The notes under the pieces: generated by a model
The model's database searches: none
What the model saw: the letters and a program-made list of their open reading frames with translations, nothing else
Told to the model about the DNA's origin: nothing
Translations under genes and position numbers: made by a program
Source of the DNA: Sipunculus nudus
Taxonomy: Eukaryota; Annelida; Sipuncula; Golfingiida; Sipunculidae
Reading direction: 5' to 3'
NCBI GenBank assembly: GCA_026874595.1
Contig: CM049314.1
Coordinates: forward strand, 13,260,729 to 13,324,728
DNA length: 64,000 bases
Shown here: positions 1 to 64,000 of the stretch, piece by piece
Numbering within the stretch: position 1 is the stretch's first letter
How the letters are laid out: every line of letters starts with the position of its first letter

Positions 1-655
1 AGAAAATCATCTCCTGGCCGAACAAAATAATCTGGATAGTTTCTTTCACTAGAAGTAAATAAAGTCAATTTCATTGTAAAGTGGACGGCTTTACTGCGTT
101 CTGGAAGAAGTATCGAGAGGACATGTGCATCACCAACTAACATTACCAGTTTAAGCAGTACCGTTCACATTGACTACCATTTTGGGTCAGAATGGACATT
201 TACTCCCCTTTGAGTGCTGTTGAAGAGGCGCCTAATCTTAACAGTGTTTAATAAACTTTACAACTCTAAAGTAAGCTGGATTGTTAGCAGGAAAAATGCA
301 GTCAGTGTTGCTCATGGCTTACTTGAACCGGAATTGTATGTAGAACGTCCCATGCAATCAATCATTGGGAAAAGAAATGTAAACGTGTCGAAACTCAAAA
401 ATTGACGGTATTATTGCAGCGCTAAGAATATGATTGGCACAAGTGCAAATATGATGTTTTTGTACAAGTTTACGTAGAGAGAGGAAACAAGTTCCAAACG
501 TTCGAGTACCTATATGTATCCCTGTGAGTGATTTTGCTCGGCCTTTTCTTTACTTGTCTATGATTGGCATAATGTTCAGATTTTCTTATATTCTTCTTGA
601 AGTAAGAAACGATGGAAACAACGAACCAATATATGGAGAGGTACCAGGACAATAA
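1..655 (+). pseudogene. LRR-Ig receptor pseudogene 1 (family 1), 3' part only
   Basis: The window opens inside a family-1 LRR-Ig gene. The first bases align with the segment encoding DIKKVIPW..DGIIW in the copy at 45653. LRR C-cap, Ig-like, juxtamembrane and tail segments follow in order, but the frame is lost repeatedly, for example around 225-265 where the end of the C-cap region runs into a stop. The 3' end still reads GNNEPIYGEVPGQ then TAA at 653-655, so the cytoplasmic tyrosine motif can be recognised. The juxtamembrane segment (about 465-525) resembles that of pseudogene 2 rather than those of the copies at 19426 and 54927. It is a decayed paralogue; its 5' half lies outside the window. 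Confidence 0.8.
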
Positions 656-2560
656 AAACACTCTCTGAAGTGATTGACTGACATGAATCGGTTTTATATA
701 TGTTTATTTATATTTTTGTTTCATATGTTTTGTCATTAAGACGTAATCAATATAATATTTTTTAAATATAGTGCATATAATGTATGCAATGTGTATAAAT
801 ATTTAATGTATGTAATGAGAAACACCTTCCGTATTGCTCCTAAAACCAAAATAGCATAATTTACATTCATGTAAAATATAGATGTTTGAAAAAAAAAAGA
901 AATATTAATCTCCGATTAAAAAACGTTTCCCGATTATTGAAGTTTTAAAAGAAAATCGAATAAAGTATGGCGTATTAAACTAGGAGGTAATGCTTAAAGT
1001 TTTATTATTTCTAAGGGTATTGGGGGAAATGGGTGCCCAGAAGTGATGAAAAAAGTAATGATAACCAGTTAACTTCATGAAAGAAATTTAGGTTTGACAT
1101 ACAAATGCTAGTTAAATGCTTTATCCAAGAGGCTACTCTTTATTTGCATGTATCTTATAGACATTTTTATCACAATAATCCCTCAAGTAGCTTTGTTTTA
1201 TGCATCAATATTACACTGGTAGTCACAGAAAAGTACTAGCAACACCAACCATGTTCATATAAATGGTCTGTCAAACAAGATTATATAATATATAATATGT
1301 AAGTCTATACAGCCTTCAGAAAGAAAACCAAAAGGACGCAAATTGAATTTTGGAAAACAAAATATCAGACTGAAGGAATCTCCTGTGATCTAGTTCAAGA
1401 TGGATGAAAATATGTCTGAGTGCCTGAGAAAAAATAAACGACTGTCCCAACCCTAAACGTTTGCATCAACCCAAGGATGCAGCGGGGTTTTCGGCAGGGT
1501 TTATGGGTAGACTGACACTACCAAATAGTGGTACGTGAAATATCAAGCAAAGCAAAATTTCTGAGGTGCATATTTTCGGCATATAAAACGTAAACACTTT
1601 CTGTTTACAAGAATTCTGCTCATCTTTTTGTAGATACTTTATGATATAAATATTTTATGGATGTATTTAAATATATTCCTTTGATAGTTCACTTTGCATT
1701 CCCGAAACATACCTCTTACAAGATAAATAATTCCAAACGAAAAATAATAATAATAAAGTATAGTCATATTGCATGGCATGACACGGTTTGAACATGATTG
1801 CTATCATATAAATAAATATATATATATGCATACATATAAGGCACGTTAACAATTCATTAAGGTAAATATGTACAATTGACCGGGTTAATAAACATTGTTT
1901 TCCTATTTCATTCTTGAATAAACCAAGCTTCTTGTTAAACAATAAATATACTTACCACTTACTCTCAAATAGCTTCAATTCAGCTTTACAAATTAAATTA
2001 AACTGTAAATGCAGAGAATCAATCGAGATGTTAGAGCAAATTTTAACCATCTTTGTTTTATTTTCTTCTAAATATCTGCTCATTACCTTCTTAGAAACAA
2101 CGGGTTCCCACTTAAACCTTTAATCCTCCCTTGCCAGGTATAACTAGATTATGCTAAACAGAAGACAGAATAGAGTCTTTAAAAAAAAGCTAATTCTGAA
2201 ATTACAGAACTACGGGCTCTGGTTTTACTGGACATTATAGCAAAAGAATAGAATTTAAGTCATAACCGATAACATCTGTAGGCTAAGTTTCCCAGCCTTT
2301 TACCAGTTCAGGAAGTAACATGCGGGAATTCTAATTCGTGAATAAATATTAGACCTAAAATAACTAAAGACTGCCATATATAAACCTATCATTATAACGT
2401 TTGATAAATTGTATAATAGCGGTCAGATAAAATAAATGATGACGTGTTTGGTAGGAGAGCAGACAGAATGAGATATTTCCGTGAATATACGGGCAAAGCC
2501 TTTGTATAAATTGTTATATTCAGAGTACAGTAACGTATTTCAGGTATTACCGCCTTGCTT
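656..2560 (+). other. 3' flank of pseudogene 1, homologous to 12400-14130
   Basis: No gene is supported here. The segment aligns by eye with the sequence downstream of pseudogene 2. For example, the stretch around 1290-1560 matches 13000-13350, and the stretch with 'attcgtgaataaatattaga' near 2330 matches 13798. The cassette therefore duplicated together with about 1.9 kb of 3' flank. Short ORFs here lack homologous counterparts and look like chance. Confidence 0.6.
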
Positions 2561-2625
2561 TTTGTCATGAAGGTTACATATCGAAATATTCGACAAGCGT
2601 GTTTTAAGTATATTTATATATACGT

Positions 2626-3170
2626 GTGTGTGTGTGTGTGGCACCCACCAAGTTGACCGTGAGCTTGAAAACGGCATCAAGGTCATCCATATTCGAACTT
2701 GACCTAGCCCTTCATGAAGTAGATCAATGCTGCAAGTTTGGTGGCTGTAACATACTTTTTTTTTACTTTTTGCGTTTAAATCATTTTAGCATTATTGCCG
2801 CTGTGACCTTGAAATATGCGTCATGATCATCTATATTCGAACTTGACTTAGCCTATGATATGGTGCATCAAAGCTGCAAATTTGGTGACTGTATCTCAAA
2901 ATCTTTTCCAGTTATTGTGTTAACATCATTAAAGCATTATCGACACTGTGATCTTTAAAAAATGTGTCAAGGTCATCCATGTCTTTGCCCTTGATAAGTT
3001 GCATCAATGCTGCAAATTTGATGGCTGTACTTCAAATTCTTTTTGAGTTTTTGCGTTAACATCTTATCTGTGACGGACGGACGGACGGCACGACGAACGG
3101 ACGCTTACCATTTCTATTTGCCCCGCCGATAAAGGCGGCGGGGTATAATAATAACCCAACCATAGGGGGC
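2626..3170 (+). repeat. Tandem-unit repeat with GACG tail and terminal GC hairpin
   Basis: Three degenerate units of roughly 150 bp share a 'caaggtcatccatattcga' core, seen at about 2672, 2825 and 2968. They are followed at 3072-3104 by a (GGAC)n-like run and then at about 3121-3144 by a hairpin with CCCCGCC and GGCGGGG arms before 'tataataat'. A repeated body with a GGAC microsatellite and a GC hairpin terminus is the look of a widespread molluscan interspersed repeat (established only as a general impression). It contains no convincing coding sequence. Confidence 0.6.
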
Positions 3171-3525
3171 GTAACCAAGTAGGCCCACAGGGCCATGGCC
3201 CAACCCCTGTCGGTACTACCCGTAATCCCGGGAGTTCACATTGTCGAATCATAAAATTCCTGTGCTGGTGTGGCACTGATGTCAGTTCACATGCAGACAG
3301 GTTGAGCTTCATCCTTAGGATGAAATATCATAGTTTGCCAGGAGACTTCCCAGAAAACCTTAGCCCCATAACTTATTAGACGGCTGAGGTGTCTGTGAAA
3401 CATGCACGCATTGCAAATGCAGTAATTAATATATTATTTATCGATAACTCTACACAGCAAATATATTTTAAAATATTTTTTTTCATTTATCTTGGACAAT
3501 AGTTCTATTTGTAATTAAAATATAA

Positions 3526-3527
<2 letters not shown>
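3171..3527. other. Spacer, no feature seen
   Basis: AT-rich sequence between two repeat elements. The ORF on the - strand across 3064-3312 is a by-product of the GC-rich hairpin repeat and has no recognisable domain. Confidence 0.4.

Positions 3528-3565
<38 letters not shown>
3528..3565. repeat. (TA)n microsatellite
   Basis: An uninterrupted TA dinucleotide array immediately to the left of the fold-back element at 3570. Confidence 0.95.
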
Positions 3566-3569
<4 letters not shown>

Positions 3570-3570
<1 letters not shown>

Positions 3571-3695
3571 GGTACAAATGGCAATCTAGTATGATTGGTA
3601 ATTCTACAGATTGCAATTGGGATTTGTACCAGTAAAAGTCCTATTGCGATCTATACTGGTACAATGCAAAGCGTACCAGATTGCCATTTGTACCA
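3570..3695. mobile_element. MITE-like fold-back element (126 bp)
   Basis: TGGTACAAATGGCAATCT at 3570-3587 is the exact inverse of the sequence at 3678-3695, giving perfect 18-bp terminal inverted repeats. A second internal inverted pair (gtaccagta/tactggtac, near 3636 and 3652) makes the whole element self-complementary. It is embedded in (TA)n on both sides, so a TA target duplication is possible but cannot be proven. It has no coding capacity. Confidence 0.7.
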
Positions 3696-3763
<68 letters not shown>

Positions 3764-3774
3764 ATATATATATG

Positions 3775-3819
<45 letters not shown>
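3696..3819. repeat. (TA)n microsatellite with short interruptions
   Basis: A long TA array with interruptions near 3757-3780. The isoleucine/tyrosine repeat ORFs seen on both strands are artefacts of this array. Confidence 0.95.
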
Positions 3820-3822
<3 letters not shown>

Positions 3823-3829
3823 ACCACAT

Positions 3830-4180
3830 TCCTCAAACTCAGTTAAAAACAAGGTTGAAACCAACCTGGCGGCAATTTTTCACATTTACATTTTTACAAT
3901 GTTTATCATACGGGAACGAGAAAGTAACAAATAAAAGTATTTTCTTGTAATATAAATATAATATAAAAATATAATAATATAATAATTGTTAAGATAAATA
4001 AAGACGTACCTGTGTTTACATGGGAACATTCGAATGACATTAGATACAACCAGAGTGCACTGGATGTTTGGATGACCATATACTTACTTATATGAAGCAA
4101 CATATAGACGGGTAAAAAATAGCCGAACCTAAAAAGTATTGGTACAAAAGGTTTTTCTACGGTTAAGTGTGGATTTCATT
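3830..4180. other. Spacer, no feature seen
   Basis: AT-rich spacer without recognisable repeats or coding sequence. Confidence 0.4.
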
Positions 4181-4185
4181 TGAAC

Positions 4186-4785
4186 TTCCATTTTCAGTCT
4201 ACACGGCATTCATCTTGGACGCCATCTTAGATTTACCGGTTGCCTTGCAACGTAACAAAATTTTAATTAGTTCCATTGCTTTCCTTGACCCTAAGAACCT
4301 AGCAATAGACGCAAAAATTACAAGTATCGCGTAAAAATAAATGTTTCACGGCCATTTTAAGGTTGATTTCATTTGAATGTAAGCAATTTAAGTGGTCCAA
4401 TAAGTAGGTAATCTAATTAAAATCTTTAGCCTTCTAAATAGTTTGCCAGCAATCTTGCATTTAATATATTACCACCAAACTAATTCTTTACTGACTTGCA
4501 GTTTATCCTATCTAGATACATTTTTTCACCCACCCCCCTAAAACCATGTATAGACACCAAAACTGTGGCAGTAATGTTAAAGCTGAGTGGTTTGTGACCA
4601 TTTTCAGTCTACACGGCATCCATCTTGGACGCCATCATGGATTTAGCGGTTGCCTAGCAACGTAACAATATTTTAATTAGTTACATTGTTTTCCTTGACC
4701 CCAAAAACCTAGCAATATATGCGAAAATTACAAGTCTAGCGTGCAAAATAAATGTTTTACGGCCATTTTAAGGTCTTGGTGGCCA
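4186..4785 (+). repeat. Direct repeat pair of about 175 bp
   Basis: The segment at about 4190-4363 ('attttcagtctacacggcat' through 'cggccattttaagg') recurs at about 4600-4773 with scattered substitutions, an offset of about 410 bp. Both copies contain 'catcttggacgccatc', which appears once more, shortened, near 4784. This looks like a diverged tandem duplication of a non-coding repeat. Confidence 0.75.
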
Positions 4786-5409
4786 TCTTGGACGCTATTT
4801 TGAAAAAAAAAAAAACAGCCTACCGAAGTCCGATTTTCTTAGCTTTTTATTATGTTATTCCGTTGAAAAACCTTGTGTTTATCTAACTGCAAATATATAT
4901 TGTTAAAGTCAGTACCGACCCCTGACAATTATGCTTGAAATACGTGTATGTGTATTAAATATGTTTTTTTTTTTAAAGTTCATTTACACACATTTGAAAC
5001 TGTTACAATGTAGTGAGACTTTTGTTGCAGAATTGTACCACTTTAAAGGGACGTTTAAGCATGTTGGTAAAAGCATGACTTGTGTCTATTAGTGGACACT
5101 AGTGTTTTCTGCATAAACACGGACGTTTTAAACACGTGGGTATCCAAATATAAAACTGGTGTATTGTACAGAACATTAGACCTGTCTCCATTTTTTACTG
5201 TGTACGGGATTCGCTATGACCGTTATTGTGTTATATGTTGAATTACGTTTTTGTTTAATAAAAATATACTATTAAATGGGTAGGGTAGGTTGCGCCATCT
5301 ATCTGGTTGTCGAGAAAAATCTTCAAGATGGATGTTCATGCCAAATTGCAGACCAATACATTAAACCACTCCTTAGATATGAGCAATATTTACCTAAAAC
5401 AAACGTACG

Positions 5410-6270
5410 GATGGATTGAGAAACGATTGCAGATGGCGCCACCAGTTTGAATACAACATGGAGCAGTACCAGGTCAACAGACGTGCACAATTTCAGCCCA
5501 ATCTGGCCATTAGTTTTTTACTTATTATGCTTACAGTATTACAAAGTGGCAATGATGATATATTAAACGGAGCGAAAACAAGAAAAGCACAGAAGATGGG
5601 GCCACCTTTCTTCTGCAGAAGACAAAACTATCCAAAATCTTTGGTCAACATGATTTTTGGACCAATCCATACATCACTTATAGAGATCTTTATGACTTTG
5701 TTTGTGATTTTTGCTATATAAGGCAATATTCAAGGTCAAAGCCACTCTCACCGGATAGGTCATGACCCAATTTTAAAAACAGATCATCCTATAACCCATA
5801 TCTTTGTATATACATAATAAATTAGAAATCTGTCTATTTGTTTTCGACTTATAGTTAGTCCTCAGAGTACTGTTAAGTGGCACTAATGGGGATATTATAC
5901 ACCACAAAAACAAGAAAAGGGTAATAGGTTGCGCCACCAGTTTCCTGTACAAGATCACACTCTCTAAGATCTTCGGTCAACTTGATTTTTGGATCAACAT
6001 ATGCAAGATTTCTTGAGATATTTAAGAATTTGTGTGATTTTCCCAGATAAATGGACTTATTAAAGGTCAATGTCTCTCTCCTAGTTAAGGCATGACCCCA
6101 TTTTAAATAGGCTTCGTTTCTCGGAAAATCTATGCACCTGTCAAGTTTGGTAAAGATTCGGGGAATATTTTTATCTCGCCTGAAATAAATCTCTGCGGAG
6201 GCAGCGAAGGCGGCGGCGCGACCATGCCTAAACCATATTATCCCTACTTTGTCTGGGGATACAATAATAT
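5410..6270 (+). repeat. Degenerate two-unit repeat with terminal hairpin-like end
   Basis: Two related blocks can be seen. One around 5630-5770 ('tttggtcaacatgatttttg') and one around 5970-6110 ('ttcggtcaacttgatttttg') each end in a 'catgaccc.attttaaa' segment. The right end near 6190-6270 is GC-rich, followed by 'ggggatacaataat', and resembles the end of the repeat at 2626-3170. It is probably a second, more decayed member of the same class. ORFs across it on either strand are not supported. Confidence 0.45.
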
Positions 6271-6780
6271 GAATCACGTTCCCTGTATTACCCTTGTAAA
6301 TGAGGCGTACAAACATGTACATATGTATTTAAACGGTTTAGTTTTCTTGACTACGTATACAACGCCATGAACGACGTTATATGGCGGAAGACATTGCTAG
6401 TAAATTTGTTCAGTTTAACGGTGTTGTTATTCTCAAAACGTATTAATTTACATTAAAGAACCCTTATATTTGCTTAATTATACATCTGTTAATTATAATT
6501 ATTTAATAATTTCTACAATATTAATTGTAAAAATTGTTAATTTAAGCTTTTAAAATACCCAATGAAACACCGTTACCAGTCTTATGACATATCTGATCAG
6601 CTCTGTACATATGTAAATTATATTGATGACCCGACATTTTCCTAGCCCAGCCCATATCCCTGTCACAGGTTTTCCCACGGAGGGCCGCATTGTGTACCCA
6701 GCGACCCGTGACCCGATTTAATAATATGGACCACTACGGTATTCATGCAGTTGCGGCAAATTTTATGAGTGGAGCAATGC

Positions 6781-6816
<36 letters not shown>
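6781..6816. repeat. (TA)n microsatellite
   Basis: A pure TA array that precedes a block (6830-6960) containing 'ccgagctttcaagacgcata'. Confidence 0.9.
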
Positions 6817-6819
<3 letters not shown>

Positions 6820-6829
6820 AAAAATTAAA

Positions 6830-6960
6830 TTAATTCTATAGACTAACATATTTATTAATCCGAGCTTTCAAGACGCATAGGATTCTCCATCAGGTCGTGA
6901 GAGGAAAAGGGTAGAGAGGTTTTATTTATAAAGCAGAGTAATAATGTATGAAGTCCATAA
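6830..6960 (-). repeat. Dispersed repeat end with CGAAAGCTCG-type motif
   Basis: Read on the - strand, the block contains a TTGAAAGCTCGG segment followed by AT-rich sequence. Related blocks at 18650-18790 and 44880-45010 carry CGAAAGCTCGAATAAA in the same orientation, each next to a (TA)n tract. Such ends are reminiscent of Penelope-like retroelement termini, but no coding part is present, so the family is only a suggestion. Confidence 0.35.
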
Positions 6961-7004
6961 TGCAAGACACATTTTACACTAGAACACAAATATCAAACAT
7001 AAGT

Positions 7005-7680
7005 GGCATTTCAAGATGAACGATGAGAAAAATTATTTCTTCAGTGGTGAGATAGAAGTGGCGGCATTTTTTTTATTACAATAGTGACCGTTATTACAAT
7101 AGTGGTTGTTCGACCAGGTCATTATTGTAATTACGTTCACTATTGTAATAAATTTCTTGATAGGTATAATTAATTACGTAAGAGTGGATTACAATGTTTG
7201 GAATACTATAATTCCCAAGCATTTTACACTTCAACACTAATATAAAAAGATGAGGCATTTTAAGATGTACTATGAGTAAAATTATTTCTTCAGTGGTGAG
7301 ATAAAAGTGGCGGACATTTTTATTACAATACAGACCGTTATAATAGTCTTTGTTCGACACGGTCATTATTGTAATAACGTTCACTATTGTAATAAATTTC
7401 GTTATAGGTATAATAAATTACATGAGAATGGATTTAACGTTTGGAATTCTACAATTCTGCAGCATTTTATGGTTGCACAGAAACAGAAAACAATGGTGGC
7501 ATTTCAAGATGAACGATAAGAAAAATTATTTCTTCAGTGGTGATATAAAAGTGGCGCCTTTTTTTATCAGAATAGTGACCGTTATTATAATAGTGGTTAG
7601 AAAATACTAGCCCTAACCAACCACTATCGTAATAATTATTACAATAGTGATAGTTGTTACAATAGTGGTTGCAACATAGC
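7005..7680 (+). repeat. Three-copy tandem repeat (period about 245 bp)
   Basis: The segment 'aattatttcttcagtggtga' recurs at about 7031, 7280 and 7525. Each occurrence is followed by 'agtggcg' and then by blocks of 'attacaatagtg' and its complement 'cactattgtaat'. The latter make every unit strongly self-complementary. ORFs drawn across this region on both strands are by-products of the repeat. Confidence 0.75.
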
Positions 7681-7739
7681 TTTCGACTCCTACCGGTCGC
7701 GTCCCTGAACAGCACATCGGCCAAAACATTTTCCCCAAA

Positions 7740-8120
7740 GATAAGTCATGGCAATTTTTTACCCACCCACCGTCCCTCTAACACCACTAGTGGTTACGTA
7801 GGCGTTAGGATGTTTGAATTAGTTTAACTAGTGTGTACATAGGTTTCTACTTCATAGTTTGTTCACACTACATCTCACATATTGCATTATGTTTCAGGTA
7901 TTTTGCTTAATTGTGATAGTTACGTATTATTCGTTTGATTTTGTATACGTGGGACGTGTTACACCTTTGCATGTTATATCAGTGATTGAGCTAGCTTCAC
8001 TTGTTATTTTCTATATGAAAGAGTTTAATAAAAGCACCAACTGCGAGCAAAATTATTTCCTACAAACCAGTCTTGCCTTATTTGTGATAATCAACGAACA
8101 GAGCTCGTCGTCCCTAGTAA
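7740..8120. other. Spacer, weakly similar to 15180-15430
   Basis: A faint resemblance to the start of unit A ('tgtttacacactacataata' at 15239) suggests an older copy of the same flank. The 102-codon ORF at 7859-8167 runs through this into the repeat at 8124 and has no domain or supporting paralogue. Confidence 0.35.
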
Positions 8121-8123
8121 ATA

Positions 8124-8690
8124 TGATGAATGGTTTGATAAACACAATTAAGCATAGCATTACGTGATACTAAACATAATATATAGAGCGTGATATTACT
8201 TTACATCACACTGTTTATCATTTAGTCATTAATCTAAAAGATACATGACTGGAACAAAGTGAAGAAATGTATCACAAATATACATACTGTCGTTAGTAAT
8301 ATGCTTTCTATTTTAACCATGCTCTTCAACATTTTTAAGGCTGTGCACTTTCAAAATCTTGATCAAGTGAGCTTTTCAATGTGATGTTATATTTTTCATT
8401 TTCAGTTTACACACCGCCACGGGGAGAACCATTAGTGTCCGGATTAATTCGACTAAAGTGCCCACTTTACCAATAAAGAGGTGCCCAAGCTAAACATACT
8501 AAAGAGTAGAACAACGTAGGACTGTACACAACTGTTAATTACACAGAGTTTATACTTTATAGAGGTCCCCGATAAGAGAGTCTCGTTGGCAGATGTTGAA
8601 ATTAGGAAAAAGCGATCGCGGAACAGTTGAGATCTCATAAATATGGGACATTAATAATTTTTGTACAGGAATTGCTCCCGCATTACTTTG
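8124..8690 (+). repeat. Cassette-flank repeat, copy 1
   Basis: A block of about 560 bp starts at 'tgatgaatggtttgataaac' and ends near 'gaattgctcccgcatt'. It recurs at 9502-10066, and in diverged form at 15745-16270 and 41965-42490, always in the same orientation upstream of a family-1 LRR-Ig locus. It is non-coding and marks the 5' flank of the duplicated cassette. Confidence 0.75.
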
Positions 8691-9501
8691 TTGAAACCCA
8701 TGTGGACTTATAACATCGATTTTGGACATATTGATATCTTTGAACAATAATTGTTTATTTTCTATGACAAAAATTAACCGTCTGAGCTTAAACCCCAAAT
8801 CGGCTTACAGCTTCTACGTTCAGCGGAAAATAACAACATTTTATAGATAGGAGCTGCATATTATATTTCCCTGGTAGACTGTTACACTTGCGAATGCGAA
8901 ATTCATTTTTCCGAAACTTTTCTAGTGTAAAAAAGGTAGAGTTTCATTTACAGATCCAACTCTCACGGGATTTCCAGAAAACATTTAGTTTCTGTCATGG
9001 TTCCTGCCTTTTCGAGAAATAGGACAGTAAAACTGAAAACCTTAAGTAACACGTTTCATGTCCGGGTTGCAAAATTTATCAACAGCTTCTTTGGTCGACC
9101 CCATCCGTGAATGTACGGGCTACGACACCAAATCCAATCGAACAGTCAAATGTAGGGCACATAGTATCAGCGATAAGAAATAGATGACACATTTTCACAG
9201 ATTTTCATATGTTTCAGATAAAGCTGCCCAATGAACTTGATTAATTTATTTGCAAGATGGAACAGGTTCACATAAATCGAATAGGACGCTTGATGATAAG
9301 GATAGGTAGAGACAACATACTTATAAATGATCAGCGGACCTTGTACCTTTACACAGTAAAAAAAATATTGTATATGAAACGACAAGTTAGGTATTCGGAT
9401 TTTTCTACAAATGGTGGGACTTGAATAGACTTTATCTGCTTTGCGTTTTCTCTCTTAAATCAAAATATACAGACTTTTCGTGAAGTCACTTCAGTTTGTT
9501 T
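8691..9501. other. Spacer homologous to 16300-16990 and 53850-54300
   Basis: The stretch around 9034-9130 ('agcttctttggtcgacccca') aligns with 16456, 28505 and 53907. The stretch around 9285 ('gacgcttgatgataaggata') aligns with 16714 and 54109. No coding sequence is supported. Confidence 0.55.
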
Positions 9502-10066
9502 GATGAATGGTTTGATAAACACAATAAACCATAGCATCATGTGGTACTAAACATAATATATAGAGCGTGATATTACTTACACTACAATATTTGACATTTA
9601 GTCATACATCTAAAAATACATGACTGGAACAAAGTGAAGAAATGTATCACAAATATAAATACTGTTGCTGGTAATATGTAATCTATTTCAACTATGCTCT
9701 TCAACAACTTTATTCTAATGTTGAGCTCTTTTAAAATCTTCGATTAGGTAAAACTTTTAAATCTGATGTTATATTTGTTTATTTTCAGTTTGCACACTTC
9801 CACGGGGGGACAATTAGTGTCCGCATGAACTTGACTAAAGTGCCCACTTTACCAATAAAGAGGTGCCCAAGCTAAACATAATGAAGAGTAGAACAATGTA
9901 GGACTGTACACAACTGTTAATTACACAGAGTTTATACTTTATAGAGGTCCACGATAAGAGTCTCGTCGGCAGATGTTGAAATTTGGAAAAAGCGATCGCA
10001 AAACAGTTGAGATCTCATATTATGGGACATGAATAATTTTTGTGCAGGAATTGCTCCCGCATTGTG
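9502..10066 (+). repeat. Cassette-flank repeat, copy 2
   Basis: A second direct copy of 8124-8690, offset by about 1,378 bp and differing by scattered substitutions and small indels. The pair records a local duplication in the flank of pseudogene 2. Confidence 0.75.
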
Positions 10067-10558
10067 TGAGAACAAAGGTTTTACATTATATTCCCCAGAT
10101 CTCTTTAACTTAATTGGCCATTGAGGATCTCCCTATCGTATGTCTGTCGTCATTTAACAAACCTTTGACAAGTAATTAAGGGAATACGAACGTTCATCAA
10201 AAATGCTTTAAGATTGATTCCAATAGTTCCGGAGAGGAGAGCTTCATTTATATGTTTGATCAGTGTCGTTTTGTCTTCCATCTATCTACAGAACTAGAAG
10301 GGCCAAATTTTGAATGTTAGCTACTGAAGTATAAAATATTACAAGTTTTTAAATTGAAGATATCCTTCTTAAACATGTGTTATATGCATATAGGAAAATA
10401 CAAACTCTTCTTCTCGCTGGCCTGCCTTAGGTGACTTTGCCTGGACACAGGAAGTCGATATGTGTGTTGCTGACATTATTCAATGTAACAGGTAGAATTG
10501 TTGAAGTTGTATAATCTAAACATCTCCCAGATTTCTAACGGTTAATTTGATCAAAGTA

Positions 10559-10568
10559 ATATCATATT

Positions 10569-10620
<52 letters not shown>

Positions 10621-10630
10621 AATATGATAT
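10559..10630. repeat. Perfect 72-bp palindrome centred on (TA)n
   Basis: ATCATATTAG at 10561-10570, a pure TA array, and CTAATATGAT at 10619-10628 form a perfect inverted repeat that extends one or two bases outward. Such a sequence can extrude as a cruciform. Confidence 0.9.
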
Positions 10631-10708
10631 ATATATAGAAGGTAGTGTTACCCTCCGATGTAAAGTGCTCTATGGCCACAGACTAGGCCAGAGCGGTATA
10701 ACTCTGGA

Positions 10709-10710
<2 letters not shown>

Positions 10711-10770
<60 letters not shown>
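10711..10770. repeat. (TA)n microsatellite
   Basis: A pure TA array about 80 bp to the right of the palindrome. Confidence 0.9.
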
Positions 10771-10772
<2 letters not shown>

Positions 10773-11189
10773 TCATCAACATAAAACTAACTCTAGCAGA
10801 AACTGCAATATATATATATTATTAAAATTGATGTCTTTAAATATTTACTGTATGATGTGTTTGATTGAACTATGCTATTTGCCTTTGGTAACACGATGCC
10901 CTTGCCATTTAATTGAGACATTTTCTTAAGTCTAAACATTTTTGACAAATGCATCAATACATCATGTGTTTCTTAAGACAAAAACATTTTATATTGCAGA
11001 TTTCTGAATAGAGGATGCTGGGGATCCTGTATTTTAATTCCAGGGCAGAAATTAAATTTTTAATTTTAATTTAATATACATTAGGCCATGGGATGTTTGT
11101 TAATAACCACACAAACCTCCCCTATCTCGTCATTTGAATATGTATTTACATTCATATCTGTTATGTAATAATATAAAGTGATGGTGAAT

Positions 11190-11282
11190 AGTTTCATATA
11201 AATGTCTCTGTTACTGCCTTTGAAACATTCAGTTCTAGGCCTGCAGTGAAATCCGGCCCAAGCGTGTTCTTACGTGGCAGAT
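11190..11282 (+). promoter_or_regulatory. Conserved 5' block of family-1 LRR-Ig genes
   Basis: A TTTCATATAAATG block followed by 'cattcagttctaggcctgca' lies about 85-95 bp before the start codon here. It is conserved before the other three family-1 loci with 5' ends (near 19336, 45565 and 54836). CATATAAAT is a plausible TATA element and the rest a 5' UTR. The promoter role is inferred from conservation and position only. Confidence 0.4.
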
Positions 11283-12374
11283 ATGTTTTGAGCTAATTTC
11301 CTATTGTGCCACTTTATCTTTTTACTCTCGCAGGACACCTCTGGCTCCTTATGTCCGAGTGTGTGCGAATGCGACAGGTCTGCTGTAAGGTGTAATAGAA
11401 GAAATATGACAAGAATTCCGGAAACATTACATACATGACAAACGCTATTTATCTTTCTCGTAACAACATTATGACACTTGCAGCCTTAGAAGGCTACCCA
11501 AGTACAACATTTAATCTCCAGTTCGTTGATGTCTCCTATAACAAGCTACGAACTCTGATCTCTGCTTTTTTCCGTAAATTGGATAGATTGGAAAATCTGG
11601 TGGTGAGAGGGAATCATCAAAGACATCAAGAAAGTCATACCATGGCCCGACGGAATAATCTGAGTAGATCTAGGGGAAAACCACATTCAGTTCCCAGGGT
11701 ATAAAAGGCAACTGCCCGAAACCAAGTTACTGTCGCTGGAAGGGAATAAACTAGACTGCGTCTGTAAAGGGGACAGCTTTGCAGTCCTTTTCTTGAAGAA
11801 GAATATACATATCGAGTGGACGTGTGCATCACCCAGTAGCATTGCTAATTTAAAAAGTACCTTTCAAGTCGACTACTATTTAGTGCCAGAATTGAATATT
11901 TACTCCCCTTTGAGTACCGTTGAAGTTTCGTCTAAACTGAAAACGCTTATGAGAACATGACCTGTTAATCACCAAAGGTAAGCTGGAATGTATGGGGGGG
12001 GGATACAGTTTGTGTAGCTCACGGCTTGCCTGAACCGGATGTGTATGTTGAAAGTTCTAGGCAAACAATCACTGGAAAAGGAAATGTAACCCTGTCGCAG
12101 CTCCAAAATGGACGGCATTCTTGCAGGGCTAAGAATATGATTGGTAAAGAGCAAGTGTGATTATTTTACAGGTTTATGTGGAGAGAGAACACAAGTTCCA
12201 AACGTTCAAGTACCTGTATGTATCCATGTGCGTGATTTTGCTCGTCCTTATCCTCACTTGTCTGTGTTTAGCAAAAATGTTGAGCCTTCCATATATTCCT
12301 TTTAAAAATGAACAGGTACTTCAGTACACAACGATGGAAACAACGAAGCAATATATGAAGAATTACCAGAGTAA
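11283..12374 (+). pseudogene. LRR-Ig receptor pseudogene 2 (family 1)
   Basis: Full-length relative of the copy at 45653. The start codon at 11283 is followed two codons later by TGA (ATG TTT TGA), where the paralogues have an Arg codon. Further damage includes a one-base loss near 11425 in the LRR N-cap region, a deletion near 11610 just before the DIKK motif, and a lost frame around 11940-12000 between C-cap and Ig domain. Recognisable parts are the N-cap cysteines, the LRRs (11435-11600), the C-cap (about 11755-11835), the Ig domain (about 11980-12160), the membrane segment (about 12220-12280) and a tail reading NNEAIYEELPE before TAA at 12372. It is clearly non-functional as a receptor. 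Confidence 0.85.
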
Positions 12375-14130
12375 CAATCTCTGGAGTGCTTGATTGACAT
12401 GAGTTCGTTGTTTATTTACGGATATTTTTGTTTCATGTGTTTTGTCCAAAGATTGTAATCAATATAATATTTGCATATATAATTCATATGCTGATTGCAA
12501 TGTGTATAAATATTTAATGTATGTAATGAGAAGCATCTTGCGCAGTGCTCCTATATACAGGATAGCGTAATTTATATTCATATAAAATATAAATATTTGA
12601 AAAACAAATTAAAATATTTTTTTTTATTTAAATACGTTTTCCGATTTTTGAAGTTTCAAAATAAAATGGAATAAAGTGTGACATTTCATTTAGGAGAAAT
12701 GTTTACAGTTTTATTATTTCTTATTGTATGGGGCGTGAGAGGTGTTAATAGAAGACTTGCAACCTACATTATTTTGAAGCAGTATGATTAAAAAGATGAT
12801 AACCACACGAACGTTATTTAAGTTTCGCCTGCAAATCCTAGTTATAATCCTTATGCACCAGGTTGCACTTTTTTCGCATATATTCAATAGTCTTTTTTTA
12901 TCACTATTATCCCTCAAGTAGCTTTGTTTTTTACCTCAGTATTACACTTGTAGTTACTGTAGACTACTAGACACACCAACCATGCTCCTATATATCGTCT
13001 GTCAAACAAGACTATATAATATGTACAACTTAAGTCTATACTGCCTACAGAAATAAGACCAAAAGAACGCAAGTCGATTTTTAAGGGAAAAAATATCAGA
13101 CGAAAGGGAAAGTAGCTTAGTGTAACAGATTACAAGTAGCAATTCCCTTTAAATGTCCGATGATCTGGTTCCAGATGCACGACTAAATGCCTGAATGCCT
13201 TTTGAAAAAAATAAATAAATTTCCGTCCCAACCCTAAACGTAATCCAAGGATCAGCATTGTTTCGGCAAGGTTTCTATGTAGACTGAAACAACAAAATAA
13301 TGGTACATAAAATATCAAGAAAGGCTGAATTTCTGTGTTGCATATTTTTAGCAGATAACATGTACACTTTCTGTTTACAAGTATTCTGCTACAATATACT
13401 GCATCTTACTCTCAAAACACATTAATTCAGTGATATAAATCAAATTACAAATGCAGAGAATAAATCGAGATGTAAGAGCTAAATTTCTAACCATCATTGT
13501 TTCATTTTCTTCTAAATACCTGTATCCATTCATTGCCTGTCTTAGAAAGAACGGGTTCCCACTAAAACCCTTGGTCCGTCCTTGCAAGGTATAACGAGAT
13601 CATGCTAAACGGCAGACAGAAGTAAAGAAAGTATTTCAAGGAAGCTAATTCAAAATTCACAGAAATGCGGGCTCTTGATTTACTGGACATTAAAGCAAAA
13701 GAAAGAATTGCATACATCATCTGTAGCCATAAACACCAATACCTGGAACCTAGGTTTCTCACCGGATAACCAGTTCAGGAAGTAACATGCTTGGGATTCT
13801 AATTCGTGAATAAATATTAGACCTAAAATTACTTTTGACTGTCATATTTACAACCTGTCATAAAAATGTCTGATAAATTGTGATAGCTAGTGCCTAGATA
13901 ACAATTAATGATTCTGTGCGTGGTAGGAGAGCAGACAGAAACAAAAACTTCCTTGATTATACGGTCAAACCTCTGTAAAATAGTCATCCAGAAAATTGCC
14001 CACTCTACAGAAGTTCACACTTTACCGAGGTATTGCCGTCACTTCCAGCTTTGCCCTTTAGTTTAAATAAAATGTTTTAATCATTATAATCAGAGAACAG
14101 TGACGTATTTCAGGTATTACCGCCCTGCTT
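12375..14130. other. 3' flank of pseudogene 2
   Basis: Homologous to 656-2560 downstream of pseudogene 1, with small indels. Short ORFs such as those at 13130-13318 and 13562-13762 on the - strand are not conserved as reading frames between the two copies, so I do not call them. Confidence 0.5.
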
Positions 14131-14244
14131 TATAGGTACAAATTTTTATTCTTGTATGAGTACGACGAGCATTGTTTCAGTATATATACATTAATTAATC
14201 TAATGACTTACTGCAACAAACAACTGCTATAGTGCTCTTTGGTA

Positions 14245-14420
14245 TGGCACCAGGAAATGGACAGTCGATGGGTAAAACGTTCGGCTCTCTCCGCTGGCGA
14301 CCTGAATTCTATCCCCAGTGTGGCTTTAAGAGTGGAGTGTACTTAACCCTCCAAGGTCGGTGATTCCGCCACCCATTCGTACAATCGAACACCATCATCG
14401 GAGCCATGGAAGGTGGCTTG
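14245..14420 (+). mobile_element. Degenerate tRNA-derived SINE-like remnant
   Basis: The block 'gatgggtaaaacgttcggct' followed by 'gacctgaattctatcccc' resembles the A-box and B-box of a tRNA head. A 'cagtgtggctttaagagtg' body and an AT-rich end follow. Both boxes are degenerate and no target duplication was identified. Confidence 0.4.
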
Positions 14421-15183
14421 ATAGTTATAATAGCTATTTGTACAATTCATGTTAAATAATTAGTTTATATTTTTTTATTTATACAAATAAAGGAATTAAA
14501 TTTTGTCAATCCGATCCTAATCTGCCAGTAAATCTTGATTTTTTCTATCATGATTACAATAACAATAATAGTAATAAGTGTACAAATAATAGTCTTCGTT
14601 AATACAGCTATGTACCTTTACACAGAAACTTTTCCATATAGATAATGCTGTTCAGCGAAAGGCCCTTAGTTAAAAACCACCAGAAACACCTGGACACCGA
14701 CATCTATTTAAAAAAAAAAACAAAAACCTGAGTTTTTTATTACTAATTCATGGACCATGCCTTTCCAGACCACAGCATTCTTCTAGGAACCTTGTTTGAT
14801 ACACCTTACCATGGCACGAACCTTTTACATTGTTACCGTTTAGTAATAATAAGCAGCAAACGTAACCGATAACCAATAACCATTACGTAACCAAGGATCG
14901 TCCACACAACATAAAACTTCTCAAATGTGTACCGTTATGAAGCATACCATTTCAATCAGACAGTCTTACCTGATGAGTGCAACATGTTGCACGAAACTAC
15001 GTAGCAGTAAAAATATCTGACAAAATCTGATTCCTCTTTCTGTATATTTATCTATATTAAATTATATGTATAAATATATATATATATTTCTAAGCGGAAG
15101 TGCCTTGCCTTGGGTTGCCTGTTAAAAATAATTTGAATGGAAAGGGGTTTGACAAATAGGTTATTACAGATAAGTAGGTACTG

Positions 15184-15202
15184 CGGGGGGGGGGGGGGGG
15201 GT
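15184..15202. repeat. Poly(G) tract
   Basis: An uninterrupted run of about 18 G. The equivalent run in unit B is at about 29327-29343. Such tracts are slippage-prone and may be mis-sized in the assembly. Confidence 0.9.
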
Positions 15203-15404
15203 AGTGATAGTGTGTTTACCTAAATGTTTACTGCGCATGTTTACACACTACATAATACATTGCAATGTATACCTTGCATATATTACATAATGATTGATGT
15301 GTTGTACAGTGGCGTGTATTTTAGGTTTTTTTCTTTATTCGTGAATCGTGTTGTTAGGCCAACACCTAGGAGGATTACATCACTGTTTGGACTAGTGTAT
15401 CTTG

Positions 15405-15412
15405 CAATTCAA
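15405..15412. other. Empty insertion site of the 12-kb transposon
   Basis: The sequence gcaattcaatactattcc here is the same length as, and differs at only three positions from, the sequence obtained in unit B when the transposon and one TTAA are removed (gcaatttaataacattcc). It therefore represents the pre-insertion state. Confidence 0.9.
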
Positions 15413-15744
15413 TACTATTCCATAGGAAATTTTTCTACATGGAAAACTTGAATAAAGGTTCCTTTTCGGAGCCTTATTATTTCTCAAGATCCAGTTTTGT
15501 TTTTATGTTTTTATGAACGCATTCCGTCGTCCATAGTACTCTCCCTCATATATAATAATGGATAACTCCAAGACTCATCAAAAATATATGTGTGTATGTA
15601 TTTTATTCAATATATGTACGAATTTAAAGGATCCAAAGTCGGAATGTTTGTAATGCAAAGTCAGAAAAAATGCGTGTAGTTGTGCTAAAAGACACCTCAA
15701 TTAATAAAAAGCATTCGGCTTTATAAATCTTCATGCTAATCTTA

Positions 15745-18553
15745 ATAAAATGAATGGTTCGATAAACACTACAAAGCATAGCATTACGTGGTATTAACCA
15801 TAATATATAGAGCGTGATATTACTTTACATCACACTGTTTATCATTTAGTCATTAATATAAAAGATACATGACTGGAACAAAGTGAAGAAATGTATCATT
15901 AATATACATACTGTCGTTAGTAATATGCTTTCTATTTTAACCATGCTCTTCAACATTTTTAAAGCTGTGAACTTTCAAAATCTTGATCAGGTGAGCTTTT
16001 AAATGTGATGTTATATTTTTCATTTTCAGTTTACACACCGCCACAGGGAGAACTATTAGTGTCCGGATTAATTCGACTAAAGTGCCCACTGTAACGATTA
16101 AGAGGTGCCGCATCATAAGCTAAACATAATAAAAGTAGAACAACATGGGACTCTACACAACTATTAATTATACAGAAGTGATATTTATAAAGATAAGAGA
16201 ATCTCGCCCGCAGATGCTGCATTTCTGAATAAGCGATCACAGAACAGTTCAGATCTTCAAAGTTTGGACATAAATAATTTTCATACAGTAATAATTTTTA
16301 TACACTTACACCTGCGAAAGCGGGTCTCATTTTTCCGAAAAGTTGTTGGTGTAACAAAGGTACAATAATATTTAAAAGTCAAACTGACACGGTTTTCCAG
16401 AAAACATTTCGATTATGTCATGGTTCTTGTATTCGAGAAATATGACAGTAAAACTGAAAACCTTATGAAGCACATTGGTATATGACAGGATTTCAAACAA
16501 TATTGTTAGCTTCTTTGGGTCAACTCCAATCGTGAATGCACTAGAACTACGACATTACATCCAACTGACCAGTCAAATTAAGAGCACATAGTATCAGGGA
16601 TAAGGAAAGAGATGACTCGTTTTGACAGTTTTCAGAAGTTTCAGATAAAGCTGCTCATCGAACTCGATTAATTTGTTTGCAAGATGGTGTACCTGAACAC
16701 ATTAATATTATAGGACGCTTGATGTTAAGGATAGGCAGAGACAACAGACTTACAAAGACAGTACAAAATAATATTGATTGGAAACGACAAAAAAATATTT
16801 CATGATTTTACGACAAAGTATGAGGCTTGAATACTTCATCTGCTTTCCGTTCTCTTTGTTAAAACGAATTATACAGAACTTTTGTGGAGTCACTTCAGTT
16901 TGTTTGATACCGACGATGCTTATGCACAGGTTACATATCAGATCGTTAACAGGAAAACATTTATACAATCCGTTGATGGATTATAAATAAATGGGGAATG
17001 AAAAGTATTAGGAATATATTTATGAAAGTCTATTTTTCGTATCCACGAAAGCTGTTCACTACTCACAGCAATTTTTTTTTTCAGAGGGATGTGGAGTCTA
17101 TAAATTTCCTGGATTTATGTTTCTGGTTATTAATATTTACTCACGCAGTTAAATACCTCTCAACAATACAATTACTGTCATAATAAAAAGGCAATCTGAT
17201 AATTCGGCCTTTTGTGATGTGAGGTTGGCTACATTTATATACAATGCTTTTGATTCCAGATTAAACATTTTATTTCGACCTGGGCACATTATGTTATTAT
17301 TCAAACACGTACCTAAGACAGGGAAAGGCAGTGTGTGATATTCCCGCTCTATACAAAAGTTTGTGATATTTTTAAATTTAGTTATCACCTTAAAGTTGAA
17401 TAAACCCCTTTTATAGCAATTTTACCATTTACATTTCCTACTTAAATACGTTTTGCACCAGTATTCCTCTGCCATAAGTACGGAAGCCTTTATCTGAATG
17501 GATCGAGAACACATCTGATGAGTCCATCTAATGAAATTTATTCCAAAATATACAAAAAAAGATTAAGGATATGATTATTTTTTTTATTCCGAAAGATACC
17601 AATCAGATTAATCATGAACCTCGGCGAGTTGAGCACCATTTGTCCTCACCAATGCCATTATATCAGTTGGGATTTTCCGATACAGAGAAAAATCTTACAA
17701 CGTCCAAGGGGATATGCCTTGCGTCACTCCTATCTTAATCTTGAAAACATTGCCATTGTGACCCTTCAAAAATGAACTCCAACCTATCGGTTCCCGAAGA
17801 TTACCCTAGGGAATTTTTCTATGAAACATATATTGGGACCCGATACACTTCAGATTTCCATATGAGCTGATGTACCTCATTATATGAAAAAAACTAGATT
17901 ACGAATATCATGAAAGTTTCATCATGACTAAATATTGTAATTGAGTGAATTGCAAGCTAATCGCATTAGCAATGCCGGTAATCTAAATTAATGGCTACCT
18001 ATGCCATTCTGAGCGCTGTTCGGTTTGTTCCAGTAGAGTACCTGGCACTACATTGAATTACATAATGTTGGTATTAGAAGCCGTTTGGTTCGTCTCATTT
18101 GTATATAGATTTAGCATTGTTTTAAGCACATGAAGTAATGGGTGTTTTAAAATTGCTGCAAGATTGATTCCAATAGTCCAGGAGAGGAGATCTTCAGTTC
18201 TATATTTGATCAGTATTGTTTCATACTGTATCTGTCTGTTCTAGAACTCTTCATCGTAATGAAAAAAACTGAATCCAGCAGAAACTGCAACGTAAAACCT
18301 TCCACCTTGTAGGATGAAACTGACAGGAATAATTTCCAATATAATAAAATGTTTAAGAAACCATATTAAAGTTAAGAAGTATGTTTGTAATAACTTAAGT
18401 ATTCAGTGGCAAAGTGTATCAAATAGGTATTTTTGAAAAAATGAGTTTATATGTATGATACTATGTTTATAATTATATCCATGAGTTGCATGATTTGCTC
18501 ATTTAATCTTCAAAACGCAGAAATTTAAATCAATTTAACTGCTCATTAAGCGC

Positions 18554-18634
<81 letters not shown>

Positions 18635-18807
18635 TATATTTATATACTTCGGAAACTAAATGACAGATAAAACCTTTTCTGTAGACTTATGTATTTATTT
18701 TATTCGAGCTTTCGAAACTGACAGGTTTTGTCCTGGGGTGGACATCTCTCATTTATTTTCTCAAGTACACTGAGATAAACTAACACTGTCCAACAACTTT
18801 AAATTTA

Positions 18808-18842
<35 letters not shown>

Positions 18843-19335
18843 TAATATAATTAATGCCTATCAATATTTTCTGTATGATGTGTTAATTTTAACCTTGCAA
18901 TTTGCCGTTGGTTACACGATACCCTTGACATTTATTTGAGACATTTTTTAGTCTGAAATTTTCTGACAATTGCATCATACTTAAATGTTACTTTAGACAA
19001 AATATTTTTTGTTGGAGATTTCTGAAAAGAGGATCCTTTGGATCCTGTATTATTATTCCAGGGCAGAATTTAAATGTTTCATTTTAATTTAACATACATT
19101 AGGACATGGGATATTCATTAATAACCACACAAACCTCCCCTATCTCGTCACTTGCATATCTATTTACATTCATGTCTGTTATGTAAGTTATAGCAACAAG
19201 AGAAAAAAAGGATCATGTAACTTTATGTCTCAAGTTGAAACCACGAGTAAATAAAGGTCTCTTATACACACGTTATTATTATTTTCGAGAGATAAGTACT
19301 GTGTTGGTTATTTATATAAAGTGATGGTAAATAGT
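15745..19335. other. 5' spacer of pseudogene 3 in unit A
   Basis: Starts with the cassette-flank repeat (15745-16270). From about 16640 to 19300 it is almost base-for-base identical to unit B (about 42860-45530), much closer than the rest of the units. It contains a (TA)n array (18557-18631), a second one near 18810-18842 and the CGAAAGCTCG-type repeat end at 18650-18790. The small ORFs here are not supported as genes. Confidence 0.55.
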
Positions 19336-19425
19336 TTCATATAAATGCCTGTGTTACTGCCTTTGAAACATTCAGTTCTAGGCCTGCAGTGAACTCCGGC
19401 CCAAGCGTGTTCAACCAGGGCAGAA

Positions 19426-20544
19426 ATGTTTAGAGCTAATTTCCTATTGTGCCACTTTGTCCTTTTACTCTCGCAGGACACCTCTGGCTTCTTATGCCCA
19501 AGTGTATGTCGATGCGACAGGTCTGCTGTAAGGTGTAATGGAAGTAATATGACAAGAATTCCGGAAAACATTACAGTCATGGCAAATGCTATTTTTCTTT
19601 CTCGGAACAACATTATGACACTTGCAGCCTTAGAAGGCTACCAAAGTACAAAATTTAATCTCCAGTTCTTGATGTCTCCTACAACAAGCTACGAACTCTG
19701 TTCTCTGCTTATTTCCGGAAATTTGATAGATTGGAAAATCTGGTGGTGAGAGGGAATATGATCAATGACATCAAGAAAGTCATACCATGGCCGGACGGAA
19801 TAATCTGGGTAGATCTACGGGATAACCACATTCAGTTCCCGGGATATATAACGCAACTGCCCGTAACCCAGTTCCTGTCGCTGGAAGGGAATAAACTAAA
19901 CTGCGTTTGTAAAGTGGACAGCTTTGCAGCTCTCTTCTGGAAGAAGGATATAAATATCGATTGGACGTGTGCATTCCCCAGTAGCATTGCAAATTTTAGA
20001 AGTACCGTTCGTATCGACTACCATTTAGTGCCAGAATTGAATATTTACTCCCCTTTGAGTGCTGTTGAAATTGCGTCTAATCTGAAAAACGCTTATGAGA
20101 ACCTAACCTCCTGTTATCTACCAAAGGTAAGCTGGAGTGTTATGGAGGAAAATGTAGTTTGTGTAGCTAACGGCTTGCCTGAACCAGATGTGTATGTAAA
20201 GAGTCCTGGGCAAACAATCACTGGAATAGGAAATGTAACCGTGTCACAGCTCCAAAATGGACGGTATTATTGCAGTGCTAAAAATATGATGGGTAAAAGT
20301 GCAGATGTGGTGTTTTTATATGTTTTTGCAGATAGGATGAATAAGTTCCCTATGAACGAGTCCCTGCATCTACCTCTTTGTCTGGCTTTACTTGGCTTGC
20401 CCTTTTCCTTGCTGATATGTGTTGCCATACTGTTGAGATTTTCTGACATCCCTGGAATGTGAACAAGAAACACTTCCTTATACTTCAGTAAGCAACAATG
20501 GAAATAACGAGCCAATATATGCTGAATTGCCATTAACAGATTAA
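19426..20544 (+). pseudogene. LRR-Ig receptor pseudogene 3 (family 1, unit A)
   Basis: Starts MFRANFLLCHFVLLLSQDTSG, a good signal peptide, then LRR N-cap cysteines (CPSVCRC...C) and LRRs. One T is missing from a TTT run at about 19668-19670 relative to the unit-B copy, and this shifts the frame after about 80 codons. The correct frame resumes through LRRs, C-cap (CVCK...WTC), an Ig domain (VVCVANGLPEPD...YYCSAKN) and a membrane segment (LPLCLALLGLPFSLLICVAILL). A second two-base loss after FSDIP ends the frame at 20462. The NNGNNEPIYAELP tail to 20544 thus lies out of frame. The TTT change could be an assembly error; the second lesion is less easily explained that way. Confidence 0.85.
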
Positions 20545-22330
20545 CATTGTGTGGATTGCTGTCCTGGATTGAAATGACTTGACTGTCTTAATGCAGATAT
20601 GTTTGTTATAGAGTTTAATATAATATTCATATATTTAGTGTGTGTGTACAGTATGTATATAGTGTTTATAAATATATAATCCATTTCACACTTGTAATGA
20701 GAATTCAAACCAGCTTGAGAATGTATACAGAATAGATAGCAATGTTTCCATACAGATAGAACTTTGATTTTTGATAAACTCAAAAAGAATGTAACATCTG
20801 ATGAATCTGAATATAAACATAGTCCTTCTCATCATTATAATCTAGTAATCCACCGAACGTGGTATCAGACTCAATGATTGCAAGTATTGAGAGTGGAGAA
20901 ATACTGCGCGTACGGTAAATATATAACAGCTTGCTAGACTAGGAAGTGTTACTTACTGAATTGCGATACGGTTGTTTTATTCTGTCTCAGGGTATTCTAG
21001 ACAAATATGGCCACATGTGGTAGACATAATTATTACCTGCAAGAGTTAGAAGTTCTCTGATCAATGACATGGTAATCACATCAAAATACTTTTAGTTTGA
21101 CCTCGAAATATTAGTTGTAAGGTTATAAGCACACCAGTTAACTATTTATCAGGTCTTTTTGTCTACGAAACGTGAATGAGTGGATCTTGGGGACAGTCAA
21201 CTCCAGGGAGCATTACGTATAAGGGATATAGAAGAAGGGAAACTGTCGGACAGATTTGACATCAATGATCAGTGGACCTTCTATCCAGAAAGTAAGCAAC
21301 AATGTTATATAAATAGCAAAATGACTGCAAAAAGAGTTACAATGTAGCGTTGTTCCGAAAATTTATGTGATATTATATGGACTGTTTGTGGTATGTATTT
21401 TCTCTGTTAAAAAGAAGAAATAAATAAAAAAAACTGCTTTGAATTGAAATAAGTTTGTTTGATGTCAATAATGCATATACATCAGACACATATAGTATGA
21501 ATATATGAGAACGATTTGTGAACAGTGTTCTATTTCACTGATACCCCGATCTCTTAAATTTCTTTGGCCGTTAGGATCTGTATACTATGTGTCTGTCGTA
21601 TGATGAAATAAGCCATAACAAGCTATTAAAGGAATAGGAAGTTTATGGTAATATTACCGTCACGTGACATCGTCAATGACAAAGAATGTTTGAGCAAAAG
21701 CTATCTGTATACAGACAAGCACCTGTAATAGGTCAACCCGATATGTGGCATTCTTTTAACGTAACATATTTCATGAAAACATAGCGTACCCCATGTAACA
21801 TAAAATATAATTTTTTTTTTTGTTTTGCCACTCAAGCTTTTTCTGTTAATGGACGTCACCATGTACGTATTTTCAACATATCAATATTAAGACTATGAAT
21901 GTTGTTTCCACAAAAGCAATGGTAGTTTAGGTGCAAATGAAAAATTTAAATTTTAAGTTTTTCCGAAAGTGAAACATGGGTATACCCTTAGTTCAAAATA
22001 CAGCTACTAATTCAATGATTACGTACTTTACTTAGCATAATAATTGTAGGATCCAGGTACCAGATAATCATAATTATTCAGATGAAAAGTAATAAATGGG
22101 CAAACAAATATGTTTAAATAACCAGCAGTTCCAATGTAAGAGACAAATTGGATAAAATAACTTATAATAAAAGAAATGTTTGCTGATGGCAGAATTGTAT
22201 GCGGTCCATATAAAACCAGGAACTTGATATGATATGGAGTGTCACTGTTCCCTCCGGCTTGAGTCGATGTAAAACCAAAGAATAAGAAACAGACTTTCCC
22301 CATTTGGCTTATCTCGTAGCATGCAAACAG
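20545..22330. other. Spacer between family-1 and family-2 loci, unit A
   Basis: Non-coding spacer with counterparts at about 46773-48560 (unit B) and 56066-57950 (third cassette). Recognisable landmarks are 'tttttccgaaagtgaaacat' near 21959 and the 'cactgttccctccggcttg' block near 22243. No gene is seen. Confidence 0.5.
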
Positions 22331-22815
22331 AAATGTTTTAATGAAGTTACTACTGATAATTCCAAGTCATTATCAATAATAAGAGCACTTACTGACAACC
22401 GAATAAGGAGACAAATTCTTTATTTTACTTATATAAAACCACAGGATTACGAGAGGCAAATAATCTTTTTTTAACTTTTGCCATAAGGATGTGAAGACTC
22501 CTTAATAGCAGATTAGCAAATGCTATTGACGTATACTTTTGCTAACATTCTTGGTTATAATGTCATCGTATGATTTCATCGTCATAAGTCTTCATAATTT
22601 GATAATTTTGATCACTATATTTTTTTTATGTGTTAACCATGGTGCAGGAGGAAGAAGACCTGAAGTTAATTGCAAATCATCCAGTAACCTCATTTATCCC
22701 AGCTAGTAATTGTCAAACAAACATGTTGATGTCGATATCTCAATATGTGTCATATATTAATTAAATGATATACCAGAATAAAACTACAGGGAGCATATTA
22801 TGCAGTGCCCATATT

Positions 22816-22866
<51 letters not shown>

Positions 22867-23334
22867 CGTCTATAAATAATTCCTACGGCATGTTTAGTTT
22901 ATATAAACATCTATTCAAGTTGTACAAGATCCCAAAGCATCTAGGACCTCTTGCCTCTTGAGGATAAGTTTCCCAACTAATAATAACCTAACAAAATAAT
23001 ATGGAAGGAGAATTTTTTAATTCGATTCCTTTATTTAAATAAGTATCATGCTCATTGGTCCTTCTGTTTCAGTGCTCCTGCCTTCAGCTTCAAGTAAGGC
23101 TTTGGTTAAGTTGGTGTAATCGATCGACGTTACGATTCATTTTTCCTTGTTCTGATGATGCCCTAAGATTCATCATAAGGAGAAAATGTGTTCTAACCGC
23201 CGTCAGTTCTACTGATATACCTCTCATTTTGCCACATGGATCAGGGAATATAAACATATATTTAGTTCAACTCCTGTAGGTATTTTTTTATATAACCAAC
23301 CGTTAATGATGTAATAGATAAATGATTCTCTCTA

Positions 23335-23403
<69 letters not shown>

Positions 23404-23813
23404 TGTTTATGAACATCCCAGAATATTGTGTCGGGTATAATGTAACGAGAAAGCTCAAAATGGACCGAAGAAAACGGTTTTCACCTAGTTTTTTTCAATT
23501 TAAGTTATTTTCAATAGAATTCTCCTTCCCTGCCATAGGTGTTCCACTCACAGGTACATCATGTGTTAATACATTGTCTCGATGGTGGAATATAAGGTAT
23601 ATAACTGTTTTTTTTTTTCAAACTGGTGGCGAGGAGCTCAAAATTACTACTGGTAACTACATGAAATTATAAGCAATGTACATCGGATGAGAACAAATCT
23701 TAACAACAGAATAATGAGATAAAAACTCTACTTTCTACATTTGGGAAATCCTAGGATTACGAGACACAAACAATTTTTATTTTTTCTCTCACACATACCA
23801 GAAAGGATTTAAA
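22331..23813. other. Spacer upstream of family-2 locus, unit A
   Basis: Contains a (TA)n array (about 22817-22864) and a (CT)n array (23326-23400). About 270 bp near 22545-23000 are absent from, or replaced in, unit B. The short ORFs at 23055 and 23322 are spacer or microsatellite artefacts. Confidence 0.45.
23326..23400. repeat. (CT)n microsatellite
   Basis: CT dinucleotide array, shorter in unit B (49123-49170). Confidence 0.95.
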
Positions 23814-24901
23814 ATGCCTTTGATATTAATTGCCCTCGGAGTATTCCTATCTTTCAGCAAATCAGCCAGACTGTGTCCACATGAATGCCGTTGTACTGGT
23901 GTTGGAGTCTCATGTACAGTCAAGAATCTGACGGACGTGCCAGGTAATATTTCTAATACCATTAAATATTTTTAGCTGGCAAGTAATATCATCTTGACAC
24001 AGAAAATCATAGGAACTGCAGACTTCCGCTTTGAAAGACTTAACCTACTAGATCTTTCGATGAATCTGATCAATCTTCTGGAATCAAAGCCATTCAAATT
24101 CCTTTCTGGTTTGTCGTACCTCGTACTTAAGGAAAAAAATAACGACAATTGCGACAACTTCACCTTGGCCTCCAAAGCTTGAATGGATAGACTTGAGACA
24201 CAACCAAATCACGTATCCTGGTTACGTGCACGAGCTGCCTAGTGTTTAGTACCTGATGCTTACGGGGAACCCATTTAAATGTGTGTAAAACAGACCCTTT
24301 TTGGGATTATTTGAAGCCAGGTGTGAGCACTGAGTGGTCATGTGAATCTCCGGACGAAATATCCATTCTGAATGCTACTATTCAGGTGAGGTACCATAAA
24401 GAGCCAGAGGTAAACAATCATGTTCCGCTTAGTATCCGTCGCACTGGTTCTCAGTAAGATGACATGTACTTTATCTTAAAACCTGTGCAAGCGCTAATGT
24501 CTGGTGGTAGAAAAATGAAACTAACGCTTGGTGTCCAAGCATCTCCTATTGCAGTTGCTGGAACAGAAGGTAGAAACTTTACAACTGGGAGTATTATAGC
24601 ACATACTGCAGCAAACGGACGGTACACGTGTACGGCAGTGAATATTCTGGGACAAAGGGTTGTTACAATCTTCGTATTTACTGCTATGCCAGCTTATGAC
24701 ACAGTTAATGCCACGCGCATGAAAGGGGACAATGTTCTTCTCTTTGTATTAAGCCTGATTGTGTTGGGGTTGTCTGTTTTGGTCTTATAGTATTCTTGTG
24801 CTATATTAATATCCAATCTACGTGTTTGTGAAAGGGTTGCACATAATGATACTCGTTACACGGAAGTGGCTGAGGAACCGATTTACGCTTTAGTTTCCTA
24901 A
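23814..24901 (+). pseudogene. LRR-Ig receptor pseudogene (family 2, unit A)
   Basis: The ATG at 23814 gives a signal peptide (MPLILIALGVFLSFSKSA) and an N-cap (CPHECRC). An in-frame TAG at 23973 interrupts the first LRR; the same frame then continues with LRRs to a TGA at 24180, beyond which the sequence for IDLRHNQITYPGYVHELP lies in another frame. Further losses follow around the C-cap (24270-24300) and the Ig start (about 24440-24540). The Ig end (RYTCTAVNILGQ) and membrane segment (LLFVLSLIVLGLSVLVL) remain, then a TAG at about 24787. The tail reads YTEVAEEPIYALVS to TAA at 24899. The first TAG and the frame break near 24180 are shared with unit B, so it was dead before the duplication. 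Confidence 0.8.
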
Positions 24902-25013
24902 ACAACGGAAATGAACAAAAATACAATCGTAACCATCTTGCAAGTACACTGTGTCTGCCAAATAGACGTCTTCAGCGACTATTGTGGGACATTTCTGGAA
25001 ACAGGCTGTAAAT

Positions 25014-25190
25014 GTCAAGCGGATGAAGTATAATGTTCCCCCTAAGTAATGAGCCTGATTATACAAGGTTTTCTGTTTTGTTGTTATTCTGTTCTCATAT
25101 AAATATCCGATCTACGTGTCTGTAAAAGGGGTGCGCATAATGATAAATGTTACACTGACGTGACTCATTAACCCTATTAAAGCAGGGGGT
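25014..25190 (+). pseudogene. Decayed membrane/tail module of family 2 (unit A)
   Basis: Starts 'atgtcaagcgga', aligns with the module at 25497 and with the membrane-tail end of the family-2 locus ('agcctgattatacaaggttt', 'gtgcgcataatgataaatgt'). It contains early stops and is a decayed copy. The equivalent in unit B is at about 50884-51060. Confidence 0.6.
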
Positions 25191-25304
25191 TTTCTGAACA
25201 ACGTAAAAAATCAAAGGTAATAATCATGCAAGTACAACGTTAATCCACTCTATTAATTCCACATGGATGGTCCAAATATATATTATAACTACTCGATGCA
25301 ATCT

Positions 25305-25425
25305 CCGTGGCTCAGGTGGTGTCGTGGCGGACGGAACCTAGGGACGACCACCAGGTTTTGTCCGGCAACTACGTCCCACTACCACACCGGAGATCGTACC
25401 TCAAAAGCCACCTGAGCGGGCCTAA
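25305..25425. repeat. Small fold-back block between tail modules
   Basis: GGCTCAGGTGG near 25311 and CCACCTGAGC near 25409 are inverted complements about 90 bp apart. The left part (tggctcaggtgg) resembles a tRNA A-box, but no properly spaced B-box is seen. The block is present in unit B at about 51176-51296. Confidence 0.4.
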
Positions 25426-25496
25426 TAGAGCGTTACCATAAAAACACATACTGGGCGGCTTCTGTTAGGAGATTTCAGAAAGCAGAACTTCTTGAG

Positions 25497-25757
25497 ATGT
25501 CAAGCGGAGGAAGCGATGTATTCCCCTTGGTATTTAGCCTGGCTGTGCTTTGTTTGTTTGCTTTTATCGTATTCTGTGCTACTATGCTATATTGGTATCC
25601 GACACTGATTGTGAAAGGAGTGAACATAATGATACACGTAACACGGACATGGGTGATGAATTTACGCAGTGTTTTCGTAAACGACGGAGACGAAGGAATT
25701 CACAACTTTAACAATTCTTTCTTATCAAAACAAGCATTCGCCGAATTAGAAAAATAA
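25497..25757 (+). CDS. Small putative membrane protein, 86 aa (unit A)
   Basis: The open frame encodes one strong hydrophobic segment (PLVFSLAVLCLFAFIVFCAT) and a short basic, then acidic tail. It derives from the membrane/tail end of the family-2 receptor: the DNA around it aligns with 24715-24890. The frame is intact in both tandem units (86 aa each, about eight residue differences), but it reads the old tail in a different frame, so the YxxV motif is absent. There is no signal peptide or extracellular domain. It may be a remnant that happens to be open; expression is unknown. Confidence 0.3.
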   Translation: MSSGGSDVFPLVFSLAVLCLFAFIVFCATMLYWYPTLIVKGVNIMIHVTRTWVMNLRSVFVNDGDEGIHNFNNSFLSKQAFAELEK

Positions 25758-26863
25758 AGCTAACGGAACTATAGAGGGTATATGAATAAATACTTAACAA
25801 CGCCATAAGGACCTATGTGGACAATTTCAGGAGGGGGGGGGGGGACTACACTGGTTGTAAACCCTCAAGAATAATGTATTTTATAATAGCCAGCTGCTAA
25901 ACTTCTTTGGAAACCTCATTTGTAAATAACTATGACAATTAAAAATCTTTAACAGGTAAAGCATCTCCATGTACTTATGGCAAAATATGTCGATGTAAAC
26001 AGTAAGGACATTGATAGAGGCGTGTACCAACTTAATGTATTTCAACTAAATCGGTTTTTCACTTGCCTGATGTATTACCTGTGTAAGGCAATATCAGTTT
26101 AGTTAGAAATTTATTTCAATTTAGGATTTAAAAAAAACAAATCACGTCTGGTCAACAACGGCACAAAAAAGCTTGATCAGAGAAACTTCTGGTAAATCTA
26201 AAAAGGCCTGCCGGGAAATTTCCTGCCGAACCGTTTGTTCCTTCCGGAATTCAAACGTGTTTAAAGTATGAAATGTCCCAAGAACTGTTGAAAAGAAATT
26301 CAAAAATTTTATATTTATTCTCTTCATTTCCAGTTTAAGGTCGTTCATAATTACCTTCCAGTTAATCAGATACTGTACTGATGGGGACTCTCATAAACGA
26401 GACTGTGTTTTTACTGTTTCTCAGAGCCAGAACAATCTCGTATATATTTGTAGATTTCAATTTAAATTGCGCTTTATTAAACAAGTAAAATAATGGTTAC
26501 AAAAAGCAGGTTGTTATCACGTCACAATACTTTATGGTATATTCGTAAATGGAAGCAGAAAAAAAAATTGTTAATCATATTTTTAAATATTTAAAAAAAA
26601 ATACGTATATAAATCACGGGAGGGCAAGTATTGCCTTTCGGTATATTTAAGCCATTACAACAGAATGTTGAGAAAATTGAATATAGAATAGCTACCAGAA
26701 AAAAAATAGATTAAGACCACATAATATTAAATGGGAAGTGATAAAGGAACTATTGTATGAGACAACACAGGTGATACCGCAAGTAGTAACAGATAATTTA
26801 AATGTAAATATTAAAGTACATTTATCCATGTATGGGATTGATACAGCTGCTTACTTTTGTCTA

Positions 26864-26909
<46 letters not shown>

Positions 26910-27765
26910 GATTTTGTAATTTGTTTTATTTTTTTAAAACCTTGCCACTGATGTAACAATGTTGATGTGAATCTGGGAGTATCTCGAATAAAAAAAACTG
27001 CATATTTGTTTGTTCAAACATTGGTGAAAAAGCGGTCGACGCTGATTGGGCGTTGAATTAATTCCTATATCGCCTATGTTATGTCAACACCCCATCACTA
27101 TTATGAAAATATTATCATACTTCCTATTCATATTTCGTATTTCCATTTAGTAATGAGCACAAATAACCAAACGCAAATTTGCGGCCACGCTTTATTGTCA
27201 AGAATCCTCCAATTATAACTTTTTAAGCGTTGTATTTAGCCCCGTTCTTGTCATTATTGACAAATATAAACAACTTACTAGCGAACATATTTTCGCTCCA
27301 TATGCAAACATAATATTTAAAAATATAACTATCATAATGTATATTGTTTTTAACGCAGAATCGTGGGTATGGTTCTTATATTTGTTTATATTTGTTTATA
27401 TTTGTGCAATACTATGATCTACGATCTCAGCTTCCTTACTTATGCCTAGCGTCGTTACCTGATGTCAGGTTTTGCCAAATATCCTAGCACTCTATCATCT
27501 TTGCTCGTCAGATTAACTCTCGTGTGTAGCCGGGCATGGCGAGGGTTACCGAGTGCTTCTTTCTCCCATTTATAAAAATCCTTTCAACATCACCAGATGA
27601 ATAAATATCCTGTTTAACTGCTTCGTCATGCCCCCCCCCCCCCCTTGCACACACATAATAAAAGACGCAGTGACCAATATGGTATGTAAAATTTATTTAC
27701 GAAACAGGTTGGTCGAAATTGCGCTGCACAACATTAAAGATATACACAACGCATGTCATGTTTCA
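25758..27765. other. Spacer, unit A
   Basis: Non-coding spacer matching unit B 51628-53472. It includes a (TA)n array (26868-26901) that unit B largely lacks, a short triplicated 'tatttgtttata' run near 27379, and a poly(C) tract near 27631. No gene is seen. Confidence 0.5.
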
Positions 27766-28124
27766 TGATTTTTTTTTCGGATCTAACCGCCTCCATTTTT
27801 TTTTTTATTTTAATGCTGCCTTTACCAAGTATATGTACATCTGCAGGTTTCCATTCCCGTTTCGGACTACGTGACAGGGCAGTATCACACGCTTCCTCTC
27901 ATTTTATATCCAGGCCCGGTGGCTACTTCACCTGCGGGCCCGGGGTTGGTAATCATACCACCAAGGACCTACGAAAGGCGCACTCGTTTGTGAGTGAAGC
28001 ACGGCCGTTGGGTACGACCTTCCCATTAAGCCTGCAGAGCGCTCACACTGGGTGGGGGCCGACCGAGAAAAACCTCACCGCCTCGGCTGAGATTCGAACT
28101 CACGATCTCCCGGCTTTGAGTCCT
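27766..28124 (-). mobile_element. tRNA-derived SINE, 5'-truncated, only in unit A
   Basis: Read on the - strand, the right end carries GAGTTCGAATCTC (28089-28101 region), a good RNA polymerase III B-box in a tRNA-like context. A GC-rich body follows and then a poly(A) tail (T runs near 27770 and 27797). The A-box is missing, so the element is 5'-truncated. Unit B lacks the block: its flanks close up near 53472 around different AT-rich sequence. The ORF at 27753-28169 is an artefact of the GC-rich body. Confidence 0.6.
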
Positions 28125-28660
28125 GCGATCTTAACATTTCTTAACATAGACTCCTCTCTTTTACCTTGAAAATATCCTTGGCAATCATCTAATATTTTCT
28201 TAAAATCCCCTGGCAAAAACTATATTTATTTATGTACATTAAATGTGGACATAAGATGTATAAAGAAACAAATTTTAAATTCAGGTAAAAGTTATAAAGT
28301 CTTCTGCGTACTTTACTTGGTCCATCCCAAAATCATATACATTTTTAGAGTTTTATAAGTTAAACAATGTTCGAATAGGAGGGCTAGGCTAATTTAAGGG
28401 AGGAAAAAATTATCCGCAGATTACAAATATTTCAGTAACCATGTGATCATACATGCTGAAAACCTTAAGTATTACATTGTTCAATGTCTGGATTTCAAAC
28501 ATTATCATTAGCTTCTTTGGGTCGACTCCATCCGTGAATGTACTAGGGCTACTTCACTTAATCGAATCAAATGTAGGACACATAGTATCAAGGATAAAAA
28601 AAGAGATAACACATTTTGACAGATTTTCTGATCTTTCAGATAAAGCTGCCCATTGAACTC
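28125..28660. other. 3' end of unit A
   Basis: Matches 53530-54062 at the end of unit B and, more distantly, 9034-9240. The last shared bases 'cccattgaactc' abut the start of unit B at 28661. Confidence 0.6.
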
Positions 28661-29548
28661 CGATCCTAATCTGCCAGTAAATCTTGATTTTTTCTATCAT
28701 GATTATAATAACAATAATAGTAATAAGAGTACAAATAATAATCTTCGTTAATACAGCTTTGTACCTTTACAAAAGAACTGTTCCATATAGATAATGCTGT
28801 TCAGCGAAAAGCCCTTAGTTAAAAACCACCAGAAACACCTGGACACCGACATCTATTGTAAAAAAAACAAAAACATGAGTTTCTTATTACTAATTCATGG
28901 ACCATGCCTTTCCAGACCACAACATTCTTCTAGGAACCTTGTTTGATACACCTTACAATGGCACGAACCTTTTGCTTTGTTACTCGTTGAATAATAATAA
29001 GCAGCAAACGTAACCGATAACCAATAACCATTACGTAACCAAGGATCGTCCACACAACATAAAACTTCTCAAATGCGTACCGTTATGAAGCATACCATTT
29101 CAATCAGACAGTCTTACCTGATGAGTGCAACATGTTGCACGAAACTACGTAGCAGTAAAATATCTGACAAAATCTGATTCCTCTTTCTGTATATTTATCT
29201 ATATTAAATTATATGTATAAATATATATATTTCTAAGCGGAAGTGCCTTGCCTTGGGTTGCCTGTTAAAAATAATTTGAATGGAAAGGGGTTTGACAAAT
29301 AGGTTATTACAGATAAGTAGGTACTGCGGGGGGGGGGGGGGGGTTGATAGTGTATTTACCTAAATGTTTACTGCGCATGTTTACACACTACATAATACAT
29401 TACAATGTATACCTTGCATCTATTACATAATGATTGATGTGTTGTACAGTGGCGTGTATTTTAGATTTTTTTCTTTATTCGTGAATCGTGTTGTTAGGCC
29501 AGCACCTAGGAGGATTATATCACTGTTTGGACTAGTGTATCTTGCAAT

Positions 29549-29552
29549 TTAA
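29549..29552. other. Left TTAA target-site duplication
   Basis: TTAA at 29549-29552 flanks the left terminus; the right copy is at 41628-41631. The empty allele in unit A (TTCAA context) shows a single copy. Confidence 0.85.
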
Positions 29553-30094
29553 AGGGATAGTCTCGTCTCCTGGACTTGGGCTTAACGTCCTCCGACGCTA
29601 TGGCCCAGTCAGGGAGCTGGCTATATTTAGAATACGACTTCAGCAAGCCAGCACCAGTGACAGCAGCTGAAGTTACAGCACTGGCGGTATCAGTGGGAAG
29701 CTATGACGCGTTCTACGCATGCGGGGTTCGGGCGTTTCCTTGGTTACGAAGAACGCGATCTGTTCGTTGACAGGGTCTGTCACTTGTCGTGTTGCTGATG
29801 GCGGCGTGTAATTAACCCATGGCTGTCCTGAAGTCTTTACAAATGAATCACAGGAAGTTCATGACCCCTGTGCCTGGCCCTGTTAATTCAGTAATGTTTC
29901 AAAGAATCGCCTTTTCACACATTTATCAGCCATACCGGCTGCCCCGATCTGGCACTACTATACTAGTGTCAGTTCTGCAAGGCCTTCATCTGATCTCGCG
30001 TCCACTAAGCTGTCACGACTATATATCTAAACAAAACCTTCCACTGGAGTATTCATTCGATTCCCGTTTTGGTTTCACTCGCGTAAGCCTAAAG
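29553..30094 (+). promoter_or_regulatory. Left subterminal region, presumed promoter and 5' leader of the ballast gene
   Basis: GC-richer than the surrounding host DNA. The reading frame of the downstream exon stays open back to an ATG at 29819, so the true start could be there instead of 30095. A second open frame at 29576-29770 has no domain and is not called. A promoter function is expected from the position only. Confidence 0.4.
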
Positions 30095-31045
30095 ATGTCA
30101 AGACAAAATCAAGAAGCAAGTGACAAAAGTGCGTGTTCTTGCGGGAACATATGTAACCGGTCCGGTCGTCGGAGGGGGGCTTGTCCGTGTCTCACTGAAG
30201 AGAATTTCTGCACGGATTCCTGCAACTGCGGGGTGGCCAAAATGGGTTGCACAAACAGACCTGGTCACCCAAACTCTGTTTTGTCGACTAGACTGGGAAT
30301 GCAGGTAGAGGAAAACAATGATGGAAATTATGGAAGTGATGAGGAAGAGACAAGCAACGAAATGGAGGTAGGCCTGGAGCCCATGAACTAACTAATTTTG
30401 GAAATATTTAAACCTTTAGGGCCTATATATATATATACGTGTGTGTGTGTACTTTTGACAAATTTATTGTAATTTGGTCGTGTAATTACAAAATATTTCA
30501 TACAATTTTTGTAGGCAGTGTATTAGCTTGATGTATTCGTTATAATTTTTTTTAGAATATGTATCAGTATAGGCCTTCACGTATATTTAAATTTACTGAA
30601 GCCTTTTTTACAGGTTTCGGTCCAGTAATTACGACATCAGTTTTAGAGACCCGAGTGAAAAGAATGATTTATAATGATTGAATTTGACCCATTAAGTTTT
30701 TTTTACAACACAGACATTATCCAGAATAAATTATGAAGGTTTTTTTTAAATGTTTTCCTATTATTTATTCTGGAAGTAAATGTTATATTCAAAATGTAAT
30801 AGTTTAATATATGCAAGACCATGCTTTTTTTAAGGCTCCAGTACTGTTTGTTCGGTTTGAAGAGGAAGGGGAGAACATTTCAACAGTGACAGTCCCTGAA
30901 GAAGTAGATTTGGATAGAAGCCTACAGGAACTAGCAGACGACCCCAAGTATTCGGTAAGTTATAAATAATTTTAAGTAAACACCTGCAGGGGCAACTGAT
31001 TTTATAAATGTTTATTCAGTATATATATGAACTATTTTGTGTATG

Positions 31046-31102
<57 letters not shown>

Positions 31103-32342
31103 TTTATACTCTGATATATTCAAATACCTCCATATGTAACGAATATATACACCAATATATACACATCTATATATTATAAAAACAAACACTGAAATTATAT
31201 ATAAATATACAGATACATAGATAAATATAGATATATACAAGATAAGTTCTAGTTCTCCTTCAGTGAAAAATTTCTATTTTTTTAATAACTACACAAAATA
31301 AAATGACTACCACCGTCCCAACCATGTAAATATATATATTTATGTATATAAAATATATATATATATACATGTATAACAGCTAATACAAAACTTGTGCAGT
31401 GTATAAGGATATCTTCTTCACTTTTTTTGGACATACATAAAACGTATGCTTTACATTCTATATTTTGTTTAGGTTTCCATGCCTGCTGTTAGAACAGAAC
31501 AAGGGAGCCCAAGTGTGTTAACAGAAAATGAGCCACAGTCAACAGGAGACATGGAACATCCTGCAGTTGATAAGGTATAGTATTTCAGAACTAACATATG
31601 AATAGTCACATGATTAGGTTTTCTAGGCAACTTTCAGAATGGAAAAGAGAAATAATAAGGATAAAAAAATGACAAAATGAATAGTTACATGATAAGGGTT
31701 TCTAGGCAACTTTAAGAATGGCAAAGAGAAAATAATAAGGATCATAAAATGACAAAATTATTCAAATTGACCCATAATTGATAGACATAAAAATTTACTA
31801 TTTTTATTATTCTTTTCTTTCAGTCTGTTTTTTCTGACTGGGATGCTGGAAAACTGAAAAAGTTCGCTGAATTTGCAATCACACAGTTTCCACAGTTGAT
31901 GAAGTTGGCAGGAATACCCATGCCACCAGCTGGTACCCCGCCACCCTCACAGAGTCCAGAACCAGGCTCTGGCGCCCCTGAATGGTGTCATTGTGGCAAC
32001 TGTCGCCCAATGCCAACCCTGAGGGAGCGCCTGTGCTGCAGAAAGAGAGCGGGGCCGTGCTTGTGTGTCACCTCAGCACAGGAGTTGCAAGAAATTGTGC
32101 TCCACAGAGGAGTGTTGGAGGTGGCACTCAATGTCAGGAATGACATTTTTGTTTATGACAATGAGGCAAACAACAGGAACCTACGATACACAGCATACAG
32201 ACAGTATGTTGTTTGGAAATACGGTTACCTGGGCAAGGGTAACCGTGTTGTTATCCCTAGTTGTGTAACTTGGAAAATCAGGGATGCCTTCCCAGAACCT
32301 GATGGGACATATGTGGGGTTCACTGTTGGACGACTCCAGTAA
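30095..32342 (+). CDS. Transposon accessory gene: CXC-like cysteine cluster plus P2X7-type ballast domain (4 exons)
   Basis: Exons 30095-30367, 30835-30954, 31473-31574 and 31824-32342 all have GT/AG borders and phase-0 junctions, giving 337 aa (start MSRQNQEASDK; an upstream in-frame ATG at 29819 would add 92 residues). Residues about 9-50 form a cysteine cluster (CSCGNIC...CPC...FC...CNCG...CTNR) like CXC/TSO1 or E(Z)-type zinc-binding, DNA-binding regions. Residues 92-165 are acidic linker. From about residue 165 on are DWDAGKL, a proline stretch, then WCHCGNC..MP....CCR, YRQYVVWKYG and NRVVIPSCVTWKIR...G.YVGF. This is the pattern of the zinc-binding cytoplasmic ballast of P2X7 receptors. 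There is no channel portion. A DNA-binding or transposition-accessory role is inference. Confidence 0.8.
30368..31823 (+). other. Introns of the ballast gene
   Basis: Three introns (30368-30834, 30955-31472, 31575-31823) lie around the two small exons. The second contains a (TA)n array (31050-31095). The third contains a tandem duplication of about 79 bp (about 31599-31757, 'tttctaggcaacttt' twice). Confidence 0.7.
31050..31095. repeat. (TA)n microsatellite in intron 2
   Basis: TA array within the second intron of the ballast gene. The 74-codon ORF on the - strand here is an artefact. Confidence 0.9.
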
Positions 32343-32726
32343 CTGAACTATTTTATTTCCTGTTTTCTAAATGTAATCATATATTTCCTTGCATGTGGCT
32401 CATAACATTATAAATTTATATAACAAGTGAATGCATTTGTTGGGGTTTTTTTTAGATACACTGGATTCTATTTTAAATACATCTGATTTGCACTGCAATG
32501 AACTAAAGTCATTAGCCAATAAAGATAACAATCTATCAGGGTCCCAAAATTTGCAGTGCAGAGGCTAAAAAGTACATTGCGACCCCTGAACACTGCAGCT
32601 CTATAAATAAGAAATGAAAAAAGAAACACGGAAATGTTTTTATGTTTGAAATACATAGAGATGTATGAAATCAGAATGTTGTATGAGCAAAAATAACTTT
32701 AATACTATTAATTGGCCAGTCTAAAT
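32343..32726. other. Intergenic space between the two convergent transposon genes
   Basis: 384 bp between the two stop codons. It must hold both polyadenylation regions; an 'aataaa' lies at about 32519 on the + strand. No other gene is seen. Confidence 0.5.
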
Positions 32727-33811
32727 CTATTTTTTACTGTCTGGTGTAGTGGGACCTTTGCCCTTTCTCTGTAAATATGCCTGTTCCAAAGACTCCGCTG
32801 ATGGCTTTGGCTTTGCCGCAATGTGAGGCCTAATATGTGAAGGATCCCCAGAGATGGGTTGGGGCTTGGAGTCCATTCTGTCTACAGAATAGCTTCTTTC
32901 CTCCAAGATGTCAGCCAGCAGGCCTGGCACATACAAGTATTTTTTTAAATCCTTGTATGGAACAGCTGTCCAGGTGGATGCAGCTTTACTGTATCTATGC
33001 CTCAATCTGCAATTATAAAAAGTGCACATATTAAAAAAAAACATGTAATCTTCAGTTTCCATCTTCATGATAGAAACTTCCTATCAGTTGATTTAAATTT
33101 ATTTTTAAGTCTTGAATAATATGTCCTATGATGATAACTTTGTCATTGGGGGGGGGGGGAATGTTATGGGAAAAGCTTAAATGAATTTAGAGACTATAGT
33201 CAATACCTGAGTAGCAACTGGTTTCTTTACTGTTTAAATTCTAATGTTACATGATGCCCACCACAATCTATGATAACCGTTCACATGGTTCCATCACAGG
33301 AACTGATTTATATCCTGTTTAAATTCCAATGTTACAAGATATTTCCCACAATCAATGATGATCTGAAACATAAGCCAATATATCATACCTCACATTCCCC
33401 TCTTTGTCCTTCACTGGCTGGCGGTGGTTGTGTTCATTGTGGTCGATAGCAGCCAGGAGGTTTCTAAGAATATAGCCTCTGTAGCTGCATTAAAAAGATA
33501 ATAATCAGTAATGAATTACATATGATTATGCATGTTTATTAGTACTTGTATCTTGAAGAATGATACATTAGAACAATACAACACATTGTTTACCTTATAT
33601 TATGTTTTTTTTTCTTAAAAGGGTACAATGTTCCTCCGCTTTTTTATTCAAGGATGGGACCTGTCATGACTGCATGAAATATATTTTGTATCAAAATGTG
33701 AGGTCACAAAGCTTCAATTCTTGAAATCAACTAAATTTTTGCAGTGCATCATTCATGCAATGTCAACATAATACATAATCATATAGCATTTCATATCAGA
33801 CATCACAAAGA

Positions 33812-33860
<49 letters not shown>

Positions 33861-36800
33861 CTTAATTCTGGTTCTTACATAAGCAAGAATGTAGTCATTT
33901 GAGTTGTACAAGAGGTATGCATATTTCTTTATGTTATAAATGTGCTTATTTCAATCATGTGATTCTGGTAAACCCTCATACTTCTGTGTGTTTTATTATT
34001 TGATACGTTTTCTTTATCATTAGAATACGAACAGGCATCAAGTTTACACAAATGTAGTTAGGTATAATATTTGGCAAATGTTTGTTTTACAATAATCAGA
34101 TATGTGAAAAAAGACTTCCATATCAATTCAGTCATTCTGTCAAATAAAATGAGTTTTCAGTAATTTTGTAGATTGCCAGAAATTTTCAGGCATTTTACAT
34201 ATTGCCGGAAATTTTCAGGCATTTCACAAACTGACTGAAATTACACATTGACTATAACAAATATATATATATATATACGTTTTATTTACATTTGTTTTAT
34301 TTTAAATATTATATAAAAAACTACAATAATAAAAGAATTTTATCATTTTCACCTACAGTAAAACTTTTGTTAAAAATATGTCTGCAGGTCAAGACAGTCT
34401 CTGTTATTTGCAAGTTACCTGAATGAGCTTCTTTTTGGGCAATACATCAAGATGGTTGAATGGAAGTGCTCCAGGAGACTGGTGTGTCTGAAACAAAAGC
34501 AATCATGAGACAGTTACATTTTCTTTTCTCAAGCTGTGCCTAATGCCCTTAATAGTACTTGCCCTACATCCTCCGGCCCTTACACTGTACAAAGTCAGTC
34601 CTAAAAGCCCTGTACACTTTCACAAGCATCAGCCAAACTGGAAAGAACCACAGCCTTTTATTTGTTTAAAAATTTGGGCCTGAAACCCTGTGGTGAGGGT
34701 GTTTCATAAATAAAATTCAGCATTTCTAGATGCTGCCAACAAATTAATCTATAAATAAATCTTTGGTAACTAACCAGCTTTACACCTAAGCATATTATAT
34801 TTCAATATCATGAAATGAAAGAAATGTTTGCACTGTGGAAGCTTTCACACTGAACTATAGTGCCTATTATTTCATGAATGATTTGTTGTATTCTTGCATA
34901 TGACAATTATTAACCTACTGAAAACATGACAACACAGACATAACAATTTGTACCTGAAGTTTCTGATGTATTTCAGATTTCTTAGTATATTCACCGACAT
35001 AACTTCTTTCACCACAGCTTTATGAGCCGGTGACTCTGGCTGTAGCCACGGCTTCTGCGTTTCACTTGGTGGCAAGGGCAGTGGATGGTTGCAGTGGCCC
35101 TCAGTCAGGTCATACATGGTGGCCATCCAAGTATGAACATTGCAGATGTGGTGTAAAACTGTAACCCAGTTTTCCTTAAATAAATACACAAAAGGTTCAT
35201 TGTCAAATAGTTGTAGTAGCTGCATTATTTTCTAAGACCGCTTTTATCTGGATACAAAGTATTTTTACTGCAACAGCATTATCTAAATTCTAATAGATAT
35301 TTTTTTTTTTTTTGCTGATTTTGTATCTGGTGGTTATAAGTTGTACTGTAATACAATGAATCACATACTGCTTATCAGGATCTTTCATATTTCCATATTT
35401 TTACAAACTAAGCTGTAAATGATTTATTGCAAAAAAACTGTGGCTTATGTTATATTTTAAACATTTAAATGGGTAAAATTGAAAAAAAGCTTTAACTGGA
35501 AACCATTATTATGTCTATAGATATGCCTAAGTATGTTTATATATTAATATATACCTTTAGATGCTGTTCATTCCCTTTACAGTTCTGTGCACAATGCCAA
35601 AGGTGGTTCCTGATTGGCTGCACCCACTGGAATATGTCACCACATCCTCTCTGTTTACCAGCCTAACAAATGATAAAAGATATATTTAACAAGTACCTCA
35701 AAGATATATACAGGTTACACAGAAACAAGTACCTCAAAGGTACATACAGCATACACAGAATTTTGATATTGAATGCATGTTTTTAAATGATAATTATAAA
35801 TCAAAGTATCTGTAGTCATGTTTTTTTTAATTAATTACATACAGGTCACTGAATATATAACCAAAATATTAGCTGCATGATGTTTAAATTGAAACTTGAA
35901 TAATTTATGTAAAACAATTAATTCCTTTAATATTACTTTTATTTACCAAACAGTTCTCCTGCAAAATTTACAGGAAGCTGGGTACTCACTGCAATTAATT
36001 TCTTTGTCAGGGACTTGCTCATGTGCCACACATCAAACTGGTGTAGGATGTCAGTGTGCACATTTTCCAAAGAAAACAAACATACAAAAACAACCTTTAT
36101 CTCAAGCTTTTGTTTGGAAAGCTGGTGCAATAGGGCTCAGCATGGACAAAGAAACACCAAATTAGAAAATCAGTGTGTTACAATTTGGAACATTAAATAC
36201 ACATTACACCTAAAGCCTGTGCATAGCTGCTGGGAGTTCAGATCCTGTAATAATTTCTAAGAGAAATCTGAAATCTCTGGGGTTGCACCGTAATATATCA
36301 TCCACTTGTTGTTGTTTACATTCAAACCGAGTGGAATTTGTTTTTCCTTAATATCAGCTTATAATTAAATATAGATAAATTTTACATTAAAACTGTCAGT
36401 TCAATTTATAAAGTAAAAGTTACAGACAGTTCCTTTTGCAGCACTATCGAATGGTATATTTAGTGTAAAATAACTCACTCATTAGAGCCTTTATTTGTGG
36501 ATGGGCATCTGTCACAATCTCTGCAACAGCAGCTTTCTCTCTGATCTCATTGAGAGCTCTGGTGAAGCCGATCTTTTCCATGTTGGGGCTCTTCCCATCA
36601 GCTTCACGGACATCCACCACTTGGAGGGACAATATATTCCCAGTGGCCACATCCATCATGCTGTAAGTGCAGTATTGAGCACTATAGCCTGGTGAGTCGT
36701 TCCTCCCATCTCCTGCTAGTACCAGAGGCTCTGAGGCAGCATTTAACAACAAACTCTCTTGCATATCTGTCCAGTAGCGCTGCACTGCTGGATACACATA

Positions 36801-39800
36801 AAGTCTCTGAATACTGGAAAGAAATTAAGAATGGTGGTGTTGATATGGAAAACTTCGGTAGAAAGTGTGCACATTACACTCTGCTTTTCTAAATATATCT
36901 TGCTAATGGGAATAATGAAAGAGTGACATCTTAGAATAGAAATTTAATAGTAAACAAGAACTGTGTCAGGAATGGTTGAAAACAGGTTGATTATTCTGAA
37001 TAAATAATTTTTTAACTTAATAAATATTGATTTATATATACAATGCATTGATAAATGAATTATGAATATATTTTGAATAACATGGATATATTAAGTCACC
37101 AAAGTTTCAGTTAATTAGCTGTTAATGATTAGTATGCTTTACATGTAGGCATGTTTTTAATATAAAATAAGTTATTGAAATATATAGTGGAAGTTCAGCT
37201 AACCGGTAGTGACTATCCTTGTTAATGAATCCTAGTTTTAAAAACTTGGCCATCAGAGCTACTTTTGTGTAGCTATTGCCTGATATAATAAGGCAAGCTG
37301 GGACAAGGATGTTCCCAGCAAACATTCCGGTCGTTCTTGGCTGAGATGTCCAGGAGCCCGCATGGTGACTGCTGTCTGATGGACACCGCCAAGACACTAT
37401 CAAGCAGGTTCCCACCATCTTGTTTGTAAACTCCAACCCGTTTCTACACTTGCAGCATTTATTGCCAACAGCAGCTTCCACAAGTTTCAACACAGAAGGC
37501 ATAAAGGCAATGCACTTCTGAGTTGAAATAGCCTCGTCTATTTCCACTTTATCTGGCCCAAATTTGGTATTGGCACCACTGTTGTTCATAGGAACTTCCC
37601 AATCAGGATCTTCAAAATCAGCAGCCACATCATCCTCACTGGATCTAAGAAAATATTTTTTAGAAAGTATCAAACAGTTTAGCACTGAATAACTAATATA
37701 ATTATCATATTCTACAAATAAGTTTTTCTCATGACAGGTGCAGTTTATTTTGAGACTAAAAAAATAAACAGTCTTACTTTTGATATATCCTTTTTGTATT
37801 TTTTTTTCAACAATTTGAAAAAATTCCTCATATTTTATGTATACTGCAGTGACAAAGATACTGATATTAACTGTAAGAATATTACATGCATGAAAGATTA
37901 AATCATATTAACTCATGGCATTTCTATAGACTTACACCTCATCCTCTGCACAATCAGCGCTATCGTCTGAACCCAAATCATCCAAAGCCTCAATACCACT
38001 CAGATCACCCTCTTCTATGTACTCACTACAAGGTAAACGTTTATTGTGACTGTGAATAGGTAAACACGAGACTGTAGACAGCTTGGTATGATGAACAATC
38101 ATTAAACATTATAGTTAAACATACTACATCACAAGAACTGCTGGACAAGGAGCTAGTATTTGAGAATATGCATAATAATAATTAACTAAACACTGGATAA
38201 TAAGCAATGTATGTATTTTGTTTTAAATCATCAAAAGCACATGAAAGGTTGTTTCAGCACTTGTACATGATTTGTGCTAGTCACAGATTAAGGACATATA
38301 TATGGTTTATAAACAAAAAGCAATAAAGCATACCTGAATGTAACAGGGCCTGTACCACCTCTGCTTGGTGTTGATGTGACCAATCCTAGTCTTGCTCTTG
38401 GATTTATTCTAGGCACTGCCAAAACAGGACTCATGACCGGATCTGTTTCTTGGCCTGATAACAAAAAAAAATTATAATAAATTTTATATGTCCAACCTGC
38501 ACTTGAAAGTGGCCAATACTGCAGTAACCAGGAGTGAACAGAAATGAAGCTTTGCTTGTTATATATCTTAAAATTCAAGAAATGCACAATTCCATGAGAA
38601 GTTAACGGGTGAAACAAAACTGCCGGTACCTATTTAAGCCCATGTATAATCCAATTCCAAAAGTACACACAGTACCAGTTGTTTACAATTCAACTGCAGA
38701 ATTACTGTCATAAGACTTGTAATTAAATATCATGGTTACAGAATTGAAAATGTAAATGATACGTGACATACTTGGTGTCATTGTACCAGTCAATGGAAGC
38801 CTGATTGCCCTTTCCGACCTGAAAATAAGAGAAATTGTGAAGAATGTTATATATGGGAATTGTAAACTTATTATCTTTTTACGGTATATCATACCATAGC
38901 AGTTATAATTCAGTGATCTTTGTAATCAAAATCATATTCTGTAAATAAACAAATTCAGATTGAACATTTGTAACCCGAACAGGTGATATTCAAAACTTTT
39001 AAAAGCATTCTTTTATTGGAGCAGATGTTTCTTTTGTGATTATGAATTGAAGACATGGGACTATCTTTTCATGTATTTTTATGGAACCTGGAAAGTATTC
39101 ATGCTAATGGCAAATGAATAGTCTGTGTTTCTAATGCATCCTGATACTTGGAATGTCCAAATGATTAATGACTACCGGTACCCCAGCATGGCTGGTTTAT
39201 CCTAGACATGACAGGAATGCAGTGACCTGGTAACCTAAGGTCAGGAAAAGGGCAGCCCCTGACCCAGATCTTTTGACACAAACAAGTTATAATATAGTTT
39301 GATAAACTTCATGTTTTTGTGCTTTGTCTATAAAATAAATTTGAAAGTGCTGATATATATATTAACATCATGTATTTTTATCAATTTATATTCCAAATAT
39401 AAATCTAGTTATTAACAATTTACTTTAACAATCAGTCTGTGGTATTAGAATGATATGCGAGTTTTAGGTAGCCAAGACTTCCTGATCAATACAATTTTTT
39501 TAACCATCTCTGGCTTAGGTTGAGAACATATGACATACTTATCTAATGGCTTCACAGGGGTTTCATGAATATATGGCTGTCCTGGATATAGTCCTGGCTG
39601 CTTGGGGGGTACATATAGCACCTCTTCTTCATTCTCCCTTCCACCACTTTCAGACCCAAAGCTCTGGTAAAGCTGGTACTTCTGTGTACCTGATGTCGAG
39701 GCCTCACTAGCGCTAAAATATCATTAAAGCCACACTAAGATTTTAATAACTTAATTGGTTATCGTTGTACTATAAACTTCATGAAAGATTATGTATCACT

Positions 39801-40738
39801 ATCACAGTATCTAAGCTCGATTTACTTATACTGCCTCCAAAATTTGGAGTTGCATCCTGTGACAGATTGTAATATGATTATCACGTGTATCCAGTGTTTA
39901 ATAAAAAATTCAATTTGCCACCAGTGTCTATCAATGTCAAAAATGAAAATTTCACATTCTAGTGCAGTGTAACTATAGATCTATCTTCTGAACAAAAAGA
40001 ATGACTCGATCAAGTGCCTTGAGTTGTACTTGAAATGTACAGAACCAAAATTAATTTTTTTTTAAATAGAAGAAGAATGGTGAAATATGTCTTCTTATGA
40101 AAATGGTAAATAAGTGCAGTACATGTGACTTTGCCAAAAGCTGGCTTCCTTACTGATTGTCTTGGGGCCTGACGTTGGTATTCAATTCAAGTACGTATGT
40201 AACTTCAGTCTAGGCCAGGACAACCTTACTGATGGTCTGTCCTTTTTTTTCTTGCCCCAACCTGGAACCTACTTGATGTCTGAATGGTGATTTTATCACT
40301 CAACATGCAAATATTTCTAAAAGATTCACATAAAAGAAAAAAAATCATACTTGATTCATACGAAAATAAATAAGTGTAAATAATGCCAGTTTGCGGCATA
40401 TCAACTATACTGCACATTTACCAATACTATTTGTACTGCCTGTTAAAAGTTGTTAAAAACATGCCTCACCTCTCTTGTACTTGGTCGGGGCAAACGGAGG
40501 AATGAGACAATGGCATATGAAAGCACCTCGCCTCGTTCACAGCCAAGAGATGGAGAGCCCGTTCTGACGCGGACTTGTATCCTTCAAGGATCCGCTGCCT
40601 CTCCCATTCTTCCCACGCTTCTCCAAGATAAACACGTTTTTGTTCATAACGTTTCTTTCGTATAGCTTCTGCTTCTTTCGCTTCTTTATCAGAAGCATAT
40701 TTTCGTCGTCTTTTCGGAGGGTTATCAGCTGACATCAT
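32727..40738 (-). CDS. Kolobok-like DDE transposase, 13 exons, about 775 aa
   Basis: From the ATG at 40738 (an in-frame ATG also lies at 40780) I placed exons 40470-40738, 39539-39712, 38772-38818, 38334-38454, 37936-38025, 37204-37644, 36479-36813, 35990-36066, 35555-35662, 34954-35174, 34419-34487, 33389-33484 and 32727-33006; the sum is 2,328 bp, a whole number of codons. The N-terminus is basic and helical (PPKRRRKYASDKEAKEAEA). Residues about 234-380 hold a zinc-type cluster (KCCKCRNG...SWRCPSDSSHHAGSW). The catalytic core follows: GDGRND (Asp about 416), IVTDAHPQI (Asp about 483), HQFDVWH, a Cys-rich W..NH.WHC stretch and HTSLLEHFHS (Glu about 634), then ILMYCPKR. All junctions are GT/AG except the acceptor before exon 8, where GG stands at 36067-36068. 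Confidence 0.8.
33130..33388. repeat. Short tandem duplication in transposase intron
   Basis: Two diverged copies of about 88 bp (containing 'gtttaaattc.aatgttac') lie at about 33214-33388, preceded by an 11-base G run near 33149. They lie in the last intron of the transposase gene. Confidence 0.55.
33817..33858. repeat. (TA)n microsatellite in transposase intron
   Basis: TA array in the intron between transposase exons 11 and 12. Confidence 0.9.
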
Positions 40739-40789
40739 GAGACTATAACGAGTCAGATTCCGCACAAGTACGACATGCATAGGTTACCC

Positions 40790-40997
40790 AGCAACAGTTG
40801 TTATGCCGGAAACGTCATTTCACGCCTCTTTTATAGTAAGAGCTAAAACTTGGACGTCCGAGTACAGGTGACGAATACTCATAACCAATCCGTGGGTCAC
40901 AAAAACAACGTCATATTGGTATAAGCATATATCTTTTTCATTATCACCCCAATATTTATATATATATATATGAGATGGATTTTATACATAAGCATTG

Positions 40998-41049
<52 letters not shown>

Positions 41050-41614
41050 TTGGTAAATGATAGATCTTATTCATAATCACCACACTCAAAAATTTGAATG
41101 TACAATTTGCAGTAATATATATAGGTTAGATAGTATGAAACGGTATAAGGAATTAAAAAAACTAATGTTTTTACTATTTTCTAAAATACAACATTACAAT
41201 AACAAGAAATTCGATATAATTTAAAAATTATTCGATTTTTTGTATAAAAATAAATTATAAATGATGATCTGTAATTGCAACTAATGAACATGTGATGTGT
41301 GCAAAAGCTGTAAAAAAATATCCAAGACACCTCTGTTACAATTGACTAAAACATTATTGCATGCATTCAATACATCTCGACTGCTTTACAATACAGGAGC
41401 GTTTATAATTGTAGTACATTTTACATAGAAACATACGGGAAATGTGATTTTTTAATGTTGAACAAAGCAATGAGTTCAGAGTTGCAGCAGTAAAGCATGT
41501 AGTCTAGGTCCACTGAAACATCCGCAACCCGCCTCCGACTTCCGGGTTTTAACCAATTACTAGTTTGAAAAACGAGGACTGCGCCATCTGGTGACTGTTT
41601 CAGGCAGGCCAGCG
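40790..41614 (-). promoter_or_regulatory. Right subterminal region, presumed promoter and leader of the transposase
   Basis: Noncoding sequence between the right terminus and the transposase start, with two (TA)n tracts (about 40957-40972 and 41001-41051) and an AT-rich stretch. The last 100 bp (41515-41614) are GC-richer. A promoter is expected here from gene orientation; no specific element was recognised. Confidence 0.4.
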
Positions 41615-41627
41615 CGAGACTATCCCT

Positions 41628-41631
41628 TTAA
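41628..41631. other. Right TTAA target-site duplication
   Basis: TTAA directly after the terminal CCCT, duplicating 29549-29552. Confidence 0.85.
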
Positions 41632-44600
41632 TAACATTCCATAGGAAATTTTTCTACATGGAAAATTTGAATAAAGGCACCTTTTCGGAGCCTAATTATT
41701 TCTCAAGATCCAGTTTTGTTTTTATGTTTTATGAACGCACTCCGTCGTCCATAGTACACTCCCTCATATATATTAATGGGTAACTCCAAGACTCATACAT
41801 ACATATATGTGTGTATGTATTTTATTCAATATATGTACGAATTTAAAGGACCCAAAGTCGGAATGTTTGTGATGCAAAATCAGAAAAAAAATGCGTGTAG
41901 TTGTGCTAAAAGACACCTCAATTAATAAAAAGCATTCGGCTTTATAAATCTTCATGCTAAACTTAATAAAATGAATGGTTCGATAAACACTACAAAGCAT
42001 AGCATTACGTGGTATTAACCATAATATATAGAGCGAGATATTACTTTACATCACACTGTTTATCATTTAGTCATTAATCTAAAAGATACATGACTGGAAA
42101 AAAGTGAAGAAATGTATCACAAATATACATACTGTCGTTAGTGATATGCCTTTCATATTAACCATGCCTTTTAAACATTTTTAAGGCTGTGCACTTTCAA
42201 AATCTTGATCAGGTGAGCTTTTAAATGTGATGTTATATTTTTCATTTTCAGTTTACACACCGCCACGGGGAGAACCATTAATGTCCGGATTAATTCGACT
42301 AAACTGCCCACTGTAACGATTAAGAGGTGCCGCATCATAAGCTAAACATTATAAAAGTAGAACAACATGGGACTCTACACAACTATTAATTATACGGAAG
42401 TGATATTTATAAAGATAAGAGAATCTCGCCCGCAGGTGCTGCAATTCGGAATAAGCGTTCACAGAACAGTTCATATCTTCAAAGATCGGACATGAATAAT
42501 TTTCATACAGTAATAATTTTTATACACTTACACCTGCGAATGCGGGTCTCATTTGTCCGAAAAGTTGTTAGTGTAACAAAGGTACAATAATATTTAAAAG
42601 TCAAACGCTCACGGTTTTCCAGAAAACATTTCGATTATGTCATGGTTCTTGTATTCGAGAAATATGACAGTAAAACTGAAAACCTTATGAAGCACACTTT
42701 TATATGTCAGGATTTCAAACAATATTATTAGCTTCTTTGGGTCAACTCCAATCGTGAATGTACTAGAACTACGACATTACATCCAACTGACCAGTCAAAT
42801 TAAGAGCACATAGTATCAGGGATAAGGAAAGAGATGACACGTTTTGACAGTTTTCAGAAGTTTCAGATAAAGCTGCTCATCGAATTCGATTAATTTGTTT
42901 GCAAGATGGTGTACCTGAACACATTAATATTATAGGACGCTTGATGTTAAGGATAGGCAGAGACAACAGACTTACAAAGACAGTACAAAATAATATTGAT
43001 TGGAAACGACAAAAAAATATTTCATGATTTTACGACAAAGTATGAGGCTTGAATATACTTCATCTGCTTTCCGTTCTCTTTGTTAAAACGAATTATACAG
43101 AACTTTTGTGGAGTCACTTCAGTTTGTTTGATACCGACGATGCTTATGCACAGGTTACATATCAGATCGTTAACAGGAAAACATTTATACAATCCGTTGA
43201 TGGATTATAAATAAATGGGGAATGAAAAGTATTAGGAATATATTTATGAAAGTCTATTTTTCGTATCCACGAAAGCTGTTCACTACTCACAGCAATTTTT
43301 TTTTCAGAGGGATGTGGAGTCTATAAATTTCCTGGATTTATGTTTCTGGTTATTAATATTTACTCACGCAGTTAAATACCTCTCAACAATACAATTACTG
43401 TCATAATAAAAAGGCAATCTGATAATTCGGCCTTTTTGTGATGTGAGGTTGGCTACATTTATATACAATGCTTTTGATTCCAGATTAAACATTTTATTTC
43501 GACCTGGGCACATTATGTTATTATTCAAACACGTACCTAAGACAGGGAAAGGCAGTGTGTGAGATTCCCGCTCTATACAAAAGTTTGTGATATTTTTAAA
43601 TTTAGTTATCACCTTAAAGTTGAATAAACCCCTTTTATAGCAATTTTACCATTTACATTTCCTACTTAAATACGTTTTGCACCAGTATTCCTCTGCCATA
43701 AGTACGGAAGCCTTTATCTGAATGGATCGAGAACACATCTGATGAGTCCATCTAATGAAATTTATTCCAAAATATACAAAAAAAGATTAAGGATATGATT
43801 ATTTTTTTTATTCCGAAAGATACCAATCAGATTAATCATGAACCTCGGCGAGTTGAGCACCATTTGTCCTCACCAATGCCATTATATCAGTTGGGATTTT
43901 CCGATACAGAGAAAAATCTTACAACGTCCAAGGGGATATGCCTTGCGTCACTCCTATCTTAATCTTGAAAACATTGCCATTGTGACCCTTCAAAAATGAA
44001 CTCCAACCTATCGGTTCCCGAAGATTACCCTAGGGAACTTTTCTATGAAACATATATTGGGACCCGATACACTTCAGATTTCCATATGAGCTGATGTACC
44101 TCAATATATGAAAAAAACTAGATTACGAATATCATGAAAGTTTCATCATGACTAAATATTGTAATTGAGTGAATTGCAAGCTAATCGCATTAGCAATGCC
44201 GGTAATCTAAATTAATGGCTACCTATGCCATTCTGAGCGCTGTTCGGTTTGTTCCAGTAGAGTACCTGGCACTACATTGAATTACATAATGTTGGTATTA
44301 GAAGCCGTTTGGTTCGTCTCATTTGTATATAGATTTAGCATTGTTTTAAGCACATGAAGTAATGGGTGTTTTAAAATTGCTGCAAGATTGATTCCAATAG
44401 TCCAGGAGAGGAGATCTTCAGTTCTATATTTGATCAGTATTGTTTCATACTGTATCTGTCTGTTCTAGAACTCTTCATCGTAATGAAAAAAACTGAATCC
44501 AGCAGAAACTGCAACGTAAAACCTTCCACCTTGTAGGATGAAACTGACAGGAATAATTTCCAATATAATAAAATGTTTAAGAAACCATATTAAAGTTAAG

Positions 44601-44777
44601 AAGTATGTTTGTAATAACTTAAGTATTCAGTGGCAAAGTGTATCAAATAGGTATTTTTGAAAAAATGAGTTTATATGTATGATACTATGTTTATAATTAT
44701 ATCCATGAGTTGCATGATTTGCTCATTTAATCTTCAAAACGCAGAAATTTAAATCAATTTAACTGCTCATTAAGCGC

Positions 44778-44840
<63 letters not shown>

Positions 44841-45037
44841 GTTATATATATATATATATATTAATATATTTATATACTTCGGAAACTAAATGACAGATAA
44901 AACCTTTTCTGTAGACTTATGTATTTATTTTATTCGAGCTTTCGAAACTGACAGGTTTTGTCCTGGGGTGGACATCTCTCATTTATTTTCTCAAGTACAC
45001 TGAGATAAACTAACACTGTCCAACAACTTTAAATATA

Positions 45038-45070
<33 letters not shown>

Positions 45071-45565
45071 TAATATAATTAATGCCTATCAATATTTTCT
45101 GTATGATGTGTTAATTTTAACCTTGCAATTTGCCGTTGGTTACACGATACCCTTGACATTTATTTAAGACATTTTTTAGTCTGAAATTTTCTGACAATTG
45201 CATCATACTTAAATGTTACTTTAGACAAAATATTTTTTGTTGGAGATTTCTGAAAAGAGGATCCTTTGGATCCTGTATTATTATTCCAGGGCAGAATTTA
45301 AATGTTTCATTTTAATTTAACATACATTAGGACATGGGATATTCATTAATAACCACACAAACCTCCCCTATCTCGTCACTTGCATATCTATTTACATTCA
45401 TGTCTGTTATGTAAGTTATAGCAACAAGAGAAAAAAAGGATCATGTTACTTTATGTCTCAAGTTGAAACCACGAGTAAATAAAGGTCTCTTATACAAACG
45501 TTATTATTATTTTCGAGAGATAAGTACTGTGTTGGTTATTTATATAAAGTGATGGTAAATAGTTT
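41632..45565. other. 5' spacer of LRR-Ig locus 4 in unit B
   Basis: Counterpart of 15413-19335, including the cassette-flank repeat at 41965-42490, a (TA)n array at 44782-44860 and another at 45032-45070. From about 42860 to 45530 it is nearly identical to unit A. No gene is seen. Confidence 0.55.
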
Positions 45566-45652
45566 CGTATAAATGTCTGTGTTACTGCCTTTGAACATTC
45601 AGTTCTAGGCCTGCAGTACACTCCGGCCCAAGCGTGTTCAACCAGGGCAGAA

Positions 45653-46672
45653 ATGTTTAGAGCTAATTTCCTATTGTGCCACTTTGTCCTTTTACTCTGG
45701 CAGGACACCTCTGGCTTCTTATGCCCAAGTGTATGTCGATGCGACAGGTCTGCTGTAAGGTGTAATGGAAGAAATATGACAAGAATTCCGGAAAACATTA
45801 CATTCATGGCAAATGCTATTTTTCTTTCTCGGAACAACATTATGACACTTGCAGCCTTAGAAGGCTACCAAAGTACAAAATTTAATCTCCAGTTCTTTGA
45901 TGTCTCCTACAACAAGCTACGAACTCTGTCCTCTGTTTATTTCCGAAAATTTGATAGATTGGAAAATCTGGTGGTGAGAGGGAATATGATCAATGACATC
46001 AAGAAAGTCATACCATGGCCCGACGGAATAATCTGGGTAGATCTACGGGATAACCACATTCAGTTCCCGGGGTATATAACGCAACTGCCCGTAACCCAGT
46101 TCCTGTCGCTGGAAGGGAATAAACTAAACTGCGTTTGTAAAGTGGATAGCTTTGCAGCTCTCTTCTGGAAGAAGGATATAAATATCGATTGGACGTGTGC
46201 ATTCCCAAGTAGCATTGCAAATTTTAGAAGTACCGTTCGTATCGACTACCATTTAGTGCCAGAATTCAATATACACTCCCCTTTGAGTGCTTTTGAAGTT
46301 GCGTCTGATCTGAACAAAGCTTATGAGAACTTAACCTCCTGTTATCCACCAAAGGTAAGCTGGAATGTTACGGGGGAAAATGCAGTTTGTGTAGCTCACG
46401 GCTTGCCTGAACCGGATGTGTATGTTGAAAGTCCTAGGCAAACAATCACTGGAATAGGAAATGTAACCCTGTTGCAGCTCCAAAATGGACGGCATTATTG
46501 CACTGCTAAGAATATGATTGGTAAAAGTGCAAGTGTGGTGATTTTTCAAATCTATGTGAAGAGCAAACAAATTCCAAGCGTTCAAGTTCCTCTATCTACC
46601 TCTTTGTCTGGCTTTACTTGGCTGGCCCTTTTCCTTGCTGATATGTGTTGCCATACTCTTGAAATGTTCTGA
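45653..46672 (+). CDS. LRR-Ig receptor 4 (family 1, unit B), best-preserved copy
   Basis: 339 aa, one open frame. Residues 1-21 are a signal peptide. Cys 24, 28, 30 and 37 form an LRR N-cap; about five LRRs span 45-158; an LRR C-cap begins at Cys160-Val-Cys162 with a WTC at 180-182. An Ig domain spans about 228-300 (Cys246; HYCTAKN with Cys283). NxT sites lie near 41, 48, 226, 238 and 270. It would be a secreted or surface recognition protein of LRR-Ig type. After residue 300 the frame differs from the paralogues: relative to pseudogene 2 a two-base loss lies near 46560. The membrane segment (LPLCLALLGWPFSLLICVAILL) and the NNGNNEPIYAELPFTD tail (TAA at 46770-46772) are therefore in another frame, and the product ends in a different, still fairly hydrophobic tail. 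Confidence 0.7.
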   Translation: MFRANFLLCHFVLLLWQDTSGFLCPSVCRCDRSAVRCNGRNMTRIPENITFMANAIFLSRNNIMTLAALEGYQSTKFNLQFFDVSYNKLRTLSSVYFRKFDRLENLVVRGNMINDIKKVIPWPDGIIWVDLRDNHIQFPGYITQLPVTQFLSLEGNKLNCVCKVDSFAALFWKKDINIDWTCAFPSSIANFRSTVRIDYHLVPEFNIHSPLSAFEVASDLNKAYENLTSCYPPKVSWNVTGENAVCVAHGLPEPDVYVESPRQTITGIGNVTLLQLQNGRHYCTAKNMIGKSASVVIFQIYVKSKQIPSVQVPLSTSLSGFTWLALFLADMCCHTLEMF

Positions 46673-46772
46673 CATCCCCGTGGAATGTGACCAAGAAACA
46701 CTTCCTGATGCTTCAGTAAGCAACAATGGAAATAACGAACCAATATATGCTGAATTGCCATTTACAGATTAA
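46673..46772 (+). pseudogene. Out-of-frame cytoplasmic tail of LRR-Ig locus 4
   Basis: In the frame one step away from the open frame, the DNA encodes SDIPVECDQETLP...NNGNNEPIYAELPFTD and a stop. The tyrosine motif is intact although the receptor frame does not reach it without a frame change. Confidence 0.7.
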
Positions 46773-49122
46773 CATTGTGTGGATTGCTGTCCTGGATTGA
46801 AATGACTGTCTAAATGCAGATATGTTTGTTATAGAGTTTAATATAATATTCATATATTTAGTGTGTGTGTACAGTATGTAAATAGTGTTTATAAATATAT
46901 AATCCATTTCACACTTGTAATGAGAAATCAATCCAGCTTGAGAATGTATACAGAATAGATAGCAATGTTTCCATACAGATACAACTGATTTTTGATAAAC
47001 TCAAAAATAATGTAACATCTTATGAATCTGAATATAAACATAGTCCTTCTCATCATTATAATCTAATAATCCACCGAACGTGGTATCAGGCTCATAGATT
47101 GCAAGTATTGAGAGTGGAGAAATACTGCGCGTACGGTAAATATATAACAACTTGCTAGACTAGGAAGTGTTGCTTACTGAATTGCGATACGGTTGTTTTA
47201 TTCTGTCTCAGGGTATTCTAGACGAATACGGCCACATGTGTGGACATAATTATTACCTTCTAGAGTTAGAAGTTCTCTGATCAATGATATGGTAATCACA
47301 CCAAATAATTTTAGTTTGACCTCCAAATTCTAGTTGTAGGGTTATCAGCACACCAGTCTACTCTTTATAAGGTCTTTTTGTCTACGAAACGTGAATGAGT
47401 GGATCTGGGGGACAGTCAACTCCAGGGAACATTACGTATTAGGGATACAGAAGAAGGGAAAACTCTCGGACAGATTTGACATAAATGATCAGTGGACCTT
47501 CTATCCAGAAAGTAAGCAACAATTTTATAAAAATAACAAAATGACTGCAAGAAGAGTTACCCCATCATAAACAATGTAACGTTGTTCCAAAAAATAATGT
47601 GATATTATATGGATGGTTTGTGGTATGTATTTCTCTCTGTTAAAAAGAAGAAATAAATAAAACAACTGCTTTGAATTGGAATAAGTTTGTTTGATGTCAA
47701 TAATGCATATGCATAAGACACATATAGTAGGAATATATGAGAACGATTTGTTAACAATGTCTATTTCACTGATTCCCCGATCTCTTACATTTCTTTGGCC
47801 GTTAGGATCTCTATACTATGTGTCTGTCGTATGATATAATAAGCCATGACAAGCTATTAAAGGAATAGGAAGTTTCTGGTAATATTACCGTCACGTGACA
47901 TCGTCAATTATAAAGAATGTTTGAGCAAAAGCTATCTGTATACAGACAAGCACCTGTAATAGGTCAACCCGATATGTGGCATTCTTTTAACGTAACATAT
48001 TTCATGAAAACATAGCGTACCCCATGTAACATAAAATATAAAATATTTTTTTTGTTTTGCCACTCAAGTTTTTCTGTTAATGGACGTTATCATGTACTTA
48101 TTTTCAACATATCAATAATAAGACTATGACTGTTGTGTCCACAAAAGCAGTGGTAGTTTAGGTGCAAATGGAAAATTTAAATTTTAAGTTTTTCCGAAAG
48201 TGAAACATGGGTATACCCTTAGTTCAAAATACAGCTACTAATTCAATGATTACGTACTTTACTAAGCATAATAATTGTAGGATCCAGGTTCCAGATAATC
48301 ATAATTATTCAGATGAAAAGTAATAAATGGGCAAACAAATATGTTTAAATAACCAGCAGTTCCAATGTAAGAGACAAATTGGATAAAATAACTTATAATA
48401 AAAGAAATGTTTGCTGATGGCAGAAACGTATGCGGTCCCTATAAAACCAGGAACTTGATATGATATGGAGTGTCACTGTTCTCACCGGCTGGCGACGATG
48501 TAAAATCAAAGAATAAGAAACAGACTTTCCCCATTTGGCTTATCTCGTAGCATGCAAACAGAAATGTTTGAATGAAGTTACTACTGATAATTCCAAGTCA
48601 TTATCAATAATAAGAGCACTCACTGACAACCGAATAAGGAGACAAATTCTTTATTTTATTTATATAAAACCACAGGATTACGAGAGGCAAATAATCTTTT
48701 TTTTAAACTTTTGCCATAAGGATGTGAAGACTCCGTAATAGCAGATTAGCAAATGCTATTGACCTATACTTTTTCAAAATTCTGACACAATGCAAACACA
48801 ATGCAAAGAATTTTTTAATTCGATTCCTTTATTTAAATAAGTATCATGCTCATTGATCCTTCTGTTTCAGTGCTTCTGCCTTCAGCTTCAAGTAAGGCTT
48901 TGGTTAAGTTGATGTAATCGATCGACGTTACGATTAATTTTTCCTTGTTATGATGATGCCCTAAGATTCATCATAAAGAGAAAATGTGTTCTAACCCCCG
49001 TCAGTTCTACTGATATACCTCTCATTTTGCCACATGGATCAGGGAATATAAACATATATTAAGTTCAACTCCTGTGGGTATTTTTTTATATAACCAACCG
49101 TTAATGATGTAAATGATAAATG

Positions 49123-49173
<51 letters not shown>

Positions 49174-49674
49174 TGTTTATGAACATCCCAGAATATCGTG
49201 TCGGGTCTAATATAACGAGAAAGCTCACAATGGACCGAAAAAAAACTGTTTTCACCTAGTTTATTCAATTTAAGTTATGTTCAATAAAATTCTCCTTCCG
49301 TGCCACCCGCCATAGGTGTTCCACTCACAGGTACATCATGTGTTAATACATTGTCTGGATGGTGGTTGTATATACACAAAGCAAACAAGGGAGTGTGTAT
49401 TCCTTTTTTAACCAGATTGGCGGCGGGATAAAAGCAGTATATACTGATTTATAACTTGACTGAAGAATATAAGGTATATAACTGGTGGCGAGGAGCTCAG
49501 AATTACTACTGGTAACTACATGAAATTATAAGCAATGTACATCGAATGAGAACAATTCTTAATAACAGAATAATGAGATAAAAACACTACTTTCTACATT
49601 TGGGAAATCCTAGGATTACGAGATGCAAACAATTTTAATTTTTTTTCTCTCACACATACCAGAAAGGATTTAAA
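46773..49674. other. Spacer between family-1 and family-2 loci, unit B
   Basis: Counterpart of 20545-23813, shorter by several hundred bases near 48770-48830 and diverged by a few percent. It contains a (CT)n array (49123-49170). The short ORFs here are not supported. Confidence 0.5.
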
Positions 49675-50770
49675 ATGACTTTGATATTAATTGCCCTCGG
49701 ACTATTCCTATCTTTCAGCAATTCAGCCAGACTGTGGCCACATGAATGCCGTTGTACTGGTGATGGAGACTCATGTACAGGCAAGAATCTGACGAACGTG
49801 CCAGGTAATATTTCTAATTCCATTAAATATTTTTAGCTGGCAAGTAATATCATCGTGACACCAAAAATCATAGGAATTGCAGACTTCCGCTTTGACAGAC
49901 TTTCCCTACTAGATTTTTCGATGAATCTGATAAATCCTCTGGAATCAAAGCCATTCAAATTCCTTTCTGGTTTGTCGTACCTCGTACTAAAGGAAACAAA
50001 TATCGACAATTGCGAGGACTTCACCTTGGCCTCCAAAGCTTGAATCGATAGACTTGAGACACAACCAAATCACGTATCCTTCTTACGTGCACGAGCTGCC
50101 TAGTGTTCAGTACCTGACGCTTACGGGGAACCCATTTAAATGTGTGTGTAAAACAGACCCTTTTTGGGAGTATTTGAAGCCAGGTGTGAGCACTAAGTGG
50201 ACATGTGAATCTCCGGACGAAATGTCCATTCTGAATGCTACTATTCAGGTGAGGTACCATAAACAGCCAGAGGCAAACAATCATGTTCCGCTTAGTATCC
50301 GTCGCACTGGTTCTCAGTAAGATGACATGTACTTTAACTGAAAACCCTTTGCAAGCTCTAATGTCTGGTGGGAGAAAAATGCTTGGTGTGTCGCAGAAGG
50401 TGTCCCAGCACCTCCTATTGCAGTTGCTGGAACAGAAGGTAGAAACTTTACAACTGGGAGTATTATAGCACATACTGCAGCAAACGAACGGTACACTTTT
50501 ACGGCAGTGAATATTCTGGGACAAAGGGTTGCTACAATCTTCGTATTAACTGCTATGACAGCTTATGACACAGTTAATGCCACGCGCATGGAAGGGGACA
50601 ATGTTCTTCTCTTTGTATTAAGCCTGATTGTGTTGGGGTTGTCTGTTTTGGTCTTATTGTATTCTTGTGCTATATTAATATCCAATCTACGTGTTTGTGA
50701 AAGGGTTGCAAATAATGATACACGTTACACGGAAGTGGCCGAAGAACCGATTTACGCTTTAGTTTCCTAA
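49675..50770 (+). pseudogene. LRR-Ig receptor pseudogene (family 2, unit B)
   Basis: Starts MTLILIALGLFLSFSNSARLWPHECRC, where the first N-cap Cys has become Trp. The in-frame TAG at 49834 and the frame break near 50040 are shared with unit A. The C-cap (NPFKCVCKTDPFW...WTC) is intact here, unlike in unit A. The frame is then lost between about 50320 and 50350. The Ig domain (NAWCVAEGVPAPP...RYTFTAVNILG, with the second Ig Cys changed to Phe) runs without a stop through the membrane segment (LLFVLSLIVLGLSVLVLLYSCAIL) to the tail RYTEVAEEPIYALVS and TAA at 50768-50770. Confidence 0.8.
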
Positions 50771-50883
50771 ACAATGGAAATGAACAAAGATGCAATCGTA
50801 ACCATACTGCAAGTACACTGTGTCTGCTAAAAAGACGTCTTCAGCGACTATTGTGGGACATTTCTGGAAACAGGCTGTTAAAG

Positions 50884-51060
50884 GTCAAGCGGATGAAGAA
50901 TAATGTTTCCCCTAAGTAATGAGCTGATTATACAAGGTTTTTCTGTTTTGTTGTTATTCTGTTCTCATATAAATATCCGATCTACGTGTCGGTAAAAGGG
51001 GTGCGCATAATGATACATGTTACACTGACGTGACTCATGAACCCTATGAAAGCAGGGGGT
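50884..51060 (+). pseudogene. Decayed membrane/tail module of family 2 (unit B)
   Basis: Counterpart of 25014-25190, with early stops. Confidence 0.55.
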
Positions 51061-51366
51061 TTTCTGAACAACGTAAAAAATCAAAGGAAATAATCATGCA
51101 AGTACAACGTTAATCCACTGTATTAATTTCACATGGATTGTCCAAATATATATTATAACTACTCGATGCAATCTCCGAGGCTCAGGTGGTGTCGTGGCGG
51201 AGGGAACCTGGGGACAACCACCAGGTTTTGTCCGGCAACTACGTCCCACTACCACACCGGGGATCGTACCTCAAAAGCCACCTGAGCGCGTCTAATAGAG
51301 CGTTACCATAAATACACATACTGGGCGGCTTTTGTTTAGAGATTTCAGAAAGCAGAACTTCTTGAG

Positions 51367-51627
51367 ATGTCAAGCGGAGCAAGCGATGTTTTCCCCTTGG
51401 TATTTAGCCTGGCTGTGCTTTGTTTGTTTGCTTTGATCGTATTCTGTGCTATTATGCTATATTGGTATCCGACACTGATTGTGAAAGGAGTGAACCTAAT
51501 GATACACGTAACATGTATATGGGTGATGAATTTACGCAGTCTTTTCGTAAACGACGGAGACGAAGGAATTCACAAAGTTAGCAGTTCTTTCTTATCAAAA
51601 CATGCATTCGGCGAATTAGAAAAATAA
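51367..51627 (+). CDS. Small putative membrane protein, 86 aa (unit B)
   Basis: Counterpart of 25497-25757, same length and start, one hydrophobic segment (PLVFSLAVLCLFALIVFCAI). The frame has stayed open in both units while the adjacent family-2 receptor frames have not. With only 86 codons this may still be chance. Confidence 0.3.
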   Translation: MSSGASDVFPLVFSLAVLCLFALIVFCAIMLYWYPTLIVKGVNLMIHVTCIWVMNLRSLFVNDGDEGIHKVSSSFLSKHAFGELEK

Positions 51628-54062
51628 AGCTAACAGAACTATAGAGGGTATATGAATAAATACTCAACCACGCCATAAGGACTTATGTGGACAATTTTGG
51701 GGGGGGCGGGGGGACTACACTGGTTGTAAACCCTCAAGAATAATGTATTTTATCATAGCCAGCTGCTGAACATCTTTGAAAACCTCATTTGTAAATAACT
51801 ATGAAAATTAAAAATCTTTAACAGGTTTTACATGTCAGTAAGTACATTGATAGAGGAGTGTACCTACTTAATTTATTTCAACTAAATCGGTTTTTCACTT
51901 GCCTGATGTATTACCTGTGTAAGGCAATATCAGTTAAGTTAGAAATTTATTTCAATTTAGGATTTTAAAAATACAAATCACGTCTGGTCAACAAACAGCA
52001 CAAAAAAGCTTAATCAGAGAAACTTCTGGTAAATCTAAAAAGACCTGCCGGGAAATTTCCTGCAGAACCGTTTGTTCCTTCCGGAATTAAAAAGCATTTA
52101 AAGTATGAAATGTCCCAAGAACTGTTAGAAAGGAATTCAAAAATTTTATTCTTTATTCTCTTCATTTCCAGTTTAAGCTCGTTCATAATTACATTCCAGT
52201 TAATCAGATACTGTACTGATGGGGACTCTGATTAACGAGACTGTGTTTTTACTGTTTCTCAGAGCCAGAACAATCTCGTATATATTTGTCGATTTCAATT
52301 TGCAATTGCGCTTTATTAAACAAGTAAAATAATGGTTACAAAAAGCAGGTTGAGAGCTCCTGAAGATTTATGACGTTACAATACGTTATGGTATATTCGT
52401 GAATGGAAGCAGAAAAAAAATGTGTTTATCATAATTTTAAATATTTAAAAAAAAACGTATATAATCACGGGAGGGCAAGTATTGCCTTTTAGTATATTTA
52501 AGCCATTACAACGGAATGATGAGAAATTATTGAGAATAATTACAGATAATTTAGATGTAAATATTTAAGTACATTTATCCATGTATGGGGTTGATACAGC
52601 TGTTTGCTTTTGTCTATATATAGATATATTAAATTTGATTTTTTTTTTTTAAACCTTGCCAGTGATGTAACAATGTTGATGTGAATCTGGGGGTATCTCG
52701 AATAAAAAAAAACTGCATATTTGTTTGTTTGTTCAAACATTGGTGAAAAAGCGGTCGACGCTGATTGGGTGTTGAATCAATTCCTATATCGCCTATGTTA
52801 TGTCAACACCCCATCACTATTATGAAAATATTATCATACTTCCTATTCATATTTCGTATTTCCATTTAGTAATTAGCACAAATAACCAAACGCAAATTTG
52901 CGGCCACGCTTAATTGTCAAGAATCCAAAACTTATAACTTTTTTAGCGTTGTATTTAGCCCCGTTCTTGTCATTATCGACAATATAAACAAATTACTAGC
53001 GAACATATTTTCTCTGCATATGCAAACATAATATTTAAAAATATAACTATCATAATGTATATTGTATTAACCCAGAATCGTCGGTCTGGTTCTTATATTT
53101 GTTTATATTTGTTAATATTTCTGCAATACTATGATCTATGATCTCAGCTTCCTATCTTATGCCTAGCGTCGTTACCTGGTGTCATGTTTTGCCAAATATC
53201 CTACCACTCTATCATCTTTGCCCGTCAGATTAACTCTCGTGTGCAGCCGGGCATGGCGAAGAGTACGGAGTGCTTCTTTCTCCCATTTATAAAAATCCTT
53301 TCAAAATCACCAGATGAATAAATATCCTGTTTAACTGCTTCGTCATGCCCCCCCCCCCTTGCACACACATAATAAAAGACGCAGTGACCTATATGGTATG
53401 TAAAATTTATTTACGAAACAGGTCGGTCGAAATTGCGCTGCACACCATTAAAGATATTCACAACGCATGTCAATTATTTGAATAGTTTTATTATATTATA
53501 TATAATAAAATATACTCATGTTAGTTCCATGATCTTAACATTGCTAAACATAGACTCACCTCTTTTGCCTTTAAAATATCTTTGGCAATCATCTAATATC
53601 TTCTAATAAATACCCTGAGAAAAATTATATTTATTTATGTACATTAAATGTGGACATAAGATGTATAAAGAAACAAAATTAAATTCAGGTAAAAGTTATA
53701 AAGTCTTTTGCGTACTTTACTTGGTCTATCCGAAAATCATATACATTTTTAGAAGTTATACAATGTTGGAATAGGAGGACTAGGCTAATTTAAGTGAGGA
53801 AAAAATTATCCGCAGATTACAAATATTTCAGTAACCATGTGATCATACATGCTGAAAACCTTAAGTAATACATTGTTCAATGTCCGGATTTCAAACATTA
53901 TCATTAGCTTCTTTGGGTCGACTCCATCCGTGAATGTACTAGGGCTACTTCACTTAATTGAATCTATTAGTCAAATGTAGGCACATTCTATCAAGGATAA
54001 AGAAAGAGATAACACATTTTGACAGATTTTCTGATCTTTCAGATAAAGCTGCCCATTGAACT
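51628..54062. other. 3' spacer of unit B
   Basis: Counterpart of 25758-28660 but without the SINE. It includes a poly(C) tract near 53347. No gene is seen. Confidence 0.5.
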
Positions 54063-54926
54063 CGATAGATTTATTTGAAAGATTTAACAGGTTTCAAAAA
54101 TCCAATAGGACGCTTGATGTTAAGGATAGGCAGAGAGAACATACTTACAAATGATCAGCAGAACTTGTACCTATAGACAGTACAAAATAATATTGTATAT
54201 GAAATGAAAAAAATAGATTTTCGGATTTTTCGTCAATTAATAGGGTTTGAATAGACTTCATCTGCTTTGCATGTTCTCTGTTAAAACAAAGTATAGAGGA
54301 CTATTGTGGAGTCACTTCTGTTTGTTTGATGCTGACAATGCCTATGCACAGATTACATCTGGTATGAATATAGGCAAACGATGTGTAAACAAAGGTGTAT
54401 TTCATTTTATTCCCTTGACCTCTGAAACATAATTGGCCATTGAGCAAGTCCAAACTATATGTCTGTCGTCGGTTGAAACAAACCTTTCACACGTCATCCA
54501 GGGAATAAGATCGTCCTTTGGATACTAAAGCGCGTAACATCATCACTAATGAACAATATTAAAAAATACATTACGTATATACAAACAGGCCCCTTTAATA
54601 GGTCAGTCCGATATCTGGCATTATTGTAATGTAACGTATTCCATGTTATATAACACGCAAATTTCCGTTACCACGGCTTTCACTGTAAACAGACGTCATC
54701 ATGTGTTATCCAAATTTGAACAGATAAATTATACGTATGTATGTTTTTATCTGTTAAACTCTCAGACCAACATTATTATAACTTCCACGAGATAAGTAAT
54801 GTGCCGGCTATTAATCCTAAATGATGTAAGTAGTTTCATATAAATGTATGTGCAACTGCTTGTGACATATATTTAGACCTAGGCTTGTAGTGAAATCCTG
54901 TCCAAGCATTTTCTTAACTGGCAGAA
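54063..54926. other. 5' spacer of LRR-Ig locus 5
   Basis: Diverged version of the spacer at 9240-11282 and 16680-19425, ending in the conserved CATATAAAT-containing block near 54836, about 90 bp before the start codon. No gene is seen. Confidence 0.45.
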
Positions 54927-56065
54927 ATGTTCAGAGCTAATTTCCTGGTGTGGCATTTAGTCCTTTTACTTTCGCAAGACACATCTGGTACTTCATCCCC
55001 GACTGTATGCGAATGCGAAAGACCTACGGTAATATGTAATGGAAGAAACTTGACAAAAATTCTTGAAAACATAACACACACTGCGAACGTTATTTTTCTT
55101 TCTTGGAACAACATTAGTACAGTTGAGGCCTTAGAAGGCTACCCAATTAGGAAATGTGATCTCAAGTGGTTTGACGTCTCTTACAATAAGCTACAAACTA
55201 TGTCCTCTGCATCTTTCCAAAAAATTGATAGATTGGAACATCTTTCGTTGAGAGGGAATAGGATCAAAGACATCAAGAAAGTCATACCATGGCTAGACGG
55301 AATGATATGGATAGATCTAAGAGAAAACCACATTCAGTTCACAGGGTATATAACGCAACTGCCCATGATCCAGTTCCTGTCGCTTGAAGGGAATCAATGA
55401 ACTGCGTTTGTAAAGTCAATGGCTTTAAAGAGTTCTGGAAGGGTGTCAATATTGAGTGGACGTGCGCATCACCAAGTAGCATTGCTAATTTAAATAGTTC
55501 CGTTCGTATCGACTACCATGTAGAGTCAAAATGGAATATTTACTTCCCATTTGGAGCTGTTGAAGTTGCGTCTAAACTGAAACACACTTATGAGAACTTT
55601 ACCTCCTGCTATCCACCAAAGGTAAGCTGGAATGTTATGGAGAAAAACGTAGTGTGTGTAGCTCATGGCTTGCCTGAACCGGATGTGTATGTTGAAAGTT
55701 CTAGGCAAACAATCACTGGAAAAGGAAATGTGACTATATCGAAGCTTCAAAATGAACGGTATTTGTGTAACGGTAAGAATATGATAGGTAAAAGTGAAGA
55801 TGCGGTGTTTTTATATGTTTTTGCAGATAGGGGGAATAAGTTCAAAATGAACGAGCCCTTGTATTTACCTTTCGGTTTGGCTTTAATTGGCTTCCCTAAT
55901 TTGTTGATGTTATGTGTTGTCATAGTAATGAGATTTTCTGACATCACCGTTGAAGATGAACAAGAAGCACATGAGGATACTACAATAAACAACGATGGAA
56001 ACAACGAACCAATATATGCAGAATTACCAATGACAGATAAGCATTCTCTGAAGTTCTGTGCCTAG
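54927..56065 (+). pseudogene. LRR-Ig receptor locus 5 (family 1), one frameshift
   Basis: Starts MFRANFLVWHLVLLLSQDTSG, then the N-cap (CECERPTVICNG) and LRRs, open to residue 157 (EGNQ stop). One base is missing at about 55395-55397 relative to the paralogues (GNKLNCVC). One step over, the frame is open for 222 codons: C-cap (MNCVCKVNGFKEFW...WTC), Ig (VVCVAHGLPEPD...RYLCNGKN), membrane segment (LALIGFPNLLMLCVVIVM), an acidic linker (VEDEQEAHED) and the tail NNDGNNEPIYAELPMTDKHSLKFCA. Apart from this single base everything expected of a full receptor is present, so this locus could be functional if the base is an assembly error or allelic. Confidence 0.75.
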
Positions 56066-56132
56066 ACTAGGCTATCTTTATTCAGTTACTTTTTGTTTTA
56101 CATATTTTGAAGAAGTATTTAATACAATATTC

Positions 56133-56192
<60 letters not shown>

Positions 56193-57965
56193 TGTGCCTA
56201 CAGTATGTATAAAGTGTGTATAAATATGTCATCGTTTTCACTCAAGTAATGAGAAACTAAAGCTGCATGGGTATTGCACATATATACAAAATAAATAACA
56301 CTTTATACATTTATATAGAACACAGATGTTTGAAAAACAAAGTAAGAATGTTACATTGGCCAGATCTAAATATACACATAATGCCTTTCATAATTATAAG
56401 CTAGCACCCTTATTTACTCTCACTTAAATACGTTTCTATGAAAAAATATTTTACATGTCAAACGTTCAAAACGTGGAATCAGATTCAATGATTACATATA
56501 CTTAGGGAAGGGGAATACTGCGCGTGCGACATATACTTAACAGCTTGCTTAACTAGGAAGTATGGCTTACTCGATGGCGATGGTTGTTTTATACTTTCTT
56601 AGGGTATTTGGGACAAATACGTAAACATACAGCAGACTTATTACCTGCATGATTGGGAGACTGTCTGATCAATGGCATGGTAATCACATAAAAAGTTTGA
56701 CCTTCAAATACTAGTTGTAAGGTTTGACAAAATCAGTACACCAGTCTGCTCTATATATGGTTTTTGGTCTGACTACGAAACTTTAATGTGTGGGTCTGAG
56801 GAACAGTCAACTGCAGGGAACATTTAGTATCAGGGATGCAGAAGACGAGATAACTCTTTGGCAGATTTACAGATGTTCCAGATAAAGCTACTATTTGAAC
56901 AAGGTAAACAACCTTTGTCGCATGGTACAGGTTTAATTGAATCGAATAAGACACTTGACTTAAAGGATAGGCAGAGACAATCAGTACCCAGGAATTACAC
57001 AGCAATATTACATAACAAAATAGCTGCAAGAAGAGTTACCCTTCATCACCAATGTTGCGATGTTCCGACAAATTATGTGATTGTTAAAGACCGGTTGTGC
57101 TTTGTATTTCCTCTGTTAAAAGGGAAATAAAAAAAAAACAAATGCTGTGAAGTGGATTCAGTTTGTTGGATGTTAATCATATGCGTTTGACACATGTCAT
57201 ATGAATACATAACAGAAATTTGTGAACGGAGCTGTTTCACGTATTCCCTTGAATCCATTAAACTTCAAGCGCCTTTAAGGATCTCCATACCATGTGTTTG
57301 TCGTATGTTGAAAAAGCCATGACAAGTTTTTGGTAATACTACTGTCACGTGACATCGTCACTGGTAAACAATGTTAGAGGAAAAGCTATCTTAATACAGA
57401 AAGGCTCCTCTTATAGGTCAACCCGATATGTGGTATTCTTGTAACGTAACAAATTTCATGAAAACATAGCGTACCTAATGAAACACAAAATATAAATATT
57501 TTTTTGCCACTTAGGCTTTCACTATTAATTGACGTCATCATGTACTTGTTTTTAACATATCAATGATACGACTATGAATGTTGTGTCCGCAAAAGCAGTG
57601 GTAGTTTTGGTTCGGGTGGAAAATTTAAGTGTTAGGTTTTTCCGAAAGTGAAACGTGGGTTTACCCTTAGTTCAAAAATACAGCTACTAATTCTATGATT
57701 ACGTGCTGTACCTAGCATAATAACTGAAGAATCCAGGTACCAGATAACCATGATTTTTCAAATGAATAGTATTAAATGGGCAAATGACTATGATTAAATA
57801 ACCAGCAGTACCGATGTAATAGACTAATTGGATAAATGACTTGTAATAAAGGACATAATGTTTGCTGGTGGCAGTAGCGTATACGGTCAACATAAATCCA
57901 GGAACTTAATATGAGACGGCTGGCGACGATGTAAACATATAGAATATATATCTCTTCCATTTTAC
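56066..57965. other. Spacer downstream of LRR-Ig locus 5
   Basis: Contains a (TA)n array (about 56133-56190) and a diverged copy of the spacer at 20545-22330. The match to units A and B ends near 57950, where the LINE begins. No gene is seen. Confidence 0.5.
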
Positions 57966-60308
57966 CGATTTCCAATTACTGATCCCCTTTTGATTTGCAT
58001 ATATATGGAAAAGGCTTAATATGTTGAGACATGCTTTAAATAAAAAAATTTTACGTCTCGCTTGATATATAGAAACAGGTTTCATTTGGTTAGCAACATA
58101 TTAATTTAATGAATACATTTGATTACCTGAATGACATACAATAAATAACGACCACATTCCCTAAGTACAGCTAATTTAGATGTAGATGAACTTTATTTCA
58201 TGTTATATTTACATAATTTATAATGAACTCTTAATATAATATCACTCCTCGCATAACCCCACAACTCAAACCCATAGAACAAGATTTGTTTAATTAAACT
58301 GTCAACCAATAAAATAACTGTCTCACTGTTAAGTGACTTCATATTTATTAAAAGATTTAAAAATACTTAATGCTTTCTCAGACTCTAGTACCTGATGTCG
58401 TTGTGTTTTGTACCATGTTAAATTCATTGCAAAATAAATACCAAGAGATTTTTAAAATGGAACACTTTCTTTTTTCTTTTCTTGTAATACCATGCTTCGA
58501 CTTTATTCAGATGTCCACTATGCCTAAACATCATGATCTTTTTCTTAGCCACATTAACCCTCATACCATATTTAAAAAAAATTATATAAATGATTTATTT
58601 GATATTGTAATCTCTCTACTGTATCACTTCAATTAACTAGGTCATCTGCATACATTAGCATATTCAGATTTGGTCGATTTTTGTTTATAAAGATTCCCTG
58701 ACAATCTGCATCATTAATTTGTGTATGAAATTCACTTATAAAAAAATATTTTTTTTTATTAAGAATTTTAATATTTTTCTACATAGTATTCATATCGTAA
58801 GCACTTAATACTTTGCTTGTCTTATCAGCGAATCACTTCTCCTCCTTTATCTTACTTATTAGTTTTAAATATGATTTTACATGCTTATATTTGTCAAGGT
58901 AATTTAATACATTGGATTTTCTGTATCGGTTTAGTGCTAAGTATTAACTTTTTTCCATGGATTCATTTTCCTCATCCCACCATTATGGTTGTATTACTTT
59001 TCAATTAACATAGTATCTTACGTTACACCTTATTCAAAGTCTCTAAAGAATCAATATGAATATTGTACCTGCTTAACAGGACTTGTTTCCAACTCCTTAT
59101 CAAATGTGTGTAATAACTATACACATACACCTTGTTGATTTCCTGAACATATCTTGTTCAAATCCATTGCAGAATGCCTATATTTTACCTATTTCTTAAT
59201 TCAAGGAATTGTAGTATTGCCTCCTCACACGTGTCTACCATTATGTCAACACCTTTTAGGAAAGTTATTAGATAAATCACAATTCAACACCCTAAACTTT
59301 GTATTAAACAAACTATCTGTCTACAAACTATTGCCTTGTCAACCACGCTGCAACCACTGTGTGTTATAAATGTAAACACAGCGGGTATATCTCGACTAAC
59401 CCTACCATTCAAGATAAGTAAATCTGTTTCCCAACATAAATGCTGTAAACCCTATCCAAGTTTGTTGTTTACACAATATTTTGATATGGTTGGTACTTTG
59501 CATGTAATGCCCGATATGGAGGTTTCCAGCCCCAGCTATTTTAAAGGATCATTTTCAATTATATCAGTAAAACTGGCATTTAAATCTCCCATAATGATCA
59601 AATCTAATCATCTTATTCTGTCGAAATACTGTTAATTAGTTTTCTAGTCGAATGATCCCATCATTTTCTATCTTATTTTCATAAGGGGGGGGGGGGCGTT
59701 GGGGGCAATATAACAACATTCTATAGCAATATTTTTAAATACTCTTGAAGTACCTTCCTTTATATCAAAATCATGATATCTGTGTATTTAATAACCGTCT
59801 TTATAACAACATCAATGGTTTTGTGTACATATAACAAAACCCCACCTCTACCCAAACTCCCCTTGATTTACGATATCCTGTATAATCTGAAAGCATTTAT
59901 ATAGTCATCATCATCATTAGCCCAGGTTAGAGAAATACAACTGTTTGTATTCATTGTCTGAATATTAGTAAAAACTGTATTATGGGTCAAATATGAGTCA
60001 CTAATAAAGATGTCTCTTTTCCCTCTGGCTGTAGTGCAGGATCCCACACATTGTTTGTGTAGTTGGAAGGTTAGGGGATTAAAAGTTCAGTTTCCACAGG
60101 TGTGCCTGTTGTAGAGACTTGATAAATTAATTCAGGAATTTCACGTGAATTTCGGCTTATTTCCTAGAATCTTCCCTTAACTGGCTTTAATTTTTCACTG
60201 GTATTGTCGCATACATAAGTTGGACCATCTATGATCAATTTGTCAAAATTAAGGGATGCTGTTTTGCTATCTACCCTTGCCTTTATCATATGTGGTATCA
60301 AGTTACTT

Positions 60309-60524
60309 CTAACTTTCATCACTGTAATCATTTGCCATTCTTATATCCGAATCCCTTAAATGCTCTCTAGCCTTTTCCATTACTATAACTTCCTCTTTGT
60401 ACCGATAATATCTTTGCAATAGCAGGCCGTGGTTTCCCCTCCTATTTTTCCCAGGAAGCCTTTGAGCTCTATCTATGCCTAGTTTTTTGTGTGTATCACA
60501 ATCAATTGTCTGCTTTTCTTTCAC
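60309..60524 (-). pseudogene. LINE ORF1-like fragment
   Basis: 71-residue frame containing DRAQRLPGKNRRG...GLLLQRYYRYKEE...KAREHLRDSDIRMANDYSDE. This resembles the RNA-binding part of ORF1 proteins of non-LTR elements, in which a basic R.H.R.G stretch precedes an 'I.I..D.S' motif. Confidence 0.6.
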
Positions 60525-60732
60525 AACTTTTCTGATCTTTCACTCTCTGAATTCCAAGGAACCTCCTTCCTGTCTTCTGGACTGGTCTTGGTTTTCTCAT
60601 CCAGTTCTGTTATTCTCTTAACAACATTGTGCAGCTTGTCTTCCAGAATTTGGATATGTCCAGCAAGTTTGACAGTTGCTGTTGATCATGTGACTAACCT
60701 GGTGAGTGTCTACCATAAGAGTCTCCCTCACT

Positions 60733-61245
60733 GGTGGTGGTTGTCATTTGGGATGGGGTCTGTGGCTCTCTACCCTGACTGGTGGTGAATTTCATTTGGG
60801 ATGGTGTCTGCGGCTGTTTACCCTGACTGGTGGTGGTTGTCATTTGGGATGGGGTCTGTGGCTGTCTAGCCTGACTGGTGGTATTGTCATTTGGTATGGG
60901 GTCTGTGGCTTTCTACCCTGACTGGTGGTGGTTGTCATTTGGGATGGGGTATGTGGCTGTCTACCCTGACTGGTGGTGTTGTCATTTGGGATGGGGTCTG
61001 TGGCTGTCTACCCTGACTGGTGGTGTTGTCATTTGGAATGGGGTCTGTGGCTGTCTACCCTGACTGGTGGTGGTTGTCATTTGGGATGGGGTCTGTGGCT
61101 TTCTACCCTGAGTGCTGGTGGTTGTCTTTTGGGATGGGGTCTTTGGCTTTCTACCCTGACTGGTGGTGGTTGTCACTTTGGAAAGGGTTAGTGGCTGTCT
61201 ACCCTGACTGATGGTGGTTGTCATTAGGGATAAGGTCTGTGGCTG
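60733..61245 (-). repeat. Minisatellite, period 47-48 bp, about 10 copies
   Basis: Units of the form 'tttgggatggggtctgtggc' plus 'tgtctaccctgactggtggt'. On the - strand, 48-bp units encode a 16-residue repeat TSQGRQPQTPSQMTTT, rich in Thr, Ser, Pro and Gln. Some units are 47 bp and break the frame. Its position just upstream of the ORF1-like fragment suggests an expanded low-complexity stretch of the LINE's first ORF or 5' UTR. The + strand ORFs over it are shadows. Confidence 0.8.
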
Positions 61246-61639
61246 TCTCTCCTATCTGCTACTGACTGGGGTCAATGTGTTACTTGTTTCAGCTGTAGTT
61301 GTCACATTTAGGGTAATGCTGTCCTCTGTGTCCCTTTGGAGTAATGCTACCCTCTGCGTTCCTCTAGGGTAAAGCTACCCTCTGCGTCTGTTACTAGTTT
61401 TAATGTGATTTAGACCTTAAGTTTTGTGATACTGGTCTATTACCTTCGATAGCACCAAAAGTGTGCTTAGCAGTAGCAGGCACCTGACAGTTTGAAGAAG
61501 AAAACCGTAGTTTACATAGAGAGTCTCTGGTCTAAAGAGTGAATTTTTTTACAACCGGTGATACTTTCACTTCAGCCTGTACAAATCACTCAAACATTAG
61601 TGTACAGACAAATATGACAGTTCAATGTTGAAGACATAT

Positions 61640-61815
61640 CATATAACTTATGTAAACTATACCTGTATGCAGATGATTCTGCACTCCTGATTTCAGGAGA
61701 AAGCAGAAATAAGGTAGAAGAGAAATTCCGAGATGAACTGAGATTGGTTAATTGATAAAAAATTATATTTACATATAGGAAAAAACAGAATCCTTATTAT
61801 TTGCGTCTTAGGCCT
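61640..61815 (+). pseudogene. Second reverse-transcriptase fragment, opposite strand
   Basis: Reads LYADDSALLISGESRNKV then EEKFRDELRLVN, followed after a frame change by a stretch like 'KLYLHIGK', the usual sequence after the YADD box of non-LTR reverse transcriptases. It lies on the + strand and belongs to a different element from the LINE at 57970-61500. Confidence 0.65.
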
Positions 61816-61819
61816 TGAC

Positions 61820-62436
61820 CAATGTTTTAGATCCACATATGTAGGTCGATGTTATATATTTTAGTCAAGATATTATTTTTAGTTTAGGTCTAAACTTTCT
61901 GGTCATTTTATGTGTGAGCCTTAATATAATTTAATTCAGTAAATGTCATGACCTTTAAAATAGAGAAGTTTACATAGTGAACCTATTAGCAAAATATAGC
62001 AACTCATTCGATTGAATACTCAAATAGTCTATCCAAGATAGCGGATGTGAAATTAGTATATAAACGTCCTGCAATTATGTTCCTCTTCAGTTTTATATAT
62101 GATTTAGGTCGGATATCTCTAAATAATGGTATGATAGAATTTTTATGAAGAAAAATAATATAATCTGTTAATTCGGTCTTCTTTGATAAACAAACAGTGC
62201 CTTTGTGTCCAGTATTGACCGTTGATGTATATTACTATTACTTGCAGTCGAACAAGTCTCATATATCCCAATTTTACAAATTGCAGGTTGTTGTTTATAC
62301 TAAGCATTTGATACTAGTAATTGTTTGTCAGAAGCCAGGTACCCTTTTATCTGAGTGGTTTCTAACACATCAAATTATTCTGGCCTATACTTTGCTTTCC
62401 AGGAGACATCACTAATCGCAAACAAAGATTATGAAC
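61820..62436. other. Spacer upstream of the third family-2 locus
   Basis: AT-rich, with no supported gene or clear repeat. Confidence 0.4.
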
Positions 62437-63438
62437 ATGTTTTGACTCTTAGGATTAATCGCGGCAATCATCGAGTCAAGCAGCACTTGTCCCCAAAAAT
62501 GTCATCGTGCAAAGAACGGAGTATCTCTTACTCCAAAACTTTTCTTATTATTGCGAACAATTCCATTCTGACACTTAACACCATAGGAAATCGATTTGAG
62601 AAGTTTATCCTACTTGACTTTTGTATAAACCAGATTCGTTTAGTGGACTCAAAATATTTCAAATACCTATGTGGACTGATGTATCTCATACTGAACGAAA
62701 ACAGGATTACGAAATCACGAAAACTTTGCCTTAGCCCAAACGGTTGCAGTGGATAGACTTGCGAAACAACCGCATTAGATACCCAGGATATGTAAATCAG
62801 TTGCCAACTATTCCGTGCTTGACACTGACATGGAACATGGAATACAGATCTGATCGGTTTGTAGAGTTCCTGGAGAGAGATGTAAACCCTGAGGGGGTAT
62901 TGGCATCTTCGAGCCAAATATCAGTGTAGTATAGTATAATTCGGGTAAAGTACAACAACCTGCCGGGCGCAAATGTCCCTGTTCCGAAAGATATTCGTCA
63001 TTTTCGCTGTGAATTAGATGGTTGGTAACATCATGTACTATTTTTTTATGTTTCTTGGTTGGAAAAGGATACTAATGCCGAAGGTCTGTCAGGAACACAT
63101 GCTGAAGTGGAAGGACCAGGAGGTATTAAATATTCCTCAAAATATTTAATAATACTAACGGCCAGAAGGTACACTTCTGCGGAGGGGAATCATCTAGTCC
63201 AGTGTATTTAAACTGGTGTAACAGTTAATTTCTCACAGCGCCAATGACTTAAAAGCCTTCCTCTATTTGTATTTCGAATGGTTATACTCGGTTTAGCTGG
63301 GTTTTTTTTTCAGCCTGCAGTTGTGTTATATCGATAATAATTGATTAGCGCGACAGGGAAGCGGATACTCATGATACACGCTTCGAGAGGTCTGATGAAG
63401 AACCGATATATGCAGTCGTAACACGAAAGAACTCATGA
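62437..63438 (+). pseudogene. LRR-Ig receptor pseudogene (family 2, third cassette)
   Basis: ATG TTT TGA at 62437 puts a stop at codon 3. The frame then continues as a signal-like sequence (LLGLIAAIIESSS) and N-cap (TCPQKCHRAKNG). LRRs follow in a shifted frame (about 62570-62740), then IDLRNNRIRYPGYVNQLP in another (from 62744), a degenerate C-cap, an Ig remnant (VSWLEKDTNAEGL, about 63050-63090), and a tail DEEPIYAVVTRKNS ending at 63438. It is more diverged from the unit A and B copies than they are from each other. Confidence 0.75.
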
Positions 63439-64000
63439 AGAATTTGCTTCCTAAAAAGATGTGAATTTATTTTTCTAATTTGCTTCGCTTTTGAAATCTC
63501 ACTGACCCCATGTAAAGAAGAATGAGATGTTTATAGGAATGTATGTCCATATAATTGACAGATCTTTTATTCAGTATATTTGATTTACCATAGATGTCTG
63601 AGATTCATTGTTATGGCATTTTTTTAGGACTTCATTTGAAAGCATATACAGAGAAAAAGAAAAATGGTTTCAACTTAGATACAGGCAGGTAACATGATAA
63701 CATATAGACCAGATCTTCAGGAAGGAAGTGAACCCTCTACTAGTAAATAAAGTAGATCACTTAACAAAAAGCAGACCTTTAAAGCTGAAAAATGTAAGTA
63801 AGATTTTTTTAAAAATATTTTTGGCATGAGTTAAAAACTAGTTAACATTTGAATGAATCACATTACCTTGAACCTCGTCGTTAAAATTAATAAGACGGGA
63901 AAGAGTAGTAGTACGGCCTTCTATATTTGTTCCAGGGTAAAGCTGCGGTACCCCGTTAAAATTCGGAAAAGCTGAACATTTTGAGGTTTTCTGAAAAAAA
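63439..64000. other. 3' flank of the third family-2 locus
   Basis: AT-rich sequence to the end of the window with no supported feature. Confidence 0.4.

Follow-up and report, generated by a model that had tools for sequence, protein, structure and literature searches.

Does the gene for a P2X7-type ballast domain that lies beside a transposase gene in the genome of Sipunculus nudus belong to a transposon, and if so, does its product take part in transposition or is it cargo from the host? The window analysed here comprises 64,000 nt of contig CM049314.1 (assembly GCA_026874595.1; 13,260,729 to 13,324,728, forward strand), in which an element of 12,075 bp spans positions 29553-41627 with a TTAA at either side. 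The initial annotation had placed the element correctly almost to the base level; its description of perfect inverted ends next to TTAA is borne out by the sequence and by a window-wide test of TTAA pairs.

29549..29552, no strand: left target-site duplication TTAA (sequence and pair test)
29553..29565, plus strand: left 13-bp terminal inverted repeat AGGGATAGTCTCG (sequence, pair test and genome search)
41615..41627, minus strand: right 13-bp terminal inverted repeat (sequence and pair test)
41628..41631, no strand: right target-site duplication TTAA (sequence)

The inverted ends (AGGGATAGTCTCG) match in all 13 of 13 terminal bases. Among the 77,762 pairs of TTAA that lie 2-20 kb apart in the window, only this pair has more than eight matching terminal bases; the runner-up has eight. 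A search of the 1.43-Gb genome gave 12 exact places for the 17-mer TTAAAGGGATAGTCTCG, which includes the TTAA, and none for the reversed-pattern control. Beyond the inverted repeats, a search of the ends for subterminal repeats in common yielded none (four shared 8-mers; shuffle mean 4.2).

The element carries two genes, a transposase gene on the minus strand and a ballast-domain gene on the plus strand, which is here called KolX after the second protein of the Kol0 group of Kolobok elements, in which Kojima and Bao (2022; PMC9587614) recognised the ballast domain. The tail-to-tail arrangement of two multi-exon genes was confirmed, with 4 and 13 exons; because the transposase gene ends at 32727 and KolX at 32342, the gap between them is 384 bp.

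30095..30367, plus strand: KolX exon 1, CXC-like module with nine cysteines (residues 14-52) and an acidic tail
30835..30954, plus strand: KolX exon 2
31473..31574, plus strand: KolX exon 3
31824..32342, plus strand: KolX exon 4, P2X7-type ballast domain (protein residues 208-332) and stop codon (Pfam PF20478, E 3.3e-39; P2X7 structures, best E 1.9e-25)
32727..33006, minus strand: transposase exon 13, stop codon
33389..33484, minus strand: transposase exon 12
34419..34487, minus strand: transposase exon 11, presumed catalytic E (LLEHFHS), kept in two divergent families
34954..35174, minus strand: transposase exon 10
35555..35662, minus strand: transposase exon 9, H/C-rich stretch
35990..36066, minus strand: transposase exon 8 as in sister copies, DVWH (C/DxxH) signature; acceptor 36068-36067 is GG here
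36479..36813, minus strand: transposase exon 7, first and second catalytic D (GDGRNDS, VTDAHP)
37204..37644, minus strand: transposase exon 6, upstream domain with cysteines
37936..38025, minus strand: transposase exon 5
38334..38454, minus strand: transposase exon 4
38772..38818, minus strand: transposase exon 3
39539..39712, minus strand: transposase exon 2
40470..40738, minus strand: transposase exon 1, basic N-terminus without a THAP match

The 13 exons of the transposase encode a DDE signature of the Kolobok type in the order D-D-DxxH-E, with GDG at 415, VTD at 481, DVWH at 527, and LEHFH at 656 in a gene model that extends exon 8 by 23 residues beyond the boundary defined by the sister copies. 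The C/DxxH signature lies between the second D and the E, and an H/C-rich stretch (HLWHCAQNCKGNEQH...HHICNVH) is located between C/DxxH and the E. A zinc finger in this position is present in almost all lineages of Kolobok except Kolobok1. The motifs are found also in two other families, which are 44-59% identical to this transposase in exons 6 and 7. The parts of the transposase that were scanned, including the N-terminal 164 aa, gave no Pfam match to a THAP domain, whereas Kolobok transposases usually carry such a domain at their N-terminus (PMC6004289); a transposase in which no THAP domain can be detected is possibly new within the literature searched. The acceptor of exon 8 (36068-36067, minus strand) reads GG in the window copy and AG in two sister copies, and to judge from these bases, the splice site of the window copy is probably damaged and exon 8 not normally spliced.

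The four exons of KolX, joined at GT-AG junctions, encode a protein of 337 aa that starts with the ATG at 30095 and ends at 32342. The start codon is a choice, because the open frame reaches upstream to 29816 and contains further ATGs. The presence of a P2X7 ballast domain in this protein, claimed from the letters only, was upheld by the profile search (PF20478, P2RX7_C; E 3.3e-39, 135.2 bits; cut-off 23.5), and all four confident matches to solved structures are to P2X7 (E 1.9e-25 to 7e-24). The seven zinc-binding cysteines of the ballast domain are present without exception (7/7); C220, 222, 225, 236, 237, 246, and 312 of KolX align with C477, 479, 482, 498, 499, 506, and 572 of rat P2X7. 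Viral contigs scanned for relatives of the ballast domain yielded none that were confirmed.

With its 4-bp TTAA target-site duplication, 5'-RR termini (5'-AG ... CT-3', matching the 5'-RR ... YY-3' of Kolobok), DDE transposase with C/DxxH, and a KolX with ballast domain, the element resembles Kol0 (type Kolobok-1_XT), which is defined by KolX. It differs as a member of another family, 12 kb long and with 4 + 13 exons, and in its transposase, in which no THAP domain was detected. For Kol0, the available part of PMC9587614 states neither the orientation of KolX nor an N-terminal cysteine module, and it does not give a THAP domain as a defining trait. The TTAA target site is used also by piggyBac, but an element of the piggyBac type is extremely improbable: the purine-purine termini agree with those of Kolobok and are unlike those of piggyBac (PMC9587614, section 3), the transposase bears the C/DxxH signature, Pfam scans gave no match to a piggyBac transposase domain, and all seven cysteines of the ballast domain are present.

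The copies of the family document its recent mobility. Aligned with the window copy over 12,058 bases, two sister copies (C10) show 16 base differences in addition to 60-62 gap columns, and none of the differences falls inside the coding sequence of KolX. The three near-identical copies reside on two contigs; two of them are arranged in tandem (C10:28200274-28224489) as a dimer of identical copies with one TTAA common to both, an arrangement around a single TTAA that is possibly new within the literature searched. The family has few full-length copies, and the element is one of its recent insertions.

Rump et al. (2020; PMC7016195) reported two markers in linkage with ballast genes in invertebrates ranging from sponge to molluscs, arthropods, and echinoderms, and on the strength of this "ancestral synteny" the neighbourhood of ballast and transposase could be read as an old pair of host genes and not as a transposon. 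This is very improbable: the genes sit between inverted repeats flanked by TTAA, and its three near-identical copies, a tandem pair among them, are spread over two contigs, which contradicts such a reading for this locus. The reported synteny would more likely represent the gene content of the transposon itself.

A harder question is whether KolX is a passenger, that is, a ballast gene that one transposon family picked up from a host and that plays no part in transposition. Five of the nine copies with exact termini in the genome lack a detected ballast gene. Their retention of the same ends would fit cargo, but it has to be read with care, because the DDE exon is absent from them as well (0/5). 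The initial annotation had named copies with the same termini but no ballast gene as a refutation; copies without a detected ballast gene do occur, in no case together with the DDE exon. Also in favour of cargo are two related transposase loci outside the window family (L069 and L070), which have no ballast domain in the 7-8 kb examined.

Genome-wide, a related transposase exon lies within 10 kb of 19 of the 29 ballast loci (expected 0.018), and the two genes are convergent at all 19, although the linked loci include near-copies of one another; the consistency of this layout is possibly new within the literature searched. The other ten ballast loci have no match to transposase exon 7 inside 10 kb, two of them with other transposase exons nearby, and 25 of the 44 transposase loci are without a ballast match. 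Both genes have diverged to a similar degree: between the window copy and the family C2:79, the ballast domain shows 57% amino acid identity (dN 0.40) and transposase exon 7 shows 59% (dN 0.39), with third codon positions the most divergent in both genes and dS out of range. For the families C2:79 and C5:66, a simple TTAA test did not locate the ends, and no palindrome was found within the 2.5 kb examined between two copies of C5:66.

The recurrence of the convergent pairing across divergent families, the similar divergence of the two genes, and the report of KolX-defined Kol0 elements from vertebrates, annelids, cnidarians, and sponges (PMC9587614) make it unlikely that KolX is cargo. The same recurring linkage and matched divergence support the earlier suggestion of a second transposition protein, and the near-identical copies together with the convergent linked loci support the view that Kolobok-like transposons carry the ballast domain with them. 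We are highly confident in the explanation as a whole, namely that the element is a recently inserted Kolobok DNA transposon of the Kol0 kind with two genes, those for a transposase and for KolX as a putative second transposition protein.

In such a machinery, the DDE transposase, which has no recognisable THAP domain, would supply catalysis, excising the element at TTAA and reinserting it, and KolX would act as a second component and not be host cargo. In the most likely division of labour, the nine-cysteine N-terminal module of KolX would contact DNA, either the element ends or the target, and the ballast domain, stabilised by zinc, would serve in assembly or regulation, perhaps with a bound nucleotide. 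A more specific and tentative proposal is that Kol0 has in KolX a subunit dedicated to DNA recognition, whose CXC-type zinc module may read element or target DNA in place of a THAP domain while the ballast domain assembles the complex or gates it by nucleotide. If true, P2X7 would owe its cytoplasmic tail to the module that assembles a transposition machine of two proteins.

The N-terminal module (residues 14-52) has nine cysteines in the same order as the Tesmin/TSO1-like CXC domain (PF03638) and the same C-x-N ending, both of which are seen also in the genome fragments L071 and L072, but its loops are longer between cysteines 3-4 and 8-9 and its score is far under the cut-off. The CXC domain for which the initial annotation had proposed a search was not recovered by the profile, which gave 8.1 bits (cut-off 23.5) on the KolX exon of the window and no match in a Pfam scan of the whole protein. 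Among the family members, PF03638 matched weakly in three of six (best E 0.014), and no KolX exon is among the six places listed for the CXC model in the genome. A spacing pattern, picked after the sequence had been seen, matches all three members tested (shuffles 0, 3, and 0 per 200,000). The module resembles CXC without scoring as one and is possibly new within the literature searched; its conservation gives KolX a testable DNA-binding hypothesis. The A1 profile had only chance matches among solved structures, to a fatty-acid receptor.

Kojima and Bao (PMC9587614) have proposed a fusion with KolX as the origin of P2X7, which would later have taken its ballast exon from such an element; our data agree, and the direction of the transfer rests on that paper. 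The ballast tree is not used as proof, because it is unrooted and small, long branches were flagged as meeting at the relevant split, and six rows are less than half filled (one ballast row, L025, was left out). Since a connection of the P2X7 tail with Kolobok has already been published, the element is a well-resolved, recently mobile example and not a discovery, and its near-identical copies with open KolX offer a practical start for studying the role of the ballast domain before it joined a receptor. KolX shares the seven zinc cysteines and the C-terminal position of the domain with P2X7 and the PTHR36981 "ZCD" proteins, including Nanor (PMC7016195), but lacks the P2X channel. Of the nucleotide site of rat P2X7, R546 and R578 are kept, the only two residues described as conserved in invertebrate ballast domains in general (PMC7016195), whereas H547, R574, and K583 are replaced by Y, T, and E. 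E496, which the same paper calls conserved across Metazoa, aligns with R in KolX.

The element is a two-gene TTAA transposon, as the initial annotation had reported: its ends are perfectly inverted and flanked by TTAA, and the coding regions of its two genes meet tail to tail, 384 bp apart. Among all 77,762 pairs of TTAA spaced 2–20 kb apart in the window (G000:C9:13260729-13324728; genome of 1.43 Gb in 153 contigs), the next best terminal match comprises 8 bases, and the 17-mer formed by TTAA and the end occurs at 12 places in the genome, its reversed pattern (a control) at none.

Features of the element (window coordinates)
29553..41627: transposon, 12,075 bp, AGGGATAGTCTCG inverted at both ends, TTAA on either side
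30095-30367, plus strand: KolX exon 1, GT-AG junctions, nine cysteines in residues 14-52
30835-30954, plus strand: KolX exon 2, GT-AG junctions
31473-31574, plus strand: KolX exon 3, GT-AG junctions
31824-32342, plus strand: KolX exon 4, GT-AG junctions
40738 to 32727, minus strand: DDE transposase gene, 13 exons, GDG, VTD, DVWH, and LEHFH in order

The spliced KolX exons encode a protein of 337 amino acids, whose start codon is a choice because in-frame ATGs also exist upstream. The proposed match to the C-terminal (ballast) domain of P2X7 was borne out by the Pfam model P2RX7_C (residues 208-332, E 3.3e-39) and is accompanied by four confident matches among solved structures, all of them to P2X7 chains, with E values down to 1.9e-25; another two hits, at E 0.25 and 0.96, were dismissed as noise. 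KolX keeps all seven zinc cysteines of P2X7 as well as R546 and R578, and has Y, T, E, and R at positions H547, R574, K583, and E496. Intron 3 contains a 79-bp tandem duplication (31598-31758).

According to Kojima and Bao (2022; PMC9587614), Kol0 elements encode both a transposase and KolX, which resembles the P2X7 ballast region including the seven cysteines; the authors derive P2X7 from a P2X4-like gene that fused with KolX and regard Nanor as a probable domesticated form of KolX. The kind of element is therefore already known, and the interpretation that the ballast domain travelled on Kolobok-like transposons is supported here and, like the proposed capture by P2X7, already published. Nothing else relevant was among the literature matches listed for KolX, Kolobok with P2X7, or ballast with transposon; the ancient ballast domain was described by Rump et al. 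(2020; PMC7016195), in whose main text “transpos” does not occur. The 22 P2X matches in the genome cluster on contigs C7 and C10, and none among the matches listed adjoins a ballast match, in agreement with the report of Rump et al. that the domain is joined to the P2X architecture only in vertebrates. A small unrooted tree positions P2X7 with the longer KolX ballast domains and separates it from a second set; this split has support (94/97) under the threshold and carries a long-branch warning.

Genome-wide linkage of the two genes is strong but not strict. At least 32 ballast matches merge into at least 29 loci, and at least 47 matches to transposase exon 7 (the DDE exon) into at least 44. 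A transposase match lies within 10 kb in 19 of the ballast loci (0.018 expected), always in convergent orientation (19/19); these loci are not independent: three belong to the window family, two form a mirrored pair on C5, and near-copies at other places account for several more. Ten of the ballast loci lack an exon-7 match among the matches listed; at two of these (C5:20374, a decayed copy, and C12:31251282), different exons of the transposase lie close by, again in convergent arrangement. Twenty-five transposase loci, some short or with stops, lack a ballast match among the matches listed, which speaks against the ballast gene always accompanying the transposase. Two of them, L069 and L070, were read over 7–8 kb without a ballast being detected; L069 has stops in its transposase exons, and the linked family C2:79 has one in exon 11. 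In the region G000:C5:66230116-66243815, a different KolX-transposase family is present as two copies in inverted orientation, with matches mirrored exactly about 66238036; the 2.5 kb examined at the centre contain no palindrome. At five compact, similar loci (G000:C15:55671401, C8:41089794, C11:24582054, C10:21220031, and C12:5857281), the ballast tail is diverged and lies roughly 1.7 kb away from the transposase match, convergent in all five; these loci represent a second, more distant KolX group.

Between the window and family C2:79, identity is 57% for the ballast (dN 0.40) and 59% for transposase exon 7 (dN 0.39); for family C5:66, the values are 49% and 55%. Most change is at third positions, with dS beyond the range of the method in all four comparisons, which suggests that both genes were held under selection across a long divergence.

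The left end of the window family occurs at 24 places and the right end at 15. Nine elements have exact termini (from 12 places). KolX is kept in four, namely the window copy, the pair on C10, and a decayed one on C5, and was not detected in the other five; of these, the copies on C1, C8, and C17 contain transposase remnants with stops, and those on C2 and C3 have neither gene detected. Such ballast-free copies had been named as evidence against the interpretation, but all three elements that possess the DDE exon also have KolX, so the KolX-free copies look like ordinary non-autonomous derivatives. Ten further end pairs (G000:C17:58447421-58453179 and nine on C1, C5, C7, C9, C10, C11, C12, C15, and C16) share the left end and have a right end 67–80% similar; seven span 5.8–7.4 kb and one 1.1 kb, and both ballast and DDE exon are absent among the matches listed.

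Kolobok transposases usually carry a THAP domain (PMC6004289), whereas none was detected in that of the window. Its exon-8 splice acceptor (36068-36067, minus strand) is GG instead of the AG of both C10 copies, so the transposase is probably mis-spliced and the window copy probably not fully autonomous. A cryptic acceptor lies upstream of exon 8, where the reading frame is open by chance.

A small testable extra beyond the main claim lies in the tandem arrangement on C10 and the N-terminal module of KolX. The C10 copies (C10:28200278-28212378 and C10:28212383-28224485) are arranged head to tail with one TTAA in common, forming a dimer of identical 12.1-kb units (G000:C10:28200274-28224489; loci L043-L046). 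They have no mismatches over 12,101 aligned bases (2 gap columns), and either one, aligned with the window copy over 12,058 bases, shows 16 differences (and 60–62 gap columns), never within the KolX coding sequence. The dimer has three possible explanations: a second element newly inserted at the TTAA of one already present, duplication in tandem, or an artefact of the assembly.

KolX exon 1 has 15 matches at 12 loci. Seven of them lie no more than 5 kb from a ballast match (the window copy, both C10 copies, C5:20374, C13:34.33, C5:66.23, and C2:79.13, the last with a weak exon-1 match, E 0.0013); of the other five, four contain stops and C17:23410709 is open. The CXC domain sought in KolX did not materialize: the Pfam model found no match over the whole protein, scored under the cut-off for window exon 1 (E 4.6), and matched three of six family members weakly (best E 0.014), and KolX exons are absent among the six places listed in a genome search with this model. 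The cysteine order equals that of CXC fragments from the same genome (L071 and L072), and the pattern, defined after inspecting the sequence, recurred in 0, 3, and 0 of 200,000 residue shuffles. The module is here termed CXC-like rather than CXC. “CXC” does not occur, and no mention of such a module in KolX was found, in the main texts of PMC9587614 and PMC7016195.

The assembly also contains nine stop-free reading frames for cytochrome oxidase I, each about 577 amino acids long (contigs C60, C61, C62, C66, C72, C74, C75, and C89) and located as far as 3.2 Mb along a contig, which suggests the presence of bacterial genomes, either symbionts or contaminants.
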